Virus record (IMG/VR): IMGVR_UViG_3300042547_000849
Location: 1 to 36,808 of that record
Strand: one strand, 5' to 3'
From: a virus
Length of the DNA: 36,808 bases
The position numbers and the translations under genes are program-made. This document shows positions 1 to 36,808 of this stretch, piece after piece; positions within the stretch are counted from its first letter, which is position 1, and the number at the start of each line of letters is the position of its first letter. The notes under the pieces were generated by a model that was not told the DNA's origin, did not search any database, and saw nothing but the letters and a program-made list of their open reading frames with translations.

Positions 1-239
1 ACCCGCCATCATCCATCCCATCTAGCTATTGGTCACTTGGTGGGGAAGACGGAATCGAACCGCCACCAACGCCGCGCCGTGCTTGCCGGCGAGAAGCGCC
101 GCTGCACCCCTCAACACAACGGCAGCGTCAGTGCCGCCAGGCATCCCCAAGACTGACTACGCGCCCAACCGCCTAAACCACCTCACGACACATCACAACC
201 TGTTCCCGTTGCCGCCCCTCCGGGTCCCCAATCGTGATA
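1..239. repeat. Terminal direct repeat, left copy
   Basis: These 239 bases recur at the right end of the window (36570-36808) with five substitutions, at positions 128, 164, 197, 209 and 227. The copy holds the first codons of the gp10-like tail gene (reverse strand), the structured gap, and the 3' end of the head-tail adaptor gene. The gp10 gene broken here continues intact at the right end, so the repeat shows that the genome is circular or terminally redundant. The three substitutions inside the adaptor gene are all third-position synonymous changes, which fits two natural variants of one genome better than random error. Confidence 0.95.
31..160 (-). ncRNA. Structured element with tRNA-like T-arm and CCA end
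   Basis: This gap of about 150 bp lies between the head-tail adaptor stop (173) and the gp10 start, in an operon whose other genes nearly all touch. Read on the minus strand it contains a T-arm-like hairpin (stem GGCGG/CCGTC, loop TTCGATT) followed by CTTCCCC-A-CCA. GGGGATG near 147-141 could pair with CTTCCCC as an acceptor stem with one mismatch. A longer closing stem (GTCA..CTTGG with CCAAG..TGAC) and internal hairpins such as CGGCG-CTTCT-CGCCG are also possible. The body of about 111 nt has no convincing D-arm or 7-nt anticodon loop, so I do not call it a tRNA. It may be a tRNA-like RNA, a degenerate tRNA or an mRNA-processing element. A second copy lies at 36600-36729. Confidence 0.35.
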
Positions 240-505
240 ATCTCCAACCGCCGGTTCTGCCACACCAACCGATGCCGATTCGTCAACGCCACCCCACCGG
301 CCCCGGCCCGCAAATTCACCTTATGGCTAATGGTCGCCTGCACCTGATCCGCCGCCGAACTAAATTGCTCCTGGCCCAACTGGGTGCGCACGCGCCCCCA
401 CACCGTCGCCACCGTCGCCCAAGTCGGCGTCTGCCCACCCATGCCATCGGCCACAACCGTCATCGCCTCAATCGCAATCCGCTCGCGCAACTGCCCAGCC
501 TGCAT
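173..505 (-). CDS. Head-tail adaptor (SPP1 gp16-like)
   Basis: This protein of about 110 aa resembles the phage head-tail joining family (SPP1 gp16/HK97 gp7-like). It starts with the family's typical MQAGQLRERI opening, has a central W..V..VWG.V segment, and then beta strands around the NRHRLVWQNRRLEIITI region. Such proteins form a ring under the portal that closes the filled head and accepts the tail. I chose the ATG at 505 because AAGGAG lies a few bases upstream; a longer reading frame to 532 has no such support. It follows the gp6-like connector in the late operon. Downstream is the structured gap instead of an immediate neighbour. Three variant sites against the right-end copy are silent. 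Confidence 0.85.
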   Translation of the reverse strand: MQAGQLRERIAIEAMTVVADGMGGQTPTWATVATVWGRVRTQLGQEQFSSAADQVQATISHKVNLRAGAGGVALTNRHRLVWQNRRLEIITIGDPEGRQREQVVMCREVV

Positions 506-534
506 TGCCAATCTCCTTAGCGCCTGCCACAATG

Positions 535-568
535 CCCTCCCTTATCAGGGGAGGGCTAGGGAGGGGTC
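535..568. repeat. 34-bp dispersed repeat, copy A
   Basis: A GC-rich element (CCCTCCCTTATCAGGGGAGG followed by GCTAGGGAGGGGTC) contains a CCCT..AGGGG inverted pair and can form a hairpin. It lies between the gp6-like connector and the adaptor gene and overlaps the last bases of the connector. A second copy with one difference is inside the portal gene at 4561-4594. Elements of this look are usually host-genome dispersed repeats, so this one was probably acquired from, or is shared with, the host. Confidence 0.8.
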
Positions 569-1142
569 AGCGCACCTCATACAAATACAACAGCGAATCC
601 ACCGCCATCTGCACCGCCCCGCTCGACACCGTCACCCCCGCCGATACGACCACCGCCTCCCGGTTCTCATACCAATGGCCAATCAACAACAGCATCGCCT
701 GCTTCAACGGGGTTGGCACCGCCGCCGCCAACCCATAACCCGTGGTATAGGTAATCGCAATCGGCCACTGCGGCCACAACTCAACGGTAGGCCAATCCTG
801 ATTGGCTGCCAAGCAGAAGAAGCAATTATCCGGCGTCAATGTGTAAACCGTTGATGCCAATGTCAACGTATTGCCCCCATCGGTCTTATAAGTCACACTG
901 CTAATCGCCCCCACCGGCGGATACGTCAACGCCAGGCACTCCCCTGGCCACCCATCCAGGTGCTGCCGCCACGTCTGCGTACAGAGCGAAATCCAACAGC
1001 GCTGCTCCACATACACCCGCGCCGTTGTAATCAGCGCCGTGATATACGTGTCATCATCCGCATGTTCCACCCGGCAATGGGCCTTCGCCTCCGCCAACGT
1101 AACCGGCTCCACCGTGGGACCCGTCACCAAAACCGGCAGCAT
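567..1142 (-). CDS. Head-tail connector (HK97 gp6-like)
   Basis: This protein of 191 aa fits the phage connector family (HK97 gp6/phiE125 gp8). The N-terminal motif PVTLAEAKAHCRVEH, then DDDTYITALITTARVYVEQRC, is the family's signature helical region. The C-terminal part contains YTTGYG...PTPLKQAMLLLIGHWYENREAV, another hallmark. The protein would form the first ring attached to the portal. I chose the ATG at 1142: its ribosome site GAGGTG overlaps the stop codon of the upstream gene, which suggests coupled translation. The 34-bp dispersed repeat sits directly at its 3' end. Confidence 0.88.
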   Translation of the reverse strand: MLPVLVTGPTVEPVTLAEAKAHCRVEHADDDTYITALITTARVYVEQRCWISLCTQTWRQHLDGWPGECLALTYPPVGAISSVTYKTDGGNTLTLASTVYTLTPDNCFFCLAANQDWPTVELWPQWPIAITYTTGYGLAAAVPTPLKQAMLLLIGHWYENREAVVVSAGVTVSSGAVQMAVDSLLYLYEVR

Positions 1143-1149
1143 AAGCACC

Positions 1150-1428
1150 TCACTTGGTCGCCACAATCCAACAGGCTTTCTCCCCGCTTACCGCGGCGTC
1201 AAACCAATACTGATTCAGGTTCCCCGGCAACTCGATGGACGTACCCGGATTCAACGGAAACCCCGTGGTACTCGTCACCCCATTGCCCACAGGATCACCA
1301 TCCCCAACCCAAATTACACCCGTATTGGCCGGATGCGCCGCCACGCGGACAGCCAAAAGAACCGGCGTCGCTGTCCCCCGCACCGCCGTGCCGGCCGTGG
1401 TCACAGTGATTTGTCCACTAAGTACCAT
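1150..1428 (-). CDS. Small conserved virion-type protein, function unknown
   Basis: This 92-aa protein is rich in predicted beta strands. It begins with QITVTTAGTAV, has a central HPANTGVIWVGDGD..VG segment, then GFPLNPGTSIELPGNLNQYWFDAAVSG in pieces, and ends VATK. Proteins of this pattern are common beside HK97-type capsid genes and may be head or tail accessory proteins, but I cannot assign a role. There is no signal peptide or membrane segment. It lies between the capsid-adjacent 68-aa protein and the gp6-like connector in the late operon, and the connector's ribosome site overlaps its end. Confidence 0.75.
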   Translation of the reverse strand: MVLSGQITVTTAGTAVRGTATPVLLAVRVAAHPANTGVIWVGDGDPVGNGVTSTTGFPLNPGTSIELPGNLNQYWFDAAVSGEKACWIVATK

Positions 1429-1438
1429 AATTTACCCC

Positions 1439-1645
1439 TTACCGCTTGCGCTTCGGCGCCGTCGCCGTCTCGCCATCCGGCGCCGCTGTGGCCTCTTCCT
1501 CCACCACAGCCGCAGGCGGAAGCACCGCCTTGCCCATGCGCAACAGCAAAGCCGCCTCCGCCGCACTCACGGCCACCAACTCCCCAGCCTCTCGCGCCAC
1601 ACCCCCCGCCACCGTCCCCCGGACGATCACAACCATCACATCCAT
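1439..1645 (-). CDS. Small capsid-adjacent protein, function unknown
   Basis: This 68-aa protein starts MDVMVVIVRGTVAGG and contains the pattern AGELVAVSAAEAALLLRMGKA, then an Ala/Glu-rich stretch and a basic tail (KRKR). Short proteins with a G..aGe.v.vs..eA..L...G.A pattern are frequent directly after HK97 capsid genes in siphoviruses; their role is unclear. I chose the ATG at 1645 because AGGAGG stands six bases upstream. It lies between the capsid gene and the 92-aa protein. Confidence 0.75.
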   Translation of the reverse strand: MDVMVVIVRGTVAGGVAREAGELVAVSAAEAALLLRMGKAVLPPAAVVEEEATAAPDGETATAPKRKR

Positions 1646-1726
1646 CCTATTCCTCCTATCCCTCCCAGCTTTGCGCCAATCCGGTGAAGGGGCAACCGTC
1701 ACCCGGTCACCCCTTCACCCAGATCA

Positions 1727-3052
1727 CTAGGTCGTCAACGCATCCAACATCGCACTGAAAGAAGCCGGTTGCCGCACCGCAATATCAACATCTTGCAGCA
1801 CCACCACCCGCACCGTGCCAGTTGTCGAGACCGTGTAGGGATCAACCAGCAGATCCAGACCGCCCCACATACCCATCAGCAGATCCCGCCAGTTGCCAAA
1901 GAAGATCGCCGAACAAACGCCCGTCGATGTCCCCTTGGTCAGCGCCGAACTTACCTGATTGCTCACCAGCGCCCGATAGCCATTGAGCGGCGTCGGCCCA
2001 TCCTGCCACGTCCAGATACCAGTACTGCTGGCAACTTCGGTCAGCTTCAACTTCCCGCGCACCCGCGTGTTGGTGACGTAGGCCAGATTGCCCACGTCGG
2101 CATTGTCTTGCGCCACCTCGGTCTCCAGACCGACCAAATGCGTGCGCGTCGGCGCCAGCCCGTTGGTGCCGCCCGCCACACTGCCAATGCCCGCCGTGGC
2201 CGCAATGCCCGTTGGCTGGTTGCTGCTCCCCAACCCATGCAGCCCCGCCCGATCAATCTCCAACCCCGCGATGGTCGCCAAATCCGTGCGAACAAAGGCT
2301 TCCACATCCAGGCTCGACTGCTTAAGCAGCCTGCGGCTCATATCGGTAAAGGCGCCCAAGGTCTTTGGATTCATCGTCACCTGGTCGAACGCCTGTAGGC
2401 TCTCGGTCGGCGCACCACTTTCCGCCACCCAATAGGCCGTTGCCCCGCCCGTCTGCCGCGGAATCGCAACATCACCCACCAGCCCAGACAGCACCGTAAT
2501 CCCGGCCTGTTGCAAGACCATGCGATTACGCAGCAGATCAATAAAGTTCTGCGCCAGCAAGTTGGTCGCCACCGTGTGGCCGCCCGCCGTGGCCGTACCC
2601 TTCACCACGTCGCGCTGTTCGCCCGCCATCCAGTCATAAGGGACAAACAGCCCCTGGGGTGTAATCCCCATGCGCTTGGCCACCGCCTCGCTCGCCTCCA
2701 GTTCCAAGCGCGCATTCCGCCAGTCACCGGTAGCCGCTGCGTTAATCGCCTTCACCAGGCTATACTGGCGGATCTCCTGCGGATTCATCCCAATATTGGG
2801 ATCAGCCATCGGCACCGGGCGCACCCCCCGCCGATCCGGCTGCAACATCTGCGCCTCGCGCTGTTGCAATTCCTTCTCCCGGTCAATCCGGCCCTGAATC
2901 GAATCAGCCTCGCTGATCAAATCAGCATAGCGCTTCTCCTCATCAGCGGTCAGATTGCGCCCATCCTTCTCCGCCGTATCCAACAGGCCACGCGCCAGCG
3001 TCACCTTCCCCGCCCGATCATGCTGCCACTGCAAAATCTTATCCATTGTCAT
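1727..3052 (-). CDS. Major capsid protein, HK97 fold
   Basis: This 441-aa protein belongs to the HK97-type major capsid family. Residues 1 to about 95 are charged and helical (KILQWQHDRAGK, ADEEKRYADLISEADSIQGRI), as in the delta domain that acts as a built-in scaffold and is removed by the prohead protease. The shell domain follows, with family-typical segments such as FIDLLRNRMVLQQAGI, GDVAIPRQTGG, TDMSRRLLKQSSLDVEAFV and the FFGNWRDLLMGMWGGLDLLVDPY region. It would build the icosahedral head. The protease gene lies directly upstream, as usual. AGGAG precedes the ATG at 3052; an ATG two codons further in is equally possible. Confidence 0.95.
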   Translation of the reverse strand: MTMDKILQWQHDRAGKVTLARGLLDTAEKDGRNLTADEEKRYADLISEADSIQGRIDREKELQQREAQMLQPDRRGVRPVPMADPNIGMNPQEIRQYSLVKAINAAATGDWRNARLELEASEAVAKRMGITPQGLFVPYDWMAGEQRDVVKGTATAGGHTVATNLLAQNFIDLLRNRMVLQQAGITVLSGLVGDVAIPRQTGGATAYWVAESGAPTESLQAFDQVTMNPKTLGAFTDMSRRLLKQSSLDVEAFVRTDLATIAGLEIDRAGLHGLGSSNQPTGIAATAGIGSVAGGTNGLAPTRTHLVGLETEVAQDNADVGNLAYVTNTRVRGKLKLTEVASSTGIWTWQDGPTPLNGYRALVSNQVSSALTKGTSTGVCSAIFFGNWRDLLMGMWGGLDLLVDPYTVSTTGTVRVVVLQDVDIAVRQPASFSAMLDALTT

Positions 3053-3087
3053 CGTCTCCTAGATAGCTATAACCTGTAGGGTTATTC

Positions 3088-3735
3088 TTATTTGAATAAA
3101 TCCAACCGCCGCCGCATCACCGCCAAGCGCGCCCGCGCCGACTCCGCTGCGTTGCCGTGCAATCTCCCCCGAAACTGCGCCGGCATCTCCGGTATGTAAA
3201 ATGCGCTGCCGGTGGGTGAGCCTGTCGAACCCGCCGAACCATCACGCACACTTACGCTCGTCTGTGGGTACGCCGGAAACGTCACCGGGCTGACCTCATA
3301 CAACTTCACCTTGGTCAACGTCCGCACCAGCTCCCCATCAATCTCGTCCCACTCCTCATCAAGCGCCCGGAAGAGGAAACTCATCTGGTTCACATCCCCG
3401 CGCTCAATATTCGCCATGAAGTGCTGGGCCAACTGCGTCGCCGGCGGCTCGATCTCAATCCGCAGCCCCAGATCATCCTCATTCAGCCGCAGCGTATTGT
3501 TGGTGGACCGCCCCAGCACATAGTCCGGGTTATGGTTCCACAGCGCCCGTACATCATCTATTAACGATGCGGCAAACGCCCCCGCCCGAATCTTCTCCCG
3601 GAAGCCCCAGCCCAACGGCAGCGACAGTTGATCAAACACCGCCGCATACCCCCGCATCATCGCGGGATCACCCTCGCTGCGCCGCTCCAGCGTTATCGCG
3701 CTGCTATAAATGCGCTTCTCTACCTGCTCAGTCAT
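3088..3735 (-). CDS. Prohead protease, HK97 type (U35/S78)
   Basis: This protein of about 215 aa matches the HK97 prohead protease family. The expected catalytic His sits in LWNHNPDYVLGR (about residue 68) and the Ser in GDVNQMSFLF (about residue 119), followed by the family's LYEVSPVTFPAYPQT motif. It would cleave the capsid delta domain and itself during maturation. I chose the ATG at 3735 (MTEQVEK), preceded by GGAAGGG; a start at 3762 would add a basic tail. The C-terminal Gly/Ser-rich stretch is encoded partly by a host-type repeat sequence (TTCGACAGGCTCACC). It lies between portal and capsid genes. Confidence 0.93.
   Translation of the reverse strand: MTEQVEKRIYSSAITLERRSEGDPAMMRGYAAVFDQLSLPLGWGFREKIRAGAFAASLIDDVRALWNHNPDYVLGRSTNNTLRLNEDDLGLRIEIEPPATQLAQHFMANIERGDVNQMSFLFRALDEEWDEIDGELVRTLTKVKLYEVSPVTFPAYPQTSVSVRDGSAGSTGSPTGSAFYIPEMPAQFRGRLHGNAAESARARLAVMRRRLDLFK
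3215..3230. repeat. Short host-type dispersed repeat inside protease gene
   Basis: The bases GGTGAGCCTGTCGAAC (reverse complement GTTCGACAGGCTCACC) belong to a short element that recurs widely in bacterial genomes. Here they encode part of a flexible Gly/Ser/Thr linker near the C-terminus of the prohead protease. The finding rests on recognising the motif, not on a search. Confidence 0.45.
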
Positions 3736-3762
3736 GTTGCCCTTCCGTTTCCTGGGAAACAC

Positions 3763-5772
3763 CTACGCCGCCGCCACCACACAGTCGCACCCGTTGTGAA
3801 TGGGGCCGTGCCGCGCACTCCGCCGCACCAACATCAACCCTTGGTCGCCCCCATCCAGATACTCACCCCCCTGGACAAAGTAACCAGCAATCCCCACCAC
3901 CCGACCATTGAGCGACCGACACGCATTACAACTGGCCCCCGTCGCCAGCCAGCGCAAATACTGCACCCCAAAAATGGCGTAACTCGCAATCGCCAGCGCA
4001 TTCCCCGCCTCGGTCGCCTGGCGCTGGGCCATCGCCTCCGGGCGGCTCTCTTCCCAGCCCGTCACACGCTGCTCAATATATTCCGCCGGGTCGGCCCCAT
4101 CCGCCTGCGCATCGCTGATCAACGCCTCCAACTGTCGCCGACTCGCCGCCACATGCCCATTCGCCATAGCCGCCAAATAGTCGTCGATAAAGGCGCGCAA
4201 CTCATCATTGACGCCGGCGTCATCCTTCCCCAGTTCCGCCGCCGCCGCCGTCATCGCCTGCCCGGCATAACTCTGCAAAAGCGCGGAAAAAGCCTCACGG
4301 ACCACACTAGGGAACTCGTCATAAAACTGGCCCAACCAAATGCGGAAGTCCGCCAGGCTCCGTTTGCGTAAGTGCTTATCCACCGCCTTGCGCAGATCCG
4401 CCACCTCGCGCCGCACCACCCGCTTACTCACATCCTGGAAGAGCGGACGCATCGCCGAATGCAACGCCACCTTGGCCGCCAACAGATCATCCCGCCGCTG
4501 CGCCTCCTCATCATCCCCCAGCCCGCGCCACTCCCGTTTGCCCGCCGCTGCATCATTGCCCCCTCCCTTATCAGGGGAGGGCTGGGGAGGGGTCCCCGCC
4601 GCCGCCATATTCAATGGCCGCATCAACTCATCCCCACCATCCAGCGGATTCAAATTCTCTTTCTCTCTGGCTTCATTCGGCGTCATCCACCCCGTCGTAA
4701 TCGCGCTCTGGTACGCCTGATACCGGCTGCCCGTATCACCGCGTAACAGCCCATCGACCAGGAACTCGGCAAAATAGCGCTCCCGTTCCGCCGGCGAAAG
4801 CAGATCCCGGTAAATGCCCTGCTCCCAAATCGCCAACCACGGTGCCAGCGTGAATGTCACAAATTCAATGCTCTGCTGCTCAATATTGCTAAAGGTTGCC
4901 CGCTCCAAATCCCCGATCATGTGGGGCGGCACACGGAAGATACTGGCAATCTGCGACCGCTGAAACTTATTATTCTCCAGGAATTGGGCATCTTGTGGCG
5001 GAATCCCCACCGTTGCCACATCCATGCCCTCTTCCAAAATCGCCACCCGGTGGGCATTCGCGATCCCCTGGTGGCGCGCCTCCCAACTATCCATCAACCG
5101 ATCAAACGCTGGCTTGCTCAACTTCCCCGGATGCCTCAACAAGATGCCAGGCTTGGCCCCATTCTCAAAAAATTTCGAGCCATACGCCTCCAGGTTATTG
5201 CTTACCCCCAACGTCCTTTCCATTAACCGGATCGGCGAATAGCCCAGCAGCCCATCAAAGCCCAACCCCCGCAAATGCAGAATCTCATACCACTCAAAAT
5301 CAACGCTGCCATACTCCACCGACGAATAGCGATACCGCAGCGACAAATCCGGCAACAGCCGTTCCACCGTCATCCGATCCGGTCGCAACGGCCAAAGCTC
5401 CATCACCTGCGCCCGCCGGTTGTAAACAATCTGTGCATACGCATTGCCCCACGTCGCCAAATGCCCCATCAGCATCATCCGCATCTCGACGCTCGTATGC
5501 TCCGGGTTGGGCAAATCATGCAGCAACCGGTACAGTGGATGGCCCACCGCCCGCTGCTTACTCCGCCCCTGCCGCTCATAGAAGATAAAAGGCAAACTCG
5601 CCAACGACTCTGCCAACACGCGCACGCAGGAGAAGACCGCCGCAATCTGCATCGCCGACGAAGGCGTCACCGGTCCATCCCCCCGGATCAACCCGCGCAA
5701 CGTCACCATAAGATCATTACTCAGCGTAACCCCGCGCTCGTCCGCTTCCCACAACCGCGAAAGAATCCCCAT
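3763..5772 (-). CDS. Portal protein fused to MuF-like head protein
   Basis: This 669-aa protein has two parts. Residues 1 to about 390 are an HK97-type portal, with SAMQIAAVFSCVRVLAESLASLPF, LMGHLATWGNAYAQIVYN, GLLGYSPI, ENNKFQRSQIASIFRVPPHMIGD and the TPNEAREKENLNPLDGGDE region near the clip. Residues of about 420-669 resemble the Mu gpF/SPP1 gp7 minor head family. They end YLRWLATGASCNACRSLNGR...HGPIHNGCDCVVAA, with four Cys that could bind metal. These domains are usually separate neighbouring genes. The linker TPPQPSPDKGGGN is encoded by the 34-bp dispersed repeat. The portal forms the DNA gate; MuF proteins sit at the vertex and may be ejected with the DNA. Confidence 0.92.
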   Translation of the reverse strand: MGILSRLWEADERGVTLSNDLMVTLRGLIRGDGPVTPSSAMQIAAVFSCVRVLAESLASLPFIFYERQGRSKQRAVGHPLYRLLHDLPNPEHTSVEMRMMLMGHLATWGNAYAQIVYNRRAQVMELWPLRPDRMTVERLLPDLSLRYRYSSVEYGSVDFEWYEILHLRGLGFDGLLGYSPIRLMERTLGVSNNLEAYGSKFFENGAKPGILLRHPGKLSKPAFDRLMDSWEARHQGIANAHRVAILEEGMDVATVGIPPQDAQFLENNKFQRSQIASIFRVPPHMIGDLERATFSNIEQQSIEFVTFTLAPWLAIWEQGIYRDLLSPAERERYFAEFLVDGLLRGDTGSRYQAYQSAITTGWMTPNEAREKENLNPLDGGDELMRPLNMAAAGTPPQPSPDKGGGNDAAAGKREWRGLGDDEEAQRRDDLLAAKVALHSAMRPLFQDVSKRVVRREVADLRKAVDKHLRKRSLADFRIWLGQFYDEFPSVVREAFSALLQSYAGQAMTAAAAELGKDDAGVNDELRAFIDDYLAAMANGHVAASRRQLEALISDAQADGADPAEYIEQRVTGWEESRPEAMAQRQATEAGNALAIASYAIFGVQYLRWLATGASCNACRSLNGRVVGIAGYFVQGGEYLDGGDQGLMLVRRSARHGPIHNGCDCVVAAA
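4561..4594. repeat. 34-bp dispersed repeat, copy B, in frame in portal gene
   Basis: This copy differs from 535-568 by one base (CTGGGG for CTAGGG). It is read in frame on the minus strand as TPPQPSPDKGG and falls exactly between the portal domain and the MuF-like domain. The location suggests that the repeat was tolerated in, or helped create, the linker of the fusion. Confidence 0.85.
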
Positions 5773-5778
5773 GTTGTC

Positions 5779-5970
5779 CTAGCCTCGGTCAGCCTGCTTA
5801 TGCTTGGCGCGATAGCGCTGGATCGCCTCCCAGCGTGCCACCCACAAACTCAGCACGATTAATAACAGCCCCAGCGCCGCCAACGCCCCCACCACGCCAA
5901 ATTGCAAATAGATCGCCGCCAGCAACACCACCACACCTAGCAGCCCAATGCCATCACTCCAACCCATCAT
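5779..5970 (-). CDS. Small two-TM membrane protein
   Basis: This 63-aa protein starts MMGWSDGIGLLG. It has two hydrophobic segments (about residues 7-22 and 25-45) and a basic cytoplasmic-type tail (RWEAIQRYRAKHKQ). The start at 5970 forms an ATGA overlap with the preceding gene and is preceded by AGAGGTGG; a longer frame upstream has no hydrophobic character and is unlikely. Small membrane proteins between terminase and portal genes occur in other siphoviruses without a known role. It is not obviously a holin, since a better holin lies at 11210-11596. Confidence 0.7.
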   Translation of the reverse strand: MMGWSDGIGLLGVVVLLAAIYLQFGVVGALAALGLLLIVLSLWVARWEAIQRYRAKHKQADRG

Positions 5971-6209
5971 GCCACCTCTGTCAACCGAAACTCCTGGCGC
6001 ATCGCATTGATCTGCGTCGGCGCCAACTTGCCCGCCGCCACCAGCGCCGCAATCGTCTTTCGGTTGATCGGCACCCCACGCCACGCCATATACGCCGCCT
6101 TGTTGCTGAACCGCACCCCGTTCACCCGGCTATTGATCAAATGCGCCCCGTGGGTGCGTAACACCTCAACCAATCGCTCTTGCACCGGTGTCAATGACCG
6201 CTCTTTCAT
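5967..6209 (-). CDS. Small protein between TerL and portal, unknown
   Basis: This 80-aa protein begins MKERSLTPVQERLVEVLRTHGAHL, with mixed helices and a central NKAAYMAWRGVPINRKTIAALVAAGKL. The latter might be a helix-turn-helix-like segment (NRKTIAALVAAGKL), but the evidence is thin. Its start overlaps the terminase stop and its stop overlaps the next gene's start, both as ATGA, so it is locked into the packaging operon. I do not recognise a family. Confidence 0.72.
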   Translation of the reverse strand: MKERSLTPVQERLVEVLRTHGAHLINSRVNGVRFSNKAAYMAWRGVPINRKTIAALVAAGKLAPTQINAMRQEFRLTEVA

Positions 6210-7864
6210 AAGAAGCGTAGCTCCTGTTCCTCATAAATACTCTGGCCACCGCCATGCCGCACCGCCCGATCCAGCCCCATAATCAGCGCCACCATGCCAT
6301 CAATGCGCTCGGTGCTGTGCTTTTTGTCCGGCTTCAAGTTGCCTGCGCCATCTTCCGCAGCGATCAAATTATCCGCCATCCACGTCAACACCGGATTGCC
6401 GCCGTGGTTGATCTGCCGGGAGAGGATCAGCTTCTCCAATTCCTTCATCGGCGCCGACATCGACTGGAAGCCCTGCCCCATCTGCACCATCGTCAGCCCA
6501 TCATTCTCCAACGTCTGGTACACCTGCGCCGCCCCCCAACGGTCGAACGCAATCTCCACCACGTCAAAGCGCTGCGCATCCTCATCCACCTGGGCATAGA
6601 CATAGCTATAATCGATCACATCCCCCGGCGTCGCCTCAATGAGACCCTGTCTCACCCAGCTTTCATAATTGACCCCATCCTTGCGGCTCCGTTCGCGCAT
6701 CGCCGTCTCTGGAATCCAAAAGCGACACAGCACCTGGTACGGCTCACCTTCAATCTCCGGGGGAAACACCCACACCAATGCCGTAATATCCGTTGTGCGG
6801 CTCAAGTCCAACCCACCATAGCAACGCCGGCCCCGCAACCCATTTTCATCCACCGTGCCGGCACATACCCGCCACACATCCGGGTCAAGCCATTGCGTTT
6901 CCGCCTGTGTCCACACGTTGAGATGAAGCCGCAAGAAGCTATTCAGCGCGCTCGGCATCTCTTTGGCCTTCGTCGCCTTTCGCTCCAAATCATCCGGCTT
7001 CACACTCAGCCCAAAATTAGGATTTGCCTTCGACCACGTCTCCGGCAACCGCCAATCATCCCCCTCATCAATCGTGAAGATGATCCCAAAGAAGCTGTCA
7101 TCCTTCGACACCTGGTTAAGAATCTTCTGCGTGTATTCGTGCAGCTCCCAGCACAACGACGCCCGATTAAAACCCGCCGTGGTAATCCCCAGCATCAACG
7201 GCTGCCGCCTGGCGCCCGTCGCCGTCTCCAACACATCCCAAACATCCCTGTTTTTATGGGCGTGCAACTCATCCACCACCGCCCCATGAATGTTGAGACC
7301 ATCCATGCTGTCAGCATCCCGCCCCAACGGCTCAAACTTGCTGGCCGTCCCCTCCACATGCAGATTGTCCTTAAAGACCCGAATCCGCTTGCGCAAGAAG
7401 GGTGACGCCTTTACCATGCGGGTTGCTTCACTGTGCGTAATTCTGGCTTGGTCGCGCTTCGTCGCCGCCGTATAAACCTCGGCCCCTGGCTCCCCGTCGG
7501 CATCAAACAAATACAAGCCAACGCCCGAAGCCACCGTACTCTTCCCGTTTTTCCTGGGCACCTCTACATACGCCGTCCGAAACCGTCTGAGACCGTCCGC
7601 CCGGCGCCATCCGAAGATCACCCCAATCAAAAACTGCTGCCACGGCTCCAACGTCAACGGCTGGCCGGCCCACTCGCCCTTGCTATGCCGGAGGAAGCGA
7701 AAAAACCCAATCGCCTTCTCCGCCGCCCGCTCATCAAACCGCAACCCCCGCGCGCCACCCTCCTCCAGGTCACGTTGATGCCGCTCGCAGGCCAACCTCA
7801 CCCACTTACAAGCCGGCGTCCGCCCCTCTAACACATCCGCCACGTACCCATCAACCCCGCTCAT
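6206..7864 (-). CDS. Large terminase subunit (HK97/Terminase_1 type)
   Basis: This protein of about 552 aa is a packaging motor ATPase plus nuclease. The adenine-binding region is WQQFLIGVIFGWRR, Walker A is VPRKNGKST (about residue 103), and Walker B is GAVVDELHAH (DE near 198-199). The C-terminal nuclease begins with GGLDLSRTTD and includes the acidic DVVEIAFDRW segment. The family is used mostly by cos-type phages, consistent with the HNH gene beside TerS. I chose the ATG at 7864; a GTG at 7873 is a possible alternative. The start lies inside the 35-aa gene upstream, and the end overlaps the next gene as ATGA. Confidence 0.95.
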   Translation of the reverse strand: MSGVDGYVADVLEGRTPACKWVRLACERHQRDLEEGGARGLRFDERAAEKAIGFFRFLRHSKGEWAGQPLTLEPWQQFLIGVIFGWRRADGLRRFRTAYVEVPRKNGKSTVASGVGLYLFDADGEPGAEVYTAATKRDQARITHSEATRMVKASPFLRKRIRVFKDNLHVEGTASKFEPLGRDADSMDGLNIHGAVVDELHAHKNRDVWDVLETATGARRQPLMLGITTAGFNRASLCWELHEYTQKILNQVSKDDSFFGIIFTIDEGDDWRLPETWSKANPNFGLSVKPDDLERKATKAKEMPSALNSFLRLHLNVWTQAETQWLDPDVWRVCAGTVDENGLRGRRCYGGLDLSRTTDITALVWVFPPEIEGEPYQVLCRFWIPETAMRERSRKDGVNYESWVRQGLIEATPGDVIDYSYVYAQVDEDAQRFDVVEIAFDRWGAAQVYQTLENDGLTMVQMGQGFQSMSAPMKELEKLILSRQINHGGNPVLTWMADNLIAAEDGAGNLKPDKKHSTERIDGMVALIMGLDRAVRHGGGQSIYEEQELRFL

Positions 7865-7958
7865 CGATGTCACGCCGCCAACGCCGCTCCCACCAACCCA
7901 TCACATACCCCACCACAAAAGCGATCACCAGCATCACCAAATAATCCAACGGGATCAT
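7851..7958 (-). CDS. 35-aa single-pass membrane peptide between TerS and TerL
   Basis: A short frame starts at 7958 with an ATGA overlap to the TerS stop and ends at 7851 inside the first codons of TerL. It encodes MIPLDYLVMLVIAFVVGYVM followed by a Trp/Arg-rich tail (GWWERRWRR). It has one strong membrane helix with a basic juxtamembrane segment. AAGGGGGG lies just before the start. The double overlap and hydrophobic composition argue that it is translated. No family is recognised. Confidence 0.6.
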   Translation of the reverse strand: MIPLDYLVMLVIAFVVGYVMGWWERRWRRDIDERG

Positions 7959-8422
7959 GCGCCCCCCTTCAAAAACTCCTCATACGGGTCCGCTTCCGGC
8001 TCGGCCACCACCGTCACCCGGCTGCGGCTACTAGGCGTCATCCCAAACTCGGTCAAAAACGTCTTCATCTGCTTCATCGCCTGCGCCGCAATATTCAACC
8101 AAGGACTCGCCACCGGATACCCGCTCTCCGTCACCTCGATCATCTGGAACGTCGGCTTACTCATCTCTTCCTGAGCCTGCACCCACTGCGCCCAAGCCTG
8201 ACAATAAGCCGCCAGCGCCGCCCTATCCAACTCCGTCAGCAACCCCAACTCAAACAGTTGCTTACTCGTCCGGTTCCACTCCTTCTTCGCTTCCCCGGTC
8301 AAATGCTTCGGGCAGCTAGGCCGCTTGTGGGCCGGCCTCGGCTCACTCTTATTGATCGCCCGCTTCCCCGCATTCCCGCCCAGCCGCTTCAACGCCGTCG
8401 GCTTCGGTGGTCTCCCCGCCAT
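7955..8422 (-). CDS. Small terminase subunit, P27 family
   Basis: This 155-aa protein shows the P27/Terminase_4 hallmark at its start (MAGRPPKPTALKRLGGNAGKR), followed by LTGEAKKEWNRTSKQLFELGLLTELDRAALAAYCQAWAQW in pieces and a C-terminal FLTEFGMTPSSRSRV motif. It recognises phage DNA and hands it to TerL. I chose the ATG at 8422, since the conserved MAGRPP sequence begins there and a run of G's precedes it. It is coupled to the 35-aa membrane peptide by an ATGA overlap. Confidence 0.92.
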   Translation of the reverse strand: MAGRPPKPTALKRLGGNAGKRAINKSEPRPAHKRPSCPKHLTGEAKKEWNRTSKQLFELGLLTELDRAALAAYCQAWAQWVQAQEEMSKPTFQMIEVTESGYPVASPWLNIAAQAMKQMKTFLTEFGMTPSSRSRVTVVAEPEADPYEEFLKGGA

Positions 8423-8505
8423 CCCCCCCCCTATCGCATTTCGCGGCTGCAAAAAAAGCACCACCCCGCCGGTCTACAGAGAAACTTTGTAGAGATTTGA
8501 TCCCC
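8423..8505 (-). other. Gap upstream of terS, candidate cos region with dyad
   Basis: The 83-bp gap between the HNH stop and the TerS start contains a TCTACA-9-TGTAGA dyad (8473-8493) and runs of C and T. In HK97-type cos phages the cohesive-end site commonly lies next to terS. I cannot locate a nick site from one sequence, so this is a positional guess. Confidence 0.25.
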
Positions 8506-8856
8506 CTACCCCCCTGCCATCGTCTTGCGGCTATGGTGGCGCTTGCACAGTGGCTGAAGGTTATCCCAGTCATCCTGCCCACCGTCACGCTTGGGGGTGA
8601 TGTGATCGACTTCGGTCGCCGGTGTTGTTATGCCTTCCTTCGCGCACTCAATGCACAGTGGATGGGCACGAAGGAAGGCGAGACGCAACCGTTGCCACTG
8701 CCTATCATAGCCACGCTTGGCGGCACTACCACGCTGGTCATCATACTGGCGTTGGCGTGTGCGCTTAGCTGTACCACCACAGCCACTGCACGCACCACCA
8801 CGCACAATGCCCGCGCAACCAGGCGTGCGACAGGCCGTGCCGGCACGCCGGGTCAT
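8506..8856 (-). CDS. HNH endonuclease, packaging associated
   Basis: This 116-aa protein has an N-terminal zinc-finger-like segment (CRTPGCAG...CSGCGG). Its HNH core runs through HPLCIECAKEGITTPATEVDHI, DGGQDDWDNLQPLCKRHHSRKT, with the expected Asp-His, Asn and His residues and paired Cys ligands. HNH proteins beside the terminase genes of HK97-type phages assist TerL in cutting at cos. The ATG at 8856 overlaps the endolysin stop as ATGA. The gene stands directly before terS, which supports the packaging role over a free-standing homing endonuclease. Confidence 0.9.
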   Translation of the reverse strand: MTRRAGTACRTPGCAGIVRGGACSGCGGTAKRTRQRQYDDQRGSAAKRGYDRQWQRLRLAFLRAHPLCIECAKEGITTPATEVDHITPKRDGGQDDWDNLQPLCKRHHSRKTMAGG

Positions 8857-10448
8857 TGCTTCAACCCATCCGCCACTCGGCGTGTCCAGGCGGCGCCATA
8901 GCGGCTGAAGGTCTTCAGCCCGACGTAGAACTCTAGGCGCAACGCTGCATAGCGCACCAGGTCGCCACCACTATCCTGCAATAGCTGATTGGCGCGGGCG
9001 GTGCCGGCGTTGACGGCTGTGTCGAAGTGCATTAGACAGAGCGGCCATTGTAGTTTGTCGGCGCCACTGGCTTGCCAGTAGTCGCGTTGGTAGATGGCCA
9101 TGGCCTGGTCTTTGGTCAGGTTGGCAATGTCGAGATCTGGGTAGCTGCGCTTGCTAATGCCCATGTTGGTTTCGCCGCCAGGATCATGCGGGTCGTTGAC
9201 GTAGCCGCCTTCCCATTTGAGGACAAAGGCGATGGCTCGATCCCAGTCGGTCTGGTGAATGGCGACATTGAGCAGGAGCGTGCCGGACGGCGTGCGCTCG
9301 GCTACCCAACCGGAGAGGCCGCCACGGCAACGGACGGCGTACCAGGTCAGGTTGTCAACTTGTGCGGTTTCGCCGATAAGCTTGACCTCTTCGCCGGGTT
9401 GCAAGATCAGCAACACATTAGCGTCCGCAGCACGACCGATGTAGCCGGGTGCGCTGCGGAGCTTGGCCGCTGCGTGGACCATAGCCCGGCGCCATTCGGT
9501 GGGCGATGGTGGCGCCACTGCGGTCGGCGCCGGCGTGCGGTATTCGTTGCGCATGGCTAATTTGAAATCTTCGATCACGCCGGGCTTATTACCGATTTGC
9601 CATTGATCGTGATCGTTCCAGCGGTAAAGGATGAGGGCCTGCACGGTCGATAGGCCGTTGGGCTGCTGGTTGTGTGCGTTGATCTCGGCGTAGGCGGCTT
9701 GCACCCAGCCCGTGTTGTGATCGATCCAGGCGTGATCGCCCTGGTTGCTCTCGGTGATATAAACGGGCAATTTGCGCAGGTTGGCCGGAATCGCTTCCAG
9801 GAACTCCCGGTAGACCCGAAATTGATATGCTCGATGTGTGAAGCCGGTGGCGCTCATTTTCGCTTCGCTTTGCATGAGCGCCGGGTGGGCGCCGTGGGTG
9901 TAGGCATGGATGGCAAAGCCGTCCAACATGCCGATGTAGCGGATCATATCTTGGAAGTATTTGATCCAGTCGCCTCCATCATTGCCGGGATAACAGCATT
10001 TTGCGCACCATGGCGCGACGGCGGCAACCAACACCTGATCGTTTTCGTGGCCAGGTAGATCCAGGATGGCATCCCGGCAAAATTGATAATAGCTGGCGTA
10101 GCGCTCCGGGGTGATGGGTTGGCCGCCGGGCCATTCGTTGGGATGGTTGGGTTCGTTGCCGATAATCCAGCGGCTACAGCCTGGCGACGCGGCGACCCAG
10201 TTGGCGACCCGTTGAGAAAAAATTTCATGCAGGCCAGCGCCGGGGATGGTGCCGGCAGAGCCATAGCCATGATTTAGGCGCGCAATCACGCCAATTCCAC
10301 GGTCGGACCATTGGCGATAGTCGCGGCCACTGCGATTGTTGGGGTCGGCGCCTAGCTCCTCGGTGATGACGATCCATCCGGGCCGGCCAGCATCGAGCAT
10401 GAGTTGCTCGCCGCCGGCGTCGTGTAGGCCGAAAATATATTGGCTCAT
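8853..10448 (-). CDS. Endolysin: GH-fold domain + SH3-like + GH108
   Basis: This protein of about 531 aa has three parts. Residues 1-305 look like a TIM-barrel glycosidase of the GH-A type, with WIIGNEPN (Glu about 99, acid/base) and VYITESNQ (Glu about 233, nucleophile). Residues of about 335-395 look like a bacterial SH3 wall-binding domain (GYIGRAADANVL...GLSGWVAER). Residues of about 400-531 are a GH108 lysozyme-like domain, with LKWEGGYVNDPHDPGGETNMG (catalytic Glu about 413) in pieces and the C-terminal AALRLEFYVGL motif. Two hydrolases in one lysis protein is unusual. I chose the ATG at 10448 (GAGGTC upstream, ATGA overlap with the 52-aa gene). There is no signal peptide, so release probably depends on the holin. 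Confidence 0.88.
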   Translation of the reverse strand: MSQYIFGLHDAGGEQLMLDAGRPGWIVITEELGADPNNRSGRDYRQWSDRGIGVIARLNHGYGSAGTIPGAGLHEIFSQRVANWVAASPGCSRWIIGNEPNHPNEWPGGQPITPERYASYYQFCRDAILDLPGHENDQVLVAAVAPWCAKCCYPGNDGGDWIKYFQDMIRYIGMLDGFAIHAYTHGAHPALMQSEAKMSATGFTHRAYQFRVYREFLEAIPANLRKLPVYITESNQGDHAWIDHNTGWVQAAYAEINAHNQQPNGLSTVQALILYRWNDHDQWQIGNKPGVIEDFKLAMRNEYRTPAPTAVAPPSPTEWRRAMVHAAAKLRSAPGYIGRAADANVLLILQPGEEVKLIGETAQVDNLTWYAVRCRGGLSGWVAERTPSGTLLLNVAIHQTDWDRAIAFVLKWEGGYVNDPHDPGGETNMGISKRSYPDLDIANLTKDQAMAIYQRDYWQASGADKLQWPLCLMHFDTAVNAGTARANQLLQDSGGDLVRYAALRLEFYVGLKTFSRYGAAWTRRVADGLKQ

Positions 10449-10603
10449 TTTGACCTCGGTGGTAGGAGAACGGGAGACAGTGGCGGCAAGGGCGGCGCCG
10501 CTCGATCCGCTGGTGGCTCGGCCAACGTGCAAAACGAGATGGTCAACGCCAGCAGGCATAGCAGGAAGGCCAACCGCATGGTGAAGGATGCTTTTCGCTT
10601 CAT
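10445..10603 (-). CDS. 52-aa membrane/Pro-rich lysis-cassette peptide
   Basis: This short gene is coupled by ATGA overlaps on both sides. It encodes a basic start (MKRKASFTMR), a hydrophobic stretch (LAFLLCLLALTISFC) and a Pro-rich tail (PPADRAAPPLPPLSP, LLPPRSK). The shape, a small exported or membrane protein with a Pro-rich outside segment next to an endolysin, recalls Rz1-type spanin lipoproteins. However, the residue before the Cys (Phe) does not fit a standard lipobox, so I call it only spanin-like by position and composition. Confidence 0.6.
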   Translation of the reverse strand: MKRKASFTMRLAFLLCLLALTISFCTLAEPPADRAAPPLPPLSPVLLPPRSK

Positions 10604-11199
10604 GCTATGCCTACCATTCGCTTCAGCGCCTTGATGTTGGTGTCGATGGCGGCAACCAGTTTTTGTAATTCATTAGCGGCCGGCTCGACAACAACGGGAT
10701 CGACCGGTGTTGGATCAACGGGCCTCACTGCACCAAGGGCGCGTTCTCGGAAGATGACGTAAAAGCTGTTATGGCCCTTTGTGTTGCCGATGACGCCGTC
10801 TTGGATTTTGCTGGATAGCCAGTGAACGCGTTCGCTCACTACGTGGCCGTCAGCGGTTTGCAGCCACACGGCGGTTTTGGCATCCATATAGAGTGGCACG
10901 TTGCCGGCTGGTTCGTTGGCCGGCTTGTCCAGTGGATAAGGCGGCGCCGGCTCGTCAGCGCGGCGCCCTTCCCACGTCCAGCCGATGCGTACCGGCAGGC
11001 CGCGCAGAAGATGCCCCTGCGCGTCTACAATGTCCACGTAGATGTTGCGGCTCCCTTGGTTTTCCTCCGGTGTGAGATGGTGCAGCAGCGCAATCTCAAA
11101 AAGCACGTTCTGACCCGTGATGGTGACGCCAGGCACATCGTTGTAGGCAATATCGTGTTGTAGGCGCTGTCGCCACTGGATAAGCAGTGGGATGTTCAT
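10600..11199 (-). CDS. Unknown protein of lysis cassette, beta-rich with C-terminal helix
   Basis: This protein of about 199 aa starts MNIPLLIQWRQRLQHDIAYN. It has a beta-rich middle (TITGQNVLFEIALLHHLTPEE, NIYVDIVDAQGHLLRGLPVRIGWTWEG), then PLYMDAKTAVWLQTADGHVVS and a Pro/Val-rich linker (VRPVDPTPVDPVVVEP). It ends in a short helix (NELQKLVAAIDTNIKALKRMV). The beta-rich part could be an Ig-like or carbohydrate-contacting domain, but I recognise no family. I chose the ATG at 11199 (AGAGGCTAGA upstream). The position between holin and endolysin suggests a lysis or virion-surface role. Confidence 0.65.
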   Translation of the reverse strand: MNIPLLIQWRQRLQHDIAYNDVPGVTITGQNVLFEIALLHHLTPEENQGSRNIYVDIVDAQGHLLRGLPVRIGWTWEGRRADEPAPPYPLDKPANEPAGNVPLYMDAKTAVWLQTADGHVVSERVHWLSSKIQDGVIGNTKGHNSFYVIFRERALGAVRPVDPTPVDPVVVEPAANELQKLVAAIDTNIKALKRMVGIA

Positions 11200-11209
11200 T
11201 CTAGCCTCT

Positions 11210-11596
11210 TTAGCGTTTCGCCATGTCATTCAATTTTTGGAGCATGTCACGCAGGGCGCCGGGTACGGGTACGCCGGCCAACGCTGCATTCTCCAGGATC
11301 GAAATAAACTCATTCGCAATATAGAACCCTGCAACGATTTCTACGATGGGTAGATCCACGGACAGATGCTGTTGGATGATCGCCGTAGCGGTGATGAGCG
11401 CCAAGACGATCACTTTCTTGCCGATGCCCTGATAACTTTTCTGGCTGCTCACCTCACCCCGTTGGATGGCGACGGCAATCCCGGTCACAAAATCCAACAC
11501 CATCAGCAACAATAGCACTTGCAGCACCAGCCCCAGGCTGGCCCATACGCCGGCGAGTACTCCTACGCCGGCCTTGATCACACTCAAACGCGTCAT
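11210..11596 (-). CDS. Holin, Phage_holin_4 family
   Basis: This protein of about 128 aa matches the toxin-secretion/phage-lysis holin family. A first membrane segment (VLQVLLLLMVLDFVTGIAVAI) contains the conserved LDFVTG. It is followed by SSQKSYQGIGKKVIVLALITA, another helix, and the hallmark FYIANEFISILENAALAGVPVP, then a short charged C-terminus. It would form lesions in the cytoplasmic membrane that release the endolysin. GGAGG with good spacing supports the ATG at 11596. It is the first gene of the late operon, directly after a minus-strand terminator, so late transcription must start just upstream or read through it. Confidence 0.9.
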   Translation of the reverse strand: MTRLSVIKAGVGVLAGVWASLGLVLQVLLLLMVLDFVTGIAVAIQRGEVSSQKSYQGIGKKVIVLALITATAIIQQHLSVDLPIVEIVAGFYIANEFISILENAALAGVPVPGALRDMLQKLNDMAKR

Positions 11597-11621
11597 CACA
11601 TCCTCCCGACAAAGCAGAAAA

Positions 11622-11664
11622 TAAAAAGGCGCACCCCTCCCGCCTTAGCGGAAAAAGTGCGCCT
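11622..11664 (-). terminator. Rho-independent terminator before the late operon
   Basis: On the minus strand AGGCGCAC pairs with GTGCGCCT, with an inner CCGC/GCGG hairpin, and is followed by TTTTATTTT. It would end transcription of the 65-aa gene before the holin. If the late operon is read from a promoter further upstream, it needs antitermination here. Confidence 0.85.
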
Positions 11665-11685
11665 GATTGGTTCAGTAACGCCTAT

Positions 11686-11883
11686 TTATTTGTTGCTGCT
11701 TTGTCGGATCTTGATGATGCGGGGCTGGAATTCGATCAGCGCTTCCTTGTGCCCTGGTAGGATGTTGATCGAAACCTTGTAGCCGCCTTTGGTGCGCCTG
11801 AGTAACTCCGGTAATTCCGTTTGCAGTTGCCGGGCAATGTCCGCGGCAAACTGTTCATAGTCGTGAGCCTCATTTGCTTCCAT
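11686..11883 (-). CDS. 65-aa isolated protein between early and late operons
   Basis: This 65-aa protein starts MEANEAHDYEQFAADIARQL, has a helical first half, then beta-like KGGYKVSINILPG and EALIEFQPRIIKIRQ. I recognise no family or DNA-binding motif. It is framed by a bidirectional terminator on the upstream side (12007-12041) and a minus-strand terminator on the downstream side (11622-11664), so it is probably its own transcription unit. This is where a late-gene regulator such as an antiterminator often sits, but the protein itself gives no direct support for that. Confidence 0.65.
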   Translation of the reverse strand: MEANEAHDYEQFAADIARQLQTELPELLRRTKGGYKVSINILPGHKEALIEFQPRIIKIRQSSNK

Positions 11884-11892
11884 GTAAGCTAG

Positions 11893-11925
11893 TATAGCGT
11901 ATCATTTCGCAAAGCAGTAATTATA
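11893..11925 (-). promoter_or_regulatory. Candidate promoter of the 65-aa gene
   Basis: Two minus-strand -10-like boxes are visible, TATAAT (11920-11925) and TATACT (about 11893-11898), in an AT-rich stretch upstream of the gene at 11883. No good -35 accompanies either. The placement after a strong terminator means that the gene needs a promoter in this stretch. Confidence 0.35.
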
Positions 11926-12006
11926 TTATCGTGGAAAGAACGCTTGTTCCTTCGCGTCATTTGGCGTATTTTCCTGTGCACCGTTGGCTTGATTTTTCCA
12001 CCAATC

Positions 12007-12041
12007 AAAAAGCCCGCACGTTTGCAACGTGCGGGCTTTTT
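12007..12041. terminator. Bidirectional terminator ending the early operon
   Basis: A perfect 16-bp stem with a 3-nt loop (AAAAAGCCCGCACGTT, TGC, then the complement) is flanked by A's on one side and T's on the other, so it works in either direction. It lies directly after the 45-aa gene and marks the end of the leftward early operon. Confidence 0.95.
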
Positions 12042-12045
12042 CTCA

Positions 12046-12183
12046 TCACTCCACCGGTCGCCAGTCGCAAATAACACCATCGTCGTCATACACGACGTAG
12101 TATTCTATCTTGCCTTGCCACTGCCGCTGAATGGTGTAGGCTGGCTGGGAGCGGTAGTGGGCCAGCCAAGCGTCAAGGCTCAA
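12046..12183 (-). CDS. 45-aa protein, last gene of early operon
   Basis: This short frame starts at a TTG (12183) preceded by GGAGG and overlaps the end of the upstream gene. It encodes SLDAWLAHYRSQPAYTIQRQ, then WQGKIEYYVVYDDDGVICDW and ends RPVE. The composition is that of a small soluble beta protein. The stop lies five bases before the early terminator. The rare start codon is the main doubt. No family is recognised. Confidence 0.55.
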   Translation of the reverse strand: MSLDAWLAHYRSQPAYTIQRQWQGKIEYYVVYDDDGVICDWRPVE

Positions 12184-12529
12184 GGTCGGCCTCCATTTTA
12201 ACAAAGATGACCGCCGCCGCCTGTTTGCGCGGCTGGTATTTGCCGACCATGCGCGGCCAGCGCGTCACGATCTCCTTGGAGCGGAAGCGCCGCGGCGATA
12301 GCCCGCCGCCAGATAACGCATACGCACCTTTGTGACCCGGCACGGTAGGGGTGAGCCTGATCTGCAACAGATCAGGCTCCACTTCAACAATGACGCGATC
12401 AGGGTCGCCCAGCATATCGGTCACAGCGTGTGTAATTGAAAATTGTCCGTCTTCGCTCAACGTGGCCGACAGCTTTCCTCGCTTCGCACCGCCGCCGCTA
12501 TTGGCCGCAATCACTTTAATCCACGCCAT
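12173..12529 (-). CDS. Unknown early protein
   Basis: This 118-aa protein starts MAWIKVIAANSGGGAKRGKL. It alternates beta strands (SATLSEDGQFSITHAV, RVIVEVEPDLLQIRLTPT), has a Gly/Arg-rich middle (SGGGLSPRRFRSKE), and ends in a basic/hydrophobic stretch (QPRKQAAAVIFVKME). It may bind nucleic acid, but no family is recognised. I chose the ATG at 12529: GAGGAG precedes it and it overlaps the end of the 94-aa gene. Longer upstream frames cross that gene. Confidence 0.65.
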   Translation of the reverse strand: MAWIKVIAANSGGGAKRGKLSATLSEDGQFSITHAVTDMLGDPDRVIVEVEPDLLQIRLTPTVPGHKGAYALSGGGLSPRRFRSKEIVTRWPRMVGKYQPRKQAAAVIFVKMEADLEP

Positions 12530-12800
12530 CGATAATCTCCTCTGCCATCGTGTCAATAGCTGCGTCATATTCCAACCATTTTTCATGCACCCACTCGGCC
12601 AAAAGTTGGGCTTGACTGAGTTGTGGATTATTGCGCAAGGCACGCTGATTTAACGTGAGGATGCGCAACTCTTGGCGCGCCTGGGGGCCAAGTCGCAACG
12701 TTGCTGGTTCGGTCGTGGTAGCACGGCGACCAGCGCCAGCGCGTTTCCCGCCATTGTTGCGCCGGCCATCAGAGCGCGCTTCGTAAGTTTTTTCGGTCAT
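12516..12800 (-). CDS. Small basic protein, possible regulator
   Basis: This 94-aa protein has a basic, Gly-rich N-terminus (SDGRRNNGGKRAGAGRR). This motif is common at the start of small phage or plasmid DNA-associated proteins. A helical C-terminal part follows (LRLGPQARQELRILTLNQRALRNNPQLSQAQLLAEW in pieces). A ribbon-helix-helix or other DNA-binding role is possible but not shown. The start is uncertain: the ATG at 12800 lacks a clear ribosome site, and a GTG at 12833 would add 11 residues. Confidence 0.6.
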   Translation of the reverse strand: MTEKTYEARSDGRRNNGGKRAGAGRRATTTEPATLRLGPQARQELRILTLNQRALRNNPQLSQAQLLAEWVHEKWLEYDAAIDTMAEEIIDGVD

Positions 12801-12847
12801 GGGTTTGGTGTGCGGTTTGACCCCCAACCACACGAAGGGTAGGGGGA

Positions 12848-13066
12848 TTAGGCGGCTGCTACGATAAAGCCGGGTTCCGTTACAGTGACGTACTTGCCAC
12901 TGTCCAACTTGACGATGTTACCGGACTGCTGGCCGTGCGCCTTGAAGCCTGGCTGCACATCTACCAGATTGACCACCGTTGCGGGCATCCACGCCGGCGC
13001 ATTGTCGCCAGCGCTGTGTAGGACTTCAACTTTTGTACCAATGTTGAATTTGTTGAATTGATTCAT
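12848..13066 (-). CDS. Small beta-barrel-like protein
   Basis: This 72-aa protein starts MNQFNKFNIGTKVEVLHSAG. The pattern KVEVLHS..PAWMPATVVNL...NIVKLDSGKYVTVTEPGF looks like a small SH3/Tudor-like barrel, of a kind often seen in short phage proteins. It would be cytoplasmic. AAGGAA stands upstream of the ATG. It lies alone between two short gaps in the early operon. Function unknown. Confidence 0.65.
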   Translation of the reverse strand: MNQFNKFNIGTKVEVLHSAGDNAPAWMPATVVNLVDVQPGFKAHGQQSGNIVKLDSGKYVTVTEPGFIVAAA

Positions 13067-13086
13067 GATTCTGTTCCTTTCTCGTC

Positions 13087-13458
13087 CTAACGGTAAAAGC
13101 GTTCGGTATCCACCGGCTGAACAACCGGGGCGGTGTCCCGACTGCGGAGTACAGCCGCAAACACTGTTGCCTTGCCGGTTGTATCATCGTATTCGTTAGC
13201 GTCCATCCACGCCTTGATTTCTTCAGTGGTCATGGCGTCAGCTTCGGCGCGAAAGAATTGCTGCTTTTGTGCGTAGGTCTGGAAGTTGTCGCTGTCCGGT
13301 TTTGCTATCAGTAGGTCCAAATCGCATTCGGCCAGGCCCTCTTTTAGTTTGGGTGGGTTGTTGCGGTGTACCCATTCGCGTGTACGCCGCTCTTTTTCGA
13401 TCATGTCCTTGGTGGTCTTGTAGAGTTTACGCAACTCGTGGCGGGTGATGGTACTCAT
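13087..13458 (-). CDS. Unknown early protein coupled to replication initiator
   Basis: This 123-aa protein starts MSTITRHELRKLYKTTKDMI. It is strongly charged and helical in the first half (EKERRTREWVHRNNPPKLKEG) and ends with DTTGKATVFAAVLRSRDTAP and QPVDTERFYR. There is no signal or membrane segment. The ATG at 13458 overlaps the initiator stop as ATGA and has GGAGG upstream, so the two proteins are probably made together. A helicase loader or another replication partner would fit the position, but the sequence shows no motif for it. Confidence 0.65.
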   Translation of the reverse strand: MSTITRHELRKLYKTTKDMIEKERRTREWVHRNNPPKLKEGLAECDLDLLIAKPDSDNFQTYAQKQQFFRAEADAMTTEEIKAWMDANEYDDTTGKATVFAAVLRSRDTAPVVQPVDTERFYR

Positions 13459-14774
13459 GATTTTGCCTCCGGTAGACAAAATTGAACGTTGACCGATTGG
13501 CCCACCAGGCTGGACAGGATGCGCCCAACCTTGACTGATAGTCGGTTTTGCAGCCAGTCGAGCGACTGGCCATTCGGGGCGGTAATCCACCAGGTGGCGC
13601 CATCGACGGCCATGACTGTGGCACCATGCACCCATGCCTGGTACGTCGCCACAGGCATGGTAAGCTTTAGCTCGGCCAACGTGCTGGCCCAGTGCGCAAC
13701 GTGTGGGTCAGTGGCCGCCGGCTCGGTGCCAGCTACTGTCACCACCGGTGATGGCGCCGGGGGAAGTTCCGCCGCTTCGCTAATTTCCGGTGCGGCTTGC
13801 GGGTAGACTAGATCCAGCGTACCGGCCTGAATGGCGTGTTGCAAGGCCGCCACATCCTGTGGGTCGAGCCAGGCGCCTTCGCCACGGGCGACCTTTGCCC
13901 GGATGAAGGCAACGTGGTTGGTGACGCCCGCAAAGGTTTTGCTATAGGTCGCTTCAATGCGGGTGGCAATCCATGCGCCTTCCATGCCGCCGTGATAGGC
14001 TTGTAGGCGCATGATCCAGAGCCAGGTGTTGAGCCGCGCAACGCCGGCGTCATCCAGGCCCGCCAAGTAGCGTTGATGGCCGTTCCAGGTTGGTGCCATG
14101 GTGGTGATCAGCAACGCAGCAAAGGCTCGTAACGGATCAACCGTTTCGGTTACGGCTTCTTCCTCACCACCACCACCATTCGGGATGGCTTCGGTTCGCG
14201 TATTGGTGGTGGTCTTATCCATATCTTTATGGTCTTTATGGTCTTTATGGTCTTTATGGTCTTTATGGTCTTGTACCTCATTTTCCAGAGGTAGCGCGTT
14301 CATTAAAAGCGCGGTGGTGTTCACCACAGACGCGGTGGTGTTCACCACAGACGCGGTGGTGTTCACCACAGACGCGGGGGTGTTCACCACAGACGCGGGG
14401 GTGTTCACCACAGACGCGGCGGGGGAACCTTTCTTTTTTGGCTGGTCGGCGCTGTTGCGCTGCCAGATCTCATCATCCAGTAGTTCAACCGTTACGCGCT
14501 TTGAGCCGCCCGCCTCGGCGGTTTCATGCAGGCGGATATAGCCCTTTTCGGCCAGGCGGCGCCGAACCTGCGCCACGGCGCCCACGGAAAAGCCACAGGC
14601 CGCCGCCGTGGCCCGTGTGCTTTCGCTACAGGCGGCGCTCTGCTCACCGCAGACGCGCACGTAATGCCCATACAGGCGGTATTCATACAGATCCAATTCA
14701 TCATCGGCAATGTTGGGAACAATGTGAAAGTTGGAGCGGCGGCGCTTGGTGAAGATGTTTTGTGTTTCGTTCAT
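13455..14774 (-). CDS. Replication initiator with winged helix and DnaA domain-I-like C-terminus
   Basis: This 439-aa protein has a winged helix at residues of about 20-105 (DELDLYEYRLYGHYVRVCGE, then TRATAAACGFSVGAVAQVRRRLAEKGYI in pieces), as in phage replication initiators. Residues 120-155 are five copies of ASVVNT(P/T), and 170-184 are DHK triplets. A helical middle domain follows. Residues of about 360-435 match the DnaA N-terminal domain pattern: WASTLAELKLTMPVATYQAW, then WWITAPNGQSLDWLQNRLSV and VNVQFCL. In DnaA that domain contacts the DnaB helicase. The repeats at DNA level are 21-bp and 9-bp tandem arrays that may be the origin itself. Upstream is the 73-aa gene; downstream a coupled partner. 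Confidence 0.8.
   Translation of the reverse strand: MNETQNIFTKRRRSNFHIVPNIADDELDLYEYRLYGHYVRVCGEQSAACSESTRATAAACGFSVGAVAQVRRRLAEKGYIRLHETAEAGGSKRVTVELLDDEIWQRNSADQPKKKGSPAASVVNTPASVVNTPASVVNTTASVVNTTASVVNTTALLMNALPLENEVQDHKDHKDHKDHKDHKDMDKTTTNTRTEAIPNGGGGEEEAVTETVDPLRAFAALLITTMAPTWNGHQRYLAGLDDAGVARLNTWLWIMRLQAYHGGMEGAWIATRIEATYSKTFAGVTNHVAFIRAKVARGEGAWLDPQDVAALQHAIQAGTLDLVYPQAAPEISEAAELPPAPSPVVTVAGTEPAATDPHVAHWASTLAELKLTMPVATYQAWVHGATVMAVDGATWWITAPNGQSLDWLQNRLSVKVGRILSSLVGQSVNVQFCLPEAKS
14222..14275. repeat. 9-bp AT-richer tandem repeats, candidate unwinding element
   Basis: About five 9-bp units of GGTCTTTAT, the first imperfect and the last partial, run in frame through the initiator gene as DHK triplets. 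They lie about 35 bp from the 21-bp iterons, a spacing like that of the AT-rich part of the lambda origin. Confidence 0.8.
14311..14415. repeat. Five 21-bp iterons in initiator gene, candidate origin
   Basis: Five perfectly spaced 21-bp units each contain GGTG-TT-CACC. In three of them the dyad is extended to GTGGTG-TT-CACCAC. Two units carry a T-to-G change. The spacing equals two helical turns, so bound proteins would lie on one face of the DNA. They encode the ASVVNT repeats. This layout matches the lambda ori inside gene O. Confidence 0.85.
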
Positions 14775-14780
14775 GGCAAC

Positions 14781-15002
14781 CTACTTGCTACTGATCATCG
14801 ATTCGTTGAGCAGGATAACGGCGTCGCGCAGGCTATTGGTGGCGGTGATGAGGTGTTGACGAACCTGGCTATGGATACCACAGACGGGACCGGTGGTCTT
14901 GCAAGTGCATGGCCCGTGACCATTGCCACGGGCATCACTGTGTAATGCGTTGAGCAACATGCGCAGTTCACGCAGTTCACGCAGCAATTCTTTATCGGTC
15001 AT
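14781..15002 (-). CDS. Small helical protein with Cys/His cluster
   Basis: This 73-aa protein starts MTDKELLRELRELRMLLNAL, followed by a Cys/His-rich middle (GPCTCKTTGPVCGIHSQ) that could bind a metal, and a helix (LITATNSLRDAVILLNESM). The start at 15002 has GGAGAAACCC upstream and overlaps the end of the previous gene. It stands directly upstream of the initiator. Function unknown. Confidence 0.65.
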   Translation of the reverse strand: MTDKELLRELRELRMLLNALHSDARGNGHGPCTCKTTGPVCGIHSQVRQHLITATNSLRDAVILLNESMISSK

Positions 15003-15216
15003 GGGTTTCTCCACAAGAAAAGAGCAAAATTCGCATGTAGCCGGCTGTATGGGATTCGGCCCGATACAGCCGATTAAGAGGTGCGGCGGACAGCCAGCCC
15101 AGATGATCGAAGATCACAAAGGCGGACTGTCCGCTGACAGCATGAAACGTTCCCCGACGGGGGGGCCGTGTGTCGCCGGGTGGGGGAATGTAGATAATTC
15201 GGTCACCGGGTTGCAT
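14992..15216 (-). CDS. Small unknown early protein
   Basis: This 74-aa protein begins MQPGDRIIYIPPPGDTRPPR, then GTFHAVSGQSAFVIFDHLGW and ends near SCGETHDR. The opening GDRIIYIPP..G...GTF pattern suggests a small SH3-like beta barrel. AGGAG precedes the ATG at 15216, eight bases after the stop of the membrane winged-helix gene. Function unknown. Confidence 0.65.
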   Translation of the reverse strand: MQPGDRIIYIPPPGDTRPPRRGTFHAVSGQSAFVIFDHLGWLSAAPLNRLYRAESHTAGYMRILLFSCGETHDR

Positions 15217-15223
15217 AATTCTC

Positions 15224-16207
15224 CTAATGATGGCCGTTGATCCCATTCGTTGTGGGTACCGCCAGTTCGGGCAGATCCAGCCGGATGGCGCTGATGATAT
15301 GCCATTTGCGATCAGCGTTGTAGACCTTGCCGTCTTCGGCCAGGGCTTTCAAGTCGTTGTTCAATGTGCCGCGGCTGCATACTTCATCACCGCCTAGCAG
15401 GATGTGTAATTCCGTGATGCCCAATGTCAAATGTTCCGACAGAATGTTCAACAACTGTTGCCGGCGTTGTTCAACTTCAGCGCGACGTTGTGCAAGGCCA
15501 AGGTCTTGCAGCGGAATTTCTGGCTCATCCACTTGTTCAATTTCAGCTTTTTGAACATCTTCGATAGGGGTCGATTGTTCAGCCCTCTTGGGTGTTTGTT
15601 CAACGGGGGCGGCTTCCGGCTGACGCCCATTGTTCAACTCAGCCATCATTTCGCCCAGCGCGTCATCAACAAAGGCTTTGATGACGCTGTCTACCTGTTT
15701 TTCAATATGGCGTTGAATCCTGCTGACATCCACGTTGCGGAAGGCGCTTGTCATCGACTCGGCAACGCTGTCTTTGATAAAGCGTTTGCTATCACGATGC
15801 ACCCGCTCCTGTTCGCTACGCTCGGCCAGGCTGACGGCCAGGGCCAAAATAATCTCTACGACAAAGGGCGGCGCATAGCCCAACAGGTAGGCGGTGAAGT
15901 TGTCCAGTTTGTGGTGCTGATAGGCCATCGTTTGAATCTGGCCGCTCAACAGCGCCATGAAGATGGCGGCGATCAAGAGCAAGAAGAAGTTTTGGCTCCA
16001 AAGCTCTTGGCGGCTCAAGTATATGCTCACGGCCATCAACCCCGCCCCCAGCGCCAGGCCGATGGATGCGGCGACCAGAATGTGATGGTTGGTATAAATA
16101 AAGAAGCCGGCAATATTTAGCGTGCTGGTGACGGCAAAGGCCAGCATGGCGGCATGTACCACCGTTTTGTTGGTTAGAAATTGTTTGATAAACTGTAGTT
16201 GATTCAT
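15224..16207 (-). CDS. Four-TM membrane protein with coiled coil and C-terminal winged helix
   Basis: This 327-aa protein has about four hydrophobic helices in residues 15-125 (VVHAAMLAFAVTSTLNIAGFF, ILVAASIGLALGAGLMAVSIY, FFLLLIAAIFMALLSG, YAPPFVVEIILALAVSLA in outline). A long charged, Gln/Glu-rich coiled coil follows (SEQERVHRDSKRFIKDSVAES; AEVEQRRQQLLNILSEHL). Residues of about 250-310 look like a winged helix (LGITELHILLGGDEVCSRGTLNNDLKALAEDGKV in pieces). A membrane-anchored DNA-binding protein is uncommon in phages and recalls conjugative-element proteins. It could anchor the replicating or transferred DNA, or act as a membrane-bound regulator. Confidence 0.75.
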   Translation of the reverse strand: MNQLQFIKQFLTNKTVVHAAMLAFAVTSTLNIAGFFIYTNHHILVAASIGLALGAGLMAVSIYLSRQELWSQNFFLLLIAAIFMALLSGQIQTMAYQHHKLDNFTAYLLGYAPPFVVEIILALAVSLAERSEQERVHRDSKRFIKDSVAESMTSAFRNVDVSRIQRHIEKQVDSVIKAFVDDALGEMMAELNNGRQPEAAPVEQTPKRAEQSTPIEDVQKAEIEQVDEPEIPLQDLGLAQRRAEVEQRRQQLLNILSEHLTLGITELHILLGGDEVCSRGTLNNDLKALAEDGKVYNADRKWHIISAIRLDLPELAVPTTNGINGHH

Positions 16208-16240
16208 GATGAAACCTTTTCTTTCCTCATGGGTTGCAGA

Positions 16241-16281
16241 AAGCCTGACGGGTAGATACGACCCGCCAGGCTTCTTTTTTT
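16241..16281 (+). terminator. Strong hairpin with plus-strand T-run
   Basis: AAGCCTGACGGGT pairs with ACCCGCCAGGCTT (one wobble) around a 7-nt loop and is followed on the plus strand by TTTTTTT. All nearby genes read leftward, so it faces opposite transcription, or the stem acts in the leftward mRNA leader of the four-TM protein gene. Confidence 0.65.
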
Positions 16282-16291
16282 GACTTGATAC

Positions 16292-16675
16292 TTAACAAAC
16301 CAGCCCATTGGCATCATAGCCACGGACACGGGCCTTCTTGTCCTTTGTGGCGTACCAGGGCTGATTTAGCTTGGAAATGGTGGTGGCGTAGGCGCCGTTG
16401 ACATAGACATCAATTGTGCCGGCCTTGCCGCTCGTCTGGGTGACATACTGACCGTTCGTCAGGGCCTGCACGTAACAGGCGTTGCTGGCGGCCAGGGCCG
16501 GCGCCGGGCGCAGAAGCAAACCGCAGAGCAACAACACTGCGGCCACACGCCGCCAGCGGAATCGGTGCGGGTGACAAGTGGGGCAAGGCCCATAGGTTGG
16601 GTTGTACTCGGTTTGACATCGTGGGCAGCGGAAAAGCCCAAGACGAATTGACAATTGCTTGAAAAATGTGTACAT
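16292..16675 (-). CDS. Zinc-ribbon membrane protein with external beta domain
   Basis: This 127-aa protein has an N-terminal zinc ribbon (CPRCQTEYNPTYGPCPTC, residues 17-34) and a hydrophobic segment (VAAVLLLCGLLLRPAPALA) that could be a membrane anchor or late signal. The remaining part is external (NACYVQALTNGQYVTQTSG, then GTIDVYVNGAYATTISKLNQ) and ends with Cys. Two further Cys in the outside part may form a disulfide. The ribosome site is weak. It lies in the membrane-protein run between translocase and initiator. Confidence 0.65.
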   Translation of the reverse strand: MYTFFKQLSIRLGLFRCPRCQTEYNPTYGPCPTCHPHRFRWRRVAAVLLLCGLLLRPAPALAASNACYVQALTNGQYVTQTSGKAGTIDVYVNGAYATTISKLNQPWYATKDKKARVRGYDANGLVC

Positions 16676-16716
16676 TAGTTTTGAAACCCTTTCATGCTCG
16701 AGACGGTTTTACAACT

Positions 16717-16750
16717 GGGGCAAAGGGCTGTTCGTAGCAGCCCCTTGCCC
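16717..16750. other. Strong hairpin between zinc-ribbon genes
   Basis: GGGCAAAGGGCTG pairs with CAGCCCCTTGCCC with one interruption around a 7-nt loop. No T-run follows on the minus strand, so it is probably an mRNA stability or processing element in the leader of the 127-aa gene. Confidence 0.6.
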
Positions 16751-16761
16751 ACCCACACTTG

Positions 16762-16869
16762 CTACTTCCGGCACTTCGGACAGAAACCATCCTCGTAGAG
16801 AAGGCCCCCGCAGCGTAAGCAACGGCCAAAGAAGGTCCGTACCCAGCTATTAATCTTGCTTGTGTTCAT
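16762..16869 (-). CDS. 35-aa zinc-ribbon peptide
   Basis: This short gene starts at 16869 with a strong AAGGAGC site and encodes MNTSKINSWVRTFFGRCLRC, then GGLLYEDGFCPKCRK. Two CxxC pairs form a minimal zinc ribbon like that in the neighbouring 127-aa protein. It overlaps the end of the 64-aa membrane gene. A longer frame exists upstream but lacks a good start. Function unknown; it may be a partner or paralogue fragment of its neighbour. Confidence 0.65.
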   Translation of the reverse strand: MNTSKINSWVRTFFGRCLRCGGLLYEDGFCPKCRK

Positions 16870-17044
16870 GTGTTTGCTCCTTGTAGTTGCCTCTAGTAGT
16901 AGAGGATTTTGGATTCCCCGGACGCGCTGCATCGCTACCGAGGGAACGACGCCGATAGTGCATGACCCACAGACCGGCATAGGCGCCGGCCCCAATGCCG
17001 ATCAGGATGCCGGCTAGATCCAGTAGTGTCTGTAATTTCTCCAT
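16850..17044 (-). CDS. 64-aa single-pass membrane protein
   Basis: The protein starts MEKLQTLLDLAGILIGIGAG, with one membrane helix to about residue 28 followed by a basic motif (HYRRRSLG) and a polar tail. The start shares bases with the upstream stop (TAATG). It is part of the row of small membrane proteins after the FtsK-like gene. Function unknown. Confidence 0.65.
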   Translation of the reverse strand: MEKLQTLLDLAGILIGIGAGAYAGLWVMHYRRRSLGSDAARPGNPKSSTTRGNYKEQTHEHKQD

Positions 17045-17415
17045 TAGCTGTTTCCCCAAGCCACCGCCACCACCAACCGCCGTTGCCCGAATTGCCAGAT
17101 TGCTAGGCGCCTGCGTACATCAACCATCGGCGCACGTCGCCGAGTGGCGGTCGTTGATCGGCGCAAAGCGGTCGTTGATCGGCGTGCATCGGTTAGGAGA
17201 CGATGATAGAAGATTGTTGTCACGGCCCAGATCAGCAGCGTCAATGCCCAGCCATCCGGGGTATCGAAGAGAAAGTGAACCGGCGCATACCCGCTGATTG
17301 TCAACAACAAGATGATACTGGTGACAGCGCCAGTGCCGATCCAGCGTTCGGTCAGGCCGGCATAGTAAGCCGCCAGCATGGCAATGACGCCCAAAAGAAT
17401 GGTTAGGGTAATCAT
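17044..17415 (-). CDS. Multi-pass membrane protein with Arg-rich tail
   Basis: This protein of about 123 aa starts MITLTILLGVIAMLAAYYAG and has about three membrane helices in residues 1-75 (including VTSIILLLTISGY and ALTLLIWAVTTIFY). An Arg/Thr-rich cytoplasmic-type tail follows, with the imperfect repeat RRSTTALRRSTTATRRR. The DNA shows matching GCGGTCGTTGATCGGCG direct repeats near 17147-17181. The start at 17415 has AAGGAAGC and an ATGA overlap. It resembles small Spd-type membrane proteins of actinobacterial conjugative plasmids in size and layout only. Confidence 0.65.
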   Translation of the reverse strand: MITLTILLGVIAMLAAYYAGLTERWIGTGAVTSIILLLTISGYAPVHFLFDTPDGWALTLLIWAVTTIFYHRLLTDARRSTTALRRSTTATRRRAPMVDVRRRLAIWQFGQRRLVVAVAWGNS

Positions 17416-17837
17416 GGTTGCTTCCTTTTTGGTGGTACTCTGGTTGCTCCGCCACCTAACAGTGTCCAGAGGAATCGTAACGCCGTTGCGGTCGGCCCGC
17501 GGGCGCTGCGGTTGGGTTTGCCCCAAGACGTTCTGGGGGCGATAGGTCTCACGTTGTGCGGTTGCATCACGGCCACAGCGCCGGGAGCCATGCCCGCCAC
17601 CAGTCCCGCCGCATAACGGTATTGCCTCACGGGCACCCGGATCGTTGCTGTCCGTGTGCCGTCGTCGGCTATGTCAACGTGTGACGCTGGTTTGACTTTA
17701 ACGCCAAGACCCTCAAGGTACACGATCACCTCATATGGTACGAACGCGGGAACGCAGGCAAACACAATCTTTTCGTGACCGTCCGCGAAGATCGCCCCGA
17801 TTTCATCAAAGAGTTGATTTACGAAGTCGTCAAACAT
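17412..17837 (-). CDS. Unknown soluble protein of the membrane-protein cluster
   Basis: The protein starts MFDDFVNQLFDEIGAIFADG, then has FACVPAFVPYEVIVYLEGLG and a beta-rich ATIRVPVRQYRYAAGLVAGM segment, ending in a basic Pro/Lys tail (RVPPKRKQP). One weak hydrophobic stretch lies near AAGLVAGMAPGAVAV. There is no recognised family. It is coupled downstream to the multi-pass protein (ATGA). The start is uncertain between 17837 and a GTG at 17849. Confidence 0.6.
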   Translation of the reverse strand: MFDDFVNQLFDEIGAIFADGHEKIVFACVPAFVPYEVIVYLEGLGVKVKPASHVDIADDGTRTATIRVPVRQYRYAAGLVAGMAPGAVAVMQPHNVRPIAPRTSWGKPNRSARGPTATALRFLWTLLGGGATRVPPKRKQP

Positions 17838-17839
17838 TC

Positions 17840-18316
17840 TCACCGCCACCCAGCGAAGGCGTCGCCGTCGTCATCATCATCGCCCGACCACACATCGGCG
17901 TTGGTCGGCGTTGGTCGCTGTTCCACCTCCCACTTTGCCCGCTCCGTATCGACCAGCAATTTAGCTTGCTGACTGGCGATCTGGTGGGTGCGTTTGGCGT
18001 CCAACACGGTCAACTGCGCCGCCGCCTTCTTCATAGCTGCCTCACCGCTGGATTGCGCTTTGAGTGACTGCATCCGATAGCGGTCGATTTGTGCATCACT
18101 GGCATTGAATCGGGTAATGGCATTCAGCGTGTTCTTTTGGATTGCATGACTCAGCAACGCTCCGCCAGCAAAGACAATGACACCCACAACAGCGAAGATC
18201 ACCAGCACGGTGTAGTCCGCACCAATCGCCCCCTGAAGCCACACCACGGCGACGCAGATGAAGACCAGCACGGCCAACAGCTTTAGAAAATCCCATGTGC
18301 CGTCATGTGAGTACAT
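17840..18316 (-). CDS. Two-TM membrane protein with helical cytoplasmic tail
   Basis: This 158-aa protein has two adjacent membrane helices (residues of about 10-30, LLAVLVFICVAVVWLQG, and 35-58, VLVIFAVVGVIVFAGGALL). A long helical tail (MQSLKAQSSGEAAMKKAAAQ) and an acidic end (GDDDDDGDAFAGWR) follow. AGGAG stands upstream of the ATG, in the end of the 40-aa gene. It follows the translocase closely and might couple it to the membrane. Confidence 0.7.
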   Translation of the reverse strand: MYSHDGTWDFLKLLAVLVFICVAVVWLQGAIGADYTVLVIFAVVGVIVFAGGALLSHAIQKNTLNAITRFNASDAQIDRYRMQSLKAQSSGEAAMKKAAAQLTVLDAKRTHQIASQQAKLLVDTERAKWEVEQRPTPTNADVWSGDDDDDGDAFAGWR

Positions 18317-18439
18317 CTATTCACTCTCCTGTCTGTGATACAAAACTACCAATCCGATCAGCGTAACGGACAGGGACAGCAGCAACCCCGCCTGCCCTGC
18401 CGACAAATGCACAGCTTGCGTTATCCATAGGTCAATCAT
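18317..18439 (-). CDS. 40-aa single-pass membrane peptide
   Basis: This short frame starts at 18439, sharing the A of the translocase stop (TAATG), and ends just before the next gene. It encodes MIDLWITQAVHLSAGQAGLL and then LSLSVTLIGLVVLYHRQESE. One clear membrane helix, coupled start and exact fit between neighbours support a real gene. Function unknown. Confidence 0.62.
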   Translation of the reverse strand: MIDLWITQAVHLSAGQAGLLLSLSVTLIGLVVLYHRQESE

Positions 18440-19830
18440 TAATCGCCCCCTGTCCCTGTTCGCTGCGGACGTTGCAAGCTAATAATCTTGCCGTCGCCCC
18501 CTAACGACTGATTGATCCACTCTAAATACTGTCCGTTTTTGGAACCATAAACCATCCGACACAGTTCGGATTTGCTTGCGCCGTCAGCCATCAAGCGCCG
18601 GCATTCAACAGCTTCGCCCCGGGTGAGTGGTCGCTTTTCGCGCAACGGGAACAGCGGTTCTGCGTGCGTAACCGAACCGGTTCTGACCGGCTCTAGACCG
18701 GTTCTAGAACCGGTTCTGAGTGGTTCTAGAACCGGTTCTAGCGGTTCTACCTCTGGTGAAAGTGCTGTCGGTGTCAAAACCGGTTCTAGAACCGCCGCAG
18801 GTGTTACCGTACAGTATCGTTGATTGATCATCGCCACGGCGTGCCGCTCGTCTAGGCTGTCCATGTAGTAACTTTGAAAGCGGAACAGGTCTAACCCTTT
18901 GAGGAAGAGGAAGGCGCCGTTACCCGGCAGCATGTCGGCGCCGGCATTCTTGCGCCGGGTGGCCGTGTACGATTGACCAGCGCTCACCGCGCCAACTAGG
19001 CGTAACGGCACATTCGCCTTCATCATCGTTCCCATGCCACCCTCTTCGGTCGGCTGTTGCGTGCAGACCACACAGTTGATTAACTTGCTGCGCCCGATGG
19101 ACATAATATTGCCCAATGTTTTGATGGCGCCATTGATCTGCGTCAGTTGCGCCAGTTCATCCACCACCAGCAGCAACCGATATGGCTTGAAGTGCGGGCG
19201 ATCAATGCGCGCCCGCACTTCGGCGGCCACCCGTTCAACCGCGTCGGCCACATCGCCCAACGTCCCAGCAAACGCTAGAACGTGCGGTAGATTGGCGTAG
19301 GGCCGCAGATCCTCATTCTTGGGATCAATCAGCACAAGCTTCAATTCATTGGGTGGCGTGGCATAGCAAAGGGAGGTGATAAAGTTGCGAATCAGCACCG
19401 TCTTCCCGCTACCGGTCTCGCCGGCAACGAGGATCTGCGGAATCTCGGCCAGGCTAATATGTACCGACTGCTCGCCATCGTGATGACTAATGCCCAGCGC
19501 AGCGCTGTGCGGCGGCGTGCGGCGCATGACCGATAATTGCCAGGCCAACGGCTTGCGGGCCGGATGTTCCGCTTCCAGGCGCAGCAGAATGTCATCAAAG
19601 CGCAGATAGGTGCGCTTGCGCCGGCTCTGGCTAATCGCCCGCATCAATTCCGGCAACGCTTTGGCAATATCGGCGCCCGTCGTCTTACCGTGCAGCTTCA
19701 GCCCAAAGAAGGCCAACTGGTCGCCGCCCGGCGTGCAGCGGCGTGGGTCGATGCTGGCGCCAATCTGCAAGCGTTGCAGTTGGCTGTTTAAAGCCTTGGC
19801 GTCTTGAATAATTTGTTGACGTAGTTCCAT
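18439..19830 (-). CDS. FtsK/TraB-like DNA translocase
   Basis: This protein of about 463 aa is a RecA-fold motor of the FtsK/SpoIIIE/TraB group. Walker A is GETGSGKTVLI (about residues 137-147), followed by KLVLIDPKNEDLRPYANLPH and Walker B LLLVVDELAQL (DE near 224-225). The family-typical NCVVCTQQPTEEG segment follows. The N-terminus lacks membrane helices. The C-terminus has a linker coded by an 8-bp repeat array and then a helix-turn-helix-like region (LTRGEAVECRRLMADGASKS). This resembles the C-terminal recognition domains of FtsK and TraB. AAGGGGG supports the ATG at 19830. Such genes belong to conjugative elements or chromosome segregation; their role in a phage is open. Confidence 0.88.
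   Translation of the reverse strand: MELRQQIIQDAKALNSQLQRLQIGASIDPRRCTPGGDQLAFFGLKLHGKTTGADIAKALPELMRAISQSRRKRTYLRFDDILLRLEAEHPARKPLAWQLSVMRRTPPHSAALGISHHDGEQSVHISLAEIPQILVAGETGSGKTVLIRNFITSLCYATPPNELKLVLIDPKNEDLRPYANLPHVLAFAGTLGDVADAVERVAAEVRARIDRPHFKPYRLLLVVDELAQLTQINGAIKTLGNIMSIGRSKLINCVVCTQQPTEEGGMGTMMKANVPLRLVGAVSAGQSYTATRRKNAGADMLPGNGAFLFLKGLDLFRFQSYYMDSLDERHAVAMINQRYCTVTPAAVLEPVLTPTALSPEVEPLEPVLEPLRTGSRTGLEPVRTGSVTHAEPLFPLREKRPLTRGEAVECRRLMADGASKSELCRMVYGSKNGQYLEWINQSLGGDGKIISLQRPQRTGTGGD
18654..18794. repeat. Array of CCGGTTCT/AGAACCGG repeats inside translocase gene
   Basis: Five exact CCGGTTCT octamers (18677, 18698, 18710, 18732, 18780) and four copies with one mismatch (18654, 18687, 18720, 18741) lie mostly 9-12 bp apart. 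Several pair head to head as CCGGTTCTAGAACCGG. They encode the EP/RTGS-rich linker. The octamer length and helical spacing fit recognition by an FtsK-gamma or TraB-type domain. Confidence 0.85.
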
Positions 19831-19847
19831 TACACCCCCTTGTGAAG

Positions 19848-19876
19848 ATGCCTTCAGGACAAGGATCGGGTATAAT
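19848..19876 (+). promoter_or_regulatory. Plus-strand -10 box for a candidate small RNA
   Basis: A perfect TATAAT lies at 19871-19876 on the plus strand. The expected -35 region (about 19848-19853) is poor. The box is the loop of a partial inverted repeat (AGGACA..CGGG with CCCG..TGTCCT), which could bind a regulator. Confidence 0.4.
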
Positions 19877-19882
19877 GGCCCG

Positions 19883-19961
19883 TGCCTGTCCTGTTGTCTG
19901 TTAACAGGATTAGGAAGCCGTAGGTTCGTGTGCAAGCACTAGCCTACGGCGCTTTTTTTGC
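19883..19961 (+). ncRNA. Candidate plus-strand small RNA
   Basis: A transcript begun at the TATAAT box would run about 75-80 nt. It would include a CCTGT..ACAGG hairpin and end at a clear plus-strand terminator. It lies opposite the leader of the translocase mRNA, with no reading frame of note, so it could act as an antisense regulator. The weak -35 is the main doubt. Confidence 0.45.
19917..19959 (+). terminator. Plus-strand rho-independent terminator
   Basis: GCCGTAGG pairs with CCTACGGC around an inner stem and is followed on the plus strand by GCTTTTTTT. Its T-run is on the side opposite to the early operon's direction, so it ends rightward transcripts. Confidence 0.8.
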
Positions 19962-19964
19962 CGG

Positions 19965-20183
19965 TTAGGCCGGCATCTCCTCGCACATTTTGTCCCACCA
20001 TTCACAGGCCTGGACAAACGTGTGTGAACGATCAACGACTCCACACCCCTGCGCCCAGAGCAGGGCCGACAGGGCGCCAATGCTGTAGTCGCGCTGCGTC
20101 TCTGCCGCCGTGCGCATGGATTGAATGATCGTCTGAATTTCGCTTTCCAACCGTTCGCGAAAGCCAGGTGGCGCTGTGAACAT
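19965..20183 (-). CDS. Small unknown early protein
   Basis: This 72-aa protein starts MFTAPPGFRERLESEIQTII and is helical throughout (QSMRTAAETQRDYSIGALSA, then QGCGVVDRSHTFVQACEWWD). It has an AGGAGGTCACG ribosome site, one of the best in the window. It is the second gene of the early operon. Function unknown. Confidence 0.7.
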   Translation of the reverse strand: MFTAPPGFRERLESEIQTIIQSMRTAAETQRDYSIGALSALLWAQGCGVVDRSHTFVQACEWWDKMCEEMPA

Positions 20184-20192
20184 CGTGACCTC

Positions 20193-20546
20193 CTATAGAG
20201 CAACCGTCATCTCACGGGATAGCTCCTGTAGGAGCTTGGCCGAATCATCTGTGTACACCGTCGCCACCTCTGTATAGAACTGGTGCCGCTGGTTCAGCGC
20301 CTCGCTAAAGAGGATGGCCCGACCGGGGTTGTCCGGCGCCTGCGTAAAATCCTCGATAAAGCCGGTTTCAAAGTCGTAGAGGAGTCCCGCATCTTCTAGC
20401 GCAATCACTTGCGCGGCGTTGATGTTGAGCGCACAGCCACCGGCTTTCAAATCGTCCAGTTCGGCCTGGACGGTGGCGTGCCGTTCGGCCCGGCGTTGGG
20501 CGGCTAATTTCAGCGCTTCCGGTAACGGGATGGTATAGCGGTTCAT
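20193..20546 (-). CDS. First gene of early operon, unknown
   Basis: This 117-aa protein starts MNRYTIPLPEALKLAAQRRA. A charged helix (ERHATVQAELDDLKAGG) is followed by a mixed region (QVIALEDAGLLYDFETGFIE) and a helical end (AKLLQELSREMTVAL). There is no DNA-binding or enzymatic motif. AAAGGAC lies before the ATG at 20546. Being first after the divergent promoter region, it may be made early, but this is inference only. Confidence 0.68.
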   Translation of the reverse strand: MNRYTIPLPEALKLAAQRRAERHATVQAELDDLKAGGCALNINAAQVIALEDAGLLYDFETGFIEDFTQAPDNPGRAILFSEALNQRHQFYTEVATVYTDDSAKLLQELSREMTVAL

Positions 20547-20607
20547 CAAAAGTCCTTTCATGATTCAGGAAATTGCAAATAACTGACAATCTACCCGCAC
20601 GGTCAGG

Positions 20608-20636
20608 TTGTCTAGTAGCGCCGTGCGTGCTACTAT
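20608..20636 (+). promoter_or_regulatory. Integrase promoter with embedded operator dyad
   Basis: On the plus strand TTGTCT and TACTAT stand 17 bp apart. A perfect 7-bp inverted repeat TAGTAGC-9-GCTACTA (20613-20635) occupies the spacer and -10, the classic position for a repressor site. The region lies between the divergent integrase gene and early operon and is probably part of the lysis-lysogeny switch. No matching repressor gene is evident. Confidence 0.65.
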
Positions 20637-20743
20637 GGGAGACAGGCTATCGCTGCTCCGCTGATTCGCCTGCCTCCCAACAGGCGTTGGCTCATTCACA
20701 CATCGCTGCTCACATCGCTACAACAGAGTTGGAAGGAAAACCG

Positions 20744-21733
20744 ATGAATCTACTGGATGCCTTGGCCGAATTTTCGACCGCCAAGGCCACCAAACTATCG
20801 CCGAAAACCATTGAATGGTACGGCATCTGGATACGCGCCTTTGCCCACTGGCTTTCGGAGCGTATCGCCGCCGGCAAGATCTCGGCAGATGATTGGCTAC
20901 AACCCGCCACCTTTGAGCAATACTATGCCTATCTGGCGGCTGCCAAGGATGCCAAGACACCAGGCCGCGGGCTACAACCGGCCTCGGTAGCCGGTGCGCA
21001 TCGTTCGCTGCATGTCTTTTTTGGCTGGTTGAGTAAACGCAAGCGCCGCGATGGCGCCACCTATCTGCCCTGGAATCCGCTCACCGAAGTGGAGACGCCC
21101 CACGTTCCCCGGCGCCAACCGCGCCGAACAACGCCGGACGAATACGAACGGTTGTTGCAATCCATTCCGTTGGCAAACAACTGGATTGACCTACGAGACT
21201 ACCTGATGGTCAGCACGTTGTTTCTGTGCGGCATCCGGGTCAGTGAGCTATGCAGGTTGAAGATTGAAGATTACGATGTGCTGAATCGGCTGATCATCGT
21301 GCGCAAGAAGGGCGGCGACGATCACCTGGTGCCGATGCTAGAGCCGGTCATGCGCGCCTTCGTGGCCTATCTCTACTCGCGCCCGGCCTGGGCCGAAAGC
21401 TATGTCTTTTTGTCGAGTGATGGCTGGAAGGGTGCGGATGGCGTGCTAAGTACGAACGGAGTGCGCCAGCGCTTGACGCAACTGTGTGAGCGGGCCGGGG
21501 TGAAGCGCTTGACGCCCCACAAGTTTCGGCATGGCTTGGCGCGCTATATGTTGGATAAAGGCGCTGATATGTCGTTGATTCAACGCATTCTGGGTCATCA
21601 ACGGGTGTCAACCACGGCGGATATTTACGCGCTGTGGGACAATCTAGAGGGCGTAACCGCCCAATACAAGGCGATTATGACGGAAATAACCCAAGGCCGC
21701 CACGGTCGCCAACCTAACGAAAAAAGTAAATAG
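20744..21733 (+). CDS. int: Tyrosine recombinase integrase
   Basis: This 329-aa XerC/D-like integrase has a SAM-like core-binding N-terminal domain (LSPKTIEWYGIWIRAFAHWL) and a catalytic domain. Expected active residues are Arg165 (CGIRVSELC), Lys189 (VRKKGGDDHLVP), His259 and Arg262 (TPHKFRHGLA), His285 (ILGHQRVSTT) and the Tyr295 nucleophile (TADIYALW). GGAAGGAAAACC supports the ATG at 20744; longer upstream frames cross the promoter. It would insert the phage at the tRNA-His attP core about 100 bp downstream. Confidence 0.95.
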   Translation: MNLLDALAEFSTAKATKLSPKTIEWYGIWIRAFAHWLSERIAAGKISADDWLQPATFEQYYAYLAAAKDAKTPGRGLQPASVAGAHRSLHVFFGWLSKRKRRDGATYLPWNPLTEVETPHVPRRQPRRTTPDEYERLLQSIPLANNWIDLRDYLMVSTLFLCGIRVSELCRLKIEDYDVLNRLIIVRKKGGDDHLVPMLEPVMRAFVAYLYSRPAWAESYVFLSSDGWKGADGVLSTNGVRQRLTQLCERAGVKRLTPHKFRHGLARYMLDKGADMSLIQRILGHQRVSTTADIYALWDNLEGVTAQYKAIMTEITQGRHGRQPNEKSK

Positions 21734-21789
21734 CATTTACCGAAGCCACAGCGCTTAATTTGGGATCAAACACTCAGGGCAAGCTATGC

Positions 21790-21810
21790 GTAAGTCTATC
21801 CCTGACTTAC
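21790..21810. repeat. Inverted repeat between int and attP
   Basis: GTAAGTC-7-GACTTAC lies just before the attP core. It could be an arm-type integrase or excisionase site, or part of an integrase mRNA terminator, although no T-run follows. Confidence 0.55.
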
Positions 21811-21828
21811 CCAACAGAGGCTTCAGGA

Positions 21829-21874
21829 TTGATTGTGGATCAAGATGTTGAGGGTTCGAGCCCCTCCAAGCGCC
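21829..21874 (+). other. attP: attP core: 3' half of a tRNA-His(GTG) gene
   Basis: Reading rightward, an anticodon loop TTGTGGA (anticodon GTG, 21835-21837), anticodon-stem half TCAAG, variable loop ATGTT, T-arm GAGGG-TTCGAGC-CCCTC, acceptor half CAAGCGC and C73 appear in exact tRNA spacing. C73 is typical of tRNA-His, which pairs it with an extra 5' G. No CCA is encoded and no 5' half is present. Phages that integrate into tRNA genes carry such a 3' piece so that the gene stays whole after insertion. Confidence 0.85.
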
Positions 21875-22012
21875 CAAGAACCCGAAGGGGTTCAACACCT
21901 TGATAATCTAAAAGAACGTTCGTTACGTTGTCACACTGTCGTTGACTCCCAAAGGAGTGATCATAGACCTTGTAACGCTCGCTCAGTCTAGTAGGTTGTT
22001 AAGGTTCTGGGA
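21875..22012. other. Non-coding stretch right of attP
   Basis: This stretch holds no credible gene. A GAACCC-GAA-GGGGTTC hairpin starts it, and partial repeats GTTCGTTACGTTG and CTTGTAACGCTCG may be integrase or excisionase arm sites. Confidence 0.4.
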
Positions 22013-22052
22013 AATCGCTCCGGCCTAGTTTCTCGGCTGAACCGGAGCGATT
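22013..22052. terminator. Inverted repeat ending the xis unit, probable terminator
   Basis: A perfect 11-bp stem (AATCGCTCCGG with CCGGAGCGATT) with an 18-nt loop directly adjoins the stop of the excisionase gene. The T-tracts are short on either side, so it may be a modest bidirectional terminator between convergent int and xis transcripts. Confidence 0.6.
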
Positions 22053-22250
22053 CTATTTCTCAGGCGCTGACGGAAGCAATGAGATTCCATTTACTTCCGC
22101 ATACTCGACCAGGTCTTTTTCGAGAATTCGATATTGTCCAGTCGGGGTTGGGCGTTCAGCTTTTAGCATTCCTGCTTTGATGAGACGCTCTACCATCTTT
22201 TGCGAATACTGGAGTCTCTCGGCTGCCTGGCCGGTTGTCAGTTTGTTCAT
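22053..22250 (-). CDS. xis: Excisionase-like HTH_17 protein
   Basis: This 65-aa protein fits the MerR-like helix-turn-helix family used by excisionases: MNKLTTGQAAERLQYSQKMV, then ERLIKAGMLKAERPTPTGQY and RILEKDLVEYAEV. It would bind near attP and direct the integrase toward excision. GAGG precedes the ATG at 22250. It is read from the TTGACA/TATGAT promoter upstream and faces the integrase. A repressor role is an alternative. Confidence 0.82.
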   Translation of the reverse strand: MNKLTTGQAAERLQYSQKMVERLIKAGMLKAERPTPTGQYRILEKDLVEYAEVNGISLLPSAPEK

Positions 22251-22317
22251 AGCGGCCTCACAGTCGTTTACCTGATTACTTCCCGTCTCTCTTGTCGTGT
22301 TTGAGGAAGTTGTCGCA

Positions 22318-22347
22318 ATCATATCACGGTTTTTATTCGGTTGTCAA
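22318..22347 (-). promoter_or_regulatory. Consensus promoter for xis
   Basis: On the minus strand TTGACA (22347-22342) and TATGAT (22323-22318) stand 18 bp apart, the best promoter match in the window. It gives a leader of about 60 bases to the xis start. Confidence 0.85.
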
Positions 22348-22403
22348 CTAGAAATTTTGTTCTAATTTGAGGACGCCGGTTAAAGGCGGTTAGTGGAAAT
22401 GTT

Positions 22404-22428
22404 GGGCGGTGTGAACCGTCCATTTTTT
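22404..22428 (+). terminator. Plus-strand terminator before the nuclease gene
   Basis: GGGCGGT-GTGA-ACCGTCC (one wobble) is followed by ATTTTTT. It would stop rightward transcripts from int and insulate the nuclease gene, whose own promoter must lie in 22429-22532; I see no clear one. Confidence 0.7.
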
Positions 22429-22532
22429 CTGAGCTAAAGCTTACGTTTAGTCTTCGTGAACTTTACTTTTTTGCACCCAAACCCACACTGTACCCTTCAT
22501 TGCCGCCTCTTCTATGAAAGGAATGCCCAGTC

Positions 22533-23285
22533 ATGCGTAAAGTGCTGCGTATTCTTGCCTGGATCTTTTTCTGGCCTGTGCTGTTGCCCGTTTGGTTGTC
22601 TTACAAATACCCAACGTGGTTACGGTGGCTATTCTGGGCTGTCGCCATTATCTTCTTGGCTGGTGCCATTTCTGCGGAGAATACCAACAACGGCGTCTTG
22701 TCGGGTGGGCTTTTCTTGGTGAATCTGCTCGCCATTGGGCTATATCTGCTAAACAAGATCATCACCTTTGTTGCCGGCAAGCTACGGTCAACGCCCGTGT
22801 CGTCTGCTACCCCCCTTGCTATTGCCCCTATGCCTGCCGCTGCCACTGCCGTTTCCATAGCGGCCCATCAACCTACTCAGCTTCTGCCATACCAACGATC
22901 AACACAAGCCGATTTGAGCAGCTTGGATGCGCTGGAAGGGATTGCGTTTGAACACTTTGTCGCCGATCTACTGGCTTCGCGTGGCTACAAAACGGAAGTC
23001 ACCCAAGCCTCCAATGACTATGGTATTGATGTGATTGCGCTTAAAGACAACATTCGGTTTGGCGTTCAAGTGAAGCGGTATACAGGAAGTGTTTCGCGTA
23101 CCGCCATCAGTGACGCCGTGGCCGGGTCACGTCACTGGCAGTGTCACGCCAGTATGGTGGTCACCAATAGCTATTTCACCAGTTCCGCCAAGCAACTGGC
23201 CGATTCAACCGGCTGCATCTTGATTGACCGCGCCGTTCTCGCCCAGTGGTTGGCGGAAAAGAATTTGACTAGCGTTCCTGCATAA
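22533..23285 (+). CDS. Membrane-anchored Mrr-like restriction nuclease
   Basis: This 250-aa protein has about three membrane helices in residues 1-85 (RILAWIFFWPVLLPVWL, WLFWAVAIIFLAGAIS, FLVNLLAIGLYLLNKI). A linker and a Mrr-type nuclease domain follow (FEHFVADLLASRGYKTEVTQ, then DYGIDVIALKDN..FGVQVKRY with the Asp and Gln-x-Lys active residues). The end is SSAKQLADSTGCILIDRAVL. Mrr enzymes cut modified DNA. A membrane-bound form next to the att site suggests a lysogenic-conversion gene that blocks incoming DNA. It reads opposite to the lytic genes. Confidence 0.85.
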   Translation: MRKVLRILAWIFFWPVLLPVWLSYKYPTWLRWLFWAVAIIFLAGAISAENTNNGVLSGGLFLVNLLAIGLYLLNKIITFVAGKLRSTPVSSATPLAIAPMPAAATAVSIAAHQPTQLLPYQRSTQADLSSLDALEGIAFEHFVADLLASRGYKTEVTQASNDYGIDVIALKDNIRFGVQVKRYTGSVSRTAISDAVAGSRHWQCHASMVVTNSYFTSSAKQLADSTGCILIDRAVLAQWLAEKNLTSVPA

Positions 23286-23299
23286 AGGAGAAGACACAC

Positions 23300-23509
23300 A
23301 TGGAACAACTACTTTGCACCGCAATTCAGACGGCGCTCGACCTCACCCACAAGTCAATTAACCGGGGTGTTGAGGTGGACAAGGTCGAAGAGATGGACAA
23401 GGTCTTTGCCACCCACTACGCCGCCATCATCGCTGCCATCAACGCTAATCCGCTTCAGGAAACGGTTGTACCGCGCACGTCAGATCCGCTGGTACGCTCC
23501 GTTGGATGA
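23300..23509 (+). CDS. Small partner gene after the Mrr-like nuclease
   Basis: This 69-aa protein starts MEQLLCTAIQTALDLTHKSI, followed by EVDKVEEMDKVFATHYAAII and a disordered end. AAGGAGAAGAC precedes it, 14 bases after the nuclease stop, so both are one rightward unit. Its 3' end overlaps the last gene of the late operon by about 65 bp in the opposite direction. Function unknown; it could regulate or assist the nuclease. Confidence 0.6.
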   Translation: MEQLLCTAIQTALDLTHKSINRGVEVDKVEEMDKVFATHYAAIIAAINANPLQETVVPRTSDPLVRSVG

Positions 23510-23693
23510 GCGCCCACGCGGCTTGAGCCATCGTACAGCCGCCTTGCTGGCTGATCCGTTTGATATTCTTGATCAGGTCAATCGCTGCCGTTACTTTCTC
23601 TTCCTGGAACGCCGGTTGGTTGCGTTCGTTATCCAACACGGCCAATCGGCGTTCCAGTGCCGCCAGGCGTTCCTCAGTGGATAGTAGATTCAT
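23445..23693 (-). CDS. Last late gene, coiled-coil protein
   Basis: This 82-aa protein starts MNLLSTEERLAALERRLAVL (coiled coil), then EEKVTAAIDLIKNIKRISQQ and AQAAWALIQRSVPA. GGGGAAATG gives an ATGA overlap with the 67-aa gene upstream. It ends opposite the small partner of the nuclease; no terminator is evident. A fibre-assembly or accessory role is possible by position. Confidence 0.65.
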   Translation of the reverse strand: MNLLSTEERLAALERRLAVLDNERNQPAFQEEKVTAAIDLIKNIKRISQQGGCTMAQAAWALIQRSVPADLTCAVQPFPEAD

Positions 23694-23893
23694 TTCCCCT
23701 CTCCTTCTGCTTGTGTTTCCTGGGAAACAGGCGCCGCCTGCTGCGCTTCCATCTCTTGCACCAGCAACAGCGCGCCTTCAATGCGCTGGATGCCCCGGTC
23801 AAGCTCTACCAACGACGCTTTGAGCGCGTCTTGCTGGTCGATCATCTGGCGCCGCTGATTAAGTAGATTCTGTTTTCGTTGTTGCAGGGTCAT
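23690..23893 (-). CDS. Small coiled-coil protein
   Basis: This 67-aa protein starts MTLQQRKQNLLNQRRQMIDQ. It is predicted to be a long coiled coil to about residue 50 (ALKASLVELDRGIQRIEGAL), with a polar tail. It is coupled by ATGA overlaps to both neighbours. Such small proteins after fibres may be chaperones or fibre parts; the sequence gives no more. Confidence 0.65.
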   Translation of the reverse strand: MTLQQRKQNLLNQRRQMIDQQDALKASLVELDRGIQRIEGALLLVQEMEAQQAAPVSQETQAEGEGK

Positions 23894-24291
23894 GTGGTCT
23901 GCTCCTCTACCGCTTGCGCCAACGTGGGCGTACTCATGATCAAATCCAACGGACGTTTGCCCAGGTCAACCTGCTGGCCGTTGACCGTGACTACAATCGG
24001 CGTAGCCAGCCAAACCGTATAGCTCGCCCACATGGCCTGCACGGCGCGTAGATAGGCCGCGTCGTACTGGCCATCGCCAACAGCCCCCGCCGGCGTGGTG
24101 AGGATGGCGGACGCCAGCCCGCCGGCAAAGTCCCAGCGCGTTTTGCCTTCTGACGCGATTTGAACCTGCACTTTCGTCACAATCAGCGCCGCCCGGATCA
24201 ACGCCTCGAACTGGCGGATGGCACTGGCGTTCATATCCGCCGCCTGCTGCTGATCCGCCTGTACCGCATTCGCAATCTCGCGTGTTAACAT
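23890..24291 (-). CDS. Unknown tail-end protein
   Basis: This 133-aa protein starts MLTREIANAVQADQQQAADM. It is helical, with IRQFEALIRAALIVTKVQVQ and AQAMWASYTVWLATPIVVTV, and has a beta-like VNGQQVDLGKRPLDLIMST. It overlaps the S74 fibre gene end and the next gene (ATGA). It is probably a virion or fibre-assembly protein by position. Confidence 0.62.
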   Translation of the reverse strand: MLTREIANAVQADQQQAADMNASAIRQFEALIRAALIVTKVQVQIASEGKTRWDFAGGLASAILTTPAGAVGDGQYDAAYLRAVQAMWASYTVWLATPIVVTVNGQQVDLGKRPLDLIMSTPTLAQAVEEQTT

Positions 24292-25112
24292 GCTCGTTTC
24301 TCCAATTCTGCTACTTTCGCCTTTAACTCTTCGATCTGGCCTTGCTGGGCCTGCATGGCCGCAATCAGATAGCCGAAGAGATTGCGCTCATTCAACGCCG
24401 GGATCTGCCCCTCGCCATCATTCTCAGCGAACCAGGCCCCCCGATCCTCGTCCCTGATCACCAACCCGGCATACTGTCGCCGGCTGGGATCGCCCTTGAG
24501 ATGATAGTGGAAGAGCTTTGCCGCCAGCACCGCATCGAGCGCGGCCTGCGGCTCTGACCATTCCGTAATATCCTCTTTGATGCCGGCCCAACTGGTTTGC
24601 GTCCCCACCACGGATCCGCTCGTATCCGTGGCAGAGGTTGGCTGTGCGCCGCTCACGATGCGCAGGTTTCCAGAAGCATCGGGCCAAATGGAGTAGTAGG
24701 TGCCAGCCCGATTGTGGATCACAGCACTGCCAGCCGATGGCGTGCTGGCGCTATTGTTGTAGCCCACTTGGAAACTTGGCCCTGTCCCTGTACCATTATC
24801 GAAATTGCTAATTTGTGCAGCCCTGGCCGCCGCCTGGGCTATAAAATTGAATGCTAATGTGCTATTGTATAGAATTTGCAACCCGCTGGCCGTATTGGAT
24901 ACGGGCATATTGATATTCAGTCCGTTGGCGTTCGTGGCCGGAGCCACCGTCTGCGTTGTCGTAAAGCTCTGCGCATTCGCCAGAATCGCCAGGCGATTCA
25001 GGTTGAGTTTTCGATCCTTATCAGTCGCTCCAGCACTGGCATCAAAAATCGGCAAAAAGTCACCGGCGACGGGGTCGCTACACTCGTTTAGTTGTTCTAA
25101 ATAGCGTGGCAT
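24285..25112 (-). CDS. Tail fibre with S74-type self-cleaving chaperone
   Basis: This 275-aa protein has a short N-terminal part with a fibre opening (MPRYLEQLNECSDPVAGDFL), beta-rich Asn/Ser/Thr repeats, and a C-terminal intramolecular chaperone. SWAGIKEDI carries the S-x4-K pair of the S74 family, followed by an AALDAVLAAKLFHYH segment and a coiled coil (QIEELKAKVAELEKR). S74 domains help the trimer fold and then cut themselves off. It lies after the 976-aa fibre and may be its second component. Confidence 0.8.
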   Translation of the reverse strand: MPRYLEQLNECSDPVAGDFLPIFDASAGATDKDRKLNLNRLAILANAQSFTTTQTVAPATNANGLNINMPVSNTASGLQILYNSTLAFNFIAQAAARAAQISNFDNGTGTGPSFQVGYNNSASTPSAGSAVIHNRAGTYYSIWPDASGNLRIVSGAQPTSATDTSGSVVGTQTSWAGIKEDITEWSEPQAALDAVLAAKLFHYHLKGDPSRRQYAGLVIRDEDRGAWFAENDGEGQIPALNERNLFGYLIAAMQAQQGQIEELKAKVAELEKRAC

Positions 25113-25136
25113 CGTGTTTGTATTTCTCCTGAAGAA

Positions 25137-28067
25137 TTATGGCGCTGTTGTTCTAATGCTAAGCACATTAGACGCTTCGAGATCCCCGTTAATGCTAACA
25201 TCTCCGGTGACTGTGGTGACGCCCGTGCTGCCGGCCAGCGACAGCATCGCCGTGACCACCCCGCCGCTGTTGTACGCTGCCAGATCCAAAAATCCCGCGG
25301 CGCTGGTTGCGTCACCACCATCCGCCACACTGCGCCCAGCCGTCAAATAGACGCGCATGGGGGATAGGTCGGACAGCGCCCACAGCCGGCCGGCCTTGCT
25401 GCTGTTGGCAAAGGTCGCTGTTCTGTACAGCGACAACCCGGATGATACATTATCATTGGCAATCCCGATCCCGGTACGATCAATGATCACAGCGCCGTTG
25501 CCGGCATAAAGCTTGCCCGTCGAAGCACGTGCGTACCATTGCACGTTGGTGCCGTCTGTGCCTAGTAGATCCGTGCCATCCCACGCCAACCGAGCGCCCG
25601 CCGTGCCACCCAAACCCATTTTTCCCGTGTTGTCAAAGTACATCGTCCAGGCTGACCCGCTATAGTAGCCCATCTTGTCGGCGCCCAGGAACAGGCCCGC
25701 GCCGCCAGGCGTCCCAATGGTTGCTCCCGGTAGGACTTTGGTAATCAGGTTGCCGCCGCTATCTAGCCCAGCGTTTAGCTTGGTGCCTTCGCCGGCGTTG
25801 ATGCCCGATAACGATGTCGGTCTGTCGCTAAAGTTACCATAGCCACTGCCACCGGTCACGGTGATCACCCCGCGCACATTGACCGCGCCCGGATAGCTGG
25901 CGTTGCCAATGTCCAGTGCGCCGGTTGCCGGGTTGAACTTTAGGCCAGTTGTGTTGTCGGCGTCCACATCCGTCCCCAGGCGGAATTCGCCATTGGCCGT
26001 AATCCGGGCGGTCGGGTTGCCGTTGTTCCACTCGGAATCGATTTTGTAGGAGAACATCTGGAGATTGGACGCCACCAGGTAAGGCGCGCTGGCGTTGCTC
26101 AGGTTGGAACTGAGGACAATCCCATGCTGCTCAATCCCGCTCACCCCCGGCAACCCCACCCCGTCCAGCCGCCCAATGCGCACTGTCGGCGTGATCTGAC
26201 CATTCCAGGGTTCCTCGCCGCTCAAAAAGACTTGCATATAGGGTGCATAGTTCTGATCCGCTGTCAGATAAATGCGGCCATCACCCGGCTTGCCGTAGGA
26301 GATGATGGCGGTGCCAGCCGGGATGATCAGCCCGTTGGTGCCGCCACTTTTGAGCGTGTAATAATACCGATAGTAATCGGTCATGTCCTCGACCCGCGTT
26401 ACCACGCCCCATACATCCCATAAATCGATACCAACGCCCAGCCCCAGAGCCTTGCAGCGGACGATGTCCCGGGCACTGAGAATCATCGCATGGCCCGAAG
26501 GTGGGTCGGTAATCGCGAAATAGTTTTCGATGGTGCGCAGCGTGAATTGGCTACCGCTACCCAGTGCGCTGGTGGTGCGAATGTCGAACTGGCTCCCACT
26601 CCCCAACGCACTGGTCGTGCGGATGTCGAAGACGGCTTCAATGCCGACCGACACGTTCACCGTGGCATCCAGCTCCAACTTGCCCGCCGGCGCGATGTAC
26701 AGCGTGCCGCCACTAGCATGAAACTCATTCATCGTAAAAATCGACGCGTGCAGCGCGCCGCGAATAAAGGCATTGTTGGCTTCCAGGTTGCCCTGGGGCG
26801 TCATTTGCCAGCCGGTCAGGCCGCTGACGAAGCCGGGATTGCCTGACTGTAAATTACCCTGCGAATCGAGGACAATAATTTCCTGGCCAGTGCTATCCTC
26901 CACGCGCCACATGCGCGCCGTCTGGCCGCTCTTCTGCTTCAAGAAGAGCGTGATGTCATCGTTGGCGGCGCTTTGCACTTTGAGTGCAGCGGTCGTATCA
27001 AACGCCGTCCCTACCGCCGCCCCTGTCGGCCCCACATTGACCGCCACCGTCCCCCCAGCGACGAGAGCGACAATGTCACCGCCCGGCAAATTCACGCCGG
27101 TATTCGTATCGATCAACCCGGCGACGCTGGGTGCACCTGATGTTCCAGCATCGACCAATACTTCTCCGCTGACCTCAATGTCGGTGTTGGCGTAGATCGT
27201 GCCGCCGAAGTAACTGGGCGTTGTGCCGGCGGCATAGAACGCATAACTCAGTGTGGCGCCAGATAGCGGCGCGCAATAATACCCATACTGATTCGTGACA
27301 GTGGCGCCACCTAAGCTCGCATTCAGCGCATGAAATACGGACAGATTGCTGATCGTGCCGGTGTACCCGGCTTGCCCCAACAATTGCCCCTGGTTTAAGC
27401 GCAAGTTGCTAATATTGGATGAGCTATTGTCTAGGCGCAAATTGTTGTTGAGATTGAGCAGGTTGGTCAGTGCGCCTTGCGGTTCGGCGGTCGGCACCCA
27501 ACGAAAAACCTGTGCGGTGGTCTGGGCGGCGTGCCGAACAATCGCCGACGTGTTGAAGAGGAAGCCGGCACTATCGTAGGTACCCTCCAACGTAAAGCCA
27601 CCCGTTTGCCCCGTCGCTGGACGATGGGTCATCGCATAGCCCGTCAATGGCGTGCCATTTAGCGCCGCCTGCCCAGTCGCATTGAAGCGTAGGCGCTCGG
27701 CCCCGGCTGTCACGATAGATAAACTATCCGCCGCCTGGCGGTAAACGCCCGTGGTTGGACTGGCCGAAAAGGCCCAACTGGGCGCGCTCAGGCTGCCACT
27801 CGGCAGCAACAGCGGCCCCGTCATCGTATCCCCGGACGCCAGCACATACGCCGGGTGGGGGTCGGGCGCCGCCACATGCGTGGCCAGCGCGCTGCTTATA
27901 TCCGCCGCCACCCACGGCGCCTGGGTGCGGTCGAGGTCCCCATCGTGATAGGGACCCGCCAGATCATGAGCCACCAGGCCGCTCTGTTGCACCGTCACCC
28001 GCGCCGCCTCGCTCACCCACGGCAACAAATAGGGCTTGAGATCCTTCGCTAATTCAGAAAGCTTCAT
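25137..28067 (-). CDS. Large tail fibre/receptor-binding protein
   Basis: This protein of about 976 aa starts MKLSELAKDLKPYLLPWVSE. It is dominated by short beta repeats typical of trimeric fibres, including SGDTMTGPLLLPSGSL, SPTTGVYRQAADSLSIVTAG and several GTDGTNVQWY-like turns near the end. A 14-residue unit (SALGSGSQFDIRTT) is repeated in the middle, matching a 42-bp DNA repeat near 26545-26630. It probably contacts the host surface. The ATGA overlap with the upstream tail gene fixes the start. Confidence 0.82.
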   Translation of the reverse strand: MKLSELAKDLKPYLLPWVSEAARVTVQQSGLVAHDLAGPYHDGDLDRTQAPWVAADISSALATHVAAPDPHPAYVLASGDTMTGPLLLPSGSLSAPSWAFSASPTTGVYRQAADSLSIVTAGAERLRFNATGQAALNGTPLTGYAMTHRPATGQTGGFTLEGTYDSAGFLFNTSAIVRHAAQTTAQVFRWVPTAEPQGALTNLLNLNNNLRLDNSSSNISNLRLNQGQLLGQAGYTGTISNLSVFHALNASLGGATVTNQYGYYCAPLSGATLSYAFYAAGTTPSYFGGTIYANTDIEVSGEVLVDAGTSGAPSVAGLIDTNTGVNLPGGDIVALVAGGTVAVNVGPTGAAVGTAFDTTAALKVQSAANDDITLFLKQKSGQTARMWRVEDSTGQEIIVLDSQGNLQSGNPGFVSGLTGWQMTPQGNLEANNAFIRGALHASIFTMNEFHASGGTLYIAPAGKLELDATVNVSVGIEAVFDIRTTSALGSGSQFDIRTTSALGSGSQFTLRTIENYFAITDPPSGHAMILSARDIVRCKALGLGVGIDLWDVWGVVTRVEDMTDYYRYYYTLKSGGTNGLIIPAGTAIISYGKPGDGRIYLTADQNYAPYMQVFLSGEEPWNGQITPTVRIGRLDGVGLPGVSGIEQHGIVLSSNLSNASAPYLVASNLQMFSYKIDSEWNNGNPTARITANGEFRLGTDVDADNTTGLKFNPATGALDIGNASYPGAVNVRGVITVTGGSGYGNFSDRPTSLSGINAGEGTKLNAGLDSGGNLITKVLPGATIGTPGGAGLFLGADKMGYYSGSAWTMYFDNTGKMGLGGTAGARLAWDGTDLLGTDGTNVQWYARASTGKLYAGNGAVIIDRTGIGIANDNVSSGLSLYRTATFANSSKAGRLWALSDLSPMRVYLTAGRSVADGGDATSAAGFLDLAAYNSGGVVTAMLSLAGSTGVTTVTGDVSINGDLEASNVLSIRTTAP

Positions 28068-30025
28068 CCTTGCGTCACCGCCCCCACATCCCACACGCCT
28101 GGCGCCCCCTGCGGTTCTAACCGCAGCGCCCCATCACTCCACTCTGCCCGCTCGATGAAGATGTTGGCCAGGCTCGCCAACGAATCCACATTTGCTGGCA
28201 CATCCGCCAACCGCACCCACTGCCCTGCCGGCAGCCGGCCCGCCGGCAGATCCCGCCCCGTGGGCATCCGCAACCGGCCATCACTGGCCAGCAACAAATT
28301 ATTCTCGCCCGATCCCGACTGCACCTGCAAACGCAACACCCAATCCGGCGTCGTCTGCACCAACAACCGTACCCCCCCGGTTGCCCCCGCCGCCGCCAGC
28401 GCCTGCACCTCTGCCAACGCCGTGCTGTCACCCGTTCGGTATTGGTTAGACGCAACACCACTACCGATGACGATATCCAGCGCCGTAAAGTGCTGGTTGC
28501 ACACCGTGTAAATCTCCTGGATCTGCCGCGTCGTCTCCCACGCCCCCAGCACTCGGAAGCACAGATCAGCATTCGTCGCCCGGTTGGTCCACACCGAACC
28601 TGTCCACAGCCGCAGCGCCCCCCGGCCATAGCCCAGATCCTCATCCACCGCCACGATATAATAATTATCGATATTGTCACTACCCGTGCGGAAGATAACA
28701 ATCCAATACGTCACGCCATAGCTGATCGACACCACATTCCCCAACGGGAACGCCACCCAACTCGCCGTCGGATAAATCGACCCCGCCGTCACCGTCGTCT
28801 GTGCCAGCACCGTACCCGGCGCCCCACCACTATCTGCGCACAACTGCACCGTCACCCCATCGGACGGCGACCCCACCTTCTTGACGTTAAGCGCGATGTG
28901 GTCAACCGTCCAACTCGTATTTGCTGCCAGGCTGAAGCTCTGCGCAATCTTCTGCCCGTGGACCGTCATCGTCACCGTGGCGCCCGGCATCTCATTCACA
29001 AAAACGCTGCTCGTGCGAATACTTCCCGCTTGGGCCAAGGTGAGGCTGGCGCCCGCCGCCTCTGTCCCCACATTCGGCGCCACCGTAATCGCCGCCGCCC
29101 CGCCCCCCTTCACCCGGTAATAGCCGTTGTGGCTGGCACTCCCCGATAGCTGAAAAATATCGTTGGCGCTCAGGAAGTTCAACCGCTCCGCACTATCCAC
29201 CAGATCATCAGTCGGCTGAATCGCAATCGTGTTGGCCGTGTAACTGCTACCATCTCGCCCACTCGCCGTCAGCAGATGCGTCCCGTTGTTGCTGGCGCTC
29301 CCCGTCACCTGCACGTTGCTGTCCTTGGGCAGCGCGTCGAAGCGATTGCCCATATCATGCAACCGCCCATCCTGCGTAAAGCCAATGCTGGTGGCCGTCA
29401 GGCCCTGCCCAAGCGCCTGTTCCTGGCCCCCGTCCGTATGCTCTTCCAGCCCGGCCACCTGGCTATAATAGCGCCAATCAAAGGTCTCCAGCAGCCCCAC
29501 CGCCCGGATCGTCGCCCCTGGCGCCCCCCCATTCAACCGCAGCAGCGCATTCGGCTTGCTCAACGTCGCCAACAACGTATCCCGCAACGCCGTCGCCTGC
29601 GCCGGCGCCACATCCGCCGCCGTGTGCAGAAGCTCTTTATAGCCATAGCGCGCCACGCTCTCGGCATCTTCCGCCCACGCCGTGGTGGCGCGCACATCCG
29701 ACCCGCCCGCGTCCGTGGTCGAATAGGCCACCGCAATCCGGTTATACATCCCCTCCAGCGATAGCCCCACCTCAAAGGCGCCCAACTGCAACGTCACCTC
29801 GTTGATCAGCCCGCCCCACACCGCTTCCCCCGCGCCATCCCGAATCCGCAACCGATAACCCAGCCAGCGCAACAACGCCCACAGCGCGTCAGTCGGCCCC
29901 GTCGCCGTCACCGCCGCCTGATCAGCGCCCTTCGTCGCGCTCGCCCCATAGCGCTCCACGGTTGCCATCACCCCATTGGGCCACGGCAGACTATTGCCCC
30001 CGCTCTCAATCTCAGCGCTCATCAT
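28064..30025 (-). CDS. Large tail-tip/baseplate-type protein
   Basis: This 653-aa protein lies in the place of the tail-associated or tail-hub protein after Dit. The first part (SLPWPNGVMATVERYGASAT, then ALWALLRWLGYRLRIRDGAG and EAVWGGLINEVTLQL) resembles hub-type beta domains. The middle includes a galactose-binding/anchor-like stretch (QSFSLAANTSWTVDHIALNV, DGVTVQLCADSGGAPGTVLA) that may bind glycans. Start and stop overlap with both neighbours. The identification rests on order and general pattern. Confidence 0.65.
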   Translation of the reverse strand: MMSAEIESGGNSLPWPNGVMATVERYGASATKGADQAAVTATGPTDALWALLRWLGYRLRIRDGAGEAVWGGLINEVTLQLGAFEVGLSLEGMYNRIAVAYSTTDAGGSDVRATTAWAEDAESVARYGYKELLHTAADVAPAQATALRDTLLATLSKPNALLRLNGGAPGATIRAVGLLETFDWRYYSQVAGLEEHTDGGQEQALGQGLTATSIGFTQDGRLHDMGNRFDALPKDSNVQVTGSASNNGTHLLTASGRDGSSYTANTIAIQPTDDLVDSAERLNFLSANDIFQLSGSASHNGYYRVKGGGAAAITVAPNVGTEAAGASLTLAQAGSIRTSSVFVNEMPGATVTMTVHGQKIAQSFSLAANTSWTVDHIALNVKKVGSPSDGVTVQLCADSGGAPGTVLAQTTVTAGSIYPTASWVAFPLGNVVSISYGVTYWIVIFRTGSDNIDNYYIVAVDEDLGYGRGALRLWTGSVWTNRATNADLCFRVLGAWETTRQIQEIYTVCNQHFTALDIVIGSGVASNQYRTGDSTALAEVQALAAAGATGGVRLLVQTTPDWVLRLQVQSGSGENNLLLASDGRLRMPTGRDLPAGRLPAGQWVRLADVPANVDSLASLANIFIERAEWSDGALRLEPQGAPGVWDVGAVTQG

Positions 30026-31338
30026 AACGTCAACCGCCGTTTGCGATAGTAGACGCGCACCGTAAAGGTGTTGGTAATCACCGGCGCCCCCGTCCCCTCA
30101 TCATGCAGCACATAGATCCGTTGCAACAGATTGGGCTGCAACCACAGCGGCATCTGGATCGGCGTATAAATCGGGCTGCCCCCACCATACACCGCCCCCT
30201 CAATCCCATCCAGCGTAATCACCCCGCCAGCCGGGATCGATAACCCCCGCTGCCGCACCTGGGCAAAAGAATCCGCCGGCGTCAATTGCACGAAATCCAA
30301 CCCCAGCGTCACCCCCGCCACCGACCGCACCATCAACAGCAGCGTCAGATCTCCCCAGCTCACAGCGCCGACACTGGGCGGCAACGGCAGCGCCCCCAGA
30401 TCCACCAGCGCCACTTCACTGCTCACCAGCCGTTCATCGCCCACAAACAGATCCACCAACCCCGTGCTATCGCGCACCACCGGACGCAGATAGCACGATC
30501 CGCTGATCGACGCCAGGCGCGCCAGCAATCGGAAGAAGCGCCCTTGCGCCGCCTGCATCGTCGCCGCCGGCAACGTCCACTGAATAAAGCTGCTCCCCGT
30601 CACCGTCTTGCTGAGATACGCGCCACCGCTGCAGCTGCTCAGGCTAACGCTAGTGCCATAGCTCGGCGCCGCCGCTTCCCCTTCAATCATGTGGGCGAAG
30701 TTAACCGGGTCGCTATAGGCATTCAGCCCAATATAAATATTCCGATAATCTTGACTGCTCGCCGTCGCATTCGCCAACGTAATCAGCGCCGGCGTCGGCA
30801 ACGATCCCCCCACCTGCCCCGCCGCAACCTGTCCCCAGTTGCCACTACTGGCCGCCGCGTCGCCGTCCGTGTGGTTGCCAATCGTCCGTCCCCCTGTTGC
30901 CGCAGAAGAGATTTTATTGCTGATCGCCAACTCACCCTCTCCCGACTCCCAGAAGTTGACCCGCTCCAGCAGCAACACCGCCTCAACCTTGCGCGTCGAT
31001 TGCGTATCCAGCGCCCCCTCGGCAAAGGTCAACCGGCCATCCAGGATCTCACTCCGCCAATACTCACTATCCGCGTCTAGCCACATCTCCAGATAAACCC
31101 GCGTGCCGGCCTGGTCTGCCTGCCGCTTGCGTGCCGCCACCAAATGCCGTTCAATTGCCCATGCCACCGCCTGCACCGCCGCCGCCGTCGCGCCAAAGAG
31201 CAGCAACGGAATGCTATCCACCACCGTAGGATCACCAACCGCCCCCACGCGCGGGGTATAGCCCTCAGTCACCATCACATCACCAGACACCAGGCTATAG
31301 GTTGTCCCACCCTGATTGAGCCGCAGCAACACCGCCAT
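30022..31338 (-). CDS. Distal tail (Dit)-like protein
   Basis: This 438-aa protein starts MAVLLRLNQGGTTYSLVSGD. It is beta-rich, with VYLEMWLDADSEYWRSEILD near residue 85 and a large insertion likely to be a carbohydrate-binding-like domain (YRNIYIGLNAYSDP to RSVAGVTLGLDFVQL). It ends NTFTVRVYYRKRRLTL. Its place right after the tape measure fits Dit, which forms the hub between tail tube and fibres. The position is good evidence; the family match is moderate. Confidence 0.7.
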   Translation of the reverse strand: MAVLLRLNQGGTTYSLVSGDVMVTEGYTPRVGAVGDPTVVDSIPLLLFGATAAAVQAVAWAIERHLVAARKRQADQAGTRVYLEMWLDADSEYWRSEILDGRLTFAEGALDTQSTRKVEAVLLLERVNFWESGEGELAISNKISSAATGGRTIGNHTDGDAAASSGNWGQVAAGQVGGSLPTPALITLANATASSQDYRNIYIGLNAYSDPVNFAHMIEGEAAAPSYGTSVSLSSCSGGAYLSKTVTGSSFIQWTLPAATMQAAQGRFFRLLARLASISGSCYLRPVVRDSTGLVDLFVGDERLVSSEVALVDLGALPLPPSVGAVSWGDLTLLLMVRSVAGVTLGLDFVQLTPADSFAQVRQRGLSIPAGGVITLDGIEGAVYGGGSPIYTPIQMPLWLQPNLLQRIYVLHDEGTGAPVITNTFTVRVYYRKRRLTL

Positions 31339-31341
31339 ACC

Positions 31342-34269
31342 CTACCCCCGCCGCCGCTGAATAATCGCCGCCACCCGATAGGCCAGATCCTCAATATCCA
31401 ACTGGCTCGCCACGTTGGCATTGATCACAATCTGCACGCCACCAGCCCCCACCAACGCCGGCTCCCGTCCCACCGGCCCTAGCAGCGACTTCCCCTCGCC
31501 CGTCCCACCCGTCGTCGCCGTCCCATTGGTCGTCGCCGTCTCATCACTCCCACCCAACCAACTCGGCAACTTCGGAAACGATGGCCAACTCCAATTAAAC
31601 AACCGTTCCAACCACGCCGGCATCCCCAACCCCGGCCACGCCCAATCCACCAGGTCGCTCACCCAGCCGGGTTGGCTAATAAACGACGGCCACTTCCACA
31701 CCACCAACGCCAACACCCAGCCCGGCTGCGTAATAAAGAGCGGCCAGCCCCAAACTAGCAAGGTCGTCACCCAATCCGGCACTACAATAAAATCGGGCCA
31801 CATCCAATCCATCAACGTGGTAATCCAGGCCGGCGCCGCAAAATTCAGCGCCACATCCCCGGTAAATAATTTGGTAATCCAATCGCCCAGCGCCGTCAGC
31901 TTCGCGATCGCCCCATCCACATCCACGCCAAAGCCGCGCAGGATGTTTGCCAAGTCCGTAAACGTTGCCACAATCGTATCCCGGACAACCCCCAGCAATG
32001 TCTCAACAATTTCGTTTAAGTCCACAAAGACCGTGCTGATCGTATCCGCAAATGAACGAACCAGATCGCCCGCCGCACTCCACGCCCCAGCCCAGTCACC
32101 CGTAAGAACGGCAACCACCAGCGCCGTTGCCGATCTCACGATATCCGCCAGCCCATTGAGCAGGTCGGTTACGGTGGTCAGCGCCTCCTCAACAATTTCC
32201 GGCAACGCCGCAAAGGTGCTGCCAATCAGGTTGATCCCAGTCACCATAACCGCAACCACGGCCCCCCCAAACAGGGCGATGATCGGCTGCATAGCGTTCG
32301 CTAGATTTTGCAAAGCGTCGATAGCGGTCTGCACCTGCGGCCCTAACGTGCCAAAGCCATCTCGCACCCCTGCTATACTCTCTATAATGCGCGTAACCGA
32401 TGGCCCCAGCAGTTCCTGTAACTGTCCTAACCCGGCACCGATTGCATCGAGCGCTGTTTGCATCGTCGCCCACGCTTGGCCGACCGCAGAAGCGATGGCC
32501 GGCCAAGCCGTCTCCCATGCCCCTTGCAGCACCGTCAGCCCCGCCGGCACAGTCGTCGCCAGCCAATCACGCAGCGTTGTCAGCGTCGGCTGCATCGCCG
32601 CCCACGCGTCCACCACCGCCGACCGCACCCCGCCCCAATCATTCTCCCAAGCGTTGCGCATCACCGCCACCGCCGCCACCGCGCCCAGCACCGCCCCGAC
32701 CACCGGCGCCAGCGCCGCCACCAGCCCAGCCAGCGCCACCGCCACCGACCCGCCGATGATGCCAGCCAGCACGATCAAAATATCCTGCCAGCCCACAAAC
32801 GCCGCAACCGCGCCGATCACCGGCTGCACCACCGCCAACACCGCTGCAATAAAGGGCTGCCAGCCCGCCACCGTTGTCTGAATCGCCGTGTAGAGACTCC
32901 CCAGCCAGCCAGCCAAATCAAAAATGCCCTGCACCAACCCCGGAATATAGCTCGCTGCAATCGCCACGACCGCCGCAAAGCTGCCAAAGAAGGCCACAAT
33001 CCGCCCGCTATTTTCGCTCACAAAGGCCGTCAACTGTTCCGCCAACTGGCGCACCACCGGCAAAAAGGCATCGCCGATCTGGATCTTCACCGTCTCCACC
33101 ACGCCGCCCAGAATTTCCAGCGCCCCCTTGGTGTTATCCATGCGCGTCTTAGCCGCTTCCAGGGCATCCACCTGCCCCATCTGCACTTGCAACGCCTCAA
33201 AGGCCGTAATCCCATCCTTGGCCACCCCGTTGAGCGCCTCCTGGCTCACACCCAACTCTTTCGCCGCCAGCGCCACGTCGGTGTAAATCACCTTGCCACT
33301 ATCGGCCAGCGCCACCGCCGCCCGCATGGCATCCGTCCCGAAGATGGTACTCAGCGCCGCATTCTTCTGCTCTTCTGTCAACCCGGCCAGCGCCCCTTGC
33401 AGCAAGCTGGCGATGTACGCCATGCTTTTCAGGTTGCCCTGCGCGTCAAAGAATTGATTGCTGCCATCCGCCGTAATCAGCCCCAACTCTTTCATAGCCG
33501 CCGCCGCCCCGTCTGACTTAGGGATCAGCGTCTGTAGCATCGTCTTAAAGCTTGTGCCGGCATCACTCCCCGACCCGAAGAGCGGCGAAATCGCCGCAAT
33601 CGTCGTATTGAAGTCGCCAAACTCTACACCCACGGCCGAGGCCACGCCACCAGCCTGCGCAATCGCCAATGCGTAGTCATCAATCGTGAATTTGCTGGCA
33701 TTAGTCACGCCGGCGATCCCATCCACCGCGTCCATATAGCTGCCCGCCGAATCCTTAAATTGATTCATCACATCGGTCATAATGTCCGCCGACTGGGCAA
33801 AGTCGCCGCCCGTGGCGTTGGAGAGCAACACGGTGGCCTCTGCCGCCCCCTCCATAATCTCCGTCATCGCCACGCCATTGCGCGCCAATGAATCAATCGC
33901 CTCCGCCGCCTCCAGTGTCGTGACCGTCAGGTTGGGGTTCATCCCCAAGCCCAAGATCAATTCCTTCAGCGGCTCGACCTCTTCCCGGCTGCGCTGCATA
34001 CTGGATGCAATGACACTCATGCCGCTTTCTAGGTCCATGGCCATCTGGGTGCCATCGACCGCCGTCGCCGTCAACGCCGCCCCCAGCGTCGCCAGCCCGG
34101 CCACCGCCGCCCCAGCCGCCACCCGGCCAAAATTGCCCAGCACCGATCCCACACTGTTGGCGCGCTGCTCCACACCCCCAATGCTCGCCTCGACACGGTT
34201 AATCCCGCGCACAGCATTGCCGGTGTCCGATTCAAACTTAATTAAGAGATTTGCGACCGTCTGCGCCAT
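31342..34269 (-). CDS. Tail tape measure protein, TP901 type
   Basis: This 975-aa protein starts with a helical region (VANLLIKFESDTGNAVRGIN). It has the TP901-type core (MDLESGMSVIASSMQ, then ANGVA-like LARNGVAMTEIMEGAAEATV and FKTMLQTLIPKSDGAAAAMK, MRAAVALADSG). Long Ala/Val/Gly-rich hydrophobic helices follow. The C-terminal 110 residues are Trp-rich repeats of the form P.WV..L..W.WP.F. At about 0.15 nm per residue it predicts a tail near 145 nm. The start overlaps the end of the GT frameshift product. Confidence 0.93.
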   Translation of the reverse strand: MAQTVANLLIKFESDTGNAVRGINRVEASIGGVEQRANSVGSVLGNFGRVAAGAAVAGLATLGAALTATAVDGTQMAMDLESGMSVIASSMQRSREEVEPLKELILGLGMNPNLTVTTLEAAEAIDSLARNGVAMTEIMEGAAEATVLLSNATGGDFAQSADIMTDVMNQFKDSAGSYMDAVDGIAGVTNASKFTIDDYALAIAQAGGVASAVGVEFGDFNTTIAAISPLFGSGSDAGTSFKTMLQTLIPKSDGAAAAMKELGLITADGSNQFFDAQGNLKSMAYIASLLQGALAGLTEEQKNAALSTIFGTDAMRAAVALADSGKVIYTDVALAAKELGVSQEALNGVAKDGITAFEALQVQMGQVDALEAAKTRMDNTKGALEILGGVVETVKIQIGDAFLPVVRQLAEQLTAFVSENSGRIVAFFGSFAAVVAIAASYIPGLVQGIFDLAGWLGSLYTAIQTTVAGWQPFIAAVLAVVQPVIGAVAAFVGWQDILIVLAGIIGGSVAVALAGLVAALAPVVGAVLGAVAAVAVMRNAWENDWGGVRSAVVDAWAAMQPTLTTLRDWLATTVPAGLTVLQGAWETAWPAIASAVGQAWATMQTALDAIGAGLGQLQELLGPSVTRIIESIAGVRDGFGTLGPQVQTAIDALQNLANAMQPIIALFGGAVVAVMVTGINLIGSTFAALPEIVEEALTTVTDLLNGLADIVRSATALVVAVLTGDWAGAWSAAGDLVRSFADTISTVFVDLNEIVETLLGVVRDTIVATFTDLANILRGFGVDVDGAIAKLTALGDWITKLFTGDVALNFAAPAWITTLMDWMWPDFIVVPDWVTTLLVWGWPLFITQPGWVLALVVWKWPSFISQPGWVSDLVDWAWPGLGMPAWLERLFNWSWPSFPKLPSWLGGSDETATTNGTATTGGTGEGKSLLGPVGREPALVGAGGVQIVINANVASQLDIEDLAYRVAAIIQRRRG
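31555..31840 (-). repeat. Trp-rich repeats at the tape measure C-terminus
   Basis: Six imperfect units of about 15 residues (for example PDWVTTLLVWGWPLF and PGWVSDLVDWAWPGL) are encoded here. The units may contact the tail tip or the host membrane during DNA delivery. Confidence 0.7.
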
Positions 34270-34777
34270 TGTTCCGCTTCAGCATGATTCTCGGCGCTTT
34301 GCGCCGCCAATGCAGCGTGCATCCACCAACTAGGCTGCTCCGCCAACTCCCACGGCGTGCAGTTCATATAGCGCGCCGCCTGTAGCAAAAAATACCAATC
34401 CGGTGGCTCCCCGACTAGCCCGCCGCTACCAAGCCACCGTTCAAGGGCGCGGCACTCGTCGCGTTTGGGCGCATGTCCCCGGTAATGCCCTGCACCACCA
34501 GCCCCAGGAAGGCGATGGGCAACTTCCGCAACGCCGCCTCGGTCGTCGGGTAGGGCTTCTCATCATCGCCCACCAGCTCCCAACTCACCAACACCTTGGC
34601 CAACAACTTGCACAATCCGCCCCCCGCCCGGCTCCCATCCACCTGATCCATCATCGCCGCTTCCGTCGCCGGCGTCAGTTCCGAAGGCCGATACGTCACC
34701 GTCAGCTGCTCCCCATCAATCGGAATCTCCACCGTCCGCGCATCCTTCACCAACTGCCCCACCTTCATCTTCGCCAT
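34242..34777 (-). CDS. Tail assembly chaperone GT, made by -1 frameshift
   Basis: Reading the first 105 codons from 34777 and shifting -1 at CCCAAAC (34469-34463) continues to a stop at 34242, giving a product of about 178 aa. The added part (RDECRALERWLGSGGLVGEP, then PDWYFLLQAARYMNCTPWEL and AEQPSWWMHAAL) is typical of T domains that bind the tape measure. It has no start of its own, and its end overlaps the tape measure start by 28 bases. In lambda, GT and G in a fixed ratio guide tail assembly. Confidence 0.85.
34415..34777 (-). CDS. Tail assembly chaperone G
   Basis: This is the unshifted 120-aa product, starting MAKMKVGQLVKDARTVEIPI and ending soon after the slippery site. It stands between tail tube and tape measure, the universal place of G in siphoviruses. 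Gene order and the shift site identify it, as chaperone sequences vary widely. It is not part of the finished virion in known phages. Confidence 0.85.
   Translation of the reverse strand: MAKMKVGQLVKDARTVEIPIDGEQLTVTYRPSELTPATEAAMMDQVDGSRAGGGLCKLLAKVLVSWELVGDDEKPYPTTEAALRKLPIAFLGLVVQGITGDMRPNATSAAPLNGGLVAAG
34463..34469 (-). promoter_or_regulatory. Programmed -1 ribosomal frameshift site CCCAAAC
   Basis: The heptamer C-CCA-AAC fits the X-XXY-YYZ rule in the correct frame (CGC CCA AAC). It lies 15 codons before the G stop and opens the -1 frame that holds the T domain. Confidence 0.9.
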
Positions 34778-34790
34778 CCACCAATCTCCT

Positions 34791-34825
34791 AATCACGAAT
34801 CACGAATCACGAATCACGAATCACG
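34791..34825. repeat. Five 7-bp tandem repeats (AATCACG)
   Basis: Five exact AATCACG units lie in the 50-bp gap between tail tube and chaperone genes. The period of seven would disturb any frame, which fits a non-coding gap. Arrays like this occur as intergenic repeats in many bacterial genomes, and they may alter spacing or expression of the chaperone gene. Confidence 0.9.
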
Positions 34826-34827
34826 AA

Positions 34828-35808
34828 TTACAACGTCGTCAACGTATTATTCACCTGAATTTCCGTACTCTTTCCCCACGTCGTATCATGCACCTGATCA
34901 AAGGTCCACTCAATGGCGTACACCCCTTCCTGATCCTTAAACTCGCTGACCGCTGTCACGATCCCACAGATCGAATGCTGGAAGAGCCACGTATGGGGCG
35001 TGGCAATAATCGGCCCGGTTGCCCGTAGCTGGATAAAGCGCTTCGTCCCCGCCCGCATCTGCGTCAACAACCCCATCCCAACCGCGTCGGCCGCCATCAG
35101 CAGTTTGAACTGTGCCTTGGGTTCCAACTCCACATGGGCCGCCCAACTCGTCTGTGCCGAGTCAATCGGCCACACCGGCCCCACTTTGCTGGCCACTTCG
35201 TAATCGGCCTGGAAGACGCGCAAAAGCTTCGTTGTTCCCAGCGCCGCCGACGTTGCATCCATAAAAATCGCGACTTCGGTCGGCAGGACTGGCTGAAGGG
35301 CAATCTCCGTAGGCGTCGCCGTCAGCGTGACCCCATCAATCAACCGCTGCCCGATCAGCGATCCCTTGGTCGTGAACTCATCCCGACCAAGGGTATAGCC
35401 CCACGAATCGAAAATTCCGTAGCCCATCTCATGCGCTCGCACAGCCGATCCCACCTCCACAGTATAGGTGCGCGCCGAATCCGGGGCCGCCTGCGCCGGC
35501 GAAAAGGTCCATTTGTACGCAGTGGTTACGCCCTGCTGCACCGGCGCCGCATAGTTAAAAATCGAAGAGAGCGGATAGACGATGTCTGTATAGACCATCT
35601 GCCCCTGCATCCCCGCCGTCGTCCACTCCTTGCCCTGGGCGCCCACCGTCGCATACTTGCCGCCCAGCGGTCGATACATCTTCACCGCCGTCTGGATTGT
35701 CGGGCTGATCTGCGTCGCCAATAGCTTCCGATTGGCCGGCACAATCGTACCCGGCGTAACCTCCACCCCGATCTGAACAACCTGAGTAATCCCCGCTCGC
35801 TCTGACAT
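34828..35808 (-). CDS. Major tail tube protein
   Basis: This 326-aa protein starts MSERAGITQVVQIGVEVTPG and has the family-typical TPGTIVPANRKLLA.QISP opening. The body is beta-rich (GQMVYTDIVYPLSSIFNYAA) and it ends in EFKDQEGVYAIEWTFDQVHD. Tube proteins stack in hexameric rings to make the tail. AGGAGGAG precedes the ATG. Its position between tail terminator and chaperones agrees with the siphovirus order. Confidence 0.9.
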   Translation of the reverse strand: MSERAGITQVVQIGVEVTPGTIVPANRKLLATQISPTIQTAVKMYRPLGGKYATVGAQGKEWTTAGMQGQMVYTDIVYPLSSIFNYAAPVQQGVTTAYKWTFSPAQAAPDSARTYTVEVGSAVRAHEMGYGIFDSWGYTLGRDEFTTKGSLIGQRLIDGVTLTATPTEIALQPVLPTEVAIFMDATSAALGTTKLLRVFQADYEVASKVGPVWPIDSAQTSWAAHVELEPKAQFKLLMAADAVGMGLLTQMRAGTKRFIQLRATGPIIATPHTWLFQHSICGIVTAVSEFKDQEGVYAIEWTFDQVHDTTWGKSTEIQVNNTLTTL

Positions 35809-35835
35809 CTCCTCCTACCTTTCCCCTATCTCTCG

Positions 35836-36246
35836 TCACTGCACAAAAATCCGATATAACCCCCCCAAATGCCGATACTGCGTCTCCCCGGCCACCTCCA
35901 CATAGCGGATCGGCTGTTCCCGCGTACATGCCAGAATCACCCCATCCACCACGCTCCCCGTCTTGCCCTGAAGAACCGTATCCATTCGGTCCGCAATCGC
36001 CTTCAACGGCCCATAGCTCGGCCCCTGGCCAATCACCTTGATCTGGTAGATCGCATTGACCATAATCCGCGCCGTCCCCACCCCCATCACATCCGTACCA
36101 TCCATCAACGTGAAGAGGAGATACGGAAACACCGCCCCCTGGGGCGCCACATCGCCATAACAGCGCGTCCCCACCGCCGCCGCCAACGTCGCATCCCCCG
36201 TCAACGTCGCATAGAGCCACTGGTCAACCCGAAGAACTTCGATCAC
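35836..36246 (-). CDS. Tail terminator/completion protein (DUF3168-like)
   Basis: This 136-aa protein has the pattern DQWLYATLTGDATLAAAVGT, then FPYLLFTLMDGTDVMGVGT and IMVNAIYQIKVIGQGPSYGP, RHLGGLYRIFVQ, as in DUF3168 proteins that cap the tail and join it to the head. The start is a GTG overlapping the gp10 stop. It precedes the tail tube gene. Confidence 0.88.
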   Translation of the reverse strand: MIEVLRVDQWLYATLTGDATLAAAVGTRCYGDVAPQGAVFPYLLFTLMDGTDVMGVGTARIMVNAIYQIKVIGQGPSYGPLKAIADRMDTVLQGKTGSVVDGVILACTREQPIRYVEVAGETQYRHLGGLYRIFVQ

Positions 36247-36578
36247 CGCACCGCCTCCGTCACCACCTTAGAAAGGCGCCGCTTCAACTTCGCCACCGCC
36301 CGCTCCCCCGCCGGCGTCATAAACGGACGGGCCGGCAGCCGCACCGTCCCAAACTCATGGAAGTGGCCGTAAAACATCAACGACACCACCGACCAACCGC
36401 CCCGGATTCGGCGCACCTTAATCCCCTTCACCAGGTCGCCCGTATCCTTCGGCGCCAACCGCCGCGCCTCATCCCGCGCCTCGGTCGCCACTTCCTTCAT
36501 CGTCGCCGGCGCCGTCACCCGCAACGCATTCCGCACCGCCGGCAACTGATTTTTTGTAATCTGAAAACTACCCGCCAT
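36243..36578 (-). CDS. HK97 gp10-like tail completion protein
   Basis: This 111-aa protein matches the HK97 gp10 family: VATEARDEARRLAPKDTGDL, then VKGIKVRRIRGGWSVVSLMF and YGHFHEFGTVRLPARPFMTP, ending in RRLSKVVTEAVR. It completes tail assembly at the head-tail junction. The start is uncertain between 36578 and the preceding ATG at 36581. The first codons are repeated at the window's left end; in the circular molecule the structured gap and the adaptor gene lie upstream. Confidence 0.92.
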   Translation of the reverse strand: MAGSFQITKNQLPAVRNALRVTAPATMKEVATEARDEARRLAPKDTGDLVKGIKVRRIRGGWSVVSLMFYGHFHEFGTVRLPARPFMTPAGERAVAKLKRRLSKVVTEAVR

Positions 36579-36808
36579 CATCCATCCCATCTAGCTATTG
36601 GTCACTTGGTGGGGAAGACGGAATCGAACCGCCACCAACGCCGCGCCGTGCTTGCCGGCGAGAAGCGCCGCTGCACCCCTCAACACAACGGCAGCGCCAG
36701 TGCCGCCAGGCATCCCCAAGACTGACTACGCGACCAACCGCCTAAACCACCTCACGACACATCACCACCTGTTCCCGCTGCCGCCCCTCCGGGTCACCAA
36801 TCGTGATA
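36570..36808. repeat. Terminal direct repeat, right copy
   Basis: This copy equals 1-239 apart from five bases (36697, 36733, 36766, 36778 and 36796). It holds the start of the gp10-like gene, a second copy of the structured gap and the C-terminal end of the adaptor gene (complete in the left copy). It closes the circle at a unit length of about 36,569 bp. Confidence 0.95.

Follow-up and report, generated by a model that had tools for sequence, protein, structure and literature searches.

Does this phage carry its replication origin inside the gene for its own replication initiator, and if so, how might the initiator act there? The question arises for virus record IMGVR_UViG_3300042547_000849, analysed over its whole length (36,808 bases; hereafter the window), in which two tandem-repeat arrays lie within a gene that the initial annotation interpreted as harboring a lambda-style origin. 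Our analysis supports the interpretation, to which we assign a probability of about 0.82, that the region is a phage replication origin inside the initiator gene, where iterons and an unwinding element would be bound by the phage's own initiator, whose putative DnaA domain I would engage the host replisome.

Phage genome and initiator protein

The window contains genes for a terminase, a portal protein, a holin, an endolysin and an integrase, indicating that it represents a temperate tailed phage. Related contigs run past the window ends and have ~239 bases of both ends in common, and this crossing of the ends suggests that the genome is probably complete and either circular or terminally redundant. 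Positions 1–239 and about 36570–36808 resemble a direct terminal repeat, and the junction is spanned by two related contigs. Its large terminase shares 68% identity with a terminase from a contig of a metagenome-assembled Anaerolineae genome, a match that points to a host within the Chloroflexota.

The initiator gene (13455–14774, minus strand) encodes 439 amino acids and was assigned by matches to phrog_270 and DnaA_N. The domain order of the protein is a winged-helix-type N-terminus, a repeat-bearing linker, a helical middle and a putative C-terminal DnaA domain I (DnaA_N). In a PHROGs profile search, residues 11–185 matched phrog_270, a replication initiation protein family (E = 3.4e-5). 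The N-terminal, putatively DNA-binding domain (codons 1–108; 14451–14774, minus strand) was delimited from this match and from a low-confidence structure model, for which AlphaFold was run on the single sequence without an alignment, yielding a poor model. The predicted helices (residues 29–43, 51–59 and 64–77) and strands (residues 80–86 and 92–98) follow an order that, at low confidence, would be that of a winged helix (residues 29–98). The helical middle domain (codons 205–300; 13875–14162, minus strand) likewise comes from the low-confidence model and was aligned with relatives.

For the C-terminal domain (codons 362–435; 13470–13691, minus strand), the assignment to DnaA domain I is based on a Pfam match and on alignment with DnaA proteins. 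Residues 362–418 matched DnaA_N (PF11638) with an E value of 1.3e-3 and 18.8 bits, which is under the Pfam gathering cut-off of 24.6 bits. This stretch aligned over 74 columns with the corresponding domain of DnaA from Anaerolineae (20 proteins; top identity, 43%), and a protein search gave tblastn-type matches to dnaA in 334 of 396 genomes. In the alignment, the DnaA proteins have an aromatic residue shortly before a conserved Asp-Trp; the window initiator has Gln there. This putative domain I, which the initial annotation missed, is the most distinctive part of the protein.

Directly downstream, a 123-residue ORF (13087–13458, minus strand) occupies the position of lambda P, with its ATG overlapping the initiator stop codon (ATGA); a longer frame of this ORF gave no family match in Pfam or PHROGs.

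Repeat arrays in the initiator gene

Two arrays were located by Tandem Repeats Finder (TRF) on the minus strand. The first, at 14310–14419, consists of five 21-bp iterons (5.2 copies, 98% matches) and has the top TRF score within the window (206). Each unit contains a 14-bp dyad, GTGGTG-TT-CACCAC, and the dyads start at 14314, 14335, 14356, 14377 and 14398, a spacing of exactly 21 bp, or two helical turns; in those at 14377 and 14398, a G replaces a T in the outer arm. The second, at 14224–14272, contains five AT-richer 9-bp units (5.4 copies of TCTTTATGG, 100% matches, TRF score 98) and is a candidate DNA-unwinding element on the basis of its repeats and its predicted stability, being the second least stable 45-mer site in the 36.8-kb window. 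Dinucleotide shuffling of the window (40 replicates) gave TRF scores of 59 at most, compared with the 206 and 98 observed. These repeats agree with the initial annotation, as does their order in the coding sense, from the N-terminal domain through the 21-bp units to the 9-bp units. The close adjacency of the arrays also stands, although the spacer measures 37 bp (14273–14309) and not the ~35 bp given previously. A GC-skew switch, which had been suggested as a check on the origin, was not seen at the array site, a result that speaks against the origin reading. Directly 3' of the 9-bp array in the coding sense, CACC-rich and GGTGG-rich runs (14164–14215) resemble inverted iteron half-sites.

Both arrays are in frame in the ORF at 13455–14774 (minus strand), with seven codons per 21-bp unit encoding ASVVNT[T/P] five times and three codons per 9-bp unit encoding KDH five times. 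Since every repeat in the window is in frame, with periods of 21 and 9 that are both multiples of three, the window sequence alone would allow an origin of the repeats at the protein level or by slippage; they could be coding minisatellites in a disordered linker, either tolerated there or favored as a flexible tether, and would have no role as DNA sites, with the replication origin lying elsewhere. The near identity of the copies, as from recent duplication, is consistent with this explanation. In addition, codon shuffles encoding the same protein still reached array scores of 158 (21-bp) and 94 (9-bp), indicating that a large share of the scores is forced by the peptide repeats. In contrast, the summed dyad symmetry of the five copies, which are duplicates of one unit and not independent, was matched by none of 2000 synonymous shuffles, suggesting that the dyad symmetry is not dictated by the peptide.

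DNA-level constraint in relatives

The initial annotation proposed aligning homologues and asking whether the repeats are kept at the DNA level. Copies of the gene itself in IMG/VR were near-identical records only, with no diverged homologue found, so that for the window phage the argument for DNA-level constraint comes from the codon choice in the dyads. One record, L125, which is 98% identical, stops before the initiator gene. Phage records searched directly, using either the whole protein or its N-terminus, yielded only weak DnaA_N-type matches or none, a scan for the 14-bp dyad across viral contigs was unspecific, and no initiator homologue was recognisable in those large-terminase relatives whose contigs include the upstream region.

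More distant relatives were obtained from the protein search of 396 Anaerolineae genomes, which returned mostly dnaA and also ORFs with an HTH-like N-terminal part and a C-terminal DnaA_N. A profile built from the middle and C-terminal parts added 12 ORFs from genomes and 21 viral loci, 14 of which have a C-terminal DnaA_N and were tested. The resulting set of 30 C-terminal DnaA_N ORFs, drawn from Anaerolineae genomes and IMG/VR (the window ORF, 14 viral, 12 genomic and 3 found in the initial genome search), is not one of independent members, as eleven genome-derived ORFs form one clade. Proteins with an N-terminal DnaA_N in a longer chain (L222, L226, L228, L230, L236, L153, L168 and L185) mostly lack linker repeats, except L185; five of these (L222, L226, L228, L230 and L236) were kept apart from the 30, and the repeat test described below was significant in two of the five.

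In this test, the codons of each amino acid were permuted within the ORF, and the densest 300-nt segment was scored for its number of 8-mer repeats that are inverted or out of frame. Such clusters exceeded the shuffles (p < 0.05) in 26 of the 30 ORFs, as opposed to 2 of 20 dnaA controls, and the window ORF itself gave p = 0.02. This version was run after a whole-gene 9-mer version, with which most relatives agree; there, the out-of-frame or inverted pairs in the window were not significant (p = 0.11), a result that counts against the origin reading for the window.

The form of the repeats in the relatives argues against that explanation. For L216 and L217, the period is 22 bp and the frame shifts between copies, and for L200 it is 16 bp; with these periods, a single reading frame is impossible to keep. 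Inverted copies were found in L181, L199, L155, L189–L191 and L195, and a single motif is read in two frames in L185. The sequence CCGATTTAC occurs at identical places in L189, L190 and L191, with a third copy inverted, and at similar places in L155 and L195. Within this subfamily, the linker Asp-Leu is encoded as GATTTA in 25 of 25 cases, while TTA makes up 15–32% of the Leu codons.

The unstable DNA follows the repeats as well. In all 30 ORFs, the least stable 45-mer falls inside the repeat cluster or no more than 106 nt 3' of it, whereas the same holds for about 7 of 20 dnaA controls, near the expectation from cluster size. Because about 30 distant relatives share the layout, the origin layout appears real and general. 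Together with this adjoining of the AT-richest stretch and the repeats across the family, the inverted, frame-shifted and non-triplet repeats of the relatives and the dyad symmetry in the window make coding minisatellites an unlikely account, and the reading as an origin inside the initiator, the core of the initial annotation, gains strong support. The comparison with relatives thus largely decides against a protein-level or slippage origin of the repeats; for the gene itself, it was confined to near-identical copies.

Alternative roles of the dyads at the DNA level

Iterons are frequently used for handcuffing and autoregulation, and the dyads look like dimer operators. They might therefore be operators, through which the initiator regulates itself or a different DNA-binding protein acts in copy control, partition or repression, without being the origin proper. 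The dyads, however, lie approximately 350–460 bp inside the coding sequence and not at a promoter, no full dyad copy was found elsewhere in the window, and the coupling of an unstable stretch to the repeats in 30 of 30 relatives suits an origin better. We consider operators even less probable than coding minisatellites. That the repeats form a structure in the initiator mRNA and thereby control its translation or stability is highly improbable: the 219-nt transcript of the repeat region folds better than shuffles (z = −3.4), though this is expected of any dyad array, whereas the iteron sequences and spacings differ wholly among relatives, the motif is found in either orientation and frame, and Rfam gave no match for the region.

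Comparison with known systems

Origins lie inside the initiator gene in lambdoid phages (gene O; PMC7466680) and in RepA_N plasmids such as pSK41 (rep; PMC5703833), and SPP1 gene 38 contains oriL (PMC6316719). These precedents indicate that the exceptional status initially given to the arrangement was overstated. In the window, likewise, the iterons lie in the initiator's own coding sequence and adjoin an element that is AT-rich and unstable by prediction.

With lambda O and its origin, the window gene shares mid-gene iterons that encode a linker and are flanked by an AT-rich tract (PMC7466680). Lambda O binds its iterons, and by analogy the same may hold for the window initiator (PMC7466680). 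Lambda has four iterons, unlike the five 21-bp units here, and the window initiator has a putative C-terminal DnaA domain I and no recognisable P-type helicase loader. Pfam and PHROGs scans gave no match to the lambda O family, as anticipated in the initial annotation, which described the two proteins as not obviously related. In SPP1, too, the gene encoding the origin-binding protein, gp38, contains direct repeats together with an AT-rich unwinding element; SPP1, however, supplies gp39 as loader and gp40 as helicase, no counterpart of which was found in the window, and a DnaA_N domain is not described for gp38 in the available portion of that source (PMC6316719). In pSK41-type RepA_N proteins, a winged-helix N-terminus binds Rep boxes in the middle of rep, the central part is a linker, and the host-specific C-terminus, a DnaD-like, DnaG-binding domain, contacts the replisome (PMC5703833). 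The C-terminus of the window initiator is instead a putative DnaA domain I, and a Pfam scan gave no match to RepA_N (PF06970). Bacterial DnaA would have this domain in common with the initiator, in which it stands at the C-terminus and is the sole DnaA part matched by Pfam, with no match to the AAA+ domain III or to the DnaA-box-binding domain IV.

The arrangement is known in kind; it differs in being joined to a putative DnaA domain I and in how widely it occurs in the Chloroflexota. No description of phage initiators combining a winged helix with DnaA_N was found in the open-access literature; one may exist elsewhere.

Proposed mechanism of initiation

By analogy with lambda O, SPP1 gp38 and pSK41 RepA, on which the binding and melting steps are modelled, dimers of the initiator would bind the five 21-bp dyad iterons through the N-terminal winged helix. 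Being two turns apart, the iterons would present the same helix face, and the nucleoprotein complex would strain the adjoining AT-richer 9-bp array, leading to its melting. The repeat-encoded linker may serve as a flexible tether, with the DNA largely setting its peptide sequence.

The C-terminal DnaA domain I would then bring in the host replisome, through the helicase or its loader. Recruitment from the host is proposed since the window genes that were searched yielded no helicase, primase or polymerase, and this step draws on the biology of domain I. In Escherichia coli, DnaA domain I recruits DnaB, which is contacted by Phe46; in Bacillus subtilis, domain I plays a different role. Helicase recruitment by the window domain I is put forward as a hypothesis, since the equivalence of its Gln position to Phe46 was judged by eye.

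Origin of the C-terminal domain

A domain I tree built on 75 columns, in which many forks are open, intermixes the initiators with host DnaA, and its well-supported branches require a minimum of four to five changes; the window sequence forms a long, unplaced branch. The DnaA_N of L227, which is C-terminal, is closely related to that of L228, which is N-terminal, suggesting that the domain moves between positions.

These results make it more likely than not that a modular class of initiators is common to phages and integrated elements of the Chloroflexota, with a winged helix that can be swapped and is accompanied by matching in-gene iterons and an unwinding element, and with a replisome-contacting DnaA domain I captured repeatedly from host dnaA. 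As iterons, unwinding element, recognition domain and host adaptor all lie in the gene, they would travel as one gene. If this is true, phages of a poorly cultured phylum gain a predicted replication origin, which could be recognized by a simple sequence rule: a C-terminal DnaA_N gene with dyad repeats in the linker and an AT-rich stretch that lies within these repeats or directly 3' of them. Such initiators would also be a natural test of DnaA domain I alone, cut off from DnaA and fused to a foreign DNA-binding domain, and its repeated capture would suggest that domain I by itself suffices to gain access to the host replisome.

Additional features of the window

Near the integrase gene, a gene at 22533–23285 has an Mrr-type restriction endonuclease domain and is a possible defence or moron gene. 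An array of GAACCGGTTCTAG-like palindromic repeats (18674–18749) is housed in an FtsK/SpoIIIE-like ATPase gene (18439–19935, minus strand), close to its 3' end. In addition, AATCACG is repeated 5.4 times without mismatch at 34791–34828, adjoining an ORF that ends at 34828.
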